Origin: Acidobacteriota bacterium
Lineage (GTDB): Bacteria > Acidobacteriota > Terriglobia > Terriglobales > Acidobacteriaceae
Length of the DNA: 64,000 nucleotides
Assembly: GCA_021846985.1 (NCBI GenBank)
Contig: JAJZVX010000001.1
Coordinates: 310,001-374,000, forward strand
Reading direction: 5' to 3'
Below the pieces are notes generated by a model. It was not told where the DNA came from, ran no database searches, and saw only the letters and a list, made by a program, of their open reading frames with translations. The translations under genes and the position numbers were made by a program. Positions 1 through 64,000 of this stretch are shown here, in pieces. Each line of letters begins with the position of its first letter. Position 1 is the first letter of the stretch.

Positions 1-1
1 C

Positions 2-133
2 GAGTGCGTCTTGTTCACGCAGGGCAGTTCGGCCCGCCTCACGCCCGTCACCAAAGACGCACCCGTCGACGCCGTCATTGTCGGCATCGTCGATTCTGTC
101 GAAGTCGAGGGCAAACTCCTGGAGAAGCCATAA
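2..133 (+). CDS. EutN/CcmL-family BMC-P vertex protein, C-terminal fragment (5' end outside window)
   Basis: Frame 2 reads ECVLFTQGSSARLTPVTKDAPVDAVIVGIVDSVEVEGKLLEKP*, typical of the BMC-P C-terminus (DAVIVGIVDSVEV); ends next to the ALDH and two further BMC-P genes. Confidence 0.75.
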   Translation, partial: ECVLFTQGSSARLTPVTKDAPVDAVIVGIVDSVEVEGKLLEKP

Positions 134-1579
134 ATGCCAATCGAGGCGCAGGTAGTGGAAGAGATCGCGCGGGAAGTCATTGCCCGCCTTCGTATGCAGT
201 TGCAGCCCTCCGGCTCGTTCCAGGCCTCCGCGCCCGCCGCCGCCTCCGGGCGCGACGGCGTCTTCGCCACCGTGGACGAGGCCGTGCTCGCGGCCTGGCA
301 GGCGCAGAAGAAGGTCGAGGCCATGACGCTCGAAGAGCGCGCCCGCATGACCGGCATCATCGTGCGCATCTGCCATGACCGCCGCGAAGAGCTGGGCTGC
401 ATGGAGCTGGAGGAAACCGGGGTGGGCCGCCTCGATCACAAGATCCTCAAGCTTACCAATATGCGCTTTGTGCAGAGCGTCGAAGTCTTGCGCACTGAGG
501 CGCGCACGCGCAGCACCGGGCTCTGCCTCGTCGAACACGCGCCCTGGGGCGTCATCGGCATGATGTTGCCGGTCACTCATTCCGTGCCCACCATGGCCTC
601 GAACGCCATCAATATCCTCGCCGCCGGCAATACGGCGGTCTTCGGACCGCATCCGTCCGGCCAGAAGGTCGCCCGTTACGCGCTTCAGCTCTGGAATCGC
701 GAAATCGAACGCGAACTGGGTGTGGCCAACGTGCTCACCACCACCGGAGAAGCCAGCATCGAAGCCGCCGGGCAAATCTTCAACCATCCCAAGGTGGCCC
801 TGCTCTGCGTCACCGGCGGCACGGCTGTGGCCCGCGCCGCGGCCAAGTCCGGCAAGCGCGTCATCGCCGGCGGGCCCGGCAACCCGCCTGTCGTCGTGGA
901 TGAAACCGCTGATCTCGATCGCGCCGCCCGCTGCGTCGTCGAAGGAGCCGCCTTTGACAACAATCTGCTCTGCATCGGCGAAAAAGAAATCTTCGTTGTC
1001 GCCTCCGTTGCCAGTGCTTTCATCCAGGCCATGCGCCGCGCCGGCGCCTTTCAACTCGATGCGGCCGCCATTGAACGCCTCAGCAAAGCAGCCTTCACCT
1101 ACGACGGCACGGGCGGCGGCTGCGCCCGCGCGCACCTCAAAAAGGATCTGGTCGGCAAAGACGTTGCGGTGCTCGCTGCGGCGGCGGGCGTGCGCGTTCC
1201 GCCCGGTGTCGATCTGCTCTTTGGAGAAACCGATGAAAATCATCCCTTCGTGGTGGAAGAACAGATGATGCCTTTCATCCCCGTGGTCCGCGTGCCGGAT
1301 GTGGATGCCGCCATTGCCGCGGCGGTCCGCGCCGAGCACGGCTACGGACACACGGCCATCATTCACACGCAGAACGTCGAAACCGCCACGCGCATGGCGC
1401 GGGCCATCAATACCACGCTCTTTATTCAGAACGCCGCCTCGCCTGCCTCGCTGGGCGTCGGCGGCCCGGGCTACTTCAGCCACACCATCGCCACTCCCAC
1501 CGGGGAAGGCGTCACCACGCCCCTCACCTTCACCCGCGAACGGCAAATCGTGGTGGGCAACGCCTTGCGGATCGTCTAG
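134..1579 (+). CDS. BMC-associated CoA-acylating aldehyde dehydrogenase (EutE/PduP type)
   Basis: 481 aa; catalytic-Cys context FDNNLLCIGEKEIFVV; N-terminal amphipathic helix; sits among BMC-P genes. Confidence 0.9.
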   Translation: MPIEAQVVEEIAREVIARLRMQLQPSGSFQASAPAAASGRDGVFATVDEAVLAAWQAQKKVEAMTLEERARMTGIIVRICHDRREELGCMELEETGVGRLDHKILKLTNMRFVQSVEVLRTEARTRSTGLCLVEHAPWGVIGMMLPVTHSVPTMASNAINILAAGNTAVFGPHPSGQKVARYALQLWNREIERELGVANVLTTTGEASIEAAGQIFNHPKVALLCVTGGTAVARAAAKSGKRVIAGGPGNPPVVVDETADLDRAARCVVEGAAFDNNLLCIGEKEIFVVASVASAFIQAMRRAGAFQLDAAAIERLSKAAFTYDGTGGGCARAHLKKDLVGKDVAVLAAAAGVRVPPGVDLLFGETDENHPFVVEEQMMPFIPVVRVPDVDAAIAAAVRAEHGYGHTAIIHTQNVETATRMARAINTTLFIQNAASPASLGVGGPGYFSHTIATPTGEGVTTPLTFTRERQIVVGNALRIV

Positions 1580-1581
1580 CC

Positions 1582-1866
1582 ATGTTTCTTGCACGCATTG
1601 TAGGCACGGTGGTTGCGGCCGCCAAACACGCTACGCTGGGCGGCTGCCGGTTGCTGCTCGCGCAGCGGCTTGAGGCCGGCGGCAGCCTGGCCGCGGAGCC
1701 CATCGTGGTGGTGGATTGGATGGGAGCGGCTAGCGGCGCCACCGTGCTGGTCTCCACCGATGGCGACATCGCGCGGGCGCGGCTGGGCAACACAACCCCT
1801 GTCCGCATGGTGGTTGCCGCCCTTGTGGACCATGTGCATGCGCCCGCGGGCGCTGCCGGGAGTTAA
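1582..1866 (+). CDS. EutN/CcmL-family BMC-P vertex protein
   Basis: 94 aa; starts MFLARIVGTVVAAAKHATLGGCRLLLAQ, contains VVVDWMGAASGATVLVSTDGDIARARL, ends VVAALVDHV. Confidence 0.88.
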   Translation: MFLARIVGTVVAAAKHATLGGCRLLLAQRLEAGGSLAAEPIVVVDWMGAASGATVLVSTDGDIARARLGNTTPVRMVVAALVDHVHAPAGAAGS

Positions 1867-1869
1867 CGT

Positions 1870-2157
1870 ATGCGCTTGGGCTTTGTTCGCGGGCATCTCA
1901 CGCTCAACCAGGCCGTCGAGTCCCTGCACGGCAAAACCCTGCTCGTCGTGGAGCCGGTGACCATGGAGAACCTTCGCGCCCGCAGCGGCATGGGCGGTGG
2001 CAAAACCCTCATTGCCGTCGATCTCCTCGGCGCCGCCCAGGGCCAGATGGTCGCCTTCACCGAAGGCCGCGAGGCTGCCAATCCCTTCTGGCCCGGTGCG
2101 GCGCCCATCGACGCCTATTGTTCCCTCATCGTGGATGCCTTTGACCTTCATTCATAA
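1870..2157 (+). CDS. EutN/CcmL-family BMC-P vertex protein
   Basis: 95 aa; starts MRLGFVRGHLTLNQAVESLHGKTLLVVEP, contains LIAVDLLGAAQGQMVAFTEGREAANPF, ends DAYCSLIVDAFDL. Confidence 0.87.
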   Translation: MRLGFVRGHLTLNQAVESLHGKTLLVVEPVTMENLRARSGMGGGKTLIAVDLLGAAQGQMVAFTEGREAANPFWPGAAPIDAYCSLIVDAFDLHS

Positions 2158-2203
2158 ACCAGGCCCGGCTTGCGGAATTTCGAGATAGAGGAGTGAAAAC
2201 AAG

Positions 2204-3283
2204 ATGAAGAGCATGGATAGGACCGGTCGTAAGCTGATCTCGATGCGCGATGCGCAAAACGCTCTGGCGGCGGGCGCACGCAGCCTCCAGGTTTGCGGAA
2301 ATACAGTCGTCACTCCTTCGGCCCGCGACTTCCTCGCCCAGCACAACATCGCCCTCGTCGCCGCAGACAAGGCCAGCGCCGCCGCGCCCGCCGCGTCCAG
2401 CGCCGGCCGCAGCGCGCCGCCGCCGCGCAGCGCGGCCAATCCCAAGCTCTTCCACACCCCCGAGGCCGAAGCCGTCAAAAAGGAAATCTGCGCCATCGGC
2501 CGCAAGCTCTGGATGCGTCAGTTCGTCGACGGCAACGGCGGCAACATCTCCTATCGCATCGGGCCCAACGAAGTCATCTGCACACCCACGCTGGTCAGCA
2601 AATTCGATCTCACGCCCGAAGACCTCAGCATGGTCGATCTCGAGGGCAACCAGATTGCCGGAACCAAACCCCGCACCAGCGAAATTCTGCTCCATCTTGA
2701 AATCTTCAAGGCCCAGCCCGAGGCCAAAGCCTGTGTCCACTGCCATCCGCCGCATGCCACGGCCTATGCCATCACCGGCCGCGTCCCGCCCAATCTCTTC
2801 ATTCCAGAGTTCGAGGTCTTCGTCGGCAAAGTCGCCATCTCCCCGTACGAAACTCCCGGAACGCCCGCCTTCGCGCAAACCGTGCTGCCCTTCGTCAAGG
2901 ACCACAACACCGTGCTCCTCGCCAACCATGGCATCATCTGCTGGGCCGACTCCGTTACCCACGCCGAGTGGTACGCCGAGGTGCTCGAAACCTATTGCTG
3001 GACTCTGCTCATCGCCTCGCAGCTTGGCGTGCCGCTCGCGCAGATCTCCGAGCAGAAGGGCGCCGATCTCCTTGCCATCAAAAAGCGCCTCGGCCTTCCC
3101 GATGTCCGCTTCGATACCTCCCAGATGAAAGAGTGCCAGCTCTCTGATCTTGAAGCTTCCACTCCCATCGCCATGACGCCCGGCGCCAATGAGTGCCGCC
3201 CCGCCGGCGTTGCCAACGCCGAACTCGACGCCCTCGTCGCATCCGTCACCGATGCGGTCATGAGCGCCATCGGCGGCAAGTGA
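2204..3283 (+). CDS. Class II (fuculose/rhamnulose-phosphate type) aldolase with N-terminal TPSARD module and Ala/Pro linker
   Basis: GNGGNISYRIG, ACVHCHPPHATAYA and LLANHGIICWADSVTHAEWYAEVLE motifs of class II aldolases; N-terminal VTPSARDFLAQHNI and linker AAAPAASSAGRSAPPPR. Confidence 0.87.
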   Translation: MKSMDRTGRKLISMRDAQNALAAGARSLQVCGNTVVTPSARDFLAQHNIALVAADKASAAAPAASSAGRSAPPPRSAANPKLFHTPEAEAVKKEICAIGRKLWMRQFVDGNGGNISYRIGPNEVICTPTLVSKFDLTPEDLSMVDLEGNQIAGTKPRTSEILLHLEIFKAQPEAKACVHCHPPHATAYAITGRVPPNLFIPEFEVFVGKVAISPYETPGTPAFAQTVLPFVKDHNTVLLANHGIICWADSVTHAEWYAEVLETYCWTLLIASQLGVPLAQISEQKGADLLAIKKRLGLPDVRFDTSQMKECQLSDLEASTPIAMTPGANECRPAGVANAELDALVASVTDAVMSAIGGK

Positions 3284-3303
3284 CCGCCGGAGGGTCTGCC
3301 GCC

Positions 3304-4059
3304 ATGAATCAGGTCGAGCGCCTTCGCCACATTCGCGATCTCCTCGCGCAAAGGGACTTTGTCAGCCTCGAAGAACTGTGTGCGCAGCTTGGCGTCTCCC
3401 GCGCCACCGTGCGCCGCGATCTCATCGAGGCCGAACGCGGCCGCACCATCCGTCGCGTCCACGGCGGCGCCATGTCCACCGCCTCGCGCGAAGAGGCCCT
3501 CGACTTCGGCCGCCTCTCCGTCAGTTGCCGCGAAGAAAAGACGCGCATCGGCCGTGCCGCGGCCGATCAGGTGCAGGACGGACAGACCGTCGTCCTAGGA
3601 GGCGGTTCCACCGTGGCCGAGGTCGCCCGCGGCCTCCTCGACCGCCCCATCCAGATCGTCACCAACTCCATCCCCGTGGCGCAGATCTTCTGGGATTGCC
3701 GCCAGACCGAGGTCACGCTCACCGGCGGTTCGCTTTATCCCCGCCTCGGCATCCAGTTCGGTCCCATCTGCGAGCGCATGCTTCACAGCATCTCCGCCGA
3801 CCTCGCCATCCTCGGCATCCGCGGCATCACCGCCGACGGCCTCAGCGACGCCAGCGCTCTTGTCGTTGAAGCCATTCGCGCCATGATGAAGTGTGCCCAG
3901 CGCGTTCTCATCGTCGCCGACCACACCAAGTTCGGCCGTAACTCCATGATCCGCGTGGCTAGCCTCGCCGAGGTCCACCAGATCGTCACCGACCGCGGCC
4001 TCGCGCCTGAATTCCTTCAGATCCTCGACGACCAGCGCGTCGCTTGCCTCCTGGCCTGA
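3304..4059 (+). CDS. DeoR-family transcriptional regulator
   Basis: HTH LEELCAQLGVSRATVRRDLIEAERGRTIRRVHGGAM plus DeoR sensor domain; ATG at 3304. Confidence 0.92.
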   Translation: MNQVERLRHIRDLLAQRDFVSLEELCAQLGVSRATVRRDLIEAERGRTIRRVHGGAMSTASREEALDFGRLSVSCREEKTRIGRAAADQVQDGQTVVLGGGSTVAEVARGLLDRPIQIVTNSIPVAQIFWDCRQTEVTLTGGSLYPRLGIQFGPICERMLHSISADLAILGIRGITADGLSDASALVVEAIRAMMKCAQRVLIVADHTKFGRNSMIRVASLAEVHQIVTDRGLAPEFLQILDDQRVACLLA

Positions 4060-4339
4060 AACGCCTCCGCCTTGCTTGTCCGGGATGCCTCGCGTGCCTC
4101 CCGCACCCCGGAATCAGGAAGCACGGCCGCGCGATGCTCGGCGCCCGCCGGGAGCCGCCTCACTGCTTCTGCCGCGCTCTCTTGTCGGCTCGGATGTGCG
4201 TTCGCCGCCTCCGCCGCCGCTCGCTGCCCGCCCGCTGCCTTTGCAGAAGATTTCCCTCTCCTGGCGCACAATCGCCTCATGCCTTGCCACGCCTTCATCT
4301 CCCGTTCCGGTGCCCCGTCAGAGCGTAGCCCCGATTCGT

Positions 4340-4400
4340 TGCATGCGGGCAAGAACCCCCTACCCCCCCCCGGGGTCCGTTCTCCTTCCTTTCGCCTTTA
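4340..4400 (+). repeat. Dispersed intergenic element, copy A (C-tract plus GGGGTCCGTTCTCCTTCCTTTCGCCT)
   Basis: 26 bp exact match (4372-4397) to the reverse complement of 16916-16941, both next to long C-runs. Confidence 0.8.
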
Positions 4401-4429
4401 TGCAAGATCGGCCGGCTTCCAGGCCGCGA

Positions 4430-5191
4430 TCATCCTTGATCTCTCCACAGCATCACCCCGCCGAGCAGGCCCTTCTCGTTCGAAATGATGCTCACGTTCT
4501 CCGGCATGGCAAAGTGAATCTTCTTTGTATTGCCGCCGCCCAGATACAGATGGTCCCAGTTGAACAACGCTTCGGTTTGCTTGATGGCGGCCATGAGGAA
4601 GTCGTTCCAGCGCGCCTTGCCGAACTTGTCCAGTCCGCGCCGCCCGATGTAGTCCTCGTAGGTCATGCCTTTCTTGCGCCAGGGGTGATGTCCCAGCTCC
4701 AGCCCCGGAACCAGATGGCCGTTGGTGAACAGTGCCGCGCCCATGCCTGTGCCCAGGGTCAGCACCAGTTCCACACCCTTGCCCTCGATGGCTCCATAGC
4801 CGGCCACGTCGGCGTCGTTGCCCACGCGTACGGGTTTGTGCCAGCGTTTTTCCAGCTCCTCCTGCAGGGGAAATCCGCCCGCCCACTGCGGATGCAGATT
4901 GAAGCCCAGAAAAGTGCAGCCGTGCTTCACCACCCCCGGGAAACCTACAGAAACGCGGTCGAAACTGCCCAGCATCCGGCGCAGTTCGTCCAGGCCTTCG
5001 AGTACCGAAGCCGGCGTGGGCACGGCCGGCGTGGGCACGCGCTGGCGCTCGGTCACCGGCGCTCCATGGGCGTCCAGAAGCAGGGCCTTCAACCCCGAGC
5101 CTCCAATGTCGATGCTCAGCGTAAGCGGGCCCGCCGAGCTGGTGGCGGCATGAGCGGATAGGTTGTGTGCAGTGGATCCTTTGGTGGCCAT
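4430..5191 (-). CDS. ppgK: ROK-family glucokinase, probably polyphosphate glucokinase
   Basis: SIDIGGSGLKALLLD; VGNDADVAGYGAIEGKGVELVLTLGTGMGAALF; GLELGHHPW; start placed at MATKGS. Confidence 0.85.
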   Translation of the reverse strand: MATKGSTAHNLSAHAATSSAGPLTLSIDIGGSGLKALLLDAHGAPVTERQRVPTPAVPTPASVLEGLDELRRMLGSFDRVSVGFPGVVKHGCTFLGFNLHPQWAGGFPLQEELEKRWHKPVRVGNDADVAGYGAIEGKGVELVLTLGTGMGAALFTNGHLVPGLELGHHPWRKKGMTYEDYIGRRGLDKFGKARWNDFLMAAIKQTEALFNWDHLYLGGGNTKKIHFAMPENVSIISNEKGLLGGVMLWRDQG

Positions 5192-5327
5192 CAGCCGCAT
5201 TGTACTGCCTGGACCGGGAAATGTAACGGCGCAAATCGAATCCGGAATCGACGGGATATCCGTTGCCAATTTGCGTTTTCGCTATTTTCTTCCGCGCGAA
5301 GACAAGGTGCGGTCTAGTCTAGAGAGC

Positions 5328-6335
5328 ATGGGCATCTGGACGCTTCTTTCACCACTGCCAATGGCCGCTATCTGGCTTTCCCAGAACCGTTTTTTTGGCC
5401 GCATCCTGGACGAATGGGGCGACGATACGCAGGAGTTCATCCGCCTGAAGCTCCCGCATCTGCTGCTGGTCGCAATCATTGCCTTCGTCCTGAACAAGCT
5501 GTTGAGTCTTGCCTCGGCGCACATGATTCGCGTTGCCGAACTGCATGCCGGCAGACCTGCGCGCATCTCCCAGGTCAAAACCCTTGCCGGAGTAATTCGC
5601 GCTACCGGCCTGGCCGTGATTGCCCTGATTGCAAGCCTTCAGTTTCTCGCCGCTCTTGGCGCCAACCTGGCTCCTCTGCTGGCTTCGGCGGGCGTGGCTG
5701 GGATTGCCGTGGGGCTGGCCGCCCAGAACATCGTCAAGGATGTCTTCAACGGCGTTCTGATTCTGCTGGAGAATCAGTTCAACGTCGGCGATCAGGTGCG
5801 TTTGGCCGGGATCGCCGGAACCGTGGAAGCCATGACGCTCCGCCAAACCACGGTTCGCGATGCGGATGGCACTCTCTACGTGGTTCCCAACTCGCAAATC
5901 GGCACCGTGGCCAACGTCAGCGCCGGCTATTCGCTTGCCACCGTGAATGTGAGCGTGGATTTTTCAGCCCATCCCGATGAAGTTCGTGCGCTGCTGGCCG
6001 CAATTGTGGCTGACCTGCGCGCCTGCGAGGAGTTCCGCGGTCTTTGGGCTGACGAACCGCAAATTCTCGGTCTGGACGCGATCAAAGGTTCCGAACTGAT
6101 CTTTCCCGTGGTCTTCAAGACTCCGGCAACGAAACAGTACGCGCTTGTTCGCGAGTTCCGCCGCCGCGTTCGTCTGGCCCTCGAGCAAAAGCGTCTTCTG
6201 CCCGGCGACCCTTACCGCATCTTCGGTTACGATGAGCACCAGAGCGGCCATGGCAGGCCGCCCGCCGGCGAGGAGCCTGGCCCGGTGCGCATTCCGCCGG
6301 CAAAGGAAAATAGCGGCCTCTTTGGCAGCGAATAG
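5328..6335 (+). CDS. MscS-family mechanosensitive ion channel
   Basis: LLASAGVAGIAVGLAAQNIVKDVFNGVLILLENQFNVGDQV...GTVEAMTLRQTTVRDADGTLYVVPNSQI; ATG chosen at 5328 within a longer ORF. Confidence 0.9.
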   Translation: MGIWTLLSPLPMAAIWLSQNRFFGRILDEWGDDTQEFIRLKLPHLLLVAIIAFVLNKLLSLASAHMIRVAELHAGRPARISQVKTLAGVIRATGLAVIALIASLQFLAALGANLAPLLASAGVAGIAVGLAAQNIVKDVFNGVLILLENQFNVGDQVRLAGIAGTVEAMTLRQTTVRDADGTLYVVPNSQIGTVANVSAGYSLATVNVSVDFSAHPDEVRALLAAIVADLRACEEFRGLWADEPQILGLDAIKGSELIFPVVFKTPATKQYALVREFRRRVRLALEQKRLLPGDPYRIFGYDEHQSGHGRPPAGEEPGPVRIPPAKENSGLFGSE

Positions 6336-6373
6336 CCGCTTCGCGGCCGGGGCGCAGCATCGGCTAACGGGCC

Positions 6374-8524
6374 TCAGGCGAGAGCTTGCAGCAACTCTTC
6401 CGCATCAACGATGGGCGGCAGGCACGTGCGTCCGCGGCAAACGATCGCCCACACAGCGGCGCCCTTTGGCGACGGCATCGGAAGAAGCATCTCCTCCAGC
6501 GCTTCCGGCACTCCGCCGGGCGTCAGCCGGTGGGGGGCGATTCGCATCACCGTTTTGTTCACGGCGAAGCGGGCCACGGCGATTGCCTCCAGCCGCGCCG
6601 CCTCAGGTCCCGAGCCGACCACCACCACTTGCACCGGGTCCAGCAGCAGCCGCTCCAGCGCCAGTCCGTAACTGCCGGCGTACAGGCCAAGGTGCTCCGC
6701 GATTCCCGCCAGCGACTCCAGAGTGTCCGCGGCGATTTCGCGATACTCGCTTCGTCCGCTCAAAGCCTCCAGCCGCAGCAGTGCGGCGGCGGCGGTGGGG
6801 TTGCCGGCCGGCGTGGGCGCATCCTGCAGAGGCTTGCGCCGCGCCGCCAGTGCGCCCAGCGGAGGCGCGCTCTCCGAAGCTGCGGCGCTGTCGAAGAACG
6901 CTCCACCCACCCGGTCATAGAAGCGCGCAATCATGGCGTCGGCCAGCTTCACCCCGGCATGGTAATAGCGCATCTCGCCGCTGCAAAGCCACGCATCAAG
7001 ACACGCGTGCACAGTGAAGGCGTAATCGTCCAGCGTGCCTGCGATCGTTTCTGTTGCGTTCGTGCCCGGCGGATAGGCAATGACGTGACGCAGCGGCTGA
7101 TCGCCATCCCAAGCTTCGTTGAGCAGCCGGTTCAGCGTGAGCAGGGCAAAGTCGCGCGGCCCGCTAAGGCGCAAGACGCGGCTGGTTTCCAGGTAGGCGC
7201 TTATGGCCATCGCATTCCAGCCCGTGTAAAGGGTGCGGTCAATGAAAGGCGCCGGACGGTTGCCGCGCGCCTCCAGCAGCCGCGTGCGTGCCGAGGCCAG
7301 GAGAGGCTTCAGGCTGTCGGTTGTCACGCCGCTCTCTTTTGCCAGCTCGGCCAGAGACTGTTTCACATGCAGTACGTTTTTGGCCGGGTTGTGGTGCATG
7401 TCGCCCAGTTCGCCAATCTCCCAGTATTTTGCGGCGAACTCGAACTCGCCCGGCCGCAGTGCCGCCCGCGCCTCGTCCAGTGTCCATGTAAAGTAGTCGC
7501 CATCGTCCTCAAGATTGATGTCCGCGTCCTGCGAGGCATAGAAACCGCCCTTCACGCGATCCGTCATGACCGTGTCAAGCCAACCGGCAATCTCCTCGGC
7601 GGTGACCCGAAAATCCTTGCGCGCCAGGCTCTGGAATCCATGCACGTAGTTTCGCAGCAGCTCGGTATTGTCGTAGAGCATCTTCTCAAAGTGGGGGACT
7701 ACCCAATGCTCATCGACGCTGTAGCGGTGAAAGCCTCCGGCAAGCTGGTCGTAGACGCCGCCCCCCGCCATTTTTTCCAGGGTCACTTGAAATGCCGCCA
7801 GGGCCAGTTCGTTGTCGCGATGCATGGCCACTTCCAGAAGCAGGTCCAGGGCCGCCGGGTGAGGGAATTTGGGCTGCGATCCGAAGCCGCCGTGGCGCGC
7901 GTCATGCTGCGCCAGGGCAGATCCGGCGATCTTGTCCACAAGGGCGAGGTTGAGTGCCGTGCCGCGCCCCGAGAAGCTTTCGTTGTGTTCGATGGCCGCC
8001 ATCACGTTGGCGGCCGTTTCGAGCGCCTCCTCGCGCCGCTCGTGCCAAACCTGCGCCAGCGTCAACAGTACCTGCCGGATGCCGGGTCTTCCGTAGCGGT
8101 CGTCGCGCGGAATATAGGTTCCGCCAAAGTAAGGCCGGCCATCCGGAGTGAGAAACGCCGTGAGCGGCCAGCCGCCCTGTCCGCTGATTGCGGCCACGGC
8201 CGCCTGATAGCGCGCGTCCACCTCCGGCCGCTCGTCGCGGTCCACCTTGACGGCGACATAATGTTCGTTGATCAGCGCGGCGATTTCGGGATCCTCATAG
8301 GACTCGCGGTCCATTACATGGCACCAATGGCACCACACCGCGCCTATGTCCAGCAGAATCGGCTTGTCCTCGGCTTTTGCCCGCGCAAAGGCATCGCTGC
8401 CCCACGGATGCCAATGCACAGGCTGATGCCGCGCCGAACGCAGGTAAGAGGATGCCGACATTTCCAGCAGGTTCACTTCACCGGGCTCTGAACGATGGGC
8501 ATCACGCATGGGCTGAGCATACAT
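6374..8524 (-). CDS. DUF255/YyaL-family thioredoxin-domain protein
   Basis: PVHWHPWGSDAFARAKAEDKPILLDIGAVWCHWCHVMDRESYED; SGQGGWPLTAFLTPDGRPYFGGTYIP. Confidence 0.93.
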   Translation of the reverse strand: MYAQPMRDAHRSEPGEVNLLEMSASSYLRSARHQPVHWHPWGSDAFARAKAEDKPILLDIGAVWCHWCHVMDRESYEDPEIAALINEHYVAVKVDRDERPEVDARYQAAVAAISGQGGWPLTAFLTPDGRPYFGGTYIPRDDRYGRPGIRQVLLTLAQVWHERREEALETAANVMAAIEHNESFSGRGTALNLALVDKIAGSALAQHDARHGGFGSQPKFPHPAALDLLLEVAMHRDNELALAAFQVTLEKMAGGGVYDQLAGGFHRYSVDEHWVVPHFEKMLYDNTELLRNYVHGFQSLARKDFRVTAEEIAGWLDTVMTDRVKGGFYASQDADINLEDDGDYFTWTLDEARAALRPGEFEFAAKYWEIGELGDMHHNPAKNVLHVKQSLAELAKESGVTTDSLKPLLASARTRLLEARGNRPAPFIDRTLYTGWNAMAISAYLETSRVLRLSGPRDFALLTLNRLLNEAWDGDQPLRHVIAYPPGTNATETIAGTLDDYAFTVHACLDAWLCSGEMRYYHAGVKLADAMIARFYDRVGGAFFDSAAASESAPPLGALAARRKPLQDAPTPAGNPTAAAALLRLEALSGRSEYREIAADTLESLAGIAEHLGLYAGSYGLALERLLLDPVQVVVVGSGPEAARLEAIAVARFAVNKTVMRIAPHRLTPGGVPEALEEMLLPMPSPKGAAVWAIVCRGRTCLPPIVDAEELLQALA

Positions 8525-8578
8525 GAGCCATGCCCGTTCATCCTACTTGCAGATTCCCGCTCTCCCAATGCCGTCTGG

Positions 8579-9136
8579 CTATGCGCTCTTGTTAAGTTCC
8601 ACCTCAATGGCCCTGATCAACTCCGGCGCATCCGGAGCCGTGTCTGGCGCGAACCGCCTCACCACCTCTCCCTGGCGGCTCACCAGGAACTTCTCGAAGT
8701 TCCATGTGAGCTCCGGCTCGGGATTGGGCTCGATTCCATAGCCTTTGAGCTTTTCGCGGAAGGGAACGTCCGACACGCTCGTGGCTTTGGGCTGTGCTGC
8801 AATCAGCGTTGCGTACAGGGGGTGCTTTCCGGGGCCCACCACGGCGATCTTGCTGTACATGGGGAACTTGACGCCGTAATTCGCTGTGCAGAATGTCCGG
8901 ATCTCTGCTTCGGTTCCCGGTTCCTGGCTTTTGAAGTCGTTTGCCGGGAATCCCGTTACCACCAGCCCTTGACCGCGGTACTGTTCGTACAGATTCTCCA
9001 GTCCTTCATATTGCGGCGTCAGTCCGCACTTCGACGCCACGTTTACCACCAGCAGCACCTTGCCCTTGTGTTCCGCCAGCGATACCCTCTCGCCCGTGAT
9101 CTTCTGCAGGGGAATCTCGTACACCGGTGAATGCAT
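8579..9136 (-). CDS. Glutathione peroxidase family protein
   Basis: GKVLLVVNVASKCGLTPQYEGLENLYEQYRGQGLVVTGFPANDF; LTWNFEKFLV. Confidence 0.93.
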   Translation of the reverse strand: MHSPVYEIPLQKITGERVSLAEHKGKVLLVVNVASKCGLTPQYEGLENLYEQYRGQGLVVTGFPANDFKSQEPGTEAEIRTFCTANYGVKFPMYSKIAVVGPGKHPLYATLIAAQPKATSVSDVPFREKLKGYGIEPNPEPELTWNFEKFLVSRQGEVVRRFAPDTAPDAPELIRAIEVELNKSA

Positions 9137-9211
9137 AGTATTTCCTCCTCGATCTTTGTTGATCCTCGATCGATGCTGTGCCCTGCGGCCGTTGCCCGCG
9201 GGCTCATTTCG

Positions 9212-10255
9212 CTAACTGAGCAGTTGCTTCGCTACCTTGACGTACAACTCAACGGCTTGCAGCAGTTCTTTCTTTGCCAGCTTTTCGTGGGGAGTGTGGG
9301 CCACATGGATCGACCCCGGGCCCAGAAGCAACGGCTCGCCCCAGTTGGAGAGGGCCGGAATGTCGGTGGAAAACTTCGCTACCATGGTCGGCAAGCCTTC
9401 CACTGCGCGCAGCCGGACAAACGGCGTGTCGAGCGTGAACTCCACGGTTGCCTGATTGCCAGCAACGCCTTGGAGTTGTTCGCGCACGGGCCCGGAATCT
9501 GTCACCGTGCGGATAAGCACCTGAGCTTCGGCCTTATCGGCGATGACGTTGGGCGCATAGCCGCCTTGAATCTGCCCGATGTTGAGGGTGCTCGGGCCGA
9601 TGTCTTCGAGCGCCGGGAGCGGCATCTGCAACACACGTCCCAGCACCTCGACCATCTTGTGCACGGCGCTCTCGCCGAGTTCCGGATAGGCTGAGTGCGC
9701 CATCCTGCCCGTGGTCCGGAAAACCGCGCGCAACGCACCCTTGGAGGCCAGCGCCAGACGGTTGTCTGTTGGTTCTCCATTGATCAGGTAGCGGTTGCCC
9801 TTGGGAGCCTGGTTAGCGGCCTTGGCCCCGGCCGAGTCGCGCTCTTCGCCGCACACAAACAGCATCCCAATGCGGTAGTTCTCTGCGCGCAATTGTTCCG
9901 CAGCCGCTATTTGCGCGGCCAGAATTCCCTTCGCGTCACAAACGCCTCGGCCATAGACGAACTCGTCGTCCTCGCTGAATGGAATATAGGGCGGAACGGT
10001 ATCCATATGGGTCGAGAAGACAAGCTCCGGAGTCTCGCTGGCCCTGCCCGCGTAGACATTCCAGCGCTCACCGGCCTCAGGAGTGTCCAAGGGTTGCTCG
10101 ACGGGCGTTTTTTCCACATCCCAGCCGCGCGCCGCCAGTGCATCGGCCAGAAAACCGCCTGCTCTCCCTTCGTGATAGGTGGTGGATTCAATCTCACACA
10201 GTTCACGGGTAAAGCGGATGGGATCAAAGGGCTTCGGCGTCAATGGATCGTTCAT
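9212..10255 (-). CDS. M20-family peptidase/deacetylase (ArgE/DapE type)
   Basis: VFSTHMDTVPPYIPF; GRGVCDAKGILAAQI; VCGEERDSAGAKA; start chosen at MNDPLTPKPF. Confidence 0.88.
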   Translation of the reverse strand: MNDPLTPKPFDPIRFTRELCEIESTTYHEGRAGGFLADALAARGWDVEKTPVEQPLDTPEAGERWNVYAGRASETPELVFSTHMDTVPPYIPFSEDDEFVYGRGVCDAKGILAAQIAAAEQLRAENYRIGMLFVCGEERDSAGAKAANQAPKGNRYLINGEPTDNRLALASKGALRAVFRTTGRMAHSAYPELGESAVHKMVEVLGRVLQMPLPALEDIGPSTLNIGQIQGGYAPNVIADKAEAQVLIRTVTDSGPVREQLQGVAGNQATVEFTLDTPFVRLRAVEGLPTMVAKFSTDIPALSNWGEPLLLGPGSIHVAHTPHEKLAKKELLQAVELYVKVAKQLLS

Positions 10256-10399
10256 GATACTGCCAGAATACCGTAGTGGGCTTTCGTCCACTTGGATTGT
10301 TCGCCCGCGCCGCTGCAGTGCGGGACCAGGCAAGAATGGCCGCGGTTTCGATCAGGAATCTGTTTCCGGGCCGCAACTCAGCGTAGAATCTAACATGAG

Positions 10400-11095
10400 A
10401 TGATTCTCACTTCGAGCCTCGTTCACCCGGGTTTCAAGCCCGAGGGAAGAAGACTGCGCCGCCTCGATCTGGCCGGTCCTGTTGGACGCATCGAGGCAAT
10501 TCTCGACGAAGGCTCGGCGGATGCTCCCTTGGCCGCGCTTGTCTGCCATCCTCATCCGCAGTCCGGCGGCACCATGCGGAACAAGGTTGTGTACCATGCC
10601 ATGAAGGTCCTGAATGCGCCCGAGTGGGGCTTGCGTCTGCCGGTACTGCGCTTCAACTTCCGCGGCGCGGGCTTGAGCGCGGGTCAGCACGATGGCCTTG
10701 CCGAGGCAGAGGACGTAGGGGCCGCCCTGGATTGGCTTGAAAGCGAATATGCGCGCCCCATCGTTGTTGCCGGTTTCAGTTTTGGCGCCGTGATGGCCCT
10801 CCGCGCGTGTTGTTGCCGGCCCCGAGCCGTTCGCGCCGTTGCTGCTCTTGGGCTCCCCGCGAGCGTTGGATATCGCCGCTACGACTACAACTTCCTTTCC
10901 GGCTGCACCCTTGCCAAGCTCTTCCTCAGCGGCACGTGCGATCCATTTGCGCCCGAGGAACAGTTGACACAGATCACCGCCGCCGCTGCCGATCCCAAAC
11001 AACTGGTGCTCCTTCCCGGCGCCGACCACTTTTTCACTGGCCAATTGCCGCGCATGCAGCAGGCATTGGCCGGTTGGCTTCATGAGGAGCTGTGA
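10400..11095 (+). CDS. Alpha/beta hydrolase
   Basis: ALVCHPHPQSGGTMRNKVVYHAMKVL; LRFNFRGAGLSAGQHDG; VVAGFSFGAVMALRA. Confidence 0.87.
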   Translation: MILTSSLVHPGFKPEGRRLRRLDLAGPVGRIEAILDEGSADAPLAALVCHPHPQSGGTMRNKVVYHAMKVLNAPEWGLRLPVLRFNFRGAGLSAGQHDGLAEAEDVGAALDWLESEYARPIVVAGFSFGAVMALRACCCRPRAVRAVAALGLPASVGYRRYDYNFLSGCTLAKLFLSGTCDPFAPEEQLTQITAAAADPKQLVLLPGADHFFTGQLPRMQQALAGWLHEEL

Positions 11096-12564
11096 TGACC
11101 CTGGTCAGTGATTCCACTCTCGACGCGCTGCACGCGGCGGCCACGGGCATCTTTACGGGTGCCAGCAACGCATGCAGCATCGCTTCCGCTTTCGATCGCC
11201 GCCTCCGCTTCGAGGGCAATACCCTCCATCGCGTGCTGCCCGATGGATGCGGTCCGGACGCCATCGACCTTTCCCGTTACAGGCGCATCTTTGTGATCGC
11301 ATTGGGAAAAGCCGCCAACCCCATGCTGGAGGTCCTGCTCGACCGCATGAAGCGGCGCCAGGGCTTGCGCGGTATCTGTTGCACCAATCAGCCGCCCCAC
11401 AAGCGCAATTGGCGCTTCCGCTACTTCGAAGGGGGCCATCCACTTCCGAACGACGATTCTTTTGCCGCAGCCCGCGCTACCCTGGCCATGCTGCGCAAGG
11501 CAAAGAAAGACACCCTGGTCTTCTTCCTCATATCGGGCGGCGGTTCAGCCATGTTCGACCTGCCTCTCGATCCGCAGATCTCTCTGGAAGACGCCATTGC
11601 GTTTCATCGCATATTGCTTGCCTCGGGCGCTCCGATCAACGAGATCAACATCCTTCGCAAGCACTTTTCCGCCGTCAAAGGCGGGCGCTTGGCCTTGGCC
11701 GCGCCCGATGCGGCCAAGGTCAGCTTGCTGGTTCCGGATGTTCCCTTGCGCACGCTCGATGCACTTTCTTCCGGTCCCACCTCGCCTGACCACTCCACCG
11801 TGGCCGACGTGCGCAATTTGATCGAGAAGTATCACTTGCAGGACAAATTCCCCGCTTCGATCCAGAATTTCTTCGACCGTGCCGACCTGCCCGAGTCGCC
11901 GGGAAATAAGTCATGGCTTCCGCCCTTCTTTCCCAAGCGCTCACCGCAGGGATCGGTCGCTTCAAAGTCTGGTGGCTCTGTCTCTTCGATGTCGGGTGAA
12001 GAGTTGGCATTTCATGACTCGGTGTTTGAGATTCTACTGTCGAGCCACGACATGGTCGAAAACGCGCGGGCGCTGGCTGAAAAGGCGGGCTACTTTGTCG
12101 CCATCGACAACAGTTGCGACGACTGGGACTACGCGGATGCCGCACGGTACCTGCTGGGGCGTTTCCATGCCTTGCGTGCCATCCACCCTCGCCTGTGTCT
12201 TATCTCTGCTGGCGAAGTGACCGTTGCGATGGATCGGACGCCCGGCGCCGGGGGGCGCAACCAGCAGTTTGTGATGGAATGCGCGCTTGAGTTGGAGCGC
12301 CATCCGGGCGAATCTCTCGTCGTGCTCAGCGCCGGCTCGGACGGCATCGACGGCAATACGCAGGTGGCCGGCGCCATCGCCGATCCTACCACCGTCGCTC
12401 GTGCCCACACCTTCGGATTTCACCTGAAAGCCGCGCTCGCCGCTTTCGATGCATGTCCCATGTTCATGGCGCTGGGCGATGCGGTTGTGACCGGGCCTAC
12501 GGGACAGAACCTCCGCGATCTCCGCCTCCTCATTGCCGACAGCACCCAGCCCGAGCAGCCGTAG
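11092..12564 (+). CDS. Glycerate 2-kinase (MOFRL/DUF4147 family)
   Basis: IALGKAANPMLEVLLDRM; LISGGGSAMFDLP; AGGRNQQFVMECALELE; SDGIDGNTQVAGAIAD; ATGA overlap with upstream gene. Confidence 0.9.
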   Translation: MMTLVSDSTLDALHAAATGIFTGASNACSIASAFDRRLRFEGNTLHRVLPDGCGPDAIDLSRYRRIFVIALGKAANPMLEVLLDRMKRRQGLRGICCTNQPPHKRNWRFRYFEGGHPLPNDDSFAAARATLAMLRKAKKDTLVFFLISGGGSAMFDLPLDPQISLEDAIAFHRILLASGAPINEINILRKHFSAVKGGRLALAAPDAAKVSLLVPDVPLRTLDALSSGPTSPDHSTVADVRNLIEKYHLQDKFPASIQNFFDRADLPESPGNKSWLPPFFPKRSPQGSVASKSGGSVSSMSGEELAFHDSVFEILLSSHDMVENARALAEKAGYFVAIDNSCDDWDYADAARYLLGRFHALRAIHPRLCLISAGEVTVAMDRTPGAGGRNQQFVMECALELERHPGESLVVLSAGSDGIDGNTQVAGAIADPTTVARAHTFGFHLKAALAAFDACPMFMALGDAVVTGPTGQNLRDLRLLIADSTQPEQP

Positions 12565-12666
12565 ATCTCGTCCCGTGGCTTGGCGTCCGGCGAAAGCGCT
12601 CGTCAGGTTGACCTGGATGCTGTAACATTGCTGTCGCGTTTGTAATTTTTTCTTCAGGTCGGGGAC

Positions 12667-13719
12667 GTGGCTCGAAAACTGGCTGGAAAGAGCGTTGTAA
12701 AAACACCGGATATCCGCGCCGTAGCTGCATTGGCGCGGGTTTCTATTGCCACTGTTTCCCGGACCATCAACGGTTCTTCCGCAGTAAGTGAGCGTCTTGC
12801 CAAGCGCGTCTGGCAGGCTATCAATCAACTGAACTACTTTCCCAACACCCATGCTCGCACGCTGGTCTCCGGCCGGAGCCGTCTCTTTGGCATCATCGTC
12901 GAAAACATCACCAATCCCTTTTTCCCCGAACTGATTCAGAGCTTTGAAGAGATCGCTGTTGCTCACGGCTACGAGATTCTGGTCAGCTCCTCCAATAGCG
13001 ATCCCGCCAGGCTGGCCACCTGCATCCGCCGCATGCTGGAGCGCAAGGCGGATGGAGTGGCGGTGCTTACATTCGGCGAGGAAGAACCGTTGCTGGAGCA
13101 GTTAGCGCATCACCACATGCCGCTGGTTCTGGCCGAGTTTCATCTCAATAGCCCCAAGGCATCCACCATTCTCCTGGACTATTCAACGGGCATTCAGGCC
13201 GCCGTCGGCCATCTGAGCGAGTTAGGCCATCGCAAGATTGGCTTTCTGACCGGTCCCCGCAAACTCCACTCGGCGTTAACTCGGGAAAACGACTTTCGCG
13301 CAGCCATCAAAGAGGCGGCGCTACCCTCGCATAAGAGCTGGATCATTGAATGCGACCACACTCTCAAGGGTGGGGCAGCAGGATTTACTCAATTGCGCTC
13401 CCTTCCCGATCCTGTCACCGCCGTGATCTGCTCGAACGACATGACCGCGATAGGCGTTCTGCGCGCCGCCCACTTTGAGGGACTGCGCGTTCCACGTGAC
13501 CTTTCCGTCATCGGCCTCGATGACATCGACTTTGCCGAGTTTACCCTTCCGCCGCTCACCACCATTCGCCTTTCGCGCACCGATCTCGCGCACGCCGCTT
13601 TCGATGCTCTTCGCCAACAGGTGGAAGAACAGAGCTTGGGCGCAATCCGGCGCGAATTTCTTGTTACCACCAGCCTGGTGGTGCGCGGTTCCACCGCGCC
13701 GCCTGCCTGGGGCGGTTGA
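12667..13719 (+). CDS. LacI-family transcriptional regulator (GTG start)
   Basis: TPDIRAVAALARVSIATVSRTINGSSAVSERLAKRVWQAINQLNYFPNTHARTL; LGHRKIGFLTGP; VIGLDDIDFAEFTLPPLTTI. Confidence 0.93.
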   Translation: MARKLAGKSVVKTPDIRAVAALARVSIATVSRTINGSSAVSERLAKRVWQAINQLNYFPNTHARTLVSGRSRLFGIIVENITNPFFPELIQSFEEIAVAHGYEILVSSSNSDPARLATCIRRMLERKADGVAVLTFGEEEPLLEQLAHHHMPLVLAEFHLNSPKASTILLDYSTGIQAAVGHLSELGHRKIGFLTGPRKLHSALTRENDFRAAIKEAALPSHKSWIIECDHTLKGGAAGFTQLRSLPDPVTAVICSNDMTAIGVLRAAHFEGLRVPRDLSVIGLDDIDFAEFTLPPLTTIRLSRTDLAHAAFDALRQQVEEQSLGAIRREFLVTTSLVVRGSTAPPAWGG

Positions 13720-13790
13720 AAGATTGCGCACACGAGGCAAGGGCGGGAGTTGGGGCGAAGAAAAGCTCTGCAAGGCCTGACGGTGCTGTT

Positions 13791-14075
13791 TCAGCCTCTT
13801 TCGTGCTCCAGAGTGGAGATCTCGCGCATCAGGTTCATCGCCTCGTTTTCAAGCAGAGCCTGCTGTGCGCGGAAATCCTCTTCCGGATATTTGCCGGCGC
13901 GGAATTCGAAGTTCAGGTCACGCAGGTTGTCGTAGAGTTGCTCTTTGCGCTCCAGCAGAAACTCGAGGCGCGATTTCTCGCGCTGGTTGGCAAAAACATT
14001 CTCTGGCCAGAAAATGTAAGCAATCAGAGCCATGGTCATGAACAGGCCGGCAAGCAGTCCTTGGGTCTCATTCAT
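13791..14075 (-). CDS. CcmI-like small membrane protein, copy 1
   Basis: N-terminal TM segment, then QREKSRLEFLLERKEQLYDNLRDLNFEFRAGKYPEEDF; downstream of ccmH; paralogue at 40929-41207. Confidence 0.75.
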   Translation of the reverse strand: MNETQGLLAGLFMTMALIAYIFWPENVFANQREKSRLEFLLERKEQLYDNLRDLNFEFRAGKYPEEDFRAQQALLENEAMNLMREISTLEHERG

Positions 14076-14569
14076 AAGAGATACCCTCCATCGCCGCCCG
14101 TTTCACGACGAATTTGTGTGCGCAAGGTCTCATCGATGGGAAGAGCGGGGAGAGGGTGTCCTGCATGGATTGCCCATCGGCGCACCAGGAGAATGGTTCC
14201 CAGGATGGCAGCCACGAGGACGGCGAAAGGGGCGATCCAGGCGACCAGGTCGAATCCATGGGTGGGTGGAGCGGCCAGCACGGTCGTGCCGTACTTGGCA
14301 GCAAAAGAGGCAAGGATCTGCTGATCGTTCATACCCGCGGCCAGATCGGCGCGGAGTTCCGCAAGCTCGGGTCCGGAACTGGGACAACTGACATGATTGC
14401 ACTCGCCCAGCAATTCATTGCAGCCACATACGCACATTAGCCGGTGGTTCAGGTCGTTGTAGCGCGAGCCCGAATCGCTTGCCCCGAGCGAGAAGCAGAC
14501 TGCCAAGGCTAGCCCCGCGGCTTGCAACCACCGCAGCAAAGAGCTGAAGCATGGGGGTCTCCGTTTCAC
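14072..14569 (-). CDS. ccmH: Cytochrome c biogenesis protein CcmH, copy 1
   Basis: NHRLMCVCGCNELLGECNHVSCPSS; C-terminal TM; overlaps ccmF and ccmI-like by 4 bp each. Confidence 0.85.
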   Translation of the reverse strand: MKRRPPCFSSLLRWLQAAGLALAVCFSLGASDSGSRYNDLNHRLMCVCGCNELLGECNHVSCPSSGPELAELRADLAAGMNDQQILASFAAKYGTTVLAAPPTHGFDLVAWIAPFAVLVAAILGTILLVRRWAIHAGHPLPALPIDETLRTQIRRETGGDGGYLL

Positions 14570-16644
14570 GACAGACTACCTCCGAGGGCTGGATCGACAG
14601 AAGGGGAGCGCGCCTGAATGCGCAGGGCGGCCGTTGCCGGACTGAGGCTGGGAGTCAGGGCCACAACAGTGCCGAAGGCCATGAGCACCACTCCGAGCCA
14701 TATCCATCCGACAAGCGGATTGAGAAATGCTTTGATGATCGGTTGACCGGTGGAGGGGTTGGAGCCCTCATAGACAACATAAAGATCCCAACCCGGGACG
14801 GAGTGGATGGCGACCATGGTTTGCGGCTGCTGGCTGGCGAGATAAACGCGTCTTTCCGGGGTGATCTGGAATAGCTTGTGATTGCCGCGCCAAACATCGA
14901 GGAGGGCAAACTCGGAGTCGTAGTTGGGGTTGGAATCCTGGGTGAACCCGACGCAGCGAAGGGTGTAGGGCCCGATGGACAAGCTATCGTGGAGGGCCAT
15001 CTCCTGTTCCTGGCTACGATTGAAGGCCGAACCGGCCAGACCGACAACGACGATGACCACGCCGATGTGGACGAGATAGCCGCCGTAGCGGCGGCTGTTG
15101 CGCCGGGTGAGCAGATACACGGAAGTGAGCAGGTTACGGCCCGTTTGACGCGAGATGACGCGGGAGCCCGAGAAGAACTCGCCGAGGATCGCGGTGAAGA
15201 CTGCGGCGCTCAGGGCGAAGGCTACCAGTGCGTAGAAGTGACCGGCGCTGAAGGCGCCTTGTGTCCAGGGAGTGATGCCCAAGGCGAGGCAGACGATCAC
15301 GGTGGTCCAGAGCGCCAGGACTGGGAGAACGAAGTTGCGGCGGATGCTGCGCAGCGAGGTGGAACGCCAGGGAAGAAGAGGGCCGACGCCGGTAAGGAAG
15401 AGGAGGAAGAGGCCGATGGGAACGGCCACGGCGTTATACCAGGGCGCCCCGACTGTGACCTTGCTGCCCTCTACATACTCGGAGAGGATGGGGAAGAGCG
15501 TTCCCCAGAGGATGACAAAGCAGGCAACCAACAGCACAAGGTTATTGAAGAGGAAGCTGGATTCGCGGCAAACCAGCGATTCCAGGCTGTGTTCGCTCTT
15601 CAGGTGGTCGCGCCGCAGGATATAGGTGAAGATACATACGGCCAGGGTTAGGACCATGAAGGTCACGAACCAGTTGCCGATGGAGGACTGCGCGAAAGCG
15701 TGGACGGAACTGACCAGGCCTGCTCGAGTGAGCAGCGTGCCCAGCATGGTGAGCAGGAAGGTAGAAAAGATGAGCCAGATGTTCCAGCTTTTCATCATGC
15801 CCCGCTTTTCCTGCATCATGACAGAGTGGAGAAAGGCGGTGCCGGTGAGCCATGGCATGAAACTGGCATTTTCCACCGGATCCCATCCCCAGTAGCCGCC
15901 CCAGCCGAGCACGGCGTAGGCCCAGTGCATGCCGAGAAAGATACCGAGGGTGAGGAAGAGCCAGGTGACCATGGTCCAGACGCGGGTGATTTTGATCCAT
16001 CTCTCGCCCGGGTAGCGCATCATGAGGGCGCCGAGGGCGAAGGCGAAGGGGACGGAGAAGCCGACATAGCCGAGGTAGAGCAGGGGCGGATGGATGACCA
16101 TCTCCGGGTACTGGAGCAGGGGATTGAGGCCGTTGCCGTCGGCAGGGATGGTTGCGCCGGCAACATAGCCGGGCAGGAGGGCGAAAGGCGGGGCGGCGAA
16201 GTTGAGGATAAGCAGGAAGAAGGCCTGGATGGCGGCGAGGATGGTTCCGGCGTAAGCGTAGAGCTTGACGTCGGTTTTATGGGTCAGCCTGAGAACAAAG
16301 GCGTAGCCGCCCAGCAGCCAGGCCCAGAGCAGAAGGGAACCTTCCTGGCCGCTCCAAAGTGCCGCGAATTTATAGGCTGCCGGCAAGGCGCGATTGGAGT
16401 GCTCGAGGATGTAGGTGATGGAGAAGTCGTTTGTGAAGACCGACCAAACAAGCGCAAAGGCAGCGCCCGTGGTGGCGACAAAACAGGCGATGCCGGCGCG
16501 GCGAGCAGTGTCGGCGAGCCGCTCCGGGGAGACAGGCCCGGCGCGGCCGACCGCCAGCATCCGCAGGGCAATCGTCCCAGCGGCCAAATTATAGAAAGCA
16601 AGGACCAGAGCAACGAGAAGAGAGAGACTGCCGAAGGTTGCCAT
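14566..16644 (-). CDS. ccmF: Cytochrome c heme lyase CcmF, copy 1
   Basis: 692 aa; WSGQEGSLLLWAWLL; WGGYWGWDPVENASFMPWLTGTAFLHSVMMQEKRGMMKSWN; multiple TM segments. Confidence 0.95.
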   Translation of the reverse strand: MATFGSLSLLVALVLAFYNLAAGTIALRMLAVGRAGPVSPERLADTARRAGIACFVATTGAAFALVWSVFTNDFSITYILEHSNRALPAAYKFAALWSGQEGSLLLWAWLLGGYAFVLRLTHKTDVKLYAYAGTILAAIQAFFLLILNFAAPPFALLPGYVAGATIPADGNGLNPLLQYPEMVIHPPLLYLGYVGFSVPFAFALGALMMRYPGERWIKITRVWTMVTWLFLTLGIFLGMHWAYAVLGWGGYWGWDPVENASFMPWLTGTAFLHSVMMQEKRGMMKSWNIWLIFSTFLLTMLGTLLTRAGLVSSVHAFAQSSIGNWFVTFMVLTLAVCIFTYILRRDHLKSEHSLESLVCRESSFLFNNLVLLVACFVILWGTLFPILSEYVEGSKVTVGAPWYNAVAVPIGLFLLFLTGVGPLLPWRSTSLRSIRRNFVLPVLALWTTVIVCLALGITPWTQGAFSAGHFYALVAFALSAAVFTAILGEFFSGSRVISRQTGRNLLTSVYLLTRRNSRRYGGYLVHIGVVIVVVGLAGSAFNRSQEQEMALHDSLSIGPYTLRCVGFTQDSNPNYDSEFALLDVWRGNHKLFQITPERRVYLASQQPQTMVAIHSVPGWDLYVVYEGSNPSTGQPIIKAFLNPLVGWIWLGVVLMAFGTVVALTPSLSPATAALRIQARSPSVDPALGGSLS

Positions 16645-16735
16645 TCAGACTCCGAAGGGGAAATCGGTGGTGATGGACGGGCAATGCGTGAGGAGCGCCG
16701 ACGTGGAACTCCACAATCATGATAACGCTTCGAGG

Positions 16736-16751
16736 TGTGACGCTGGTCACA
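16736..16751. promoter_or_regulatory. CRP/FNR-superfamily-type palindrome TGTGA-CGCTGG-TCACA upstream of ccmF copy 1
   Basis: Exact TGTGA-N6-TCACA in an intergenic region, 92 bp upstream of the ccmF start codon. Confidence 0.65.
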
Positions 16752-16913
16752 TTTCGAGAGGGAAGAATCTTTGCGGCGGCAGGTTATCTGGCATCCGGAG
16801 GTGGAAGGCAGGTACTGGAGGAAAGGACGGCGGCTGGGTCATCGGCCTGCGGCATGGGCCGGTTTGCCACCGGTACCCGGGCACCAGTCGTGTCATACAG
16901 TTCCGGGCCGGAT

Positions 16914-16975
16914 GCAGGCGAAAGGAAGGAGAACGGACCCCCCGGGGGGGAGGGGTACTTTTGTACGGGGGGGAC
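16914..16975 (-). repeat. Dispersed intergenic element, copy B
   Basis: Reverse complement contains GTACCCCTCCCCCCCGGGGGGTCCGTTCTCCTTCCTTTCGCCT; 26 bp identical to copy A. Confidence 0.8.
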
Positions 16976-17476
16976 AGACAGGGAGCACGCCGGACGCTTC
17001 GAGCGGGAGAATGGCGGAGAGTCGCGGCATAGCTCTATTGTGCGCCATGGCGGGAAAAGATCTGCAAAGCGGCATTGATTCTCGCACTGTGGCAGGGAGC
17101 CGGTCACTCCATACTGACTAGTGATGATCGAAGTTCCACGCTGCACCGGGGCGCGGCTTTTCAGTGGATTAGGGTGGCCGGGAATAGTATCTTCAGGGCA
17201 AGGGCGCAACCGAAGGGAAGGAAGCGGGGTTGTGTTCCTGGGGTCAATGAGACAAGTCCAAGAAAACAAGAGAATTTGGTCAGCCGCATAGCAGAAAAGT
17301 GGTAGGGGTGTAACCGTGCAAGTGTTATTGTTCCGTCAACAGCATTGCGAGTAGGATTCGTGGTGTAAATGCCCCTGGGATATCCGAGCGAGACCTGGAT
17401 TACCGCAAACTGGTGGAAGAAGAAGAGTTGCAGGGCGGCGGTAGATTGGGCAAGCGCAAGAGCCATAGGTGGGAAG

Positions 17477-18985
17477 ATGACAGATCGCAAAGCGCTGGTT
17501 GACCAGAACGAAACTCCGGAAGATGTGGCGACCTTGTACTCGTGGGCCAATCTTCATGGCGCCAAGTATCGGGATTTCTCTGCCTCGCGGGCGCAGATGC
17601 GCGAGAAGGCGCGCCAGCGGGTGCAGGAAGCGATGGCAGCGGAGCGGCTGCGGGCGCAGGAGGAAGCCGAGAAGCAGAAGGTGATCGCCGCGCAGCAGGG
17701 CTCCGAGATTGTGCGCGCGGCGGAGGCGGCGCGACAGGCGGAGATGGCGGCATACCAGACGCTTCAGGCCGCGCAGCAGGCGGCGGCCTGGCAGCAGAGC
17801 CGGCTGGGCGGAGATAGAGTGCCGGCGGTTCCGAACGCCGGGTCCGGGTCTTTTGCGGCTTCACCGATATCCGGGTCACAGCCCGCCTTTGATCCGCAGG
17901 CGGGACCGTTGACGTACCAGGCGGAAGCGCGCGCGCCGCTCGGAATTCCTCCGGGCTATGCGCAGGCGTCATTTCAGCGTGCGGAGAGTTACCCATCAAG
18001 GCGCACCACCCTGCCGGTCGAGGAGTCGAGAGAGGATGCGGGCCGTCCGGCGTGGCTGACATCGGAAAGGGCGGAAGCGGTCCCTGCGCCTCTTGCGCCG
18101 ACGCCGGAAGATACGCTGCAAGGGTCAAGAGACCGGCTGACGACGCGGTGGTTTGCGCTCAAGGGGGTTTTCGAGGGAGCGGGCGCGACGGCGGAAGCGG
18201 CGCCCAACCAGGTTCAGACGCCGTCGCGGGCGCCGGTCCTGGCGTTCTTTTCACTTGCGGGTGGCGTGGGGAAGACGAGTCTTGTGGCCACGCTGGGACG
18301 GGCGCTTTCAGCGTACGGTGAGCGGGTGCTGCTGGTGGATACCGCCGCGTACGGACTCCTGCCGTTCTTTTTCGGGGCGCGCGATCAGCGTCCGGGCATG
18401 CTGCGGACCTTCAATCCGCCCAGCTCGAGCAGCGATGCGCCGATCCAGATGGTGACCCTGGAAACCGAATCGCTGGGGCCGGAAAACGCGGCGCAGGAGG
18501 CGCTGACGACAGAGATTGTTCGCAACGCGCACGGAGCCAGCCGGGTGATTGTGGATCTGGCGACGGCTTCCGGAACGATTACCCGTCGCATTCTGCGCAT
18601 GGCGCCGACGGTGGTGGTTCCGCTGGCGGCGGATATGAGCTCGGTGGTGAGCGTGGGCTCGATCGACGCATTTTTCCAGCACAACGCGGGAGTATCGGGC
18701 AAGGCCATCAGGCCCTACTACCTGCTTAACCAGTTTGATCCGTCTCTTCCGCTGCATCTGGATGTGCGGGAGGTGCTGCGCGAACAATTGGGCGACCGCC
18801 TGCTGCCGTTTGTGATCCGGAGGGCTCCGGCAGTGAGCGAGGCGCTGGCGGAGGGAATGACGGTGATGGATTATGCTCCCGGGTCGCCGGCGGCAGAGGA
18901 CATGAACAGCCTGGCTTCGTGGGTGAAGAGCCTGGCGGCGCCGGCGGCCAGCGGGCACCGCGGAGTGCGATGGAGCGAACGATGA
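17477..18985 (+). CDS. bcsQ: Cellulose synthase operon protein BcsQ-like P-loop ATPase with N-terminal BcsR/BcsP-like segment and coiled coil
   Basis: VLAFFSLAGGVGKTSLVATLGRALSAYGERVLLVDT; N-term EDVATLYSWANLHGAKYRDFSASRAQMREKARQ; immediately upstream of bcsAB. Confidence 0.8.
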   Translation: MTDRKALVDQNETPEDVATLYSWANLHGAKYRDFSASRAQMREKARQRVQEAMAAERLRAQEEAEKQKVIAAQQGSEIVRAAEAARQAEMAAYQTLQAAQQAAAWQQSRLGGDRVPAVPNAGSGSFAASPISGSQPAFDPQAGPLTYQAEARAPLGIPPGYAQASFQRAESYPSRRTTLPVEESREDAGRPAWLTSERAEAVPAPLAPTPEDTLQGSRDRLTTRWFALKGVFEGAGATAEAAPNQVQTPSRAPVLAFFSLAGGVGKTSLVATLGRALSAYGERVLLVDTAAYGLLPFFFGARDQRPGMLRTFNPPSSSSDAPIQMVTLETESLGPENAAQEALTTEIVRNAHGASRVIVDLATASGTITRRILRMAPTVVVPLAADMSSVVSVGSIDAFFQHNAGVSGKAIRPYYLLNQFDPSLPLHLDVREVLREQLGDRLLPFVIRRAPAVSEALAEGMTVMDYAPGSPAAEDMNSLASWVKSLAAPAASGHRGVRWSER

Positions 18986-21900
18986 CGGCATCAAGCCTTT
19001 GGCAGGATATTGGGGCGGGGGAGAATTTTTTCACCAAGACGGCCCGCCTGGTGTTTCTGCTTGTGGCCGCGGGGATTTTCTATTTTCTGGCCGTACTTCC
19101 GCTGACATGGCCGCAACAGGCGGTACTGGGGCTGCTGTCGCTGTTGATGGCGATGGCGCTTTCGCGCAGTTCGGACTCGTATCTGGTGACGCTGACGCTG
19201 ATGATGATGTCGATGTTCTGCACGTTCCGGTACGGCTACTGGCGGATCATGCAGGTGGCTCAGTTTTTCAAGGATCCGGCCAATCACTGGGGCGCGCTGG
19301 ACGCATTTTTTATCTTCAGCCTGTTGCTGGCAGAGGTGTATGCGTTCGTCATTTTGTTTCTGGGGTATTTTCAGACCATCTGGCCGCTGCGGCGGGCGCC
19401 GGTGGCGCTGCCGGACAATGCAGAGGAATGGCCTCATGTGGATGTGCTGATTCCGACGTACAACGAGCCCCTGGACGTGGTTCGCTTCACGGCCCTGGGA
19501 GCGCTGAACATGGACTGGCCGGCGGACAAGCTGCACGTCTATATTCTGGACGACGGGAGGCGCAAGGAGTTTGAGGCATTCGCGTTCGAGGCGGGAATTG
19601 GCTACAAGACGCGGCCGGACAACAAACACGCCAAGGCCGGCAACATCAACACGGCGCTGAAGAGCATCACGTCGCCGTACGTGGCAATCTTCGATTCCGA
19701 CCACGTGCCGACGCGCAGTTTTCTGCAGATGACGATGGGATGGTTTTTGCGGGATAGCAAGCTGGCGATGCTGCAGACGCCGCACCATTTTTATTCGCCG
19801 GATCCGTTCGAGCGGAACCTGGGGCAGTTCCGCGTGATTCCCAACGAAGGGGAGCTATTTTACGGGATCGTGCAGGACGGGAACGACTTCTGGAACGCCT
19901 CGTTTTTCTGCGGTTCGTGCGCGGTGTTGCGGCGCACGGCGCTGGACGAGATCGGCGGGGTTGCGGTGGAGACGGTGACGGAAGACGCGCATACCTCGCT
20001 GCGCATGCAGATGAACGGCTGGAACACGGCGTATATCAACATTCCGCAGGCGGCGGGACTGGCGACGGAGCGGCTTTCGGCGCACGTGGGTCAGCGCATC
20101 CGCTGGGCGCGGGGCATGATTCAGATTCTGCGAACCGACAACCCGATGTTCGCGCCGGGGCTGAAGTTTCCGCAGCGGCTCTGCTACCTGAATGCCATGT
20201 GCCATTTTCTTTACGCGGTGCCGCGGCTGATTTTTTTGACGGCGCCGCTGATTTACCTCTTGCTGAACCACACCAATATACCCGGGTACTGGGCGGGGAT
20301 TCTGGCCTACGCGCTTCCGCACCTGGTTCTGTCGAACGTGACGAACTCGCGCATCCAGGGCGAGCACCGTCACTCGTGGTGGAACGAGATTTATGAGACG
20401 GTTCTGTCTCCGTACATTCTTCTTCCGACGATGATGGCGCTGATCAATCCCAAACTGGGGAAGTTCAATGTGACGGCCAAGGGCGGGGTGGTGAAGCGCA
20501 CATTTTTCGACAGCCGGATCGCGCAGCCATTTCTGGTGATGCTGCTGTTCAATTTGGCCGGACTGCTGGTGGCGATCCCGCGATACTTTCTGTGGGACCG
20601 GGACCGTCCGGGCACGGTTCTGATGAATGTGGCGTGGTGCTGCTTCAACGTTGTGATACTGGGCGTGGCGACGGCGGTGGCGCGGGAGATGCGGCAGTTG
20701 CGCACCACGGTGCGCATCAGCATGGTGACCCCGGTGATGGTAACGCTGCCGGACGGGCGGACAGTCTCGGGCGAGACTATGGATTTGTCATCCGGGGGCA
20801 CCTGCATCCGCCTGGATGAAAGTGTGGAGGCAGCGGCGCAGTCGCAGGTGCGGCTGACCTTCCCGATGCCAACCTCCTTATCGGATCTGCCGGCGGCCGT
20901 AGTGGCCGCTGAGGGTTCGCTGCTGAGGGTTCATTTCACAGAGCTTTCGATTGCCGAACAGGAAGTGCTGACCATGGTTCTCTACTCGAGGGCGGACTCA
21001 TGGCTGGGCTGGGGCGAGTCCCGGGAAAGTGACAACATTCTGCGCAGCCTGGCGCGCATCTTCCAGATTTCGATGCGAGGACTGGCATCGACACTGGGGA
21101 GCCTGTTTGGAGGCGGGGACAGCGGCGCGAAGAAGCGGCGGACGCTGTCGGCAGCGAGCCAGGCGGCGATTCTGGGGCTGGCGTTTCTACTGGCGGGCAT
21201 GCCGCGCGCAGTTCTGGGCCAGCCGCAGGGGTATGCCGGAGCGTTGCAGAAGGGGACGACGGACAAGAATCCGCCGGTAGCGCCCGGGCAGTTCCGCGAC
21301 ACCTTCACGCTGAAGGACGCCGGATCGCCGCAGATCGAGTTGCACGGCATCGACTCGATGCACAACATCTACTTCACGCTGCCGCAGACGCACGTGGCGA
21401 GCGCGGCGAAGATACACATTTATTATGCGTTTTCACCGAGCCTGCTGCCGCAGCTGAGCCACCTGAAGCTGCTATTGAACGGGACGCTGTTTGCGACCAT
21501 CCAGCCCACGCCGGGGCAGCTGGGAGGCTCGAGCAGCAAGGACGAGGAGGCGGAGTTTACGATCCCGCCGGATCTTCTGGTGCACGACAATACGCTGACC
21601 ATCGAGTTCATCGGGCATTACACGATGGTTTGCGAAGACCCGGCCAATACGACGTTGTGGGCGCGCGTACACCGTACGACCTATTTGAACGTCGAAGGCA
21701 ACCTTCTGCCTTTGGCGGACGATCTGAAGCAGTTGCCCATACCGTTTCTCGACCCGGCGGTGATTCAGCCGCTGAGCATTCCGGTGGTCTTTCCGAGCGC
21801 TCCGTCGTTCAAGGAGATTCAGGCGGCGGGGGTGGTGACGAGCTACTTCGGGATGATTTCAGAGAACCGGCCGGTGCGTTTTCCGGTGCAGATCGGCGCC

Positions 21901-23394
21901 ATTCCGGCGGGCAACGCGATTGTGGTTGCGGAGAATCCGGGCAAACTGCCGGCGGCGCTGAACCTGCAGACGGCGGCCTCGGCAACGGTGGCCATGCGCA
22001 CCAACCCGGCGGATCCTTACGGCAAAGTGCTGGTGGTGACGGGAGGCGACGCGGACCAGATGTTGCGGGCCGCCCAGGCGGTGGCCCTGCATACGAGTCT
22101 GCTGCAAGGGCCGCAAACGACCATTGATGTGTTGCAGCTTCCGGAGCAGCAGCAGCCGGACGCGGCGCCGCGATGGGCGCGGACAGACCAGACCATCGCG
22201 CTATGGAACTATGCCACGGCGGACCAGTTGCAGGGGGATGGGTCGGCGCCGCTGAATGTGTATTTCCGCATCGCGCCGGACATCTTCTATTCCGACCGGC
22301 CCAATGCCGTATTGCACCTGGTTTACCGGTACAACTCGATCCCCATAGGGCCGATATCGAGCATGCAGGTTCGCATCAACAATGCGTTTTTGAGCTCGGT
22401 GCCGCTGATACCGGGGCAGGAGGCTTCGCGGCGAACACAACTGGACGTGCCGGTGCCGGTGGTGAACCTGCGTCCGTTTTCGAACTCGCTATCCTTCGAT
22501 TTCACCTTCCAACTGCTGAAGAAGGGAGGCTGCCAGGATACGACGCCGATCAACATGCAGGGGGCGATTCTGCGCGACACATATCTGGACCTGCGCGGCT
22601 ATCCGCACTATGCGCCCATGCCGAACCTGGAGATCTTCGCCAATGCGGGATTTCCGTTCACGCGGCGAGCGGATTTGAGCGAGACGACGGTGGTTCTGCC
22701 GCCGGCGCCGACGGTGCAGGAGATTGAAATGTTCGTCACGCTGATGGGCCACTTTGGGCGTCAGACGGGCTTTCCGGCGCTGCGGGTGACGGTGGCGGGC
22801 GCGGATGCGATGCGGGATGGAGCGTCGGCCGATTTTCTGGTGATCGGGACAGGCGACGACCAGCCGGGATTTGACAAGCTGGCCAACCGTCTCCCTGTCG
22901 CGCTGCACAGCGCGCAGGTGCAGGTGCAGGACACGCAGGGATTTTTCGCGCCGCTGCATCACGCATGGTGGAAGCAGCGCGCGAACGAGCATGTGGAGTC
23001 GGGCACGATGGTAGCCGTGGGCACGCCGGACGCGGTGATGGAGGGGATTGAATCGCCTTACGACCCGATGGGGGGGCGCAGCGTGGTGGCGATCCACCTG
23101 CGCGACACAACGACGTTTGAGCCGTTCATGGAGACGTTTCTGAATGTGCAGCAGGCCAGCGACATTGCGGGGACGGTGTCTGTGCTGCACGGCACGGAGT
23201 TTCGTTCGTTCCGGATCGGCTCCGGGGTCTATCATGTGGGCGTGCTGCCGTGGTGGACGCGGCTGACGTTGTGGTTCATGCAGGTGCCCTGGCTGGCCGC
23301 GGTGATTGTTGTCATTCTGGCCTTCCTTCTGGCAACCTGGACGCGCCAATGGCTGCGAGTGAAGGCCCGGGCGCGGCTAAAGGGCGACGATTGA
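18982..23394 (+). CDS. bcsAB: Cellulose synthase, fused BcsA-BcsB
   Basis: BcsA motifs DDGRRKEF, DSDHVPTRSF, FFCGSCAVLRR, TEDAHTSLRM, QRIRW, PilZ RTTVR...DLSSGG; then a hydrophobic segment and BcsB-like region in one uninterrupted ORF. Confidence 0.93.
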   Translation: MTASSLWQDIGAGENFFTKTARLVFLLVAAGIFYFLAVLPLTWPQQAVLGLLSLLMAMALSRSSDSYLVTLTLMMMSMFCTFRYGYWRIMQVAQFFKDPANHWGALDAFFIFSLLLAEVYAFVILFLGYFQTIWPLRRAPVALPDNAEEWPHVDVLIPTYNEPLDVVRFTALGALNMDWPADKLHVYILDDGRRKEFEAFAFEAGIGYKTRPDNKHAKAGNINTALKSITSPYVAIFDSDHVPTRSFLQMTMGWFLRDSKLAMLQTPHHFYSPDPFERNLGQFRVIPNEGELFYGIVQDGNDFWNASFFCGSCAVLRRTALDEIGGVAVETVTEDAHTSLRMQMNGWNTAYINIPQAAGLATERLSAHVGQRIRWARGMIQILRTDNPMFAPGLKFPQRLCYLNAMCHFLYAVPRLIFLTAPLIYLLLNHTNIPGYWAGILAYALPHLVLSNVTNSRIQGEHRHSWWNEIYETVLSPYILLPTMMALINPKLGKFNVTAKGGVVKRTFFDSRIAQPFLVMLLFNLAGLLVAIPRYFLWDRDRPGTVLMNVAWCCFNVVILGVATAVAREMRQLRTTVRISMVTPVMVTLPDGRTVSGETMDLSSGGTCIRLDESVEAAAQSQVRLTFPMPTSLSDLPAAVVAAEGSLLRVHFTELSIAEQEVLTMVLYSRADSWLGWGESRESDNILRSLARIFQISMRGLASTLGSLFGGGDSGAKKRRTLSAASQAAILGLAFLLAGMPRAVLGQPQGYAGALQKGTTDKNPPVAPGQFRDTFTLKDAGSPQIELHGIDSMHNIYFTLPQTHVASAAKIHIYYAFSPSLLPQLSHLKLLLNGTLFATIQPTPGQLGGSSSKDEEAEFTIPPDLLVHDNTLTIEFIGHYTMVCEDPANTTLWARVHRTTYLNVEGNLLPLADDLKQLPIPFLDPAVIQPLSIPVVFPSAPSFKEIQAAGVVTSYFGMISENRPVRFPVQIGAIPAGNAIVVAENPGKLPAALNLQTAASATVAMRTNPADPYGKVLVVTGGDADQMLRAAQAVALHTSLLQGPQTTIDVLQLPEQQQPDAAPRWARTDQTIALWNYATADQLQGDGSAPLNVYFRIAPDIFYSDRPNAVLHLVYRYNSIPIGPISSMQVRINNAFLSSVPLIPGQEASRRTQLDVPVPVVNLRPFSNSLSFDFTFQLLKKGGCQDTTPINMQGAILRDTYLDLRGYPHYAPMPNLEIFANAGFPFTRRADLSETTVVLPPAPTVQEIEMFVTLMGHFGRQTGFPALRVTVAGADAMRDGASADFLVIGTGDDQPGFDKLANRLPVALHSAQVQVQDTQGFFAPLHHAWWKQRANEHVESGTMVAVGTPDAVMEGIESPYDPMGGRSVVAIHLRDTTTFEPFMETFLNVQQASDIAGTVSVLHGTEFRSFRIGSGVYHVGVLPWWTRLTLWFMQVPWLAAVIVVILAFLLATWTRQWLRVKARARLKGDD

Positions 23395-23629
23395 TGACAA
23401 AACGGACGCAGGCGATGCGCGGCTAGGCGCGATTACCGGTCGGGCATGGGTAGAATGGCGAGAGAACGAGAGTTGCAGGGAACGCAGAATCGAGCGTTCC
23501 GGATTCGGCCTGGCTGACAGGGGATTGCGGGTCTCGGATGGAGATGCGGGTGGTTGCCGCGGCGGCATCCTGCCACCAAGGAGGCGGCCGGGTGTGGCTC
23601 ATCGAGAAGCGAAGGTCTTTGGGAGAGTG

Positions 23630-24802
23630 ATGGCGATGGGTCTTCCCAAACCCTGGCTGCGGAAGCGCCTGTTGCTGATCGCATGCCTGTTTTCGGTCTG
23701 CGCGACCGGGGGCTGCAAGCAAGGGCCCTGGACGCTGTGGGATGCTTACGCGGCGCGGTTCATCGACGTTCAGGGGCGGGTGATTGACCCGCAGGGAGAG
23801 GGCCGGACGACCTCGGAAGGGCAGGCATACGCGCTGTTTTTCGCGCTGGCCGATGACGATCGCGCCACTTTTGAACGGCTGCTGACCTGGACCCAGAACA
23901 ATCTTGCCGACGGCGACCTGAAGACGCATCTTCCCGCGTGGCTATGGGGGAAGAACAAGGACGGGGCATGGAAGACCATCGATCCTGATCCGGCGTCGGA
24001 TGCCGATGTGTGGATGGCGTATACGCTGGTGGAGGCCGGGCGGCTGTGGCGCCAGCCAGGCTACACGAGCGTGGGCCGCCGGATGATGGCGCAGATTGCC
24101 AAGACGGAGGTGGCGGACCTGCCGGGCTTTGGCTTGATGCTTCTTCCCGGGCCGACGGGTTTTGTGCATGACCGGACCTGGACGCTGAATCCGAGTTACC
24201 TGCCTGTCTTCATTTTCGAGCGGTTCGCGGCCATCGAACCGGCCGGCCCCTGGGGAAGCATCGCCGTGAACATTCCACGGCTGCTCAGGGAGAGCGCGCG
24301 TCACGGCTTTGCCATGGACTGGGTGGACTATGTTCCCGGTGACGGTTTCTATCCTTCGGCAAAGCAACCGGGAAGCGATGGGGGGCCGGCGATGGGCAGT
24401 TACGATGCCATCCGGGTGTATCTGTGGGCCGGGATGACGGATGGGGCAGGGCGACTGCAATCGGATTTGGTGAGCGCGGTACCAGGCATGGGAGCCTATC
24501 TTGCCAACCATGGTGCGCCTCCTGAAAAGGTCAGTGACCAGGGGATTCCTTTGGCGCAAGATGGACCGGTGGGATTTTCTGCCGCGGTGCTGCCCTATCT
24601 GCGGGTGTTTCCCGGGATGGAGCGGGCGAGCGCGCAGCAGGTGGTGCGGCTCAGCACGCAAAGGGATGCGACGACGGGATTGTATGGTAAGGATGTAGCA
24701 TATTACGATCAGAATCTTGTTTTGTTTGCCACCGGCTATCTGGATGGTAGATTTAGGTTTGGGCCAAGTGGAGAGCTGAAAGTGAAATGGGCGCGCCGAT
24801 GA
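23630..24802 (+). CDS. bcsZ: GH8 endoglucanase BcsZ, putative lipoprotein
   Basis: TSEGQAYALFFALADDDRATFERLLTWTQNNL; DADVWMAYTLVEAGRLW; YDAIRVYLWAGM; lipobox-like CATGGC. Confidence 0.92.
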   Translation: MAMGLPKPWLRKRLLLIACLFSVCATGGCKQGPWTLWDAYAARFIDVQGRVIDPQGEGRTTSEGQAYALFFALADDDRATFERLLTWTQNNLADGDLKTHLPAWLWGKNKDGAWKTIDPDPASDADVWMAYTLVEAGRLWRQPGYTSVGRRMMAQIAKTEVADLPGFGLMLLPGPTGFVHDRTWTLNPSYLPVFIFERFAAIEPAGPWGSIAVNIPRLLRESARHGFAMDWVDYVPGDGFYPSAKQPGSDGGPAMGSYDAIRVYLWAGMTDGAGRLQSDLVSAVPGMGAYLANHGAPPEKVSDQGIPLAQDGPVGFSAAVLPYLRVFPGMERASAQQVVRLSTQRDATTGLYGKDVAYYDQNLVLFATGYLDGRFRFGPSGELKVKWARR

Positions 24803-27800
24803 GGGATGTCCGTAGGGCCGGCAACCGCAAATGGGTGGTGGTAATCTGCCTGATTCTGGCTGCGCAGGCGGGCCTTGCCCAGCGAAAGGCCGGAACACTG
24901 ACAGCGACTCAGACGCGCACGATGCTGGTGGAAAAGGCCCGCGTACTGGAGGCGCGCGGCCGGCCGGATCTGGCGGTTCAGTTGTGGCAGCAGATTCTGT
25001 TATCGGATCCGAACAATGCGGAAGCGCTTGCCGGCGTGGCCAGGGATTACAAACTGACGGGCCTGGCAACAAGAGCGAATCAGGCTCTGGACCGGCTTCG
25101 CAAGGTGAATCCCAACGATCCGAATATTGCCCGGATCGAGGCGCTGGCCAGTACCAGGGTGGAGAGCGACCAGTTGCGCGCAGCCGGTCAACTGGCTGGA
25201 CAGGGCAAGACCGAAGAGGCGATGAAGATCTACCGCCAGCTCTACGGCGACCATCCGCCCGACGGCGATATTGCGCTGGCCTACTACGAGACCCTGTATG
25301 GAACGCCGACAGGGAAGGAGGAGGCCATCGCCGCCATGCGCGCGCTGTCCGCGCGCAATCCTGGAGATACGCGGTACGCCATTGCGCTGGGCCGGATGCT
25401 GACGTATGGAGCCCGGACGCGTCCGGAAGGCATTCGCATTCTCAAGCAATACCCCCAGGATCCGGCGGCGGAGGATGCCTTGCGGCAGGCGCTGGTGTGG
25501 GACGCGGCCAATCCCTCGGCGACCAACGAACTGCGGCAGTACACGGTGAAACACCCGCACGATGCAGAGATGGCCAGGCTGCTGCGGCAGGACGAGTACA
25601 AGCTGGCGCAAATGAACTCCGGCATTGCCCGGACGCCGGCCGAGCGGGCCGCGTTTGCCGCATTGAACGCGCACCGGCTGGACGAAGCGCAGGATCGGTT
25701 CAACGATCTGCTGAGAGAAGAACCGAACAATGGGCGCGTGGAAGCTGGAGTGGGCTTTCTGCGCATGCAGCAGGGGAATTTCGGCGCGGCCATCAGCTAC
25801 CTGACGCAGGCAGAGCAGGATGGCTATAAAGCCCGGGTGGTGGAAAACGCGCTGGCCACGTCGCGATTCTGGTACACGATGAGCGAGGCCTCGCAGGCCT
25901 TTGACGACAATCAACTGGAGGTGGCGGCGGAGAGATATCAAGAGGCGCTGGCGATGCGTCCGCGATCGCCGGAGGCCATGAATGGGATGGCTGGTCTGCT
26001 GATCAAAGAGGAGCAGTACGGGCAGGCGGCGGCGTATTATGCGCAACTGGTGCAGATGCAGCCGCGCTCGGAAGATGCATGGCGGGGATTGTTTCTGTCT
26101 TATGCGCGCGATGGGCAGAACCAGAAGGCGCTTTCCGTCGCGGCGCGTTTCCCGGCCCCCGTGCGCGCTACTCTGGTGAAGGACCCCGAGTATCTGCGTA
26201 CGCTGGCCACCATCTATCAGGCGGAGAACCGGCCCGCCGAGGCGGCGCGCGTACTGGCGCAGGCGCTGCAACTGCCGTTCCCGGCAAACGGGGAGACACT
26301 GAAGACGGGAACGCGCCTGCAATACGCAGGCCTCCTGATGGAGGCGCATCGCTACGATCAGGCGGCGGCGCTCTATACCGATGTTCTGAACGACGATGCG
26401 GGCAGCCTGCCGGCCTGGATGGGGCTGGTGAGCGCGCATCATCAGTTGGGGCAGGACAACGAGGCGATTGCCGAGGTGCAGCGGATGCCGCCGGCTACCT
26501 ACGAAGCCGCGCTGGCCGATCCGGGATTTCTTACCATGCTGGGCTCGATGTATGCCCAAGCGAATCAATACGAGGTGGCACAGGGGTTTCTGGAGCGCTC
26601 AGCAAAGCTGCAGACGGCCGCCGGCGGGCAGCCGAGCGTGGCGCTTCAGTTGCAATTGGCGGCAATCTATCTGCAGCGCAACAACACGGCGCGGGCGTAT
26701 CAGGCGTACCGGCAGGTGCTGGAATCGCACCCGGAGAGCGCCGATGCGTGGCAGGGCCTGATCACGACGCTGCAGGAGACGAACCGCAACACCGAGGCGC
26801 TGGGCGAGATTGCCCAGATTCCGGCTCCGGTACGGAGACAACTGGAGCAAAATATCAATTTCTTGCAGACGGAGGCCAGTCTCTATGCGGCAACGGGCGA
26901 CAATGCCCACGCCGTGGAATATATGAATCGCGTACGCGCGTACTACGCGGCCGAGAAGATGCAGCCTCCGGCCCCGGTTGCGATTCAGGATGCATGGCTC
27001 TTGTTCAATACGGGCAACGACCGGGCGCTCTATCCCGCATTGATGCATTTGGGCGGACGGCAAGACCTGACAGCGGCGCAGCGAGAGACGGTGCAGAACC
27101 TATGGGCGAACTGGAGCGTGCGCCGGGCGGCGGCAGCGCTGGACAACGGCAATGCGGCGCGGGCCGTGGATATTCTGGACGCGGCCTCCCAGGCGTTTCC
27201 TGACAATATGACAGTGCGCAAGGCGGTGGCCGGAGGCTATGCGCGCGTGGGCCGGGCCAAAGAGGCGTTGGCGCTGTTCAAGACGGTTCCGATGCAGGAC
27301 GCGACGGCGGGCGATTTTCAGGGCGCCGTGGGAGCCGCGCTGGCGGCCAACGACAAGGCGCAGGCGGAGGTCTGGCTGCGGCAGGCGCTGGAGCGCTACC
27401 CGCACGACCCGGGCATTCTGGCCACAGCGGCGCGCTTCGAGCAGGCGCGTGGAGACAATCAACGGGCCGCGGAGTACTGGCGCGCCTCGCTGGGGTCCAT
27501 GCCGCAGACATCGCCGGCCGACCGGCTGGCGCACACGCTGGACTACCCAGACCAGGATACAAAGGCGCACCGCGCCATGACTGCGGCCGATCTCCAACGC
27601 CTGCTGGATCCGAACTATGAGCCTTTTCCCAAGACGACCAAGCTGCCGCCGCTGCCAGCCTACGGTCCAGACCCATATAATCCCGGCGCGCCGGTCGTAT
27701 TAGCTCCGCGGCAGACCACGCAGCAGGCCTATCCGGCGCAGGCGCAGAGGCAAACAGAGCAGACGCCGAGCTACTGGGCGGCTCCGCAGACAGCGGCGGC

Positions 27801-30800
27801 ATCGGGAACGGCGATGGGGAGTGCGGAGCCGTTCGCGGCTGTGCCTTCCGGATTCACCGGACCGGCGGGAACGGCGAGTCTGGCACAGGAAACGCAGAGC
27901 GCGCCGCCCGAGACAAGCCCTGGGCCGCCGTCCAGACGTGCGAAGCGGTCAGCCAAGAGCGGATATGAAGGAGTGATGCACTATCCGGCAGGGAGGACGG
28001 TGGAGGAAGATGCCGCGCCGTCCGGAGGGGCGTCGAGTTTGTCGCAGGCTTTGGCTCCGGGGCAGGCGAGCGCGCCGCCAGCGCAGAATCCTCTGCCGGT
28101 GGTCCATACTCTGGCCGCGGAGGCGTGGAAGGGGCTGATCAACTCGCTGATCGCCAATCACCACATCGACGAGGCTTCCCGGGAAGTGGCCAAGATTCCG
28201 CCCGGCGTGCGGCAGCAACTGGATGGCGACGTGGAGTTCATGCAGACCATGGCCAACCTGGACGTTGCCAAGGGCGATATTCCCCATGCGACGGAATACC
28301 TGAACCGGGTGGAGAACTACTACATGCTGCGGCGCATGACGCCTCCGCCGGCGGTCGACGTGCAGAATGCGTGGCTGCTTTTGAATACGGGCAACGATCA
28401 GGAACTGTATCCGGCGCTTCGCAGCCTGGACGCGCGGCGGGATTTGACCGCAGCGGAACGGCAGCAGGTTCAGAGCCTATGGGCCACATGGAGCGTGCGG
28501 CGCGCCGCGGCGGAGATGAACGCGGGCAACGTCCAGCAGGGGATGAACATACTGACTGCGGCGTCGCGCAGCTACCCGAACGATTTGAATGTGCGGCGCG
28601 CGCTGGCGGGAGCGTACGCCAAGGCCGGCCGCGCCGCCGACGCGCTGGCGATGTTCAAAGCGGTTTCGATGGAGAATGCCAGCGCCGGCGACTACGCGGC
28701 GGCGGTGGGGGCCGCGATGGCGGCCCACGACACGGGACAGGCGGAGAGCTGGCTGCGCACCGCGATGAGCCGGTATCCGGGCGATCCCTCGATCCTGACT
28801 TTGGCGGCGCGCTACGAACAGGCGCGCGGCGACTCGCAGCGCGCAAGCGAATACTGGCGCGCTGCGCTGGCGGCCATGCCGCCCGGCTCGACAGGGCAGG
28901 ATCTGGCTCAGGTGGGGGTGTACCCACCGCAGAGCGCGAGCGCGCAGCGTTCATCGGCGCCGGCGAATCTGAAGGAGATGCTCGATCCGGCCCGCCAGGC
29001 GGCGAGAACGGCGCCGTCCCCGGCGGCATTGCCGTCGTATCACACCAGCTTGCCGCCGGTGTTCAATCCCACCGAGCCGGCAGAAGCGACGCCGGAGCCG
29101 CAGACTACCTCCGCGCCAGGACCGTGGAGTCTGGATCACTCCACGGCATTGCCGACGCCGGCAATGCCCGTTCCGAACCAATCGCCTGTTCCGGCGCCGC
29201 AGCCGGCCCTGCCTCAGCCGACCAACAGTCCGGGCGGCGTGCCCATCTACACCTCGCCCATGGGTGCGGGAGGAACGCCGCCGAGCCAGCCGGTGTTTGT
29301 TCAGCAGAGCGCCACGCAGGAGGCGGAGATTCAGCCGGCCACGAGCCTGGGCGGAGTGAACAACGGCAGAGAGACGGCGCTGCCGGGCAGCGGCAGATGG
29401 CAACTGCAAACGGGCATTGGCGGCGGGAGCGGGGCCGGCGCAACTTCCGGGATGCGGATTACCGCCGAGCCCGTAGATTCCCCGGCGGCGCAGGCTTTGA
29501 CCTTGTTTGCCGACCAGACGGACAGCCAACTGACGCAGGGATGGACGCCGAGCATCCATGCCTTGGCAAATTCCGCAGTGCCCATGCCGGCGGCTACCCC
29601 CGGTTCCGGAGTGCCGGCCGCGGGCGAGACGCGGTACGAGATGGCGCAGTACACGCCATCGGCGCAGGAAGCAGCGACGGGCGCCTTCTCCGCTCCGCAA
29701 CAGACAGCCCCGCAGACGGCTCCCGCCCTGCCCGTAACGCCGCCGCAGCGGCGGAGCAGCCGGCGGAGCAGGCGGGTGAGAAGGGCCACGCTGCCGCCCG
29801 CGTCCGCGCCGATTCTGAACAATGCGCCGATGGCGCCGAATCCGGAAGAGATTCAGACACCAGAAGTTCCCGCCGCCACGCCGCCGGCCGGCAGCGAGGG
29901 TCTGAGCGACCAGGAACTGGAGCAGCGGGATTTGCCCCCGCTGCGCGGACCCTGGGTTCGCATTCAGCGCCAGCAGCGAGCGCTAAGCCCGCGCGACGAA
30001 GCGGAGATGCAACTGCGGTCCATCGAGAGCGGATACAGCGGCTGGCTGGGCGGCACGGGGCTGATCAACTATCGCTCCGGCAACCTTGGCTACGATCATT
30101 TGTCGGCCCTCGAGGCGCCCTTTGAGGCGTCGATGCCGCTGGGATACAACGCGCGCCTCACCATCGTGGCCAAGCCGGTGTTTCTGGATTCCGGACAAGC
30201 CACAGGCAACGCGGTGATGCAGGTGACAACCCTGGGCCAGACAACACTCACCCAGATTCCGGAGCCGCTGGGCACCTTGCTGACCACGGATACCACGCCG
30301 CCGCCGCAACAGAACGCGGCAGGCATTGGCGGCGAGATCCAACTGGCATTTCCGCATCTGGCCATCGCCGGCGGTTACACGCCGGCGGGTTTCCTGGTTT
30401 CCACATTTACCGCGCGAGGGATGTGGCAGCCGGGCAATGGGCCTCTGACCTTCACATTTGTCCGCGACTCGGTGATCGACTCGCAGCTATCCTATGGCGG
30501 ATTGCGCGATCCCGGCACGGCTTCTTTGAGTTTCCCGGGGAACATCTGGGGCGGGGCGGTGGCCAACCAGTTCGAGGCGCAGTATGGGCGCGGCGATGCG
30601 CAGTCCGGTTTCTATTTTTCGGCCGGAGGCCAGTACATAACGGGGTACAACATTGAGAACAATACGCGCGTGGATGGGAACGGCGGGGCCTATTGGCGGG
30701 CGTTGACGCTGCCCGAATACGGCAACCTGAGCCTGGGCGTGAATTTTTTTGCCATGCATTACGCCAACAACGAGAACGCCTTCACCTACGGGATGGGCGG

Positions 30801-31218
30801 GTACTTCAGTCCGCAGGCCTACTTCCTGGCCAACGTGCCGGTGACCTGGGTGGGACATGCGGGAACGCGCTGGCACTATAACATTATGGGCAGCCTGGGA
30901 GTGCAGGCCTTCCAGCAGCAACTATCCGCACTTTTCCCGCTGATTCAACAGAAGGCCCTGGAGGTGGCGTCAGGCAATCTGGCGCTTCCCGCCATGACCA
31001 GCGTTGGTCCCAACTATGACTTGCGGACAAATGTGGCTTACCAGATCGGTCCGCACTGGTTTGCCGGGGGATTCCTGTCCGCCAACAACTCCAGGGACTA
31101 CTCGGCCGCATCGGCTGGCTTCTTTGTCCGCTACCTATTCCGCGCCCAGCCCTCCACAGTGGCCGGTCCAACGGGGCTCTTCCCCGTCGAGGGCCTGCGT
31201 CCATTCACCGTTCCATAG
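24799..31218 (+). CDS. bcsC: Cellulose synthase subunit BcsC: TPR array, two Pro/Ala-rich linkers, C-terminal outer-membrane BcsC domain
   Basis: About 2140 aa; TPR-rich; C-terminal region from LSPRDEAEMQLRSIESGYSGWLGG is BcsC-like; ATGA overlap with bcsZ. Confidence 0.9.
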   Translation: MRDVRRAGNRKWVVVICLILAAQAGLAQRKAGTLTATQTRTMLVEKARVLEARGRPDLAVQLWQQILLSDPNNAEALAGVARDYKLTGLATRANQALDRLRKVNPNDPNIARIEALASTRVESDQLRAAGQLAGQGKTEEAMKIYRQLYGDHPPDGDIALAYYETLYGTPTGKEEAIAAMRALSARNPGDTRYAIALGRMLTYGARTRPEGIRILKQYPQDPAAEDALRQALVWDAANPSATNELRQYTVKHPHDAEMARLLRQDEYKLAQMNSGIARTPAERAAFAALNAHRLDEAQDRFNDLLREEPNNGRVEAGVGFLRMQQGNFGAAISYLTQAEQDGYKARVVENALATSRFWYTMSEASQAFDDNQLEVAAERYQEALAMRPRSPEAMNGMAGLLIKEEQYGQAAAYYAQLVQMQPRSEDAWRGLFLSYARDGQNQKALSVAARFPAPVRATLVKDPEYLRTLATIYQAENRPAEAARVLAQALQLPFPANGETLKTGTRLQYAGLLMEAHRYDQAAALYTDVLNDDAGSLPAWMGLVSAHHQLGQDNEAIAEVQRMPPATYEAALADPGFLTMLGSMYAQANQYEVAQGFLERSAKLQTAAGGQPSVALQLQLAAIYLQRNNTARAYQAYRQVLESHPESADAWQGLITTLQETNRNTEALGEIAQIPAPVRRQLEQNINFLQTEASLYAATGDNAHAVEYMNRVRAYYAAEKMQPPAPVAIQDAWLLFNTGNDRALYPALMHLGGRQDLTAAQRETVQNLWANWSVRRAAAALDNGNAARAVDILDAASQAFPDNMTVRKAVAGGYARVGRAKEALALFKTVPMQDATAGDFQGAVGAALAANDKAQAEVWLRQALERYPHDPGILATAARFEQARGDNQRAAEYWRASLGSMPQTSPADRLAHTLDYPDQDTKAHRAMTAADLQRLLDPNYEPFPKTTKLPPLPAYGPDPYNPGAPVVLAPRQTTQQAYPAQAQRQTEQTPSYWAAPQTAAASGTAMGSAEPFAAVPSGFTGPAGTASLAQETQSAPPETSPGPPSRRAKRSAKSGYEGVMHYPAGRTVEEDAAPSGGASSLSQALAPGQASAPPAQNPLPVVHTLAAEAWKGLINSLIANHHIDEASREVAKIPPGVRQQLDGDVEFMQTMANLDVAKGDIPHATEYLNRVENYYMLRRMTPPPAVDVQNAWLLLNTGNDQELYPALRSLDARRDLTAAERQQVQSLWATWSVRRAAAEMNAGNVQQGMNILTAASRSYPNDLNVRRALAGAYAKAGRAADALAMFKAVSMENASAGDYAAAVGAAMAAHDTGQAESWLRTAMSRYPGDPSILTLAARYEQARGDSQRASEYWRAALAAMPPGSTGQDLAQVGVYPPQSASAQRSSAPANLKEMLDPARQAARTAPSPAALPSYHTSLPPVFNPTEPAEATPEPQTTSAPGPWSLDHSTALPTPAMPVPNQSPVPAPQPALPQPTNSPGGVPIYTSPMGAGGTPPSQPVFVQQSATQEAEIQPATSLGGVNNGRETALPGSGRWQLQTGIGGGSGAGATSGMRITAEPVDSPAAQALTLFADQTDSQLTQGWTPSIHALANSAVPMPAATPGSGVPAAGETRYEMAQYTPSAQEAATGAFSAPQQTAPQTAPALPVTPPQRRSSRRSRRVRRATLPPASAPILNNAPMAPNPEEIQTPEVPAATPPAGSEGLSDQELEQRDLPPLRGPWVRIQRQQRALSPRDEAEMQLRSIESGYSGWLGGTGLINYRSGNLGYDHLSALEAPFEASMPLGYNARLTIVAKPVFLDSGQATGNAVMQVTTLGQTTLTQIPEPLGTLLTTDTTPPPQQNAAGIGGEIQLAFPHLAIAGGYTPAGFLVSTFTARGMWQPGNGPLTFTFVRDSVIDSQLSYGGLRDPGTASLSFPGNIWGGAVANQFEAQYGRGDAQSGFYFSAGGQYITGYNIENNTRVDGNGGAYWRALTLPEYGNLSLGVNFFAMHYANNENAFTYGMGGYFSPQAYFLANVPVTWVGHAGTRWHYNIMGSLGVQAFQQQLSALFPLIQQKALEVASGNLALPAMTSVGPNYDLRTNVAYQIGPHWFAGGFLSANNSRDYSAASAGFFVRYLFRAQPSTVAGPTGLFPVEGLRPFTVP
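26746..27630 (+). repeat. BcsC internal duplicated module, unit 1
   Basis: AWQGLITTLQETNRNTEALGEIAQIPAPVRRQLE...LLDPNYEPFPK aligns with the unit at 28123. Confidence 0.85.
28123..29007 (+). repeat. BcsC internal duplicated module, unit 2
   Basis: AWKGLINSLIANHHIDEASREVAKIPPGVRQQLD...MLDPARQ; offset 1377 bp (459 codons) at both ends of the alignment. Confidence 0.85.
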
Positions 31219-31239
31219 GAATTTTTGCAGAGGGGCAGA

Positions 31240-31268
31240 AGGAGGGGGATGCGTCCTCCTCTTTTTTT
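31240..31268 (+). terminator. Intrinsic terminator candidate after bcsC
   Basis: AGGAGG-N9-CCTCCT followed by C and a T7 tract. Confidence 0.6.
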
Positions 31269-31335
31269 GTCTGCAAATGCAGACAGGTAGAGGGGTTTCG
31301 ACAGCAGTCGCCGCACCATTCTTCAACTGGTCGCC

Positions 31336-31695
31336 ATGGGCCGGGTTACGGCTGCGGAGGCGGAGCGTCTGCTGATCGCCTGCGACGACGGGATGACGGC
31401 GCTCGGGGCGACTCTGGCTTGCGGCGCCGTTCTCGCTGGCATGAAAGGCGCGACCACCGTGAACGTGCGCGTGCCCATGCAGTTGCTGCGCGCCGGCGTG
31501 CGCCTGGCCAGCCTGATCCCGGCCCAGGCTCACGGCCACCTCGACGAGGCGCTCAGCCGCCACGGCGTGCCCCTGACGCTCTCGCAGATCAAGCCGGAGA
31601 ATCTCGAGGAACTGATCGACCATCTGGAAGACCTGACGGTAGACGTGGACGGCAAGGAGGGAAATGCGACCAAGGTGCGGGTGTTCTGTGAGTGA
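31336..31695 (+). CDS. YvlB/SHOCT-like domain protein
   Basis: VTAAEAERLLIA; VNVRVPMQLLRAGVRLASLIPAQAHGHLDEALSRHGVPLTLSQIKPENLEELIDHLEDLTVDVDGKE...KVRVFCE. Confidence 0.6.
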   Translation: MGRVTAAEAERLLIACDDGMTALGATLACGAVLAGMKGATTVNVRVPMQLLRAGVRLASLIPAQAHGHLDEALSRHGVPLTLSQIKPENLEELIDHLEDLTVDVDGKEGNATKVRVFCE

Positions 31696-31722
31696 AGGCA
31701 GCGGCGCGGCGAAAGCGGAGGC

Positions 31723-32850
31723 TCAAAACTTCCGCAGCGGTTTCTGCATGGGCACGATCTGCACGGTCACGTCGTGGATTTCAGAGAGGAAGCGATTGAC
31801 CACCGAGCCGTGCAAGAGCACATCCCAGCGCGAACGGGCGGATTGTCCGAAGACGACGTGGGAGATGCTTTCCTGTTGGGCGAAGCGGATGAGGGCATCG
31901 GAGACATTGCGTTCGTTGAGCATGACGACCTTGGCGCCGAGGTCGCGGGCCATACGCACGTAGTCTTCGAGGCGGTGATAGGCTTCGGGGTCGCCGTGGT
32001 CTTTATCGTCGTCAGCCTGGCGCACATAAACCGCGTACCAGTTGGTAGCTAGACGGCCTGCGATCCGGGCGCCGACACGCAGCAGGCGTTCGGTTCCGGG
32101 GCGCGAGCTGAGGCAGACCATGACTTTTTCGGGGATGGGCGCCTGTTCGAGTCCCTGGGTGCGGCGGTATTCGGCGGCGCGGTTGCCAACCTGTTCTGCC
32201 GTGGTGCGCAGGGCGAGCTCGCGGAGCATGTTGAGGTTGCCCTTGCGGAAGAAGTTGGCCAGCGACTGCTCGATTTTTTCCTGGGCGTAGATTTTGCCCT
32301 GGCGCAGGCGGGTGCGCAATTCGTCGATGGGGATGTCGATGTTGAGGACTTCGTCGGCCCGTTTGAAGAAGCTGTCGGGGACGGTTTCGCGGATGACGGT
32401 GTTGGCGGAGCGAGCGACGGCGTCATTCAGCGTTTCGAGATGCTGAATATTGACCGCCGTCATGACGTTAATGCCCGCGTCGAGGATCTCCAGAACATCT
32501 TCGTAGCGCTTATGGTTTCTGCAACCGGGAACATTGGTATGGGCTAGTTCGTCGACGATGACGGTATGAGGATGGCGGGCGAGGATGGCGTCGAGGTCCA
32601 TCTCCTTGAGGGTGACTCCCTTGTAGGGGATGAGGCGCAGGGGAATGACCTCGAGGTCACGGATGCGAGCTTCGGTCTCCTTTCGGCCATGCGGCTCGAC
32701 CAGGCCGATGGCGACGTCGATTCCCATCTGGTGCTTCATGAGATAGGCGTCGTTGAGCATGTGGTAGGTTTTGCCGACGCCGGGCGCCGCGCCGATATAG
32801 ATGCGGAGTTTGGCCTGCTGCGGCTTTTTCTCGATCTTGATCTCAGGCAT
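31723..32850 (-). CDS. KdpD N-terminal domain plus Usp domain protein (no histidine kinase module)
   Basis: LRIYIGAAPGVGKTYHMLNDAYLMK; VEPHGRKETEARI; VDELAHTNVPGCRNHKRYEDVLEILDAGINVMTAVNIQHLETLND; C-terminal Usp-like ISHVVFGQSARSRWDVLLHGSVVNRFL. Confidence 0.92.
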   Translation of the reverse strand: MPEIKIEKKPQQAKLRIYIGAAPGVGKTYHMLNDAYLMKHQMGIDVAIGLVEPHGRKETEARIRDLEVIPLRLIPYKGVTLKEMDLDAILARHPHTVIVDELAHTNVPGCRNHKRYEDVLEILDAGINVMTAVNIQHLETLNDAVARSANTVIRETVPDSFFKRADEVLNIDIPIDELRTRLRQGKIYAQEKIEQSLANFFRKGNLNMLRELALRTTAEQVGNRAAEYRRTQGLEQAPIPEKVMVCLSSRPGTERLLRVGARIAGRLATNWYAVYVRQADDDKDHGDPEAYHRLEDYVRMARDLGAKVVMLNERNVSDALIRFAQQESISHVVFGQSARSRWDVLLHGSVVNRFLSEIHDVTVQIVPMQKPLRKF

Positions 32851-32853
32851 GGA

Positions 32854-34260
32854 TTAGCCGACCTCGACGGGATGATGGGATTCTTCCAAAGCCGCAACCG
32901 GCACAGTGAAGCGGAAGGTGGAACCGTGGCCGAGGCGGCTCTCGGCGGCAATCTGCCCGCCGAGGGATTCGACCAGGCGGCGGCAGAGGGCGAGACCGAG
33001 GCCCGAGCCGCTCTCAGAGAAAGGATTGAAGCGATCGAAGATGGTGCTGAGGCGCTCGGCTTCGATGCCGCGGCCGGTGTCGCGCACGGTGAATTGCACG
33101 AAATCGTTGAGTTCTTCGGCGGTCATAAGGATCTCGCCGCCGGTGGGCGTGTAGCGCAGGGCATTGGAGAGGAGGTTATCGAGGATGGAGCGGATGGCAC
33201 GGCGGTCAGCGCGGACAAAGGAGAGATCGGCGAAGGCGTTGACTTCGATGCGGATGTGCTTTTCCGCGGCGAGATCGCAGAAGCGGTCGCGGGCCTCGGT
33301 GAGAAGCTGCAGGGGACGCAGGCTCTCCTGCTTAAATTCGCGCTTGCCGGAGTCGAGCTCGGCGACTTCGATGAGGTCGGCCATGAGGTCGTCGAGATTT
33401 TCGGATTCCTGGCATGCTTCGGTGACCAGTTCGGACTGCAGCGGCTGGAGCTCGCCGCCAAAGCCCTGGTTGAGCGCATAAAGGCCGCGGCGCAGGCGGA
33501 GCAGCGGGTCGCGCAGCTTGCGGCTGGCCACGGAGATGAACTGGGTTTTGAAGCGATCGGTATCCTGCAGGCTGGTAACGTCTTCGAGGGTGGTGACGGC
33601 CCCGAGGAGGCGGCCTTCGGCGTCGCGCATGGGGGTGGTGCGCAGCCTGTAGCTACGCTCCTTACTGCCGATGCGCAAGGGCAGCATGGCGGCTTCGTCT
33701 TCAGCGGCCACGGACTTTTGCATGGAAACGGCATGGCGGATGGCGTTGAGGATTTTATCGCCGCCAGGGGTGGTGGCGAGCGCCATGCGATCGGCGGCAG
33801 CTTCGCCGAGCAACTCAGCAGCGGCAGGATTGACGCGGAGCACATGGCCCTTGGCGTCGGTGACGATGATGGGTTCGAAGATGGATTGCAACACGGCGTC
33901 GGAGAGCTGATACTCCATCTGACGGCGTCCGGCCTCGGAATCTCTGAGCTCGCGCAGGCGGATGGCGAGCCGGTTGAGCTCGGCGGCGATCTGTCCCAGG
34001 GCGTCGCGGCTATTCCACTCCGCGCGGTGCTCAAGATTGCCTTGCGCAATCAAGCGGATATCCCGGGCGAGTCTGCGGATAGGCAAAAGCAGCATGACCG
34101 CAGTTGCCAACTCGACCAGGACCACAGCCGCCACGAAGAAAGAGGCAATCTTCAATTGACCGCCGGCGGCGAGACTGCCGCGCGTGGTCAGCACCAGGCC
34201 AAAGGTGAGGCCGAGGAGCAAGATGCAACCGAGGAATAGCCGCTGCGAATAATTGAGCAT
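32854..34260 (-). CDS. Sensor kinase-like protein (TM, HAMP-like, PAS, DHp-like, HATPase) with degenerate H-box
   Basis: FISVASRKLRDPLLRLRRG at the H-box; DNLLSNALRYTPTGGEI; DTGRGIEAERLSTIFDRF; GSGLGLALCRRLVESLGG. Confidence 0.9.
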   Translation of the reverse strand: MLNYSQRLFLGCILLLGLTFGLVLTTRGSLAAGGQLKIASFFVAAVVLVELATAVMLLLPIRRLARDIRLIAQGNLEHRAEWNSRDALGQIAAELNRLAIRLRELRDSEAGRRQMEYQLSDAVLQSIFEPIIVTDAKGHVLRVNPAAAELLGEAAADRMALATTPGGDKILNAIRHAVSMQKSVAAEDEAAMLPLRIGSKERSYRLRTTPMRDAEGRLLGAVTTLEDVTSLQDTDRFKTQFISVASRKLRDPLLRLRRGLYALNQGFGGELQPLQSELVTEACQESENLDDLMADLIEVAELDSGKREFKQESLRPLQLLTEARDRFCDLAAEKHIRIEVNAFADLSFVRADRRAIRSILDNLLSNALRYTPTGGEILMTAEELNDFVQFTVRDTGRGIEAERLSTIFDRFNPFSESGSGLGLALCRRLVESLGGQIAAESRLGHGSTFRFTVPVAALEESHHPVEVG

Positions 34261-34392
34261 GCCCTGTCTCCGCGCCGAAACTGAGGGATATTTCCATTCT
34301 CAAGGAAAGGGGGCGCATCAGGCAAAAGCGAGTGCCCTTTTCAACGTGGTGTGGCGGCCGGATGGCTGGTTCAGCGCCAGGCGGAGCGGGGA

Positions 34393-35940
34393 TTACGGCA
34401 CACGGCAGACCGAGAGCGTGGCGTTGTGCCAGCGGCAGTCGAGGCCTGCTGGAGGCGGGTAGGCAAGCAAAACCCAATCGACGCCGAATTGCGCGCGCAG
34501 GCGCTCAAAATCGGCGAGCTGGAAATGACGCCAGCCCTGCTCGGCGGTGAGTTGACGATTCCACTCCGGGGCCAGGGACGGGAAGAGTCCGGCGACAGCG
34601 GTATCCTTGACGGCATCGGCCAACTGGCTTCGCTCCGCCAGGGCGCGAAAGCCGTGGTAGTCTTCCTCGGGCGCCTGGAGGTAGTAGGGATTGAGGGCGA
34701 AGTAGGCATCTTGCGGGGTATTGAGGCGAATCCACCGAAAGGCTTGCAGCCAGGGATTGGGTGAGCGGAGGCCCGGCAATTCAAGATGGCTACTGCCGTC
34801 CAACTGGTACATCTGGGCGGCGAACATTCCAGCGTTGAACAGGAGAAGGTAGGCGGTCCAACGCCAGATACTTGACTTGAGCCAGTACTTGCCAATCAGG
34901 CAACCGCCGATCAAGGCCATGAAGAGGTAAACGAGGTGCAGGTAACGCATGGGCTGCATGGGCACGAGACGCACCAGGGCCGGGGTTTGCCAGACGAGCA
35001 GAGCGAAGATCTCATGGCAGAGTCCATAGAGGACCATGGCGAGGGCAAAGCGGCTGAGACGGAGTTGGCCGTGGCGCCGGGCGATACGGCTGAGCAGCCA
35101 GAAGAGCAGAAGCGGCGCGAAGACGCCCAGCCAGGAGTACCATGCCCAGCGGTCGAGGAAGAGATACGCGCGGGTGTGAATGATCTGGTACCATGCGGGA
35201 CATGCCGGCGGGGCGAGCCACGCAAGCGGCGCGAGAAGGACAAAGGCGGCCGCAGAACGGCTCTGGGCATGCTGACCGGCGCACGCCGCTGTCTGTTTTG
35301 AGGTGATGGCCGCCAGAAAGAGGCAAAACGAGGCGCCAAATGCCGCCATAATGGGATGAATCAGGAACGCTGTCACCAGAGACAGAACGGCCGGCAGGGG
35401 CTTGCCCTTGAGCACACACCAGACGCCCAGCAAGATGAGCGCAGCAGCCAGCGTGCGCGGATGAAGATGCTGATCAACGAGGTAGATGGCGGTGCCCGAA
35501 ACGGGCAGCGTGAACATGGCTCCCACCATGGCGACGCCAGCCCACTGCGCGCCCGGTTCCTGGAAGAGTTCACGGGCAATGGCGCGGCACAAGGCAAGGA
35601 TCAGCACGATGCCCACAAACTGCCAGAGCAGTTCCGCGACGGCCACGGGGATATGAGTGAGGCGCACAAAGGCCGCCATCCAATTGTCGAACAATGTAGC
35701 CTGCATCTGGGTGCGGAAGAAGATGGAATTGTGAGGGTAAAGAGCAGGATTGAGCTTGCTTTTCACCGCTGCCAGATACACTTCGTCATCTTCCAGACCA
35801 GGGTGATATCCCATGACGGCGAATGCCAGGACGGAGAAACCGAAGAGCAGCAGAGTATTACGCCAGCGGGAGTCTGTCACGTGAATTAAGCCTTGTTGTT
35901 TTATGGAAACCCGGAGAGCGTCTTTCCTTCCTGCATCCAT
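34393..35940 (-). CDS. Polytopic membrane protein of unknown function
   Basis: Many hydrophobic segments; GYHPGLEDDEVYLAAVKSKLNPALYPHN; start MDAGRKD is a guess. Confidence 0.7.
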   Translation of the reverse strand: MDAGRKDALRVSIKQQGLIHVTDSRWRNTLLLFGFSVLAFAVMGYHPGLEDDEVYLAAVKSKLNPALYPHNSIFFRTQMQATLFDNWMAAFVRLTHIPVAVAELLWQFVGIVLILALCRAIARELFQEPGAQWAGVAMVGAMFTLPVSGTAIYLVDQHLHPRTLAAALILLGVWCVLKGKPLPAVLSLVTAFLIHPIMAAFGASFCLFLAAITSKQTAACAGQHAQSRSAAAFVLLAPLAWLAPPACPAWYQIIHTRAYLFLDRWAWYSWLGVFAPLLLFWLLSRIARRHGQLRLSRFALAMVLYGLCHEIFALLVWQTPALVRLVPMQPMRYLHLVYLFMALIGGCLIGKYWLKSSIWRWTAYLLLFNAGMFAAQMYQLDGSSHLELPGLRSPNPWLQAFRWIRLNTPQDAYFALNPYYLQAPEEDYHGFRALAERSQLADAVKDTAVAGLFPSLAPEWNRQLTAEQGWRHFQLADFERLRAQFGVDWVLLAYPPPAGLDCRWHNATLSVCRVP

Positions 35941-36048
35941 TGTATTCAATGCGGCGGCCTTGTGTCTTTGGCGGAAAAGAGGGGGGACAGAAGCCGATTC
36001 GCGAGGGAAGCGGCGGTCCCGTATACTCATGCAGAGCCATCCATCACC

Positions 36049-36906
36049 ATGCCGACGGATACTTTGGGAGCAGCAGACTCGTCCATGCAAATGCCGATAG
36101 AGAAGAATTCCAGGCTCGGGGCGCCCGCAATGCGCCAAGGACAAGCAGGGCCGGAGAAATTCGCGCTGGTGATCCCAACTCTGCGCGAGGCACAGAACAT
36201 TGGCGGGCTAATCAGTGTGGTGCGCGCGGCCCTCGATCCGCTTGGCATTGTGTACGAGATTCTGGTGGTGGATGACGACAGCCGCGATGGAACGGCGGAA
36301 ATTGTTTCAGAGATGGGGGCCCGGGATCCCCGCGTTAAGCTGCATGTCAGGGTGGGAGAAAAGGGATTGTCCGGGGCGATTCTGCATGGCTGGGAGCAGA
36401 CGGACGCCCCGCTGGTTGGGGTGATGGACGCCGATCGGCAACACCCTCCGGAATTGCTGCCCCAACTGGTGACGGCGGTGATGAATGGCTGCGATCTGGC
36501 CATTGGCAGCCGCTACGTGGAAGGCGGGCAACTGGGCGGCTGGAATCCATTGCGTCGGCTGCTGTCATGGGCGGCCACGCGGGTCACCTGGCCGCTGCAG
36601 GCCGGTCACAGCCGGGTGAGGGATCCGATGTCGGGCTACTTCGTGGTGCGGCGCGCCTGCCTGGGCGGAGCGGAGTTCCAGAAGGCGGGCTTCAAGCTGC
36701 TCTTCGAGATTCTGGTGCGCGGGCAGTTCGGATCGATTGTGGAGATCCCCTACCAATTTGGGTTGCGCCAGAGCGGCTTGAGCAAGGCGAACATGCGGGT
36801 GGGGTGGGATTACGCGGTGTTGCTGGCGCGGCTCTATGCGGCCCGGTTCCTGCCGTGGCGGCGTAGCCGGGGCGCGCGAAGAGCGGCGGGCACTGAATCC
36901 CTATAA
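36049..36906 (+). CDS. Glycosyltransferase family 2, dolichol/polyprenol-phosphate mannosyltransferase-like
   Basis: FALVIPTLREAQNIGGLI; ILVVDDDSRDGTAEIV; GVMDADRQHPPELLPQLV; DPMSGYFVVRR. Confidence 0.9.
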   Translation: MPTDTLGAADSSMQMPIEKNSRLGAPAMRQGQAGPEKFALVIPTLREAQNIGGLISVVRAALDPLGIVYEILVVDDDSRDGTAEIVSEMGARDPRVKLHVRVGEKGLSGAILHGWEQTDAPLVGVMDADRQHPPELLPQLVTAVMNGCDLAIGSRYVEGGQLGGWNPLRRLLSWAATRVTWPLQAGHSRVRDPMSGYFVVRRACLGGAEFQKAGFKLLFEILVRGQFGSIVEIPYQFGLRQSGLSKANMRVGWDYAVLLARLYAARFLPWRRSRGARRAAGTESL

Positions 36907-37626
36907 AGCGGGCAGCAGCAAGCGAAGCAGCAGGAACGCCCCCACCCCCGCGAAGAAGACCAGCGCCATGCGAATGCCGGGCTCCCGGTTGACTTCAGGA
37001 ACCAGGTCGCTGGCTCCTACGTAAAGAGCGACGCCGGCCGAGACGGGCAAGCCGAAGACCAGCCAGCGCGGGACCAACTCGATGACCAGGACACCGGCGA
37101 GGGTGGCAACAGCGAGGGCAACGGCGGAATAGAAGGCCGTGGCGCGGCTGCGTCCGCTGGCCATCATGACAGAGGCCATAGTGAAGCCCTCGGGCGCCTT
37201 ATGGAGGAAGATGGCAAGGAAGATCAGCCAGCCCATCCGGTTGGATACGACGAATCCCGATCCGATGGCGATGCCGTCGAAGAGCGCATGCACGCTGAGG
37301 CCTCCCAGAACTGAGTAACCGGTGCGCGCCGAGACGAACTCGTCGTGGTGGGTTTCTTCGCCGTAATGGAAGTGGGAATTGATCGTGTGTTCGAGCAGAT
37401 GCACGATGCAATAGCCGGCCATGATGAGGATAGGGCCGAGCCTGGGGTTGATGCGCATGCCCTCAGGCGCCATTTCAAGCAGCGCTGTGGCCATCAGGAA
37501 GCCAGCTCCAAGCGCGACAAAGTAGCGCAGATAGCGCTCCACGCCGCGGGCGCGCACCAAGACCACCCCGCCGGCGATGTCGGCCAGCGCAGCGATGGTG
37601 CCCAGCACGATGGAGAGTTTTAGCAT
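36901..37626 (-). CDS. ZIP-family metal transporter
   Basis: LGGLSVHALFDGIAIGSGF; LHKAPEGFTMASVMM; multiple TMs; start at MLKLSIV. Confidence 0.87.
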   Translation of the reverse strand: MLKLSIVLGTIAALADIAGGVVLVRARGVERYLRYFVALGAGFLMATALLEMAPEGMRINPRLGPILIMAGYCIVHLLEHTINSHFHYGEETHHDEFVSARTGYSVLGGLSVHALFDGIAIGSGFVVSNRMGWLIFLAIFLHKAPEGFTMASVMMASGRSRATAFYSAVALAVATLAGVLVIELVPRWLVFGLPVSAGVALYVGASDLVPEVNREPGIRMALVFFAGVGAFLLLRLLLPAL

Positions 37627-37672
37627 TTCACCTTCGATCCGGTTTACTCGCTGTGGCGGCAAGCCTCAATTT

Positions 37673-38752
37673 CTAACCGCTATGCCTGATGTGCAAGACG
37701 TCGCCGTCCTGGACAATATATTCTTTGCCTTCCAGGCGCAGCGTTCCCTTGGCGCGCGCCGCCGCTTCTGAGCCGGCGGCCAGCAGGTTATCCCAGCGGA
37801 TGGTCTCGGCGCGAATGAAATGATGTTCGAGATCGGAATGGATGGCGCCGGCGGCTTGGGGCGCCTTTGAGCCCGCCGGCACCGTCCAGGCGCGGCACTC
37901 GTCCTCACCGGCGGTGAAAAAGCTGATCAACCCCAGTAACTCATAGCTCTTGCGAATGAGGCGCACCAGCCCGCTCTCATGCAGGCCATAGCTGGCCAGG
38001 AAATCCGCTGCTTCCTCGTCGTCCATCTCCGCCAGTTCCGCTTCCACCTTTCCGCAGATGGCGGTAGCGCCGGCGTTGGGCCGCCGGGCCACCTCGTCAA
38101 GCTTGAAGCGGGTGGCGGCGGCATCGAGATCGGCGCCGAGAGTGGAGCTTTCGCCGATATTGAGCGCGTAGAGGATGGGTTTTTGCGAGAGAAACATGAA
38201 CCCCCTGATGAGTTTCTTCTCCTCGGGCGTCATTTCCAACTCGCGCAGCGGCTGTTCTTTTTCAAGCGCGTCCTTAGAGCGCAATAGCAGGGCATGTTCG
38301 TGCTCCAAGTCAGTCGAACGTTGTTTCTTCAGATCCTTTTCGAGCCGCTCAAGACGTTTCTCAATCTGGGTCAGATCGCTGACCATCATGTCGAACTCGA
38401 CATTTTTGATGTCGCGCAGCGGATCGATGGGGCCGACGTGCGGAATGGCCTCCTCTTCAAAGGCGCGCAGGACGTGGATGAGCGCATCGACCTGGCGCAA
38501 ACTGGCCAGATACGCGGACTCCTTCAGCGCCTCCTGCCCGATGGCGGCGACATCGACGTACTCTACCGTGGCGTAGGTAGTTTTTTGGGGTGAGTAGAGC
38601 GCCGAAAGCTTATCGAGGCGCTGGTCCGGCACGCGGGCGACGCCAATGTGCGCCTCGCGCGAGTGACTGTGCTGATCAAGCCTGGCGCGGGTGAGGATTT
38701 TGAACAGCGATGTCTTGCCCACCTGCGGCAGGCCGATAATTCCAGTCTTCAT
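37673..38752 (-). CDS. ychF: Redox-regulated ATPase YchF (Obg family)
   Basis: MKTGIIGLPQVGKTSLFKILT; PDQRLDKLSALYSPQKTTYATVEYVDVA; LISFFTAGEDECRAWTV; ILSRTA-type TGS end. Confidence 0.93.
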   Translation of the reverse strand: MKTGIIGLPQVGKTSLFKILTRARLDQHSHSREAHIGVARVPDQRLDKLSALYSPQKTTYATVEYVDVAAIGQEALKESAYLASLRQVDALIHVLRAFEEEAIPHVGPIDPLRDIKNVEFDMMVSDLTQIEKRLERLEKDLKKQRSTDLEHEHALLLRSKDALEKEQPLRELEMTPEEKKLIRGFMFLSQKPILYALNIGESSTLGADLDAAATRFKLDEVARRPNAGATAICGKVEAELAEMDDEEAADFLASYGLHESGLVRLIRKSYELLGLISFFTAGEDECRAWTVPAGSKAPQAAGAIHSDLEHHFIRAETIRWDNLLAAGSEAAARAKGTLRLEGKEYIVQDGDVLHIRHSG

Positions 38753-38861
38753 ATCGATTCCACGAGGCCCGCACGGAGCGAAGCGCGCACACGAGAGCCA
38801 CTACGATGATACAGGAACGGCAAGGCGCCCATGCCAAGGTGCGGCGGACGCGGCGTGCGGG

Positions 38862-39353
38862 TCAGGAGCGATCGGCTTCTGCCCTGGCGACGAGAACAAC
38901 CGATGCGACACCGAGCAGGAGGATGGTTTCCTCGACATGCTCGCTGCGGCTATGGAGGCGTTCAAAGTTTTCGCGATAGGGGTTGGCGGCGTTGGCTGCG
39001 TCGATGACGCCCCCCGCCGCGATGCGGTCTCGCTCCATGGCGGGGATGATTCCGAACTGCGCATAGAGCGTCAGGACCATCATCACCAAGACCAGCCCCA
39101 TGGGTATGAGCACCGTGCGCGGCTTATAGATGCCCAGGGCAGGCGCCAGCGCCAGCAGCGCCATGGCCACCATGCCCGAAACCAAGCCCATGCCGTGCAG
39201 GATGGCGAGCAACTGACGCACGATCATGCCGGCGGTGTGCGTATCGGGCCGGAGGATGTTGAAAGCGACGGCGGCCGTAACGGGGAAAAACACCTCGGCG
39301 CCTAGCCAGACCATGAGCGACAGGTAGAGAAGCGCGCGCAGGAAAGTCTTCAT
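38862..39353 (-). CDS. DUF4149-type membrane protein
   Basis: LMVWLGAEVFFPVTAAVAFNIL plus four hydrophobic segments. Confidence 0.6.
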   Translation of the reverse strand: MKTFLRALLYLSLMVWLGAEVFFPVTAAVAFNILRPDTHTAGMIVRQLLAILHGMGLVSGMVAMALLALAPALGIYKPRTVLIPMGLVLVMMVLTLYAQFGIIPAMERDRIAAGGVIDAANAANPYRENFERLHSRSEHVEETILLLGVASVVLVARAEADRS

Positions 39354-39427
39354 GGGGCAAGGATACATGGGCAGGATGGCGGGCGGGCGATTACCTTACC
39401 CGCCCCCGCAGAGGCGCGCAGCCGGTT

Positions 39428-40684
39428 CTACGGTTTGCGTTTTTGCGCGTGCTTCAACACGGTTTCAATTGCGGATTTGACCTGGTCATATTCAACCTGC
39501 GAAATTTTGCCGGCGACGCGGTCGCTTTCGAACGCGAAGATGGCCTCCTTGAGGGCGGTCATGAGCGGATCAGCCTGCGCAGCGGGCGCGGCGGCGGGCC
39601 GGAAGGCGGGCATCGGGAGAGAGGCGGCAGCCGCGGCCGGCGCATCCACGGGTTTGCGCAGGAGGAAGGCAGCCGCGGCCGCCAGCAGCAGGGCCAGGCC
39701 ACCCAGGATCCACCACTTGTATTTGCTGAGCGGATCGGGCGTGTTGATGGGCGCGCCGATGCCTCCGCCGGGCTGGCCGCCGGCGGCCGTTTCTCCCTGC
39801 TGACCGGTCGAGCCATTCTGTTGCCCGCTCGGGATGGAACCGGTGCCGGAGACGGAGTAGTCGATTACCTGTCCAGCCTGGACGTTTTTGGCGATAAAGG
39901 TGGAGACGCCGGCATCTCCCTGGACGCTGTGGAAGCTGGTTGCGGAGCCGGACTTGAGAGTCATGCTCAAGGGCAGGAGCACGGCGACGTTTTCCGCAGG
40001 CAGGGTGAGCACCGATTTGAAGCTGTAGCTGCCGGCGCTATAAGGTACGGTGTAACTGACTTCAAAGAGGGTGTCTTTTTCGCCCTGGTCGGGCTCGATG
40101 GGGAAGTTATAAGAGTAATGACCCTTGGGGCCATCGGGATCGAGATGGATGGAGGTGGGCAATCCGCTGGGCCGTTGCGCCTGGGCGGCGTTGACGACGG
40201 CTTCTGGTGGCAGGACGATGGAAAAGCTGCGCTTGCTCCACTGGGTGACGGGCGGCGAACTGGTGTTATGAACGAAATAGCGCTCCATGACTTCGAGCTG
40301 GCTGCTATCGGCCTGACACTCGATCACATCGGCCTCGATGGAGACGCCATTGACCTTGCCGGCAACATCGTAAACGGAGATGTCGCCCGGACCGCCGTTG
40401 CGCGGAGCGGCGATGAAGTAACCTGCGCCCTGGTGGGTGACACGGATGAGGTAAGGGCCGCTGCCGGGCATGGCCAGCGCGTAGTGGCCGTGGGCGTCGG
40501 TTGAGGCTTTGGCCACCTCAGCCATGGAAGACTGCACGTCAAGTAGCGCGATGGAATCGCCGGCGGCGGGCTTGCCGGAGGTTTTATTGGTTACCGTGCC
40601 GGTGACGGTTGCGGCCTGGGCCAGCATGCCCGCGGAAAGCAGGCACAGAAGAGTGAAGCGAAGGAAGGTCTGCATCGATCTCAT
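39428..40684 (-). CDS. Carboxypeptidase-regulatory-like domain membrane protein with C-terminal helical hairpin
   Basis: Signal peptide; ATVTGTVTNKTSGKPAAGDSIALLDVQ; C-terminal TM WWILGGLALLLAAAAAFLL; C-term helical ADPLMTALKEAIFAFESDRVAGKISQVEYDQVKSAIETVLKHA. Confidence 0.75.
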   Translation of the reverse strand: MRSMQTFLRFTLLCLLSAGMLAQAATVTGTVTNKTSGKPAAGDSIALLDVQSSMAEVAKASTDAHGHYALAMPGSGPYLIRVTHQGAGYFIAAPRNGGPGDISVYDVAGKVNGVSIEADVIECQADSSQLEVMERYFVHNTSSPPVTQWSKRSFSIVLPPEAVVNAAQAQRPSGLPTSIHLDPDGPKGHYSYNFPIEPDQGEKDTLFEVSYTVPYSAGSYSFKSVLTLPAENVAVLLPLSMTLKSGSATSFHSVQGDAGVSTFIAKNVQAGQVIDYSVSGTGSIPSGQQNGSTGQQGETAAGGQPGGGIGAPINTPDPLSKYKWWILGGLALLLAAAAAFLLRKPVDAPAAAAASLPMPAFRPAAAPAAQADPLMTALKEAIFAFESDRVAGKISQVEYDQVKSAIETVLKHAQKRKP

Positions 40685-40928
40685 GGGGGTGTGGAAAAAC
40701 TCGGATCCTTTCGGGTTCAGGTTGGATGGCAGCATGCGGGCCGCGATGGGGATGCGGGCGAAGGGCACAAAGCTGCTTGAATTTTAAGAATACGTTGGTT
40801 GCCGGGTGTCATACAAGAACAAGACCACGATCTGGATGCGAGATGTGGGATGCAACCGGAGCTGCTGAAAGCAGACGAAGCGGCGGCCGAACGACAGTTT
40901 GTTGTGAGGATGAGCATCGGACATCGCC

Positions 40929-41207
40929 TTATGCCTTCTGCAGGGTCTCGATCTGGGCGAGGATGCGGGCCGTCTCGTCTTCCATCAGCGATCTTTGTGC
41001 CTGGTAGTCCTCTTCAGGATATTTGCCGGCGCGGTATTCGAAGTTCAGATCGCGGAGGTTGTCGTAGAGCTGCTCTTTCCGCTCCAGAAGGTAGTCGATG
41101 CGCGTTTTCTCGCGCTGGCTGGCGGAGTTTTTCTCGGGCCAAAAGGTGTAGAGGAAGAGGACCAGGCCGAGAAAGGCGCCGAGGATGAGCCCCAGGGATT
41201 GAGTCAT
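40929..41207 (-). CDS. CcmI-like small membrane protein, copy 2
   Basis: TFWPEKNSASQREKTRIDYLLERKEQLYDNLRDLNFEYRAGKYPEEDYQAQRSLMEDE; paralogue of 13791-14075. Confidence 0.75.
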   Translation of the reverse strand: MTQSLGLILGAFLGLVLFLYTFWPEKNSASQREKTRIDYLLERKEQLYDNLRDLNFEYRAGKYPEEDYQAQRSLMEDETARILAQIETLQKA

Positions 41208-41210
41208 GAT

Positions 41211-41711
41211 CTAAAAGCCTCCATTATTTACCGAGCCGGTTTCGCGGCGGATTTTTTCGCGCAAGGCAAGAGTGGCCGGGTCGTTGTGGAGCACGGCGGG
41301 GGCGGATTGTCCGGCGGACCAGCGGCGGACGAGGAGAATCACGCCGAGGAGAGCGGCGGCAAAGACGGCGAAGGGGGCAATCCAGGCAATGAGGTCAAAG
41401 CCCTTTGCCGGAGGCGCGGCGAGTACGATGGCGCCGTACTTGGCCGAGAATGCGGCGAAGATCTGCTGGTTGGTTTGGCCCGCGGCAATGGCGGCGCTCA
41501 GTTCGTTGCGTTCGCGTGTGGATTCGGTGCAGCCGACATGATTGCACTCGCCGAGCAACTGGGCGCAGCCGCAGGTGCACATCAGCCGGTGGCTCAGATC
41601 GTTGAAGCGCGCGCCGGCAGTGGTGGCGCCCATCGAGAAGCAGACCGCAACGGCCAGCGCCAGGGCCTGGCATGCCCTCATCCAGAAAACGGCAGCTTGG
41701 GAGCGATTCAT
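41211..41711 (-). CDS. ccmH: Cytochrome c biogenesis protein CcmH, copy 2
   Basis: SHRLMCTCGCAQLLGECNHVGCTES; overlaps ccmF by 4 bp; start MNRSQAAVF. Confidence 0.85.
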   Translation of the reverse strand: MNRSQAAVFWMRACQALALAVAVCFSMGATTAGARFNDLSHRLMCTCGCAQLLGECNHVGCTESTRERNELSAAIAAGQTNQQIFAAFSAKYGAIVLAAPPAKGFDLIAWIAPFAVFAAALLGVILLVRRWSAGQSAPAVLHNDPATLALREKIRRETGSVNNGGF

Positions 41712-43726
41712 GCCTGGCCTCCTTTCAGAGCGGCAGGTTTCTGACTGGGCATCAGAGCGATGACGGTGCCGAGGCACATCAGCGCAACGCCGGCCCAAAT
41801 CCAACTGACGAGCGGATTGAGAAAGGCCTTGATGATGGGCTGTCCGGTGTCGGGGTTGGCGCCTTCGTAGACCACATAGAGATCCCATCCCGGAACGGAG
41901 TGAATGGCCACCATGGTTTGGGGCTGCTGGCTGGCCGTGTAGACGCGTTTTTCCGGGTTCATCTGAAACGCGCGCTTCCCGTCCCGGTAGACGTCGAGCA
42001 TGGCGTACTCGGAGTCGTAGTTGGGATTGGCGTCCTGGGTAAAGCCGGTGCACACCAGGGTGTAGGGGCCGATGGGCATCTTGGAGCCGAGCGCCAGTTC
42101 CTGCTCCTGGCTGCGATTGAAGGCCGCTCCGGCCAGTCCGACGACTACGATAACCACGCCGACATGGACGATGTAGCCGCCATAACGGCGGGTATTGCGG
42201 CGGATCAAGGCGAAGATGGAGACGAAGAGGTTGCCGCCGGTTTGCCGGGAGATGACTTTGGCGCCGCGGAGGAATTCCACCACCACGGCGGTGACCACGG
42301 CGGCGGCGAGGACAAAGGCGACCAGCGCGTAAAAGTCACCACGGTCGAATGTGCCGTTGTTCCAGGGGCGGATGCCGGCGGCAAGACAACCGATGACCGT
42401 TAGCCAGAGAACCACGACCGGCGCCACGAAGTTGCGGCGGATGCTCCTGAAGGACGAGGCGCGCCACGGCAGCAGGGGCCCCACGCCGGTGAGAAAGATC
42501 AGAAAGAGTCCGATGGGCACGGCCACGCGGTTAAAGAAGGGCGCTCCGACGGTGACTTTACTGCCCTGGACGAACTCGCTGAGGATGGGGAAGAGCGTGC
42601 CCCAGAGGATGACGAAGCAGGCCGTGAGCAAAACCAGATTGTTGAAGAGGAAGCTGGATTCGCGGCTGACGAGGGATTCGAGCTGGCGTTCGCTCTCCAG
42701 GTGCCGATGCTGAAGGATGTAGGTGAAGATGCAGACGGCAAGCACCAGCAACATGAAGACCAGAAACCAGTTGCCGATGGAGGACTCAGCAAAGGCATGG
42801 ACGGAGCTGACCAAGCCTCCACGGGTGAGCGTGGTGCCCAGCAGAGTGAGCAGGAAGGTGGAGAAGATGAGCCAGATGTTCCAGCTTTTCATCATGCCCC
42901 GTTTTTCCTGCATCATGACAGAGTGGAGAAAGGCGGTGCCGGTGAGCCATGGCATCAGACTGGCATTTTCCACCGGATCCCATCCCCAGTAGCCGCCCCA
43001 GCCGAGCACGGCGTAGGCCCAGTGCATACCAAGAAAGATGCCGAGGGTGAGGAAGAGCCAGGTGACCATGGTCCAGACGCGGGTGATTTTGATCCATCTC
43101 TCGCCGGGGTAGCGCATCATGAGGGCGCCGAGGGCGAAGGCGAAGGGGACGGAGAAGCCGACATAGCCGAGGTAGAGCAGGGGCGGATGGATGACCATCT
43201 CCGGGTACTGGAGCAGGGGATTGAGGCCGAATCCATCCTGCGGGACCGCGCCCTGCGTAAGCGCAAAGGGAGGCGCGGCGAAGACGAGGATAGCGAGGAA
43301 GAAGACCTGCACCGCGGCGATAATGGTTCCCGCGTAGGCGTAGAGCTTGACGTCGGTTTTGTGCCGGAGGCGGAGGATGAAGCCGAAGGTACCGAGCAGC
43401 CACGCCCAGAGGAGCAGCGAGCCTTCCTGGCCGCTCCAGAGGGCGGCGAATTTGTAGGCCGCGGGCAGGTCGCGGTTGGAGTGCTCGAGGATGTAGGTGA
43501 TGGAAAAATCGTTGGCAAAGACCGACCAGATGAGCGCAAAAGCGGCAGCGGAGACGGCCACAAAGCCGGCAATGCCGGCGCGGCGGGCGGTGTCGGCAAG
43601 ACGCTCGGGCGCAATGCGCGAAGACTGGCCCGTGGCGAGAAGCCGGAGGGCCACCGCCCCGGCCAGAAGGTTATAGGCTGCGAGCGCCAGCGCAATAAGA
43701 AGAGCCAGACTTCCGAAGGTCGCCAC
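41708..43726 (-). CDS. ccmF: Cytochrome c heme lyase CcmF, copy 2
   Basis: 672 aa; WGGYWGWDPVENASLMPWLTGTAFLHSVMMQEKRGMMKSWN; collinear with 14566-16644. Confidence 0.95.
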   Translation of the reverse strand: MATFGSLALLIALALAAYNLLAGAVALRLLATGQSSRIAPERLADTARRAGIAGFVAVSAAAFALIWSVFANDFSITYILEHSNRDLPAAYKFAALWSGQEGSLLLWAWLLGTFGFILRLRHKTDVKLYAYAGTIIAAVQVFFLAILVFAAPPFALTQGAVPQDGFGLNPLLQYPEMVIHPPLLYLGYVGFSVPFAFALGALMMRYPGERWIKITRVWTMVTWLFLTLGIFLGMHWAYAVLGWGGYWGWDPVENASLMPWLTGTAFLHSVMMQEKRGMMKSWNIWLIFSTFLLTLLGTTLTRGGLVSSVHAFAESSIGNWFLVFMLLVLAVCIFTYILQHRHLESERQLESLVSRESSFLFNNLVLLTACFVILWGTLFPILSEFVQGSKVTVGAPFFNRVAVPIGLFLIFLTGVGPLLPWRASSFRSIRRNFVAPVVVLWLTVIGCLAAGIRPWNNGTFDRGDFYALVAFVLAAAVVTAVVVEFLRGAKVISRQTGGNLFVSIFALIRRNTRRYGGYIVHVGVVIVVVGLAGAAFNRSQEQELALGSKMPIGPYTLVCTGFTQDANPNYDSEYAMLDVYRDGKRAFQMNPEKRVYTASQQPQTMVAIHSVPGWDLYVVYEGANPDTGQPIIKAFLNPLVSWIWAGVALMCLGTVIALMPSQKPAALKGGQA

Positions 43727-43902
43727 TCAGGGTTCTCCCGTCGCATTCGATTGAAGCCGCTCCATCTGCCCTCAACAGCGCGTGCCTTGCAGGGAAGATT
43801 CGGGGAAGCGCTCCGGGTTTCCACGGCGTATTTCGCCCATGGACGGGGAGCCAGGCGGCTTCTCGACAGGTTCATTTTCTATCCTCGGGTCTCGTTTGAC
43901 CT

Positions 43903-43918
43903 GTGATCTATCTCACAC
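43903..43918. promoter_or_regulatory. CRP/FNR-superfamily-type palindrome TGTGA-TCTATC-TCACA upstream of ccmF copy 2
   Basis: Exact TGTGA-N6-TCACA in an intergenic region, 177 bp upstream of the ccmF start codon. Confidence 0.65.
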
Positions 43919-44078
43919 GCCAAAAGGGGGAAAGAAACCGCGTTCGCAACGAATTTTCAAGCGAGAATTCGGGCTGCGAGGCTTTGTGCTCTTGCGATCA
44001 TGCGCTTGGCAGGGAGGGATAATTTCACTATTGGAGCAGGCATTGCATTAGTTAACGCCATCGTCCAGACGCCGCAAC

Positions 44079-46076
44079 TTAGCCGAAGAGAAACTCTTTG
44101 TCACGCAGGTCTTTGATGGTGTCGCGGAGTTTGGCGGCTTTTTCGAATTCAAAGCGCTTCGCGCTCTCACGCATCTCCGATTCGAGCTTGGAAATATAGG
44201 CGTCGAGCTCTTCCTGCGACTTGAACTCAGGGATGTCGGCCGTGTCTTCCTCGGCAATCTCGCCGTACTCGGCCTTGAGGATGTGCGCAAGGCCCATATC
44301 GACGTGGCTGACGATGGATTGCGGAGTGATGCCGTTTTCCTCGTTATAGGCCTTCTGGATGGCGCGGCGGCGGTCGGTTTCGTCGATGGCGCGGCGCATG
44401 GAGTCGGTGACGGTGTCGGCGTAGAGAATGGCGCGGCCCTGGGCATGACGAGCGGCACGGCCCATGGTCTGGATGAGCGAGCCGGAGGAGCGCAGGAAGC
44501 CCTCCTTGTCGGCATCGAGGATGGCGACGAGGGAGACCTCGGGCAGGTCGAGGCCTTCACGCAGCAGGTTGATGCCGATAAGGACGTCAAACTCGCCTCT
44601 GCGCAGGCCGGCGAGGAGCTTGACGCGCTCGAGAGTCTCGATCTCGGAGTGCATGTAGCGGCAGCGCACACCCACTTCCGTGTAGTAGCCGGCCAGGTCT
44701 TCGGCCATGCGCTTGGTAAGGGTGGTGACGAGGACGCGCTCGTTGCGTTGGGCACGGTCGCGGATTTCGGCGAGGAGGTCGTCGATCTGGCCCTTGACGG
44801 GGCGGATCTCCACTTGCGGATCGACGAGGCCGGTGGGACGGATAACCTGCTCGATGACGACGCCGGCCGAGCGGGTGAGCTCGTAGGGACCAGGCGTGGC
44901 GGAGACGTAGATGGTCTGGTGGACGCGGTTTTCGAACTCGTCGAAGGTGAGGGGGCGGTTGTCCATGGCCGAGGGCAGACGAAAGCCGTAATCGACGAGG
45001 GTCTGCTTGCGGCTGCGGTCGCCGTGCCACATGCCATGGACCTGGGGAATGGTGGCATGGCTCTCGTCGACGAAGAGCAGGAAGTCGCGGGGGAAGTAGT
45101 CGAGGAGGGTCGGCGGAGGCTCGCCGGGCAGGCGTCCGGAGAAGTGGCGGGAGTAGTTCTCAATGCCGTGGCAGTAGCCCATGGATTTGATCATTTCGAG
45201 ATCGAAGCGGGTGCGCTGGTGGACACGCTGGGCCTCGACCATGCGGCCCTCCGATTCGAGGCGGGCGACCCATTCGTTGAGCTCGGCGGTGATGGATTCG
45301 ATGGCCTCGGTCTTGCGCTCAGGCTGCACCACGTAGTGGCTTTTGGGATAGATGGGCAGGCGTGAGTATTTCTGCTTGACGGTGCCGAAGAGGGGATCGA
45401 TTTGCGCGAGGGATTCGATCTCGTCACCGAACATCTCGATGCGGTAGGCGCACTCATCGTAGGTGGGGAAGACCTCAATCAGGTCGCCGCGGACGCGGAA
45501 GACGCCGCGGCGAAAGTCGGTGTCGTTGCGTTCGTAAAGGATTTCGACAAGCCGGCGCGTGATGTCTTTGCGGCTGATGCGCTGGCCTTTTTCCAGCAGC
45601 AGCAGCATGCCAAAATAGGCCTCGGGCGAGCCCAGGCCGTAGATGCAACTGACGGAGCTGACGATGATGGAGTCGCGGCGCTCGAAGAGCGAGCGGGTGG
45701 CGGAGAGGCGCAGCTTGTCGAGCTCGTCGTTGATGGTGGCTTCTTTTTCGATGTAGAGGTCGCCAGCGGGGATGTAGGCTTCGGGTTGGTAATAGTCGTA
45801 GTAACTGACGAAGTATTCGACGGCGTTGGAGGGGAAGAACTGCTTGAACTCGTGGTAGAGCTGGGCGGCGAGAGTCTTGTTGTGAGCCAGAATGAGGGCG
45901 GGCCGGTTGCAGCTCTCAATGACTTTGGCCATGGTGAAGGTTTTGCCGGAGCCGGTGACGCCGAGCAGAACCTGGTGCTGCTCGCCCGCGGCCAGGCCTT
46001 GGACGAGCTCATGGATGGCGCGCGGCTGGTCGCCTTTGGGTTGATAGCTGGTGACCAGTTGAAAGTCCATGGGCAA
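44079..46076 (-). CDS. uvrB: Excinuclease ABC subunit B
   Basis: [75 protein letters not shown]-terminal UVR motif. Confidence 0.97.
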
Positions 46077-46191
46077 ATTATACGATGCATGGCGAAGACG
46101 TGGCGAAGATAAGGTGCGGCCAGTTCTCGATTTATCGACGGGCCAAGAGCGATTTGTCCCGCCGGAACAAAGGGCTTGCTACACTGAGGCC

Positions 46192-46515
46192 ATGATGGAA
46201 GAGCAGGAATTTCGACGGCGGGCCGAAAAGGCCATTGAAGAGCTGAAGCAGCACCTGATTGCGCGCGAAGAAGAAGTGGATGCCGGTTTCGAAGTGGAAG
46301 AACAGTCAGGAGTTCTGAATGTTTCGTTCGACGATCCGGCGGGCAAGTTTGTGATTACGCCGAATGCGCCGGTCCGGCAGATCTGGATATCGGCCCTGGC
46401 GACAAGCTTCAAGCTGGACTGGAACGCAGCGGCGGAGAACTTCGTACTTTCCAGGACAGGAGAGGCGATGATTCCGCTTGTCGACCGGCTGATCGAAGAG
46501 CACAAGGAAGGATAG
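46192..46515 (+). CDS. cyaY: Frataxin/CyaY-like protein
   Basis: EEQEFRRRAEKAIEELKQHL; FEVEEQSGVLNVSFDDPAGKFVITPNAPVRQIWISALATSFKLDW. Confidence 0.8.
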   Translation: MMEEQEFRRRAEKAIEELKQHLIAREEEVDAGFEVEEQSGVLNVSFDDPAGKFVITPNAPVRQIWISALATSFKLDWNAAAENFVLSRTGEAMIPLVDRLIEEHKEG

Positions 46516-46568
46516 AGCCAGCCTTCAGCATCGTGTCTTCACGGCTGCGCAGAACGCCGCTCCATTTG

Positions 46569-46591
46569 CGCATCCGTTTGTTTCGGATGCG
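46569..46591. other. Perfect 8-bp hairpin CGCATCCG-TTTGTTT-CGGATGCG after cyaY-like gene
   Basis: Direct inspection; no T-tract follows on the + strand. Confidence 0.5.
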
Positions 46592-46604
46592 GCCTGCCGG
46601 GTGC

Positions 46605-46644
46605 AAAAAAGAATACCGGTTGCTCCTGGAGGAGAAACCGGTAT
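46605..46644 (-). terminator. Intrinsic terminator for pstS
   Basis: Arms ATACCGGTT/AACCGGTAT (9 bp), inner CTCC/GGAG pairing; T-rich tract TTCTTTTTT on the - strand. Confidence 0.8.
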
Positions 46645-46667
46645 CCCCAAGCCCCACAAGCGCGGGA

Positions 46668-47669
46668 CTACTGCAGTGAGTAGATTTTGCTGAGGACTTT
46701 CTCCGCCACGTTGGAGGGCAGCGGCGCGTAGGAGAGCGCGGACACTTCGCTCTCGCCGGACTTGACGATCCAACTCAGCATGTCCTTGAGCACCCGGCGC
46801 CTCGCCGGGTCGTTGCCCTGCACCGGAATCAGGAGGTAAGTGAAGCTCGATATGGGGTAGGCGTTCTTGCCCGGTGCATTGGTAATGGAGACACGGAAGT
46901 CGGCGGGCATGGACTTGAGGCTGGCCGCGGCTTCGGTGACGCCGGGGATCGAGGCGGTAACCCAGGTGCCGGCGGCATTCCGGATGGCGCCGAAGGAGAT
47001 GTGATTTTGCAGGGCGTAGATCAACTCGACATAGCCGATGGCGCCGGGCAACTGGCGCACGAGACCGGCTACGCCTTCATTGCCTTTGCCGCCGACGCCG
47101 ACCGGCCAACTGGGCGAGGTGCCGCTGCCAGGGCCGGTGGCCCATGTCTTGCTGACTTTGCTCAGATAGTCTGTGAAGATGAAGCTGGTGCCCGATCCAT
47201 CCGACCGGTGGACCACGATGATCTTTTGATCGGGCAGCTTCACGCCGGGGTTGTCACCGGCGATGCGCGCATCATCCCAGTTGGTGATCTTGCCTAGGTA
47301 GATATCCGCCAGGAGTTCGCCGCTAAAGCGCAGATTTTCAGCGCCGGGAACGTTGAAAACGGGAACAACTGCGCCGAGTACGGTGGGGATGTGGATGAGC
47401 TTGACCTTGGAGGAGGCCAGCATAGCGTCAGTCATCGGCATGTCGGAAGCGCCGAAATCCACAACACCCGAGGTGACCTGGCGAATGCCTCCACCCGAGC
47501 CGATCGACTGATAGTTCACTTCCACGCCAGGATGCGCTGCACTGTATTCGCTAAACCACTTGGAATAAATCGGGTAAGGAAAGGTCGCGCCCGCGCCGGT
47601 CAATTTCTGTGCCTGGGCGTAGCCCAAGGCAAATGCGAACAAACCGATGACAAACAACGTTTTTTTCAC
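46668..47669 (-). CDS. pstS: Phosphate ABC transporter substrate-binding protein (GTG start)
   Basis: Signal peptide; LTGAGATFPYPIYSKWFSEYSAAHPGVEVNYQSIGSGGGIRQV; VHRSDGSGTSFIFTDYLS. Confidence 0.94.
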   Translation of the reverse strand: MKKTLFVIGLFAFALGYAQAQKLTGAGATFPYPIYSKWFSEYSAAHPGVEVNYQSIGSGGGIRQVTSGVVDFGASDMPMTDAMLASSKVKLIHIPTVLGAVVPVFNVPGAENLRFSGELLADIYLGKITNWDDARIAGDNPGVKLPDQKIIVVHRSDGSGTSFIFTDYLSKVSKTWATGPGSGTSPSWPVGVGGKGNEGVAGLVRQLPGAIGYVELIYALQNHISFGAIRNAAGTWVTASIPGVTEAAASLKSMPADFRVSITNAPGKNAYPISSFTYLLIPVQGNDPARRRVLKDMLSWIVKSGESEVSALSYAPLPSNVAEKVLSKIYSLQ

Positions 47670-47846
47670 GTATGTCTTCCTTTCAGATGACCTGCCGTAA
47701 ACCATTGTCCACGGGAAATGTTACGGGGATTTGAACAAGAGATTGGATTTCGACCGCTTTCGCAAGGGGGAAAAAGAGAGAAAGGGCGGCAAGAAGGTGC
47801 GTCGAGCGTTTCTCCGTTTCTCGGTCCGCTCAAGCGGGTGCGGTGA

Positions 47847-49958
47847 TCAGGGTTCGGCGCGCTGGCGCCACTTGGCGGCAAGGCCAGGATCGGCGAGAAC
47901 CTTGATGTAGACTCCGCCGACGACGGAACGCGCCTGGAAGGCCATCTGCTTGCCGTTGACGGTGTCGTACCAGTCGGTGAGGGGCACGCGGGTGGGGCCT
48001 TCATTGATCCAGCGGCCGATGGGCTCCATGAAAGCGGCAAACGGGTCAGAGGCGCCGGTTTGAGAGCGACCGGACAGGGTAGCGGTCCAGATTTCCCAGT
48101 CGAGCTTGGTGTAGGTCTTGCGGTTGTCGAGGGGCAGGCCGAAGCGGTTGAGGTGGCGGAGATAGAAGGCGACTTCGGTCTTGCGTACTGATTCCGGAAA
48201 GAGATGGAAGCCGAGGATCTGGTCCCAGACAAGGTTGTATTTCTGGCTCCAGGTGCCGGGTTTGTCGAAGGCGAGTTTATAGTGGTCGCCGTCGCGAGCC
48301 ATGGTTTCCCATTGGGCAGCCATCTGGGCGGCGAGGCGGGAGTAAGTCTGCGCGATCTCCGGTTTGCCGAGGCCCTGGGCCATGGCGGCGTAGGCGGCAA
48401 GGCCTTCGATGGCCTTGATGGAGAGGTTGGCGTTGTGGGCCAGATGGCCGGCGAAGTCGTCTGTGGAAAGCTGATTGGCCGGATCGAGGCCCTTGTCGCG
48501 CAGATATTCGGCCCAGGCGGTGAACTGCGGCCAATACTGGCGGATGAAGTCCCAGTTGCCGATTTCGCGGCTCATGGCGGCGGCCATGATGAGCATGTTG
48601 CCGCTCTCTTCTACCGGCATCTGGTCTTCTTCGGTACGTTCGCCGCCGCCGTAAACCTGGCCGTCGGCCAGCGGATAGGTGCCGAGGTCGTGCGGCGCGA
48701 AGGGCCACTTCCAGCGTGGAAGAGCGGCGTATTCGAGCACGGGCTTCAACTGGGCCTGAAGCAGCACGGGATTGAAGAACAGAAAGAAAGGCGAGGAGGG
48801 ATAGAGCACGTCGACGGTGGAGATGCAGCCGTTGGAGAAGTTCTCCTTGGGAAAGAGCAGCGGTGTGCCGTCCACATCCGCGGCGAAGCCGTGCGCGGCG
48901 AGCGTCTGCCGAAAGGCCAGGATGGCGAGCTGGGCGTAGGCCGGGCCGCCGGCCTTTTTGAGGTCGGCGGTCAGATCGGCATCGAAGCGCTCACCGCGGG
49001 CTTCGAGGCTGGGATACTGGCTTTCAGCAGTAGCGAGCATTTGCTGTACCGTCATGCCGTTGCGCTGCCAGTAGGGACGGAGCTTCCGGCCGAGGTACTC
49101 GATGGCGTAGTCCTCTGTGTAGGCGAGCAGCAGATGGCGGCTGACCGGCTGGGCGGAGAGGCGGCCCATGGGCAGCAGCACGGCGAGATGCGCGGCGTCT
49201 CCGCCGGGAATCCGCGCCTGCGCGCGGCGGGGCATGTCCATCTCGTCGGCATAGGGCAACTGGCCGGTGGCGGCGAAGGCACTGAGCGCGTTGTGCGCAA
49301 GGACGGTTTGGGCGGCGTCGCGGCCGGGAACGGCGAGATGAAAGTAGCCCCAGTCGATGCGGAGGTCGTCTCCGGGCCGGTTGAGGATGCGCTGATCGCG
49401 CGAGCCGACGTTGAGCACGGTAAGCCCGGAGGCGCAGGCTCGTCCCCAGGTTACTTCCTGGCTGGCGGTGTTCACGGCCATGACCGGATCCACGTCGATC
49501 AGGATGGAGAGGTCGCGGCTGCCCTGGCCGCTGGCGCTGAACGAGAGATAAGTGACGGGACGGGAGAGCGTATCAAGATCGCGCGGGAAAGCCGGCGTGA
49601 AGAAGGTGACGGTGAGCGTGACCTGATCGGCCTGGAATCGATAAATGGAACGGGTGGGTGTGAGCTGGAGGGAAACCTGCCGCATGGCGGGCAGATGGCG
49701 CGGCTCGGCGCCCATGAAGCGGTAGGTTTTGCCCTCGATGCGGGCCAGGCCGTGGATGGGCTGCGGCGTGCCGGTCCAGTGCCGGGTGTCTTCGGCGGTG
49801 AGCTTGTCCGCCATGGACCATACGCTGAAATAGGGATTGTGCGCGATGAGCGGAACGGCAGGCGGGCGCTGCTGCGCGGCGGCCACAGAGGTTGCCACGA
49901 CGATCGCAACGAGGCATAAACAACGGGAGTATGAAAGCAGGGAAGGGATCGTTTTCAC
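47847..49958 (-). CDS. Glutaminase-like protein (DUF4964/DUF5127/DUF4965 type), secreted
   Basis: Signal peptide; PLIAHNPYFSVWSMADKLTAEDTRHWTGTPQPIHGLARIEGKTYRFMG; NGCISTVDVLYPSSPFFLFFNPVLLQAQLKPVLEYA; NLVWDQILGFHLFPE. Confidence 0.85.
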   Translation of the reverse strand: MKTIPSLLSYSRCLCLVAIVVATSVAAAQQRPPAVPLIAHNPYFSVWSMADKLTAEDTRHWTGTPQPIHGLARIEGKTYRFMGAEPRHLPAMRQVSLQLTPTRSIYRFQADQVTLTVTFFTPAFPRDLDTLSRPVTYLSFSASGQGSRDLSILIDVDPVMAVNTASQEVTWGRACASGLTVLNVGSRDQRILNRPGDDLRIDWGYFHLAVPGRDAAQTVLAHNALSAFAATGQLPYADEMDMPRRAQARIPGGDAAHLAVLLPMGRLSAQPVSRHLLLAYTEDYAIEYLGRKLRPYWQRNGMTVQQMLATAESQYPSLEARGERFDADLTADLKKAGGPAYAQLAILAFRQTLAAHGFAADVDGTPLLFPKENFSNGCISTVDVLYPSSPFFLFFNPVLLQAQLKPVLEYAALPRWKWPFAPHDLGTYPLADGQVYGGGERTEEDQMPVEESGNMLIMAAAMSREIGNWDFIRQYWPQFTAWAEYLRDKGLDPANQLSTDDFAGHLAHNANLSIKAIEGLAAYAAMAQGLGKPEIAQTYSRLAAQMAAQWETMARDGDHYKLAFDKPGTWSQKYNLVWDQILGFHLFPESVRKTEVAFYLRHLNRFGLPLDNRKTYTKLDWEIWTATLSGRSQTGASDPFAAFMEPIGRWINEGPTRVPLTDWYDTVNGKQMAFQARSVVGGVYIKVLADPGLAAKWRQRAEP

Positions 49959-50247
49959 TGGCTGGCCTTTCCGCTCATGGAGTACAGGAGGAGCAGGGAA
50001 CCCACTGCCCGATTGAGCGCAGGTTTACTGCCCTTGGCATCCCCGTTGCAAGAATACTCGATTGCGCGGGGTGAAACGGCATGGTGAGTTAGGTATGGCC
50101 GGGCTTCTAAACTGGTGACAGTCGAGAGCGCCAGGCTCCTGAGACGATGCGTGCTGAAGACCGGAGGGGCGAATTGGAGATGGATGTTTTTGAGGCAGAG
50201 CCGCGGCCAGGCAGGCGGAACGATCCGTGGTTGCGGTTGGGGAGGTT

Positions 50248-51141
50248 ATGAAGTCATCCCTTTCTGATGTGGGCGCGATTGGGTTTGCGCTGTCCGGGTT
50301 CACCTTCTGGGTTCTGGGCGACAGCGCCATCAAGTACATGGGGAAGTATGGATTGCCGCCGTATGAGATGGTGGCGTTCCTGGGGCTCTTCATGGCGGTG
50401 TTTCTGGGCGCGTATGCGCTGGCGCGCGGCGAGGTGCGGGTGCTGCGGCCGCATCGGCTGAAGCGGCAGGTGGCGCGGGCATGCCTGGACATGACCAACA
50501 CGGTATGCGTGGTGGTGGCGCTGCGGCACCTGACGCTGACCATCTTCTACATCCTGGTTTTCATGGCTCCGATGGTGATTGCGCTGCTGTCGGCGCTGAC
50601 TCTGCGGGAGGGACTCTCGTGGCGGAGATGGGCGGCTATCTTCACCGGGTTTGCCGGGGTGGTGATCGCCGTGCACCCGTGGGGAAGCACGCGGGAAGGC
50701 GACTGGATCGGTTTTGCGGCGTGCATGATCTGCGTCGCCTGCTTCTCAGTGAATATGGTGTGGTCGCGGGTGCTGACGCGCACGGAGACGCCGGAAAGCC
50801 TGGCCTTCTTCTCGGGACTGGTGACGGCCGCGGTGGGGTTTGCGCTGATGCTGTTTCATGCCGTGCCCGTGACGCCGCTGCTGACGCTGGGACTGTTTGC
50901 GACCGGCTTGTTCTGGGCGGCGGGGACGCTGTGCTTCTATATTGCCGTGAAACATACCTCAGCGGCCAATGTGTCGCAGTACCACTACACGCAGTTGATT
51001 ACCGGCACGCTGGTGTCGTTCCTCGTCTGGCACGACAAGCCCGGATTCTTTGTGCTGGCAGGTGGGGCGCTGATTCTCGGGTCGGGACTTTACATTGCGA
51101 TGGCCGCGCAGAATCATGTGCCGTTGACAGAGGGAAGTTGA
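50248..51141 (+). CDS. EamA/DMT-superfamily transporter
   Basis: About 10 TM segments; two EamA-like halves; LREGLSWRRWAAIFTGFAGVVIAVHP. Confidence 0.87.
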   Translation: MKSSLSDVGAIGFALSGFTFWVLGDSAIKYMGKYGLPPYEMVAFLGLFMAVFLGAYALARGEVRVLRPHRLKRQVARACLDMTNTVCVVVALRHLTLTIFYILVFMAPMVIALLSALTLREGLSWRRWAAIFTGFAGVVIAVHPWGSTREGDWIGFAACMICVACFSVNMVWSRVLTRTETPESLAFFSGLVTAAVGFALMLFHAVPVTPLLTLGLFATGLFWAAGTLCFYIAVKHTSAANVSQYHYTQLITGTLVSFLVWHDKPGFFVLAGGALILGSGLYIAMAAQNHVPLTEGS

Positions 51142-51199
51142 GGCGGGCATACGCGGCGCGCTGACGGGCGCCGCGCATGCCCGGGCGAAGCCGTTCCGG

Positions 51200-52327
51200 C
51201 TAGCTGCCGGCCGCGCCGGGATTGGGATGTCCCGCAAGCAATTCTTCGCGCGCGTGCTTGAGGACCGCCATGGAACGTTCCACGCCGACCTCTCCGCTGA
51301 GCAGGGGATCTTCATTTTCGATGCTCAACATGCCGTCGAAGTCGATTTCCATATAGGTGGCGATGATGTCCTTCCAGGCGCTGACGCTGTGGCCGTAGCC
51401 GACGGAGCGGAAGAACTCGGAGGCCTGGAGGTCAGAAGGCGTGAGGGTGAAGTTGAGCACGCCGAAGCGGTCCACATTGTGCTGGAAGAAGGCGGTGTCT
51501 TTCATGTGGGCGTGGTAGAGAGCGCCGTTCTTGCCCAGGTAACGGATGGTTTCGACGGGGCTGCAACCCTGCCAGAATTGATGGCTCAGGTCGCAGTTGG
51601 CGCCAATGATGGGACCGACCGCTTCGCGCAGACGCATGAGCGTGCGGGCGTTGTAGACGGCAAAGTTGGGATGCATCTCCAACGCAATGCGTTTGACGCC
51701 ATGGGCGGCCGCAAACCTGACCGTTTCCTTCCAGTAGGGGATGATGCGTTGGTTCCACTGCCATTCGAGCGCGTCGGTGTACTCCGGGGGCCAGGGGTAG
51801 GTGATCCAACAGGGAGACTTGTCGGCGGCGGAGGCGCCGGGGCAACCGGAGAAGCCGACGACGGTGGGGACATCGAGCATCTCCGCTAACAGGATCGTAT
51901 TGCGAAAACCCTTGTTATAGCCCGCGGCGATGGCCGGGTCAGGATGGACCACATTGCCGTGGCCGCTGAGCGCCATGATGCGAATGCCGCGGTCGTCGAA
52001 CTTCTTCTTCCACGCGCGCGCCTTGGCCTTGTCGGCCACCAGTTCATCAAGGGGACACTGGTCAGAGGAAGCGTAGCCGGCGGCGCCGACCTCTGCCGCT
52101 TCCGCGCCGAGGCTCACATACTTGTCCAGCATGGCGTCCAGCGAATAGCCCTTGAAGGCCGGATTGAAGATGCCGATGGGCAGTTTTTTGATGGCTTTGC
52201 CCGTCGCGCCCTCTTCCTGCGCGGCGCCTTGCGTTGCGTTGGTTGGTACAGCGCCCATTGCCAATGGCGAGGCGGCAAGAGCAGCCCCCGCCGAAATCGA
52301 AGTACCGAGAAACTGCCTGCGATTCAT
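51200..52327 (-). CDS. TAT-exported sugar phosphate isomerase/epimerase (xylose isomerase-like TIM barrel)
   Basis: MNRRQFLGTSISAGAALAASPLAMGA twin-arginine signal; IALEMHPNFAVYN, GANCDLSHQFWQG, LYHAHMKDTAFF. Confidence 0.88.
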   Translation of the reverse strand: MNRRQFLGTSISAGAALAASPLAMGAVPTNATQGAAQEEGATGKAIKKLPIGIFNPAFKGYSLDAMLDKYVSLGAEAAEVGAAGYASSDQCPLDELVADKAKARAWKKKFDDRGIRIMALSGHGNVVHPDPAIAAGYNKGFRNTILLAEMLDVPTVVGFSGCPGASAADKSPCWITYPWPPEYTDALEWQWNQRIIPYWKETVRFAAAHGVKRIALEMHPNFAVYNARTLMRLREAVGPIIGANCDLSHQFWQGCSPVETIRYLGKNGALYHAHMKDTAFFQHNVDRFGVLNFTLTPSDLQASEFFRSVGYGHSVSAWKDIIATYMEIDFDGMLSIENEDPLLSGEVGVERSMAVLKHAREELLAGHPNPGAAGS

Positions 52328-52434
52328 GTAATTTCTCCCGCAGACCATCATAGAGCCGCAGCCCTGCAGGTTCCAACGATTCCGCATGCGCGAAGACGAT
52401 GCGATTTGGGGAAGGCGGGCGATGCGGGGCCGGT

Positions 52435-53856
52435 TTACGCAGCGTACGGAGAGGGAGGATCGGCGGGCGCGGGCGCGATGGGCAGCGTGAAGCGGAAGGT
52501 AGCGCCTTTGCCTAGCTCGCTCTCCGCCCAGATGCGGCCGCCGTGGGCCAGAACAATATGTTTGACGATGGCAAGGCCCAGGCCTGTGCCGCCGGACTCG
52601 CGGGAGCGGGCCTTGTCGATGCGATAGAAGCGCTCGAAGATGCGGCCGAGGTGCTCGGAGGCGATGCCGGGGCCGAAGTCCCGCACGCTGAACTCGACCA
52701 CGCTCTCGAGCGCGCGCGCGCCCACGCAAATCCGCTGGCCGGCCTTGCCGTACTTGATGGCGTTCTCAATGAGATTGCCGAAGACCTGGTTCATGGCGTC
52801 GGGGTCGGCCATGACGATGGAGCCGGGCGCGCCGGTTGATTCGATGGTCACACCGGAATCGCCTACGATGCCGCCAAGCGACTCGATGGCATCATGTACC
52901 AGGGCGCTGGCGCGCGATGGTTGCAGGGCCAGTTTGTAGTCCGGGCTTTCTACGCTGGCAAGGGCGAGCAGATCCTCGGTAAGGCGGTTCATGCGAGTGG
53001 TGTTTTTGAGGACAATGCCGAGGAACTCGCGGGCGGCCTCCGGCAGGGGAAAGGAGTCTTCGATCAGCGTTTCGACATAGCCCTGAATGGAGGTAAGAGG
53101 GGTGCGCAGCTCGTGGCTTACGTTGGCAATAAAGTCGCGGCGCGACTTCTCTGCCAGCTCCACGCGGGTAACATCGTGGAGCACGACGAGCGCACCGCCC
53201 GAGGGAAGGGGCGCGGCGTTGATCTCGAAGATACGGCCGGGCACGAGCGAACTGGCGCGGCCGTAGCGGATTTCGCGCTGATCCTGCGCGGCGCGGACGC
53301 AGGCCAGAACGTCGGGATCGCGGAGAGAGTGAACGAGCGGGCGGCCCGTGTGGATCTGAGTGCCGGCCATGCGCTGCATGGTGGCGTTGGACCAGCGCAC
53401 GGCGCCTTCGGGAGTGATCGCGACGACCGCCTCCTGCATGGAATCGAGCATGGCGGCTAGTTCCTGCCGGCGGCTCTCGATCTCGGCAAAGTGTTTTTCG
53501 AGCTGCTCGACGGCCTGGTTGAGCGCCGTCTCCGGAGCTGCAAGCACGTCGTTGCCGGTGAGCGGCAGCCGTGTGCCGAGGTCCAGGTCTGCAAGGCGAC
53601 GGGCAAAAGTGAGGACTTGCTGCAGACGGGCGGCGATGCGGCTGGCAACCCAGACAGCGAGCGAAAGCGCCACGGCCAGTGCGATCAGGCCAGACCAGAG
53701 CACATCCTTCTGGAAGAGAAGGGCAGTCTTGTCAGGCGGCAGGTCCAAAAGCCTGTCGGCAAGAAACGGGATGAAGACAAACTGCATGGCCGCAGCCTGA
53801 AAGACCAGCAGCAGAACGAATAGACCGAGCAGTTTGGTAAAGAGTTTTGACTTCAA
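52435..53856 (-). CDS. PhoR-like sensor histidine kinase
   Basis: TM/HAMP/PAS; FIANVSHELRTPLTSIQGYVETLI; NLIENAIKYGKAGQ; GTGLGLAIVKHIVLAHGG. Confidence 0.9.
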   Translation of the reverse strand: MKSKLFTKLLGLFVLLLVFQAAAMQFVFIPFLADRLLDLPPDKTALLFQKDVLWSGLIALAVALSLAVWVASRIAARLQQVLTFARRLADLDLGTRLPLTGNDVLAAPETALNQAVEQLEKHFAEIESRRQELAAMLDSMQEAVVAITPEGAVRWSNATMQRMAGTQIHTGRPLVHSLRDPDVLACVRAAQDQREIRYGRASSLVPGRIFEINAAPLPSGGALVVLHDVTRVELAEKSRRDFIANVSHELRTPLTSIQGYVETLIEDSFPLPEAAREFLGIVLKNTTRMNRLTEDLLALASVESPDYKLALQPSRASALVHDAIESLGGIVGDSGVTIESTGAPGSIVMADPDAMNQVFGNLIENAIKYGKAGQRICVGARALESVVEFSVRDFGPGIASEHLGRIFERFYRIDKARSRESGGTGLGLAIVKHIVLAHGGRIWAESELGKGATFRFTLPIAPAPADPPSPYAA

Positions 53857-53863
53857 TCGTTAT

Positions 53864-54562
53864 CTACTCGCTTTTGGGAAGCTCGAACCGGTACCCGGCG
53901 CCGCGGACAGTTTTCAAGTAGCGGGGGGTTTCAGGATCGATCTCGATCTTTTCGCGGATGCGGCGCACATAGACGTCAACCGAGCGGGGCGTGACGAAGC
54001 GCGCGTCGCCCCAGACAGCGTCGAGCAGGTGGTCGCGGCTGAAGACGCGCCCAGGATGCCGGGCCAGGTAATCGAGCAGGCGGAACTCGGTGGCCGTGGT
54101 CGTGGTCAGCTCGCCGCGCACCTTGAGCTGCATGGCATTGGCGTCAACGATGATTTCTTCAAAACTGATAACGGAGGGGGTGGAGGGCCGTTCAAAGCGG
54201 CGCAGCACAGCTTTGACGCGAGCCACGAGTTCGCGGGTGCCAAAAGGCTTGGTGATGTAGTCATCGGCGCCCAGTTCAAGGCCCAGCACGCGGTCGTTTT
54301 CGCTGGCGCGGGCAGTAAGAAAAATGATGGGAATCGTGGCGAGCGCGGCATGGTTGCGCAGGCGCCGGCAGACGTCGAGACCGTCGCCTCCGGGAACCAT
54401 GATGTCGAGCAGGAAGAGCGCGGGCGCCTGGCGTTCGGCGTCGGGAATCAGGTTTGTGGGGGTGTGAAAGAGACGCGCCTGGAAACCTGCGGCTTCCATG
54501 TGGTGTTGCACGAGCCGCGCGATATCTACGTCGTCTTCCAGAACAAAGATGGTTTGGCTCAA
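53864..54562 (-). CDS. PhoB-like (OmpR family) response regulator, probable TTG start
   Basis: SQTIFVLEDDVDIARLVQHHM; LFLLDIMVPGGDGLDVCRRLR; winged-helix YVRRIREKIEIDPETPRYLKTVRGAGYRFE. Confidence 0.9.
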   Translation of the reverse strand: MSQTIFVLEDDVDIARLVQHHMEAAGFQARLFHTPTNLIPDAERQAPALFLLDIMVPGGDGLDVCRRLRNHAALATIPIIFLTARASENDRVLGLELGADDYITKPFGTRELVARVKAVLRRFERPSTPSVISFEEIIVDANAMQLKVRGELTTTTATEFRLLDYLARHPGRVFSRDHLLDAVWGDARFVTPRSVDVYVRRIREKIEIDPETPRYLKTVRGAGYRFELPKSE

Positions 54563-54964
54563 GCGGTTAGCCCCTTGCCGGCGGCCGTTACGCTGCAACT
54601 GCCGAGGCCGCACGGAACCATTAACAGAGTAATGCAGGAAGGCAAAGATATTGCAAATGTAGTGTTAATTCAAGGCGGGTACGGCAGTCTGGCGTGCCGC
54701 GGCCCCGGAGCGAGCCGAACATTGCCGTTTTGAAGGCCTCCCCCGCTGCCGAACGACGCGCGCGGCGGTGTGGTGTCAAATGATTTAGGCTGGAGATACG
54801 GGCGGAAACCACAGATGCCCAAGCAGCGCCTGACCCCGTTGCGCTCATGCGATCAACGGCGCTGTATTGCGGCAGAACGGCCGGAAGATTGATCAGACTG
54901 ATAAAAGATCACGCCCCGCGCCCATCCCGCAATTGAAAAACGGAAAGAGCATTTGGAGACTCTG

Positions 54965-55321
54965 ATGACTTGGATGATTTTGTTGATCGGATTGGTGGTG
55001 GGAATGGTCTCTGGCGTGGTGGGTATTGGCGGCGGGATACTGTTTATTCCCGCGCTGGTATTCATGCTGGGGATGGACCAGTACAAGGCGCAGGGTACAT
55101 CGTTGGGGGCTCTGCTGGCGCCGGTCGGGCTGCTGGCGTTTCTCGAATACTATAAGCAGGGACACGCAGATCTTCGCGTCGCGCTATTGCTCGCCCTGGG
55201 CTTCTTTATCGGTGGATATTTTGGGGCGCTTGTCGCGCTGCAAATCCCGGAGATGTGGCTGCGGCGCGTCTTCGCGGTGACACTGGTGCTGATAGGCGCG
55301 CGGATGTGGTTTGGGAAATAG
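54965..55321 (+). CDS. TauE/SafE-family half-size permease
   Basis: GLVVGMVSGVVGIGGGILFIPALVFMLGMDQYKAQGTSLGALL; only 119 aa. Confidence 0.82.
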   Translation: MTWMILLIGLVVGMVSGVVGIGGGILFIPALVFMLGMDQYKAQGTSLGALLAPVGLLAFLEYYKQGHADLRVALLLALGFFIGGYFGALVALQIPEMWLRRVFAVTLVLIGARMWFGK

Positions 55322-55323
55322 CT

Positions 55324-56079
55324 TCAACCGGCAAAAGCAATAAAACGCAGGCGTACATAGTCGGCAGTCCAGTTGCCGTCCCGGTCGCGGAGGACGGGCG
55401 CCAGCAGCGCGACGGTTTCGTCGACAACGGTGGAACGTATGGGTTCCGGAAGTTGCTGCAGGATGCCGCGGCGGAAGGTGCGAAGCCAGCCGGCCATGCC
55501 ATCGCCTTTGGGTAGCCGCGTGGGGCGCGCAAAGAGGCTTATGCGATCGACGCGAAAGCCCCCGTCCTCAAGCAGGCGCGTATATTCCTCGGCGGTGGGA
55601 TAGAAGTTGGTGTCGCCTGACAGATGCGCGAGGTGGTGGCGGGCCAGCACCGCCTGGAAAGCGACACGGATAGCGGCAATGTTGCCGTGGCCGCCCATTT
55701 CTGCGGCAAATCGGCCCCCTGGCTTGAGGACGCGATGAACCTGGGCCAGCATGGCGTTCTGATTGTGGACCCAGTGCAGCGCGGCGTTGGAGAAGACAGC
55801 GTCGAAGGTGTGATCGGGGAAGGGCAGGGCTTCAGCGTTGCCAGGCTCGGCGGCGATGCCGTTGGCGCGCGCGGCGGCGAGCATTTCGGGCGAGGCGTCG
55901 AGACCCACGACGCTGGCGCCGGCGGCGGCGATGCGGCGGGTGAGCAGTCCGTCGCCACAGCCGAGGTCAAGGATGCGCTGTCCGGGCCGCGGGGCGAGCC
56001 ACCCCAGCACTTCGCCGGCGAGTTGATGCACGAAGGCTCCGTTTTGTTCGTAAGCCTGCGGATCCCAGGTTTGAGTCAC
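55324..56079 (-). CDS. SAM-dependent methyltransferase (trans-aconitate methyltransferase-like; GTG start)
   Basis: RILDLGCGDGLLTRRIAAAGASVVGLDASPEMLAAAR; FDAVFSNAALHWV. Confidence 0.88.
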   Translation of the reverse strand: MTQTWDPQAYEQNGAFVHQLAGEVLGWLAPRPGQRILDLGCGDGLLTRRIAAAGASVVGLDASPEMLAAARANGIAAEPGNAEALPFPDHTFDAVFSNAALHWVHNQNAMLAQVHRVLKPGGRFAAEMGGHGNIAAIRVAFQAVLARHHLAHLSGDTNFYPTAEEYTRLLEDGGFRVDRISLFARPTRLPKGDGMAGWLRTFRRGILQQLPEPIRSTVVDETVALLAPVLRDRDGNWTADYVRLRFIAFAG

Positions 56080-56155
56080 GTTTTGCCTCCGTTCCCTTGT
56101 GGGGAGGAGCCTGTTGCGTAAGGCCCGCCTTCGGGTGAAGGAGGACAACAGACAA

Positions 56156-56896
56156 TCAGATGGATTGCACCGGAATCAAAGTGAGATCGTCAACAAGGCC
56201 GACTTCCTTTTGCACAAAGGGCTCGCCGTAGCGAACGCCGGCCAGCTTGCCGTAATGGCGGGCCTCGGCAAAGGTGCGCTCGCGAATCTCTTCTTCGGGA
56301 ACGAACAGACCGCCACCCGTGGGCTGGTTGGCAAACTGCGAGCGGTAGGCCATGAGGGCCAGATGGCGTTGCTCGATGAACGGAGTGATATCCACCACGA
56401 AACTGGGACGGACGTCGGCGTAGAGTGAGGCATAAATAATCTTGAAAGGCCGGTGGGGCGGATGGCCGGTTTCGATCCTGGCCAGACCCGCGAGGAAACA
56501 GGCATCGTAGCCAAGCGGCGCACAAGCGGCGTGATCGGGATGGCGTGCCTGCCAGTAAGGCAGGATGACGACGCGGGGGCGAAGGCTGCGCAGGACAGGG
56601 ACCAGCGCCATTCGGTTTTCAAGAGTATTTTCGACGGCGCCATCGGGGAGTTGGAGGGCGCTGCGCCAGCCGACGCCGAGCTGCCGAGCGGCTTCGGCAG
56701 CCTCGCAGGCGCGTTCCTTGGCGGTGCCGCGGGTTCCGCTTTCACCTTGGGTGAGATCGAGAATGGCGGTGCGCAGGCCGCGGGCCGCCATGCGGAGCAG
56801 GGTGCCGCCGCAGGTCTGTTCCACGTCGTCGCGATGGGCGGCAATCGCCAGCACATCAGCCCGAAAGGAATCGTGTCCTGCGGCGTCTGTCATCAC
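56156..56896 (-). CDS. PIG-L/LmbE deacetylase, BshB1-like
   Basis: VLAIAAHRDDVEQTCGGTLLRMAARG; LDLTQGESGTRGT; YWQARHPDHAACAPLGYDACFLAGL. Confidence 0.87.
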   Translation of the reverse strand: MMTDAAGHDSFRADVLAIAAHRDDVEQTCGGTLLRMAARGLRTAILDLTQGESGTRGTAKERACEAAEAARQLGVGWRSALQLPDGAVENTLENRMALVPVLRSLRPRVVILPYWQARHPDHAACAPLGYDACFLAGLARIETGHPPHRPFKIIYASLYADVRPSFVVDITPFIEQRHLALMAYRSQFANQPTGGGLFVPEEEIRERTFAEARHYGKLAGVRYGEPFVQKEVGLVDDLTLIPVQSI

Positions 56897-56898
56897 GG

Positions 56899-58419
56899 TC
56901 AGTAGACGGTGTTGTTATCGTCGTTGGTGCCGTCCATGTAGGCCACGTCCCAAGCCGTAGCGGTGACGGCGACGTACTTGTTGCTGATCGACGCGCCGTC
57001 GGTTGTGGAGTAGATGTACACCTGTCCTCCCTGCGCGACGTACACCTTATGCAGACTGGTGACGGCGGCAATGCCTGTCAGATCGCCGATATATGGCTCG
57101 ACCATGGTGACGGTATTGGTGGAGGTGTTGTACATGGTAAGGCAGCCGTAGCCTCCAGGGTAGACGGCTGGGTTGTTGAAGCGCTCACCGGCATTGCATT
57201 TGGTCATGCCGATCCAGAGGGTATTGTCGTCGGCGGCGATCATGCGGCTGGGGCCTCCCGGCGTGCCGTCGCTAATGGAGACGGGGTTGGGCGCCGCACC
57301 GGTGGAGGGGACGGTGGCATTACTGGACAGGTCGATGGCGGTGAGATAGCCGCCCCAATAGCCGTCCGGCATCAAGCGTTGACCCACGACATACATTCCC
57401 GAAGCGGCGATGTAGGCATTGCTGGCGCCGCCGGGGGTGGGAATGGTACAGGCGTTGGCCTGCCCTGCGGGAAGGCAGGCGGAGCCCAGAGCGGCATTGG
57501 TGGGAAGCTGGCCGGAACCCTGCCCGGGCAGATAGATAAGCGGGGCCACGGGCACAAGCGAGACAGAGGAACTCGTACCTCCACACTCCGGGCCGCAATT
57601 CAAGACGTAGGCCGTGCCGCCGTCAGAAGAAAAGACGGCTTTGACGGGGCGATCAAAGACGAGCGGAGCGCCGTAATAATTGCCGGTGGAGTCGATGGAA
57701 TCGGGGCTTTGCATCTGGAAGAGGCACCAGCCCGGCGCGGCGCGCGGCTCGCAGTCAACGGCAGCCTTGGGCCAGGTGGAAGGGCCTCCGGAGTAGGAGA
57801 TGGTCTGTGCGGTGGTAAGCTTGTGCGGGTAGTAGACGTAATTGGAGTTCTGGACGAAGACCAGGGCCGCCGAACCGCCGGGATTGACACTTACATGGTA
57901 GGCGCCGGGGAGGGCCAATTCGAAGCTGCCGCCTCCGGATGTCGAATCCACCACGCTAAGGGATCCCGAAATGAGGCTGGTGCCCAGGATGTACGATTCA
58001 TTCCGCGTCAGGAAAATACTGCTGTAGGCAAGGCCGTTGAGGCCGCTCTGGGCGCCACCAGTGGACTCGGTGGCGTAGTTGATAACATCGAGAGTCGAGT
58101 TGCCCGAGCTGTAGACCGCGCCAATCTCCTGCTCCGGCATGTTCTGAATGCTGACGGGCATGGAGCCGCCGAAGCCGGGGATGGAGTAGGTCTGGTTGAC
58201 GTTGTTGTACGCATAGCGCGTATCGTAAAAGGCGTCGACAAACACCATAGCGCCCGAAGTGGACGGGCTGGGGTTTTGCACGGCGATGAGGACGCGGTTT
58301 CTCAGCCCGCTGGGGGGGAGAGTGCGGCCCGCAAAATATGTAGTGGTACCACAACCCGCCAGGGCAACTGCGACCACCAGTGCCAGGGCGGCGCTCAAGC
58401 AAAGACTTCTCTTCTTCAA
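56899..58419 (-). CDS. Lipoprotein, possibly beta-propeller fold, unknown function
   Basis: Lipobox LAGCGTTT; repeated Gly/Ser/Asn-rich strands such as TYSIPGFGGSMPVSIQNMPEQEIGAVYSSGNSTLDVINY. Confidence 0.6.
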   Translation of the reverse strand: MKKRSLCLSAALALVVAVALAGCGTTTYFAGRTLPPSGLRNRVLIAVQNPSPSTSGAMVFVDAFYDTRYAYNNVNQTYSIPGFGGSMPVSIQNMPEQEIGAVYSSGNSTLDVINYATESTGGAQSGLNGLAYSSIFLTRNESYILGTSLISGSLSVVDSTSGGGSFELALPGAYHVSVNPGGSAALVFVQNSNYVYYPHKLTTAQTISYSGGPSTWPKAAVDCEPRAAPGWCLFQMQSPDSIDSTGNYYGAPLVFDRPVKAVFSSDGGTAYVLNCGPECGGTSSSVSLVPVAPLIYLPGQGSGQLPTNAALGSACLPAGQANACTIPTPGGASNAYIAASGMYVVGQRLMPDGYWGGYLTAIDLSSNATVPSTGAAPNPVSISDGTPGGPSRMIAADDNTLWIGMTKCNAGERFNNPAVYPGGYGCLTMYNTSTNTVTMVEPYIGDLTGIAAVTSLHKVYVAQGGQVYIYSTTDGASISNKYVAVTATAWDVAYMDGTNDDNNTVY

Positions 58420-58627
58420 AATCTCTTACCTCGACGAACAGTGCGGACTTGCCGCGGATAAAAGCAGAACCTGAGCATTGCCCCAGCCAGCCTGAAGCGA
58501 AGACATTTCCCCTGCCCTTGCCCAACAGCGGCTCCGCGGCTGCGAGGGCCTCAAGGGAAAGGTATGCAACTGAATCTGCAGTCTGTGGCGGCTACAGTTG
58601 TGCCAACTCCACTGGCGCAGGGCGGTC

Positions 58628-58645
58628 TGGGGCAAGTTTGCCCCA
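58628..58645. promoter_or_regulatory. 18-bp palindrome TGGGGCAA-GT-TTGCCCCA
   Basis: Perfect 8-bp arms, 2-nt centre, in a divergent intergenic region 68 bp upstream of the methyltransferase/MTHFR start. Confidence 0.5.
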
Positions 58646-58713
58646 ACCCCGTAACGTTCGAAGTATAACAAAGCTGCCCGGCAGGCTGGCGCGGTGAGCC
58701 CGGGTGCCGTAGC

Positions 58714-60594
58714 ATGGCAACAGATATGCCGCAATTCGCCGACATCTTTACCGAACGTCCCTTGCTCGCCGATGGAGCCATGGGAACCGTGCTGTATTCC
58801 CGCGGAATATTCATCAATCGCTGCTACGACGAGCTGAACCTCTCTGATCCCAGTCTGATTCTTTCCGTGCATGAGGAGTATCTGCAGGCGGGCGCAGAGA
58901 TTCTGGAAACCAACACATTTGGCGCCAACCGCTTCCGCCTGTCTCGTCACGGCCTGGCGGCCAAGGTAACCGAGATCAACACGGCAGGTGTCCGCGTGGC
59001 CCGGCAGGCCGTGGAGCATCTGAAGGAAAAGCAGGCGGGCACCGCATGGGTAGCCGGAGCGGTGGGGCCGCTGGGCGTGCGTCTGGAACCGCTGGGCAAA
59101 ACCGGGCTGGATGAGGCGCGCGCAGCGTTTGCCGAGCAAATAGGGGCGCTGGCCGGCGCCGGCGTGGATTTTCTGGTCATCGAGACGATGCCAGCGCTGA
59201 ACGAAGCCCATGAGGCGCTGGAGGCGGCGCGGGAAGTGGCGCCGGAACTCCCCGTTCTGGTGATGGTGACCGTGGACGACGAGAGCAACTGCCTGGACGG
59301 CTCTTCGCCCGAGCAAGCCGCCGCGCTTCTGACCGAGTGGGGCGCGGGAGCAGTGGGAGTGAACTGCTCTACGGGGCCTGCCACGGTGCTGACGGCGATT
59401 GAGGCGATGCGCAAGACGACAACGCTTCCGCTGGCGGCTATGCCCAATGCGGGGATGCCGCGAGCCGTGGAGGGCCGGAACATCTATCTGTGCTCGCCGG
59501 AGTATATGGCCAGCTTTGCGCGCAAGGCGATTCATGCGGGAGCGCAGGTGGTGGGCGGCTGCTGCGGCACCACGCCCAATCACATCCGCGCCATGCGTTC
59601 TGCCATGCGGGCCATCGACGCGCAGGCACAGGTGGAGGTTTCCGGCTCCGCTCCAGCCCTGAGCACGGAAACCCCGCCTGCTCCGCTGGGGGAGCGCTCA
59701 CGCATCGGCTCGCTGCTCGATCAGGGCAAGTTCATCTCGCTGGTGGAAATTGTTCCGCCGCGAGGCATCAACTGCACCAAGGAGATCGAGGGCGCGCAAC
59801 TGCTGACTCAACTCGGCGTTCATGCCATTAACGTGCCCGATTCGCCGCGGGCTTCGGCGCGCATGAGCGCGCAGAGCCTTTGCATTCAGATCCAGCAACT
59901 GACCGGCATCGAGACGGTGCTGCACTACACCTGCCGCGACCGGAACTTGCTGAGCATTCAATCCGATCTGCTGGGGGCTTCGTCCATAGGGTTGCGCAAC
60001 ATCCTGTGTCTGACGGGCGATCCGCCCAAGCTGGGCAACTATCCTGACGCCACGGCGGTCTTCGACGTGGACTCGATTGGGCTGGTGAATATTGTGCAGC
60101 GGCTGAACCATGGACTCGATATTGGTTCAAATCCGATTGGCGCCAGCACCAACTTCACCATCGGCGTGGCGGCCAATCCGGGCGTGCCCGACATTGAGCA
60201 CGAGCTGCGGCGTTTCTTCTACAAGGTGGAAGCGGGGGCCGAATACGCCATCACCCAACCCGTCTTCGACCTGCGCCTGCTGGAGTATTTTCTGGAGCGC
60301 ATCAAGAACCACCGCATTCCCGTGATCGCCGGTATCTGGCCGCTCACCAGTCTGCGCAACGCGGAGTTCATGAAGAACGACCTGCGCGTGTCGATGCCAG
60401 AAGAGATCATGCTGCGCATGGCGCAGGCCGACACGGCCGATGCAGCGCGCCGGGAAGGCATTCTGATTGCCCAGGAGATGCTGGAGGCGGTGCGGCCGTA
60501 TGTACAGGGAGTGCAGGTGAGCGCGCCGTTCGGCCGGTATAGCGCGGCCGCCGAGGTGATCGCAAGCGTGCTGCCGCCAGCCAAGACGGAGTAA
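58714..60594 (+). CDS. Bifunctional homocysteine S-methyltransferase / methylenetetrahydrofolate reductase
   Basis: LLADGAMGTVLYSRG; ILETNTFGANRFRL; VGGCCGTTPNHIRAM; C-terminal MTHFR ISLVEIVPPRG...ILCLTGDPPKLGNYPDATAVFDVDSIGLV. Confidence 0.93.
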   Translation: MATDMPQFADIFTERPLLADGAMGTVLYSRGIFINRCYDELNLSDPSLILSVHEEYLQAGAEILETNTFGANRFRLSRHGLAAKVTEINTAGVRVARQAVEHLKEKQAGTAWVAGAVGPLGVRLEPLGKTGLDEARAAFAEQIGALAGAGVDFLVIETMPALNEAHEALEAAREVAPELPVLVMVTVDDESNCLDGSSPEQAAALLTEWGAGAVGVNCSTGPATVLTAIEAMRKTTTLPLAAMPNAGMPRAVEGRNIYLCSPEYMASFARKAIHAGAQVVGGCCGTTPNHIRAMRSAMRAIDAQAQVEVSGSAPALSTETPPAPLGERSRIGSLLDQGKFISLVEIVPPRGINCTKEIEGAQLLTQLGVHAINVPDSPRASARMSAQSLCIQIQQLTGIETVLHYTCRDRNLLSIQSDLLGASSIGLRNILCLTGDPPKLGNYPDATAVFDVDSIGLVNIVQRLNHGLDIGSNPIGASTNFTIGVAANPGVPDIEHELRRFFYKVEAGAEYAITQPVFDLRLLEYFLERIKNHRIPVIAGIWPLTSLRNAEFMKNDLRVSMPEEIMLRMAQADTADAARREGILIAQEMLEAVRPYVQGVQVSAPFGRYSAAAEVIASVLPPAKTE

Positions 60595-60599
60595 AAGCC

Positions 60600-60824
60600 A
60601 TGCCCTCGTTTGAAGAGTCGCTCAAGAAACTGGAATCGATTGTGGACCAACTGGAGAAGGGCGATTTGGCTCTGGAGGAGTCACTCAACCTCTTCGAGGA
60701 GGGTGTGAACCTGTCGGCGGCCTGCAAGCAGGAGTTGGACGCGGCCGAGGGCAAGGTGCAGAAGCTGGTGAAGCAGCGCGATGGCACGATGAAGCCCGAG
60801 CCGTTTCTGACCGAAAAGCCCTGA
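60600..60824 (+). CDS. xseB: Exodeoxyribonuclease VII small subunit
   Basis: SFEESLKKLESIVDQLEKGDLALEESLNLFEEGVNLSAACKQELDAAEGKVQKL. Confidence 0.94.
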   Translation: MPSFEESLKKLESIVDQLEKGDLALEESLNLFEEGVNLSAACKQELDAAEGKVQKLVKQRDGTMKPEPFLTEKP

Positions 60825-60885
60825 TGGAGCGGCCTCTGCCTGCATCCGGGCAGCGGGGGATCGCGGCGCGGGCAGAAGTTTTCCG

Positions 60886-61437
60886 TCAACGGTGTGGCGC
60901 GACCTGGAGTTTCATTCGCAACCAGGCCAGCATGGGCGGGCTGATGCGGGCAAAGTGCTCCAGTTCGAAGAGGGGCGCCACGGCATGCAGGCGGCTGCGC
61001 GAGGGCGCCGCGCCGGCACGAACGACCATGGCATCGGCCCGGCGGAGGAAGGCAGAAAAGGATGGCTTGCCCGGTACATTGGCATCCGGAGCGAGGACGG
61101 CAAGCGCGAGATCCTGACGGAGTTGGCTCAGGATGGAGTTTGACTCAAGGATCAGATGGGCGCCTGGACCGGTAGTTTTCCGCAGCGCGCGAAGCGGGAT
61201 CCGCCCGTTTTTCTTAGCGACCAGCAGCGCGCGGCAAGCTCCGGCCTCGAGGTAGCGGGCAGTGTCGGTTTCCGGGCCCGCAGCCGTTTCTTCCCAGACG
61301 GGATCTGGCTTCCCATGGTCGTGATCCGTGACCTTGACCGCGGTCCAGCGGAACTCAACGAGGGCGGCGATGAGACCGCAGACGAGCGTGGTTTTACCCA
61401 CATGCTTGCCGCTGCCGCCGACGACGAGGATGGCCAT
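60886..61437 (-). CDS. MobB-like P-loop GTPase/ATPase
   Basis: ILVVGGSGKHVGKTTLVCGLIAAL Walker A; VKVTDHDHGKP. Confidence 0.65.
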   Translation of the reverse strand: MAILVVGGSGKHVGKTTLVCGLIAALVEFRWTAVKVTDHDHGKPDPVWEETAAGPETDTARYLEAGACRALLVAKKNGRIPLRALRKTTGPGAHLILESNSILSQLRQDLALAVLAPDANVPGKPSFSAFLRRADAMVVRAGAAPSRSRLHAVAPLFELEHFARISPPMLAWLRMKLQVAPHR

Positions 61438-61442
61438 GGCCG

Positions 61443-62474
61443 CTACTCCTGGCGATTTTGCGGAGTTTTGCGCGCGCTCCTGGCCAGACGGCCCAGCACC
61501 GCCGTTTCGCGCATGACCTGCGCCAGGGGCCTGGCGGGGGTGCCAAAGAAGACCGTTCCCGGTTTCACTCCATCGTTGGTCAGTGTTTTGCCGTTGAAGA
61601 CGCCGGATTGGCCGCCGAGAATCACTCCCGGTCCCACCGTGACGTGGTCGCCAATGCCGACCTGGCCGGCGAGGATTGCGCCGTCACCCACCTTACTGGA
61701 GCCGGAGATTCCGGTGAGCGCGACCAGGATGACATTTTCCCCGATTTCGCAGTTATGTCCAACGTGGACGAGGTTGTCAATTTTGGTTCCCCGGCCGATT
61801 CTGGTTTGCTGGAGGGCGCCGCGGTCCACGGTGGAGTTGGCGCCGATCTCGACATCGTCCTCGATGAGCAACGTGCCTTGCTGGGGAAACTGCGTATAGG
61901 CGCCGGTTTCCGCGTCGCGCACGAAGCCGAACCCATCGGCTCCGAGCACAACGCCCGCGTGAAGAACAACGCGGTCTCCCAGTGTGGTTCCGGGATAAAG
62001 AACGACGCGGGGATGGATGAGGCAGTCGCGCCCGATGCACACGCCTTGGCCGATGATGGCTCCGGCCTCGACGCGCGTTCCGGGTCCGATGGAAGCGCCG
62101 TTGCCAATGACGGCGCAGGGGCCGACGGAAACATCCGGAGGAAGGCTGACGCCAGCGCCGACCACCGCGGAGGGATGAATCCCGGTGGAAGATGGGCGGG
62201 GCGACAGGAGTCTGGCCGCGCGGGCGAACCAGAGACGCGGTTGGGGTGTTTCCACGACGGCCATGGAAGCCGGATAAGAGGCCAGCATGCCGGCGCGGAG
62301 AACCACAGCCCCCGCCCGGCCAGTTACGGCATCGGCCGCCGCCGCGGAATCCTCAGCGAAGACAAGATCGGAAGGTCCGGCCAGAGCGGAGGCGTTGACC
62401 GCACGAATGAGAGCGTGCGCATGGCCGCAAACGAGCTTTCCTCCCAAAGCCTGGATCAATTCACCCAGCGTCAT
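61443..62474 (-). CDS. lpxD: UDP-3-O-acylglucosamine N-acyltransferase LpxD
   Basis: Hexapeptide repeats; [62 protein letters not shown]. Confidence 0.93.
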
Positions 62475-62483
62475 GATTTCCCC

Positions 62484-63383
62484 TTAGTAAAGCGCCGGCT
62501 CGCCTGCCGGCCGGGTCTTCCAGCGGCGGTGAATCCAGAGCCACTGGTCAGGATAGCGCCGAATCCAGGTTTCAATGGCGCTGGTGCAGGCTTGCGTAGC
62601 AGCGACGATGGCAGCTTGATCGGCCTTGGCGCGCGGGAAGTCAATCTCGGGGCCAAAGTGCAGGACATATCGGCGTCGATCGGCTTCCCACAGCATGAAG
62701 CCTGGCAATACGGCCGCGCCGGTCTTCAGAGCCACGCGGGCCAGGCCCGAAGCCGTGCAGGCAGGAAGGCCAAAGAAGTCAACGAAAATGCCTTGAGGCG
62801 GGGTCATGTTGGTGTCCATGAGAATTCCCACCGTCTCTCCGGCGCGCATAGCGCGCAGCAGGTCGCGGGCAAAGTCGTCTTTGTGCAGTACCCGGTTGCC
62901 GTGCCGGCAACGAATAGCATTGACAAAGGTATCGAGGCGGCGATTGTCGAGACGGCGGATGACCATCCCCATGGGATAGCCCATGAGAGAGTGATAAAAG
63001 CTGGAAAGCTCCCAAGCCCCAAGATGCCCGGTCGCCACCAGCACGCCTTTGCCGCGGGACTGTGCGGCCAGATAGTGTTCCAGCCCTTCGCAGCCGATCC
63101 AGTTGCGGGTGTTGCCAGCCGTGTAGCGGGACATACGGCAGAACTCGACAAGCTGCCAGCCCAGATGGCGAAAGACGCCGCGCAGGATGCTGGTTCTTGC
63201 CGGGGCAGAAAGCTCCGGATAGGCCAGTTCCAGGTTGTGCATCCCCACGCGTCTCAGGCGGCGGTGCAGGCCATAGACGGAGGAGGAAAGGAAGCCGGCA
63301 ACCAGACGCGCCAAGGAGCGAGGCAAGACGCCAAGGAGGCCTGCCACGGCACGCACCAACCAGTACTCGATCCTCTCGCGCAT
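62484..63383 (-). CDS. Lysophospholipid/lipid A acyltransferase (LpxL-like)
   Basis: GKGVLVATGHLGAWELSSFYHSLMGYPMGMVIRRLDNRRLD; GILMDTNMTPPQGIFVDFFG; start chosen at MRERIEYW. Confidence 0.87.
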   Translation of the reverse strand: MRERIEYWLVRAVAGLLGVLPRSLARLVAGFLSSSVYGLHRRLRRVGMHNLELAYPELSAPARTSILRGVFRHLGWQLVEFCRMSRYTAGNTRNWIGCEGLEHYLAAQSRGKGVLVATGHLGAWELSSFYHSLMGYPMGMVIRRLDNRRLDTFVNAIRCRHGNRVLHKDDFARDLLRAMRAGETVGILMDTNMTPPQGIFVDFFGLPACTASGLARVALKTGAAVLPGFMLWEADRRRYVLHFGPEIDFPRAKADQAAIVAATQACTSAIETWIRRYPDQWLWIHRRWKTRPAGEPALY

Positions 63384-63494
63384 AGAAAGCGGCAAAGGAC
63401 CAGTGTAACCGCTGCCGGCTGACTGCCGGGCGGATGAGCCGGGAGGCGAGGCGAACTGGCACATTCGCCTCCCGGTAAACGCAACCCCCACGGG

Positions 63495-64000
63495 CTATTT
63501 GTGGTGCTTTGCGTCGACAAAGTAATGGGCGACGCTGCGTACGAATGGAACGGCTCCCGCGGGAACCGGCACATTGCCTTTGAGAATGGACTCGAAGGTG
63601 TGCGGCGCTCCGTAATAAAGCTCCGTATCCTCCTGGTTCTGGCTCACGCTGGTTCCGTCCAGGCTGATGCCGGCAAAGACGCCCTTGTTGCGCGAGTAGC
63701 TGAGGAGTTCGGCATTCAACTTCCAGTCGGTTGAGGCCTGCCCACTGCGCCCCACGGGACCGGCTGCCGCCGAGGCGTCGCCTCCGATCTTGAACTTACT
63801 TTTCAGAAGATCCTGGAAGCCGCGATCGTTGACAGCGACCAGAACCAGATCGGTCGACTGCCCGCCAATCTGGAATCCGAACGAACCGCCCGCCATGCGA
63901 ATAAACACAGGCGCGCTCCAGCCATGGCCGGTGCGGCAGGTGACGACGCCCTGGCCATATTGCACACCCCACACGAAGGCGCCCTTCTTCATGCCCGGAA
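63495..64000 (-). CDS. SYLF/Ysc84 domain protein, 5' end probably beyond window
   Basis: GSFGFQIGGQSTDLVLVAVNDRGFQDLLKSKFKIGGDASAAAGPVGRSGQ; frame remains open to the window edge. Confidence 0.82.
   Translation of the reverse strand, partial: PGMKKGAFVWGVQYGQGVVTCRTGHGWSAPVFIRMAGGSFGFQIGGQSTDLVLVAVNDRGFQDLLKSKFKIGGDASAAAGPVGRSGQASTDWKLNAELLSYSRNKGVFAGISLDGTSVSQNQEDTELYYGAPHTFESILKGNVPVPAGAVPFVRSVAHYFVDAKHHK

Follow-up and report, generated by a model that had tools for sequence, protein, structure and literature searches.

Two operons for cytochrome c maturation (ccm) in one Acidobacteriaceae genome are each preceded by a perfect CRP-type palindrome, TGTGA-N6-TCACA, which raises the question of whether these palindromes are genuine binding sites and, if they are, which regulator reads them and what else it may control. 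The window, that is, the whole stretch of DNA analyzed here, comprises 64,000 nt (C48:310001-374000) of a 3.79-Mb assembly in 48 contigs; the host belongs to the same genus as Occallatibacter savannae.

Palindromes in front of the two ccm operons

A pattern scan of the window returned two perfect matches, TGTGACGCTGGTCACA (operator 1) and TGTGATCTATCTCACA (operator 2), and no third TGTGA-N6-TCACA was found in the whole-window scan, even with one mismatch allowed; the exact CRP half-sites described in a first-pass annotation of this DNA, and its impression that there was no further perfect copy, were both borne out. Dinucleotide-preserving shuffles gave an expected 0.03 perfect matches per window against the 2 observed, and two or more never arose in 100 shuffles; with one mismatch allowed, 21 of 100 shuffles gave at least two. 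Operator 1 lies 91 nt from the start codon of ccmF copy 1 (16644, minus strand), in agreement with its reported place upstream of this gene. The same arrangement had been claimed for the second operon, where a perfect site is indeed present upstream of ccmF copy 2, but at about twice the distance (175 nt from the start at 43726). The canonical FNR operator, TTGAT-N4-ATCAA, was also tried and rejected, with 1 one-mismatch match in the window versus 1.02 expected. No known leader RNA family reached the threshold in an Rfam search of the window.

The operons themselves are three-gene paralogues, ccmF-ccmH-orf94 at 13791-16644 and ccmF-ccmH-orf92 at 40929-43726 (Table 1). Because CcmF1 and CcmF2 are sisters in the tree (support 94/88), the duplication looks lineage-specific, although each of the two has a long branch. 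Copy 2 lies downstream of uvrB, as in many relatives' loci, and this place is the ancestral one; copy 1 has moved and now lies beside the bcs cellulose-synthesis locus. The retention of a perfect operator at both copies argues for selection on the regulation of both.

Table 1. Features of the two ccm loci, in positions of the window
Feature	Position	Strand	Evidence
Operator 1, perfect TGTGA-N6-TCACA before ccmF1	16736..16751	.	Scan, shuffles, position conserved in genus
Operator 2, perfect TGTGA-N6-TCACA before ccmF2	43902..43917	.	Scan, shuffles
Putative -10 element TATCAT, 11 nt after operator 1	16719..16724	-	Column conservation; promoter role inferred
GA(G/A)AAT element, 22 nt after operator 2	43874..43879	-	Column conservation
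ccmF copy 1, haem lyase CcmF, 692 aa	14566..16644	-	Pfam CcmF_C and Cytochrom_C_asm
ccmH copy 1, 165 aa	14072..14569	-	Pfam CcmH
orf94, small conserved third gene of ccm operon 1	13791..14075	-	57% identity to orf92; follows ccmF-ccmH in relatives
ccmF copy 2, 672 aa, downstream of uvrB	41708..43726	-	Pfam CcmF; uvrB synteny in 25 loci
ccmH copy 2, 156 aa	41211..41681	-	Pfam CcmH
orf92, third gene of ccm operon 2	40929..41207	-	

Most ccmF loci of the genus carry a perfect site, whose usual beginning is ~104 nt ahead of the start codon, and the majority of the remaining loci carry a one-mismatch version; among outgroups, the site is kept in only some. In a site-anchored alignment of the genus ccmF promoters, the half-sites are conserved, the upstream flank is weakly conserved, and two further conserved elements appear downstream of the site, TATnAT at 11 nt and GAGAAT at 22 nt. 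Our ccmF1 promoter retains the former and our ccmF2 promoter the latter, where the GA(G/A)AAT element may represent an alternative -10 or the start region; the spacer of operator 2 resembles the genus consensus, TGTGAGcCAAATCACA. A partner site 22 bp away, as seen at two other loci (below), was searched for at both ccmF operators and is absent.

Sites across the genome and its relatives

Genome statistics were obtained by pattern searches with the reversed pattern as the control. The perfect motif occurs 7 times in the 3.79-Mb genome, against 0 reversed-control matches, and every occurrence is intergenic. Besides ccmF1 and ccmF2, the perfect sites lie before a citrate synthase gene, with succinate dehydrogenase subunits beyond; between folD and a facing cytochrome c/4Fe-4S/NrfD operon; at feoAB and pyruvate:ferredoxin oxidoreductase; and at a universal stress protein (usp) gene heading the regulator cluster. 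The count of 7 includes a possible duplicate: the end of C11 and the start of C18 share ~100 bp including the operator, and the two matches may be one feoAB/PFOR intergenic site split by the assembly, in which case the genes are divergent neighbours. Allowing one mismatch to TGTGAYnnnnRTCACA gave 43 matches versus 5 in the reversed control, and 24 of 25 one-mismatch sites (20 stretches; codon-usage gene caller) were intergenic. With all perfect sites and 24 of the 25 one-mismatch sites examined lying between genes, the motif is uncommon within coding regions; a high frequency there would have refuted the first-pass annotation.

Two of these places stand apart. On C4 (L271:2601-2747), three one-mismatch sites of the form AGTGA...TCACA follow one another at ~65-bp intervals in a single intergenic region; nothing shortly downstream of it looks convincingly like a gene. 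The genome also has two citrate synthase genes, C48:194936-196222 and C48:233913-235220, which are 81% identical, and the perfect operator precedes the second. A close homologue of this operator-bearing gene is missing from most genus members; with few members having the gene, the conservation check of its site returned our own copy alone.

Among relatives, the exact motif was found 382 times in 40 genomes of the genus (22 in the reversed control) and 1141 times in 100 genomes of the family (75 in the reversed control). Of the 29 genus loci for the cytochrome c/4Fe-4S/NrfD operon, 28 show a site that is perfect or has a single mismatch, and a second site frequently lies 22 bp from it. The usp-cNMP-CRP-cNMP-plsY cluster, whose loci hold 57 perfect sites versus 0 control matches, has tandem sites in most of its complete loci, consisting in relatives of a perfect site and a degenerate partner 22 bp downstream. 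The spacing at these two loci suggests side-by-side dimers two helical turns apart. Many of the NrfD-operon promoters (L215-L242) contain a third degenerate site, TGTnCCAGATCACA or ATGATCTGGATCACA, ~56 bp further downstream than the tandem pair and near the start region. Taken with the window and genome counts, we consider the palindrome in front of the ccm genes almost certain to be a genuine binding site that evolution has conserved.

In our genome, one-mismatch sites stand immediately before genes for cytochrome bd oxidase subunit I, 2-oxoacid:ferredoxin oxidoreductase, ferredoxin and polyferredoxin proteins, a DHODB-type Fe-S protein, a cbb3-type cytochrome c, and a nitrate-reductase-gamma-like protein; for a fumarate reductase/succinate dehydrogenase flavoprotein, phosphoketolase, and acetyl-CoA hydrolase/transferase; and for the ATP synthase b subunit, an H+-pyrophosphatase, and further universal stress proteins. 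SAICAR synthetase and an OmpP1/FadL porin are putative targets outside the oxygen theme. The O. savannae sites lie ahead of complex I (from nuoA on), ccmF, usp, and a [NiFe] hydrogenase, as well as a NuoL/Mrp-type subunit, a molybdenum hydroxylase, and several genes of unclear relevance. By gene content, this putative set resembles the FNR regulon of low-oxygen respiration and fermentation; several dozen sites appear to place respiration and low-oxygen metabolism under one CRP/FNR-family switch, of whose regulon ccm is a small part. The usp genes of Acidobacterium capsulatum go up as oxygen falls (PMC11636273).

Few groups of soil bacteria are more abundant than the Acidobacteriota, which continue to respire at oxygen levels as low as the nanomolar range. 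The low-oxygen transcriptomic studies PMC8407424 and PMC11636273 do not name an FNR- or CRP-type regulator, and no acidobacterial CRP/FNR regulon was found in the open-access literature; the regulon behind these sites is apparently previously undescribed. The regulator, the operator, and several dozen putative target promoters together offer a concrete candidate for low-oxygen control, and a cultured relative, O. savannae AB23, bears the sites.

The candidate reader and its rivals

Four CRP/FNR proteins with a helix-turn-helix (HTH) are encoded in the genome. One of them, P0001 (C48:48007-48735; L022:6005-6736), lies within the cluster headed by the conserved operator and consists of a cNMP-binding beta-roll (PF00027, 3.9e-19) and a Crp-type winged HTH (PF13545, 2.3e-21). 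Its AF2 model matches CRP/FNR-fold structures in Foldseek, although with 24 sequences and a pLDDT of 72 the N-terminus is of low confidence and the four-cysteine geometry is not resolved; its nearest solved relatives, by sequence and fold, are GlxR and Mycobacterium tuberculosis CRP. The helix SRETVTR aligns with SRETVGR of Escherichia coli CRP and is invariant in close relatives. In CRP/FNR proteins, positions R180 and E181 correlate with the half-site sequence (PMC1274295), and the R180/E181-type residues in its recognition helix therefore predict a TGTGA half-site for P0001. These R-E residues are found in at least three of the four proteins (P0001, P0003, and P0004), so that there is more than one candidate reader among the homologues that the first-pass annotation had suggested seeking. 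Its proposal that a CRP/FNR-superfamily regulator controls both ccm operons is strongly supported, as the motif is not a common coding-sequence word and a regulator with this predicted specificity is encoded.

P0001 also carries the cysteines C19-x2-C22-x8-C31 and an invariant C70, found in 24 of 24 aligned relatives. The CxxC-x8-C motif and C70 are present as well in P0003, its paralogue, and in almost every one of 29 other homologues checked, and together with the SRETVTR helix they are conserved down to ~45% identity. C118 of P0001 is nearly invariant among close relatives, and the alignment gives no counterpart to C122 of FNR. A [4Fe-4S] cluster in P0001-type proteins can reasonably be inferred from this pattern; that an Fe-S oxygen sensor forms the sensing part of the regulator is a reading towards which we lean slightly. 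The P0001 gene is flanked by two genes for cNMP-binding proteins that have no HTH (L022:5200-5613 and L022:6848-7495 on C48), possible partners or modulators.

Across the 100 family genomes, the exact-motif count follows the count of P0001-type proteins with a Spearman correlation of 0.73 (0.04 for the reversed control), a figure that ignores phylogeny and genome completeness. Twelve of the 100 genomes have no P0001-type protein (E <= 1e-20), with a median of 0.5 and a mean of 2.2 motifs, versus a mean of 12.7 in genomes that have one; this is a natural-deletion test, and its outcome is in the predicted direction. A protein of the P0001 family is, in our view, likely to be the reader of the sites.

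There is a small chance that the sites are read by another CRP/FNR protein of the genome, mainly P0003 or P0004, or by several in competition, which would untie ccm from the cysteine sensor of P0001. P0003 (C8:7258-8007) shares both CxxCx8C and RETVTR with P0001, and the recognition helix of P0004, VRELISR, is likewise R-E. P0004, however, has no site within 4 mismatches upstream, and the perfect tandem operator before the usp-P0001 cluster is kept in relatives, pointing to P0001. The P0003 gene and a multihaem (CXXCH) cytochrome gene point away from each other (C8; L023:8007-8546), and one-mismatch sites at 8170 and 8394 lie between the two, which would suit P0003 as a reader.

It is also improbable that a true, cAMP-responsive CRP of the GlxR or M. 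tuberculosis type reads the sites, so that the respiratory genes would belong to a carbon- or energy-status regulon. The motif is identical, the closest solved relatives of P0001 are of this kind, and there is a respiratory precedent in Mycobacterium smegmatis Crp1, which induces cydAB via two TGTGA-N6-TCACA sites under respiration inhibition (PMC7739888). Against this, the cAMP-pocket residues Glu72, Arg82, and Ser83 of CRP are replaced in P0001, its orthologues, and P0003, and P0004 retains only the Glu; moreover, the four conserved cysteines are foreign to CRP, and the target genes look FNR-like.

The redox repressor Rex, which responds to NADH/NAD+, would have an overlapping and similar regulon, and its operator TTGTGAA-N4-TTCACAA includes TGTGA-N6-TCACA; in Staphylococcus aureus, Rex binds TGTGAn6TCACA upstream of anaerobic genes (PMC2883068). 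Its DNA-binding domain, PF06971, is nevertheless absent from our genome and exceeds the cut-off in only 1 of 100 family genomes, and spacer position 6, an A in the Rex consensus, is A in 9 of 150 half-sites; the missing protein and the spacer preference rule Rex out as the reader, and we regard it as very improbable. Functionless chance palindromes, for which the shuffles reaching two one-mismatch matches might speak, are scarcely credible beside the rarity of perfect sites in shuffles, the enrichment, placement, and co-occurrence with the regulator, and are refuted by conservation at orthologous positions.

A proposed mechanism and its known counterparts

We think it probable that the protein reading the operator is an FNR-like regulator that contains cysteines and recognises DNA in the manner of a CRP, a reading in which binding, the Fe-S cluster, the signal, and the direction of control are all deduced. 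The palindrome would be the operator for a dimeric CRP/FNR-family regulator, most likely P0001, with its paralogue P0003 acting redundantly, and each TGTGA half-site would be contacted by the SRETVTR recognition helix of one subunit. The CxxC-x8-C cysteines and the beta-roll cysteine (C70 of P0001) would hold a redox- or oxygen-sensitive cluster, probably [4Fe-4S], a Zn site or thiol switch being less likely, and this cluster would govern dimerisation and DNA binding, as in FNR. The regulon would be switched as oxygen drops or the redox state becomes more reduced; in this model it takes in both ccmF-ccmH-orf copies, cytochrome bd oxidase, ferredoxin-linked oxidoreductases, ferrous-iron uptake, acetate and phosphoketolase metabolism, an ATP synthase subunit, the H+-pyrophosphatase, and universal stress proteins. 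Feedback on the regulator's own cluster would complete the circuit; autoregulatory sites are present there by computation.

The promoter geometry would suit either direction of control. In genus ccmF promoters, the site centre stands at about -31 relative to TATnAT, a geometry that would suit repression, or at about -42 relative to GAGAAT, which could represent class II activation; two outgroup ccmF promoters look like candidates for class II activation. On a broader scale, we hold with roughly even confidence that the global low-oxygen switch of Acidobacteriaceae may be a distinct clade of oxygen or redox sensors, with CxxC-x8-C and beta-roll Cys ligation unlike that of E. coli or B. subtilis FNR and with CRP-type specificity, present in up to 8 copies per genome, with operators growing alongside and cytochrome c maturation as a conserved target. 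The case would also illustrate cleanly how the recognition code of CRP/FNR proteins can part from the type of sensor.

Several characterized regulators share one or the other half of this combination. HcpR of Desulfovibrio is a CRP/FNR-family regulator with the consensus wTGTGAnnnnnnTCACAw (PMC1274295). It carries no cysteine motif of the FNR type, and its targets are hcp and genes of nitrosative stress, whereas P0001 has a cysteine cluster and no hcp is among the annotated targets here. GlxR of Corynebacterium glutamicum and M. tuberculosis CRP, the best PDB matches, share the SRETV-type helix and a TGTGA-N6-TCACA-type motif; they bind cAMP and have no cysteine cluster, whereas P0001 lacks the pocket and has the cluster. 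Bacillus subtilis Fnr combines a CRP-like TGTGA-N6-TCACA motif with a [4Fe-4S] cluster, held by C-terminal cysteines and an aspartate, whereas the cysteines of acidobacterial P0001 are N-terminal. Crp2 of Thermoanaerobacter tengcongensis, orthologous to B. subtilis FNR, likewise has a CRP-like TGTGA-N6-TCACA motif (PMC1274295), so that an Fnr-type oxygen regulator with a CRP-like motif has a parallel in both species.

P0001 has the CRP/FNR fold in common with FNR of E. coli and Aliivibrio fischeri, along with three cysteines in an equivalent N-terminal location and a putative low-oxygen respiration regulon with feo and cyd. A usp gene also accompanies the regulator gene: in E. coli, fnr has uspE as its neighbour, and in our genome usp precedes the P0001 cluster. 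E. coli FNR differs in having CxxC-x5-C and C122, where P0001 has CxxC-x8-C and a fourth Cys elsewhere; the E. coli [4Fe-4S] ligand pattern does not apply to P0001, which has the invariant C70 and near-invariant C118 instead. It differs as well in its ETISR helix, which reads TTGAT-N4-ATCAA, the helix and motif of P0001 being of CRP type. Functionally, the FNR proteins are the closest precedents, and the predicted N-terminal CxxC-x8-C sensor together with a CRP-type motif makes the acidobacterial regulator a variant of them.
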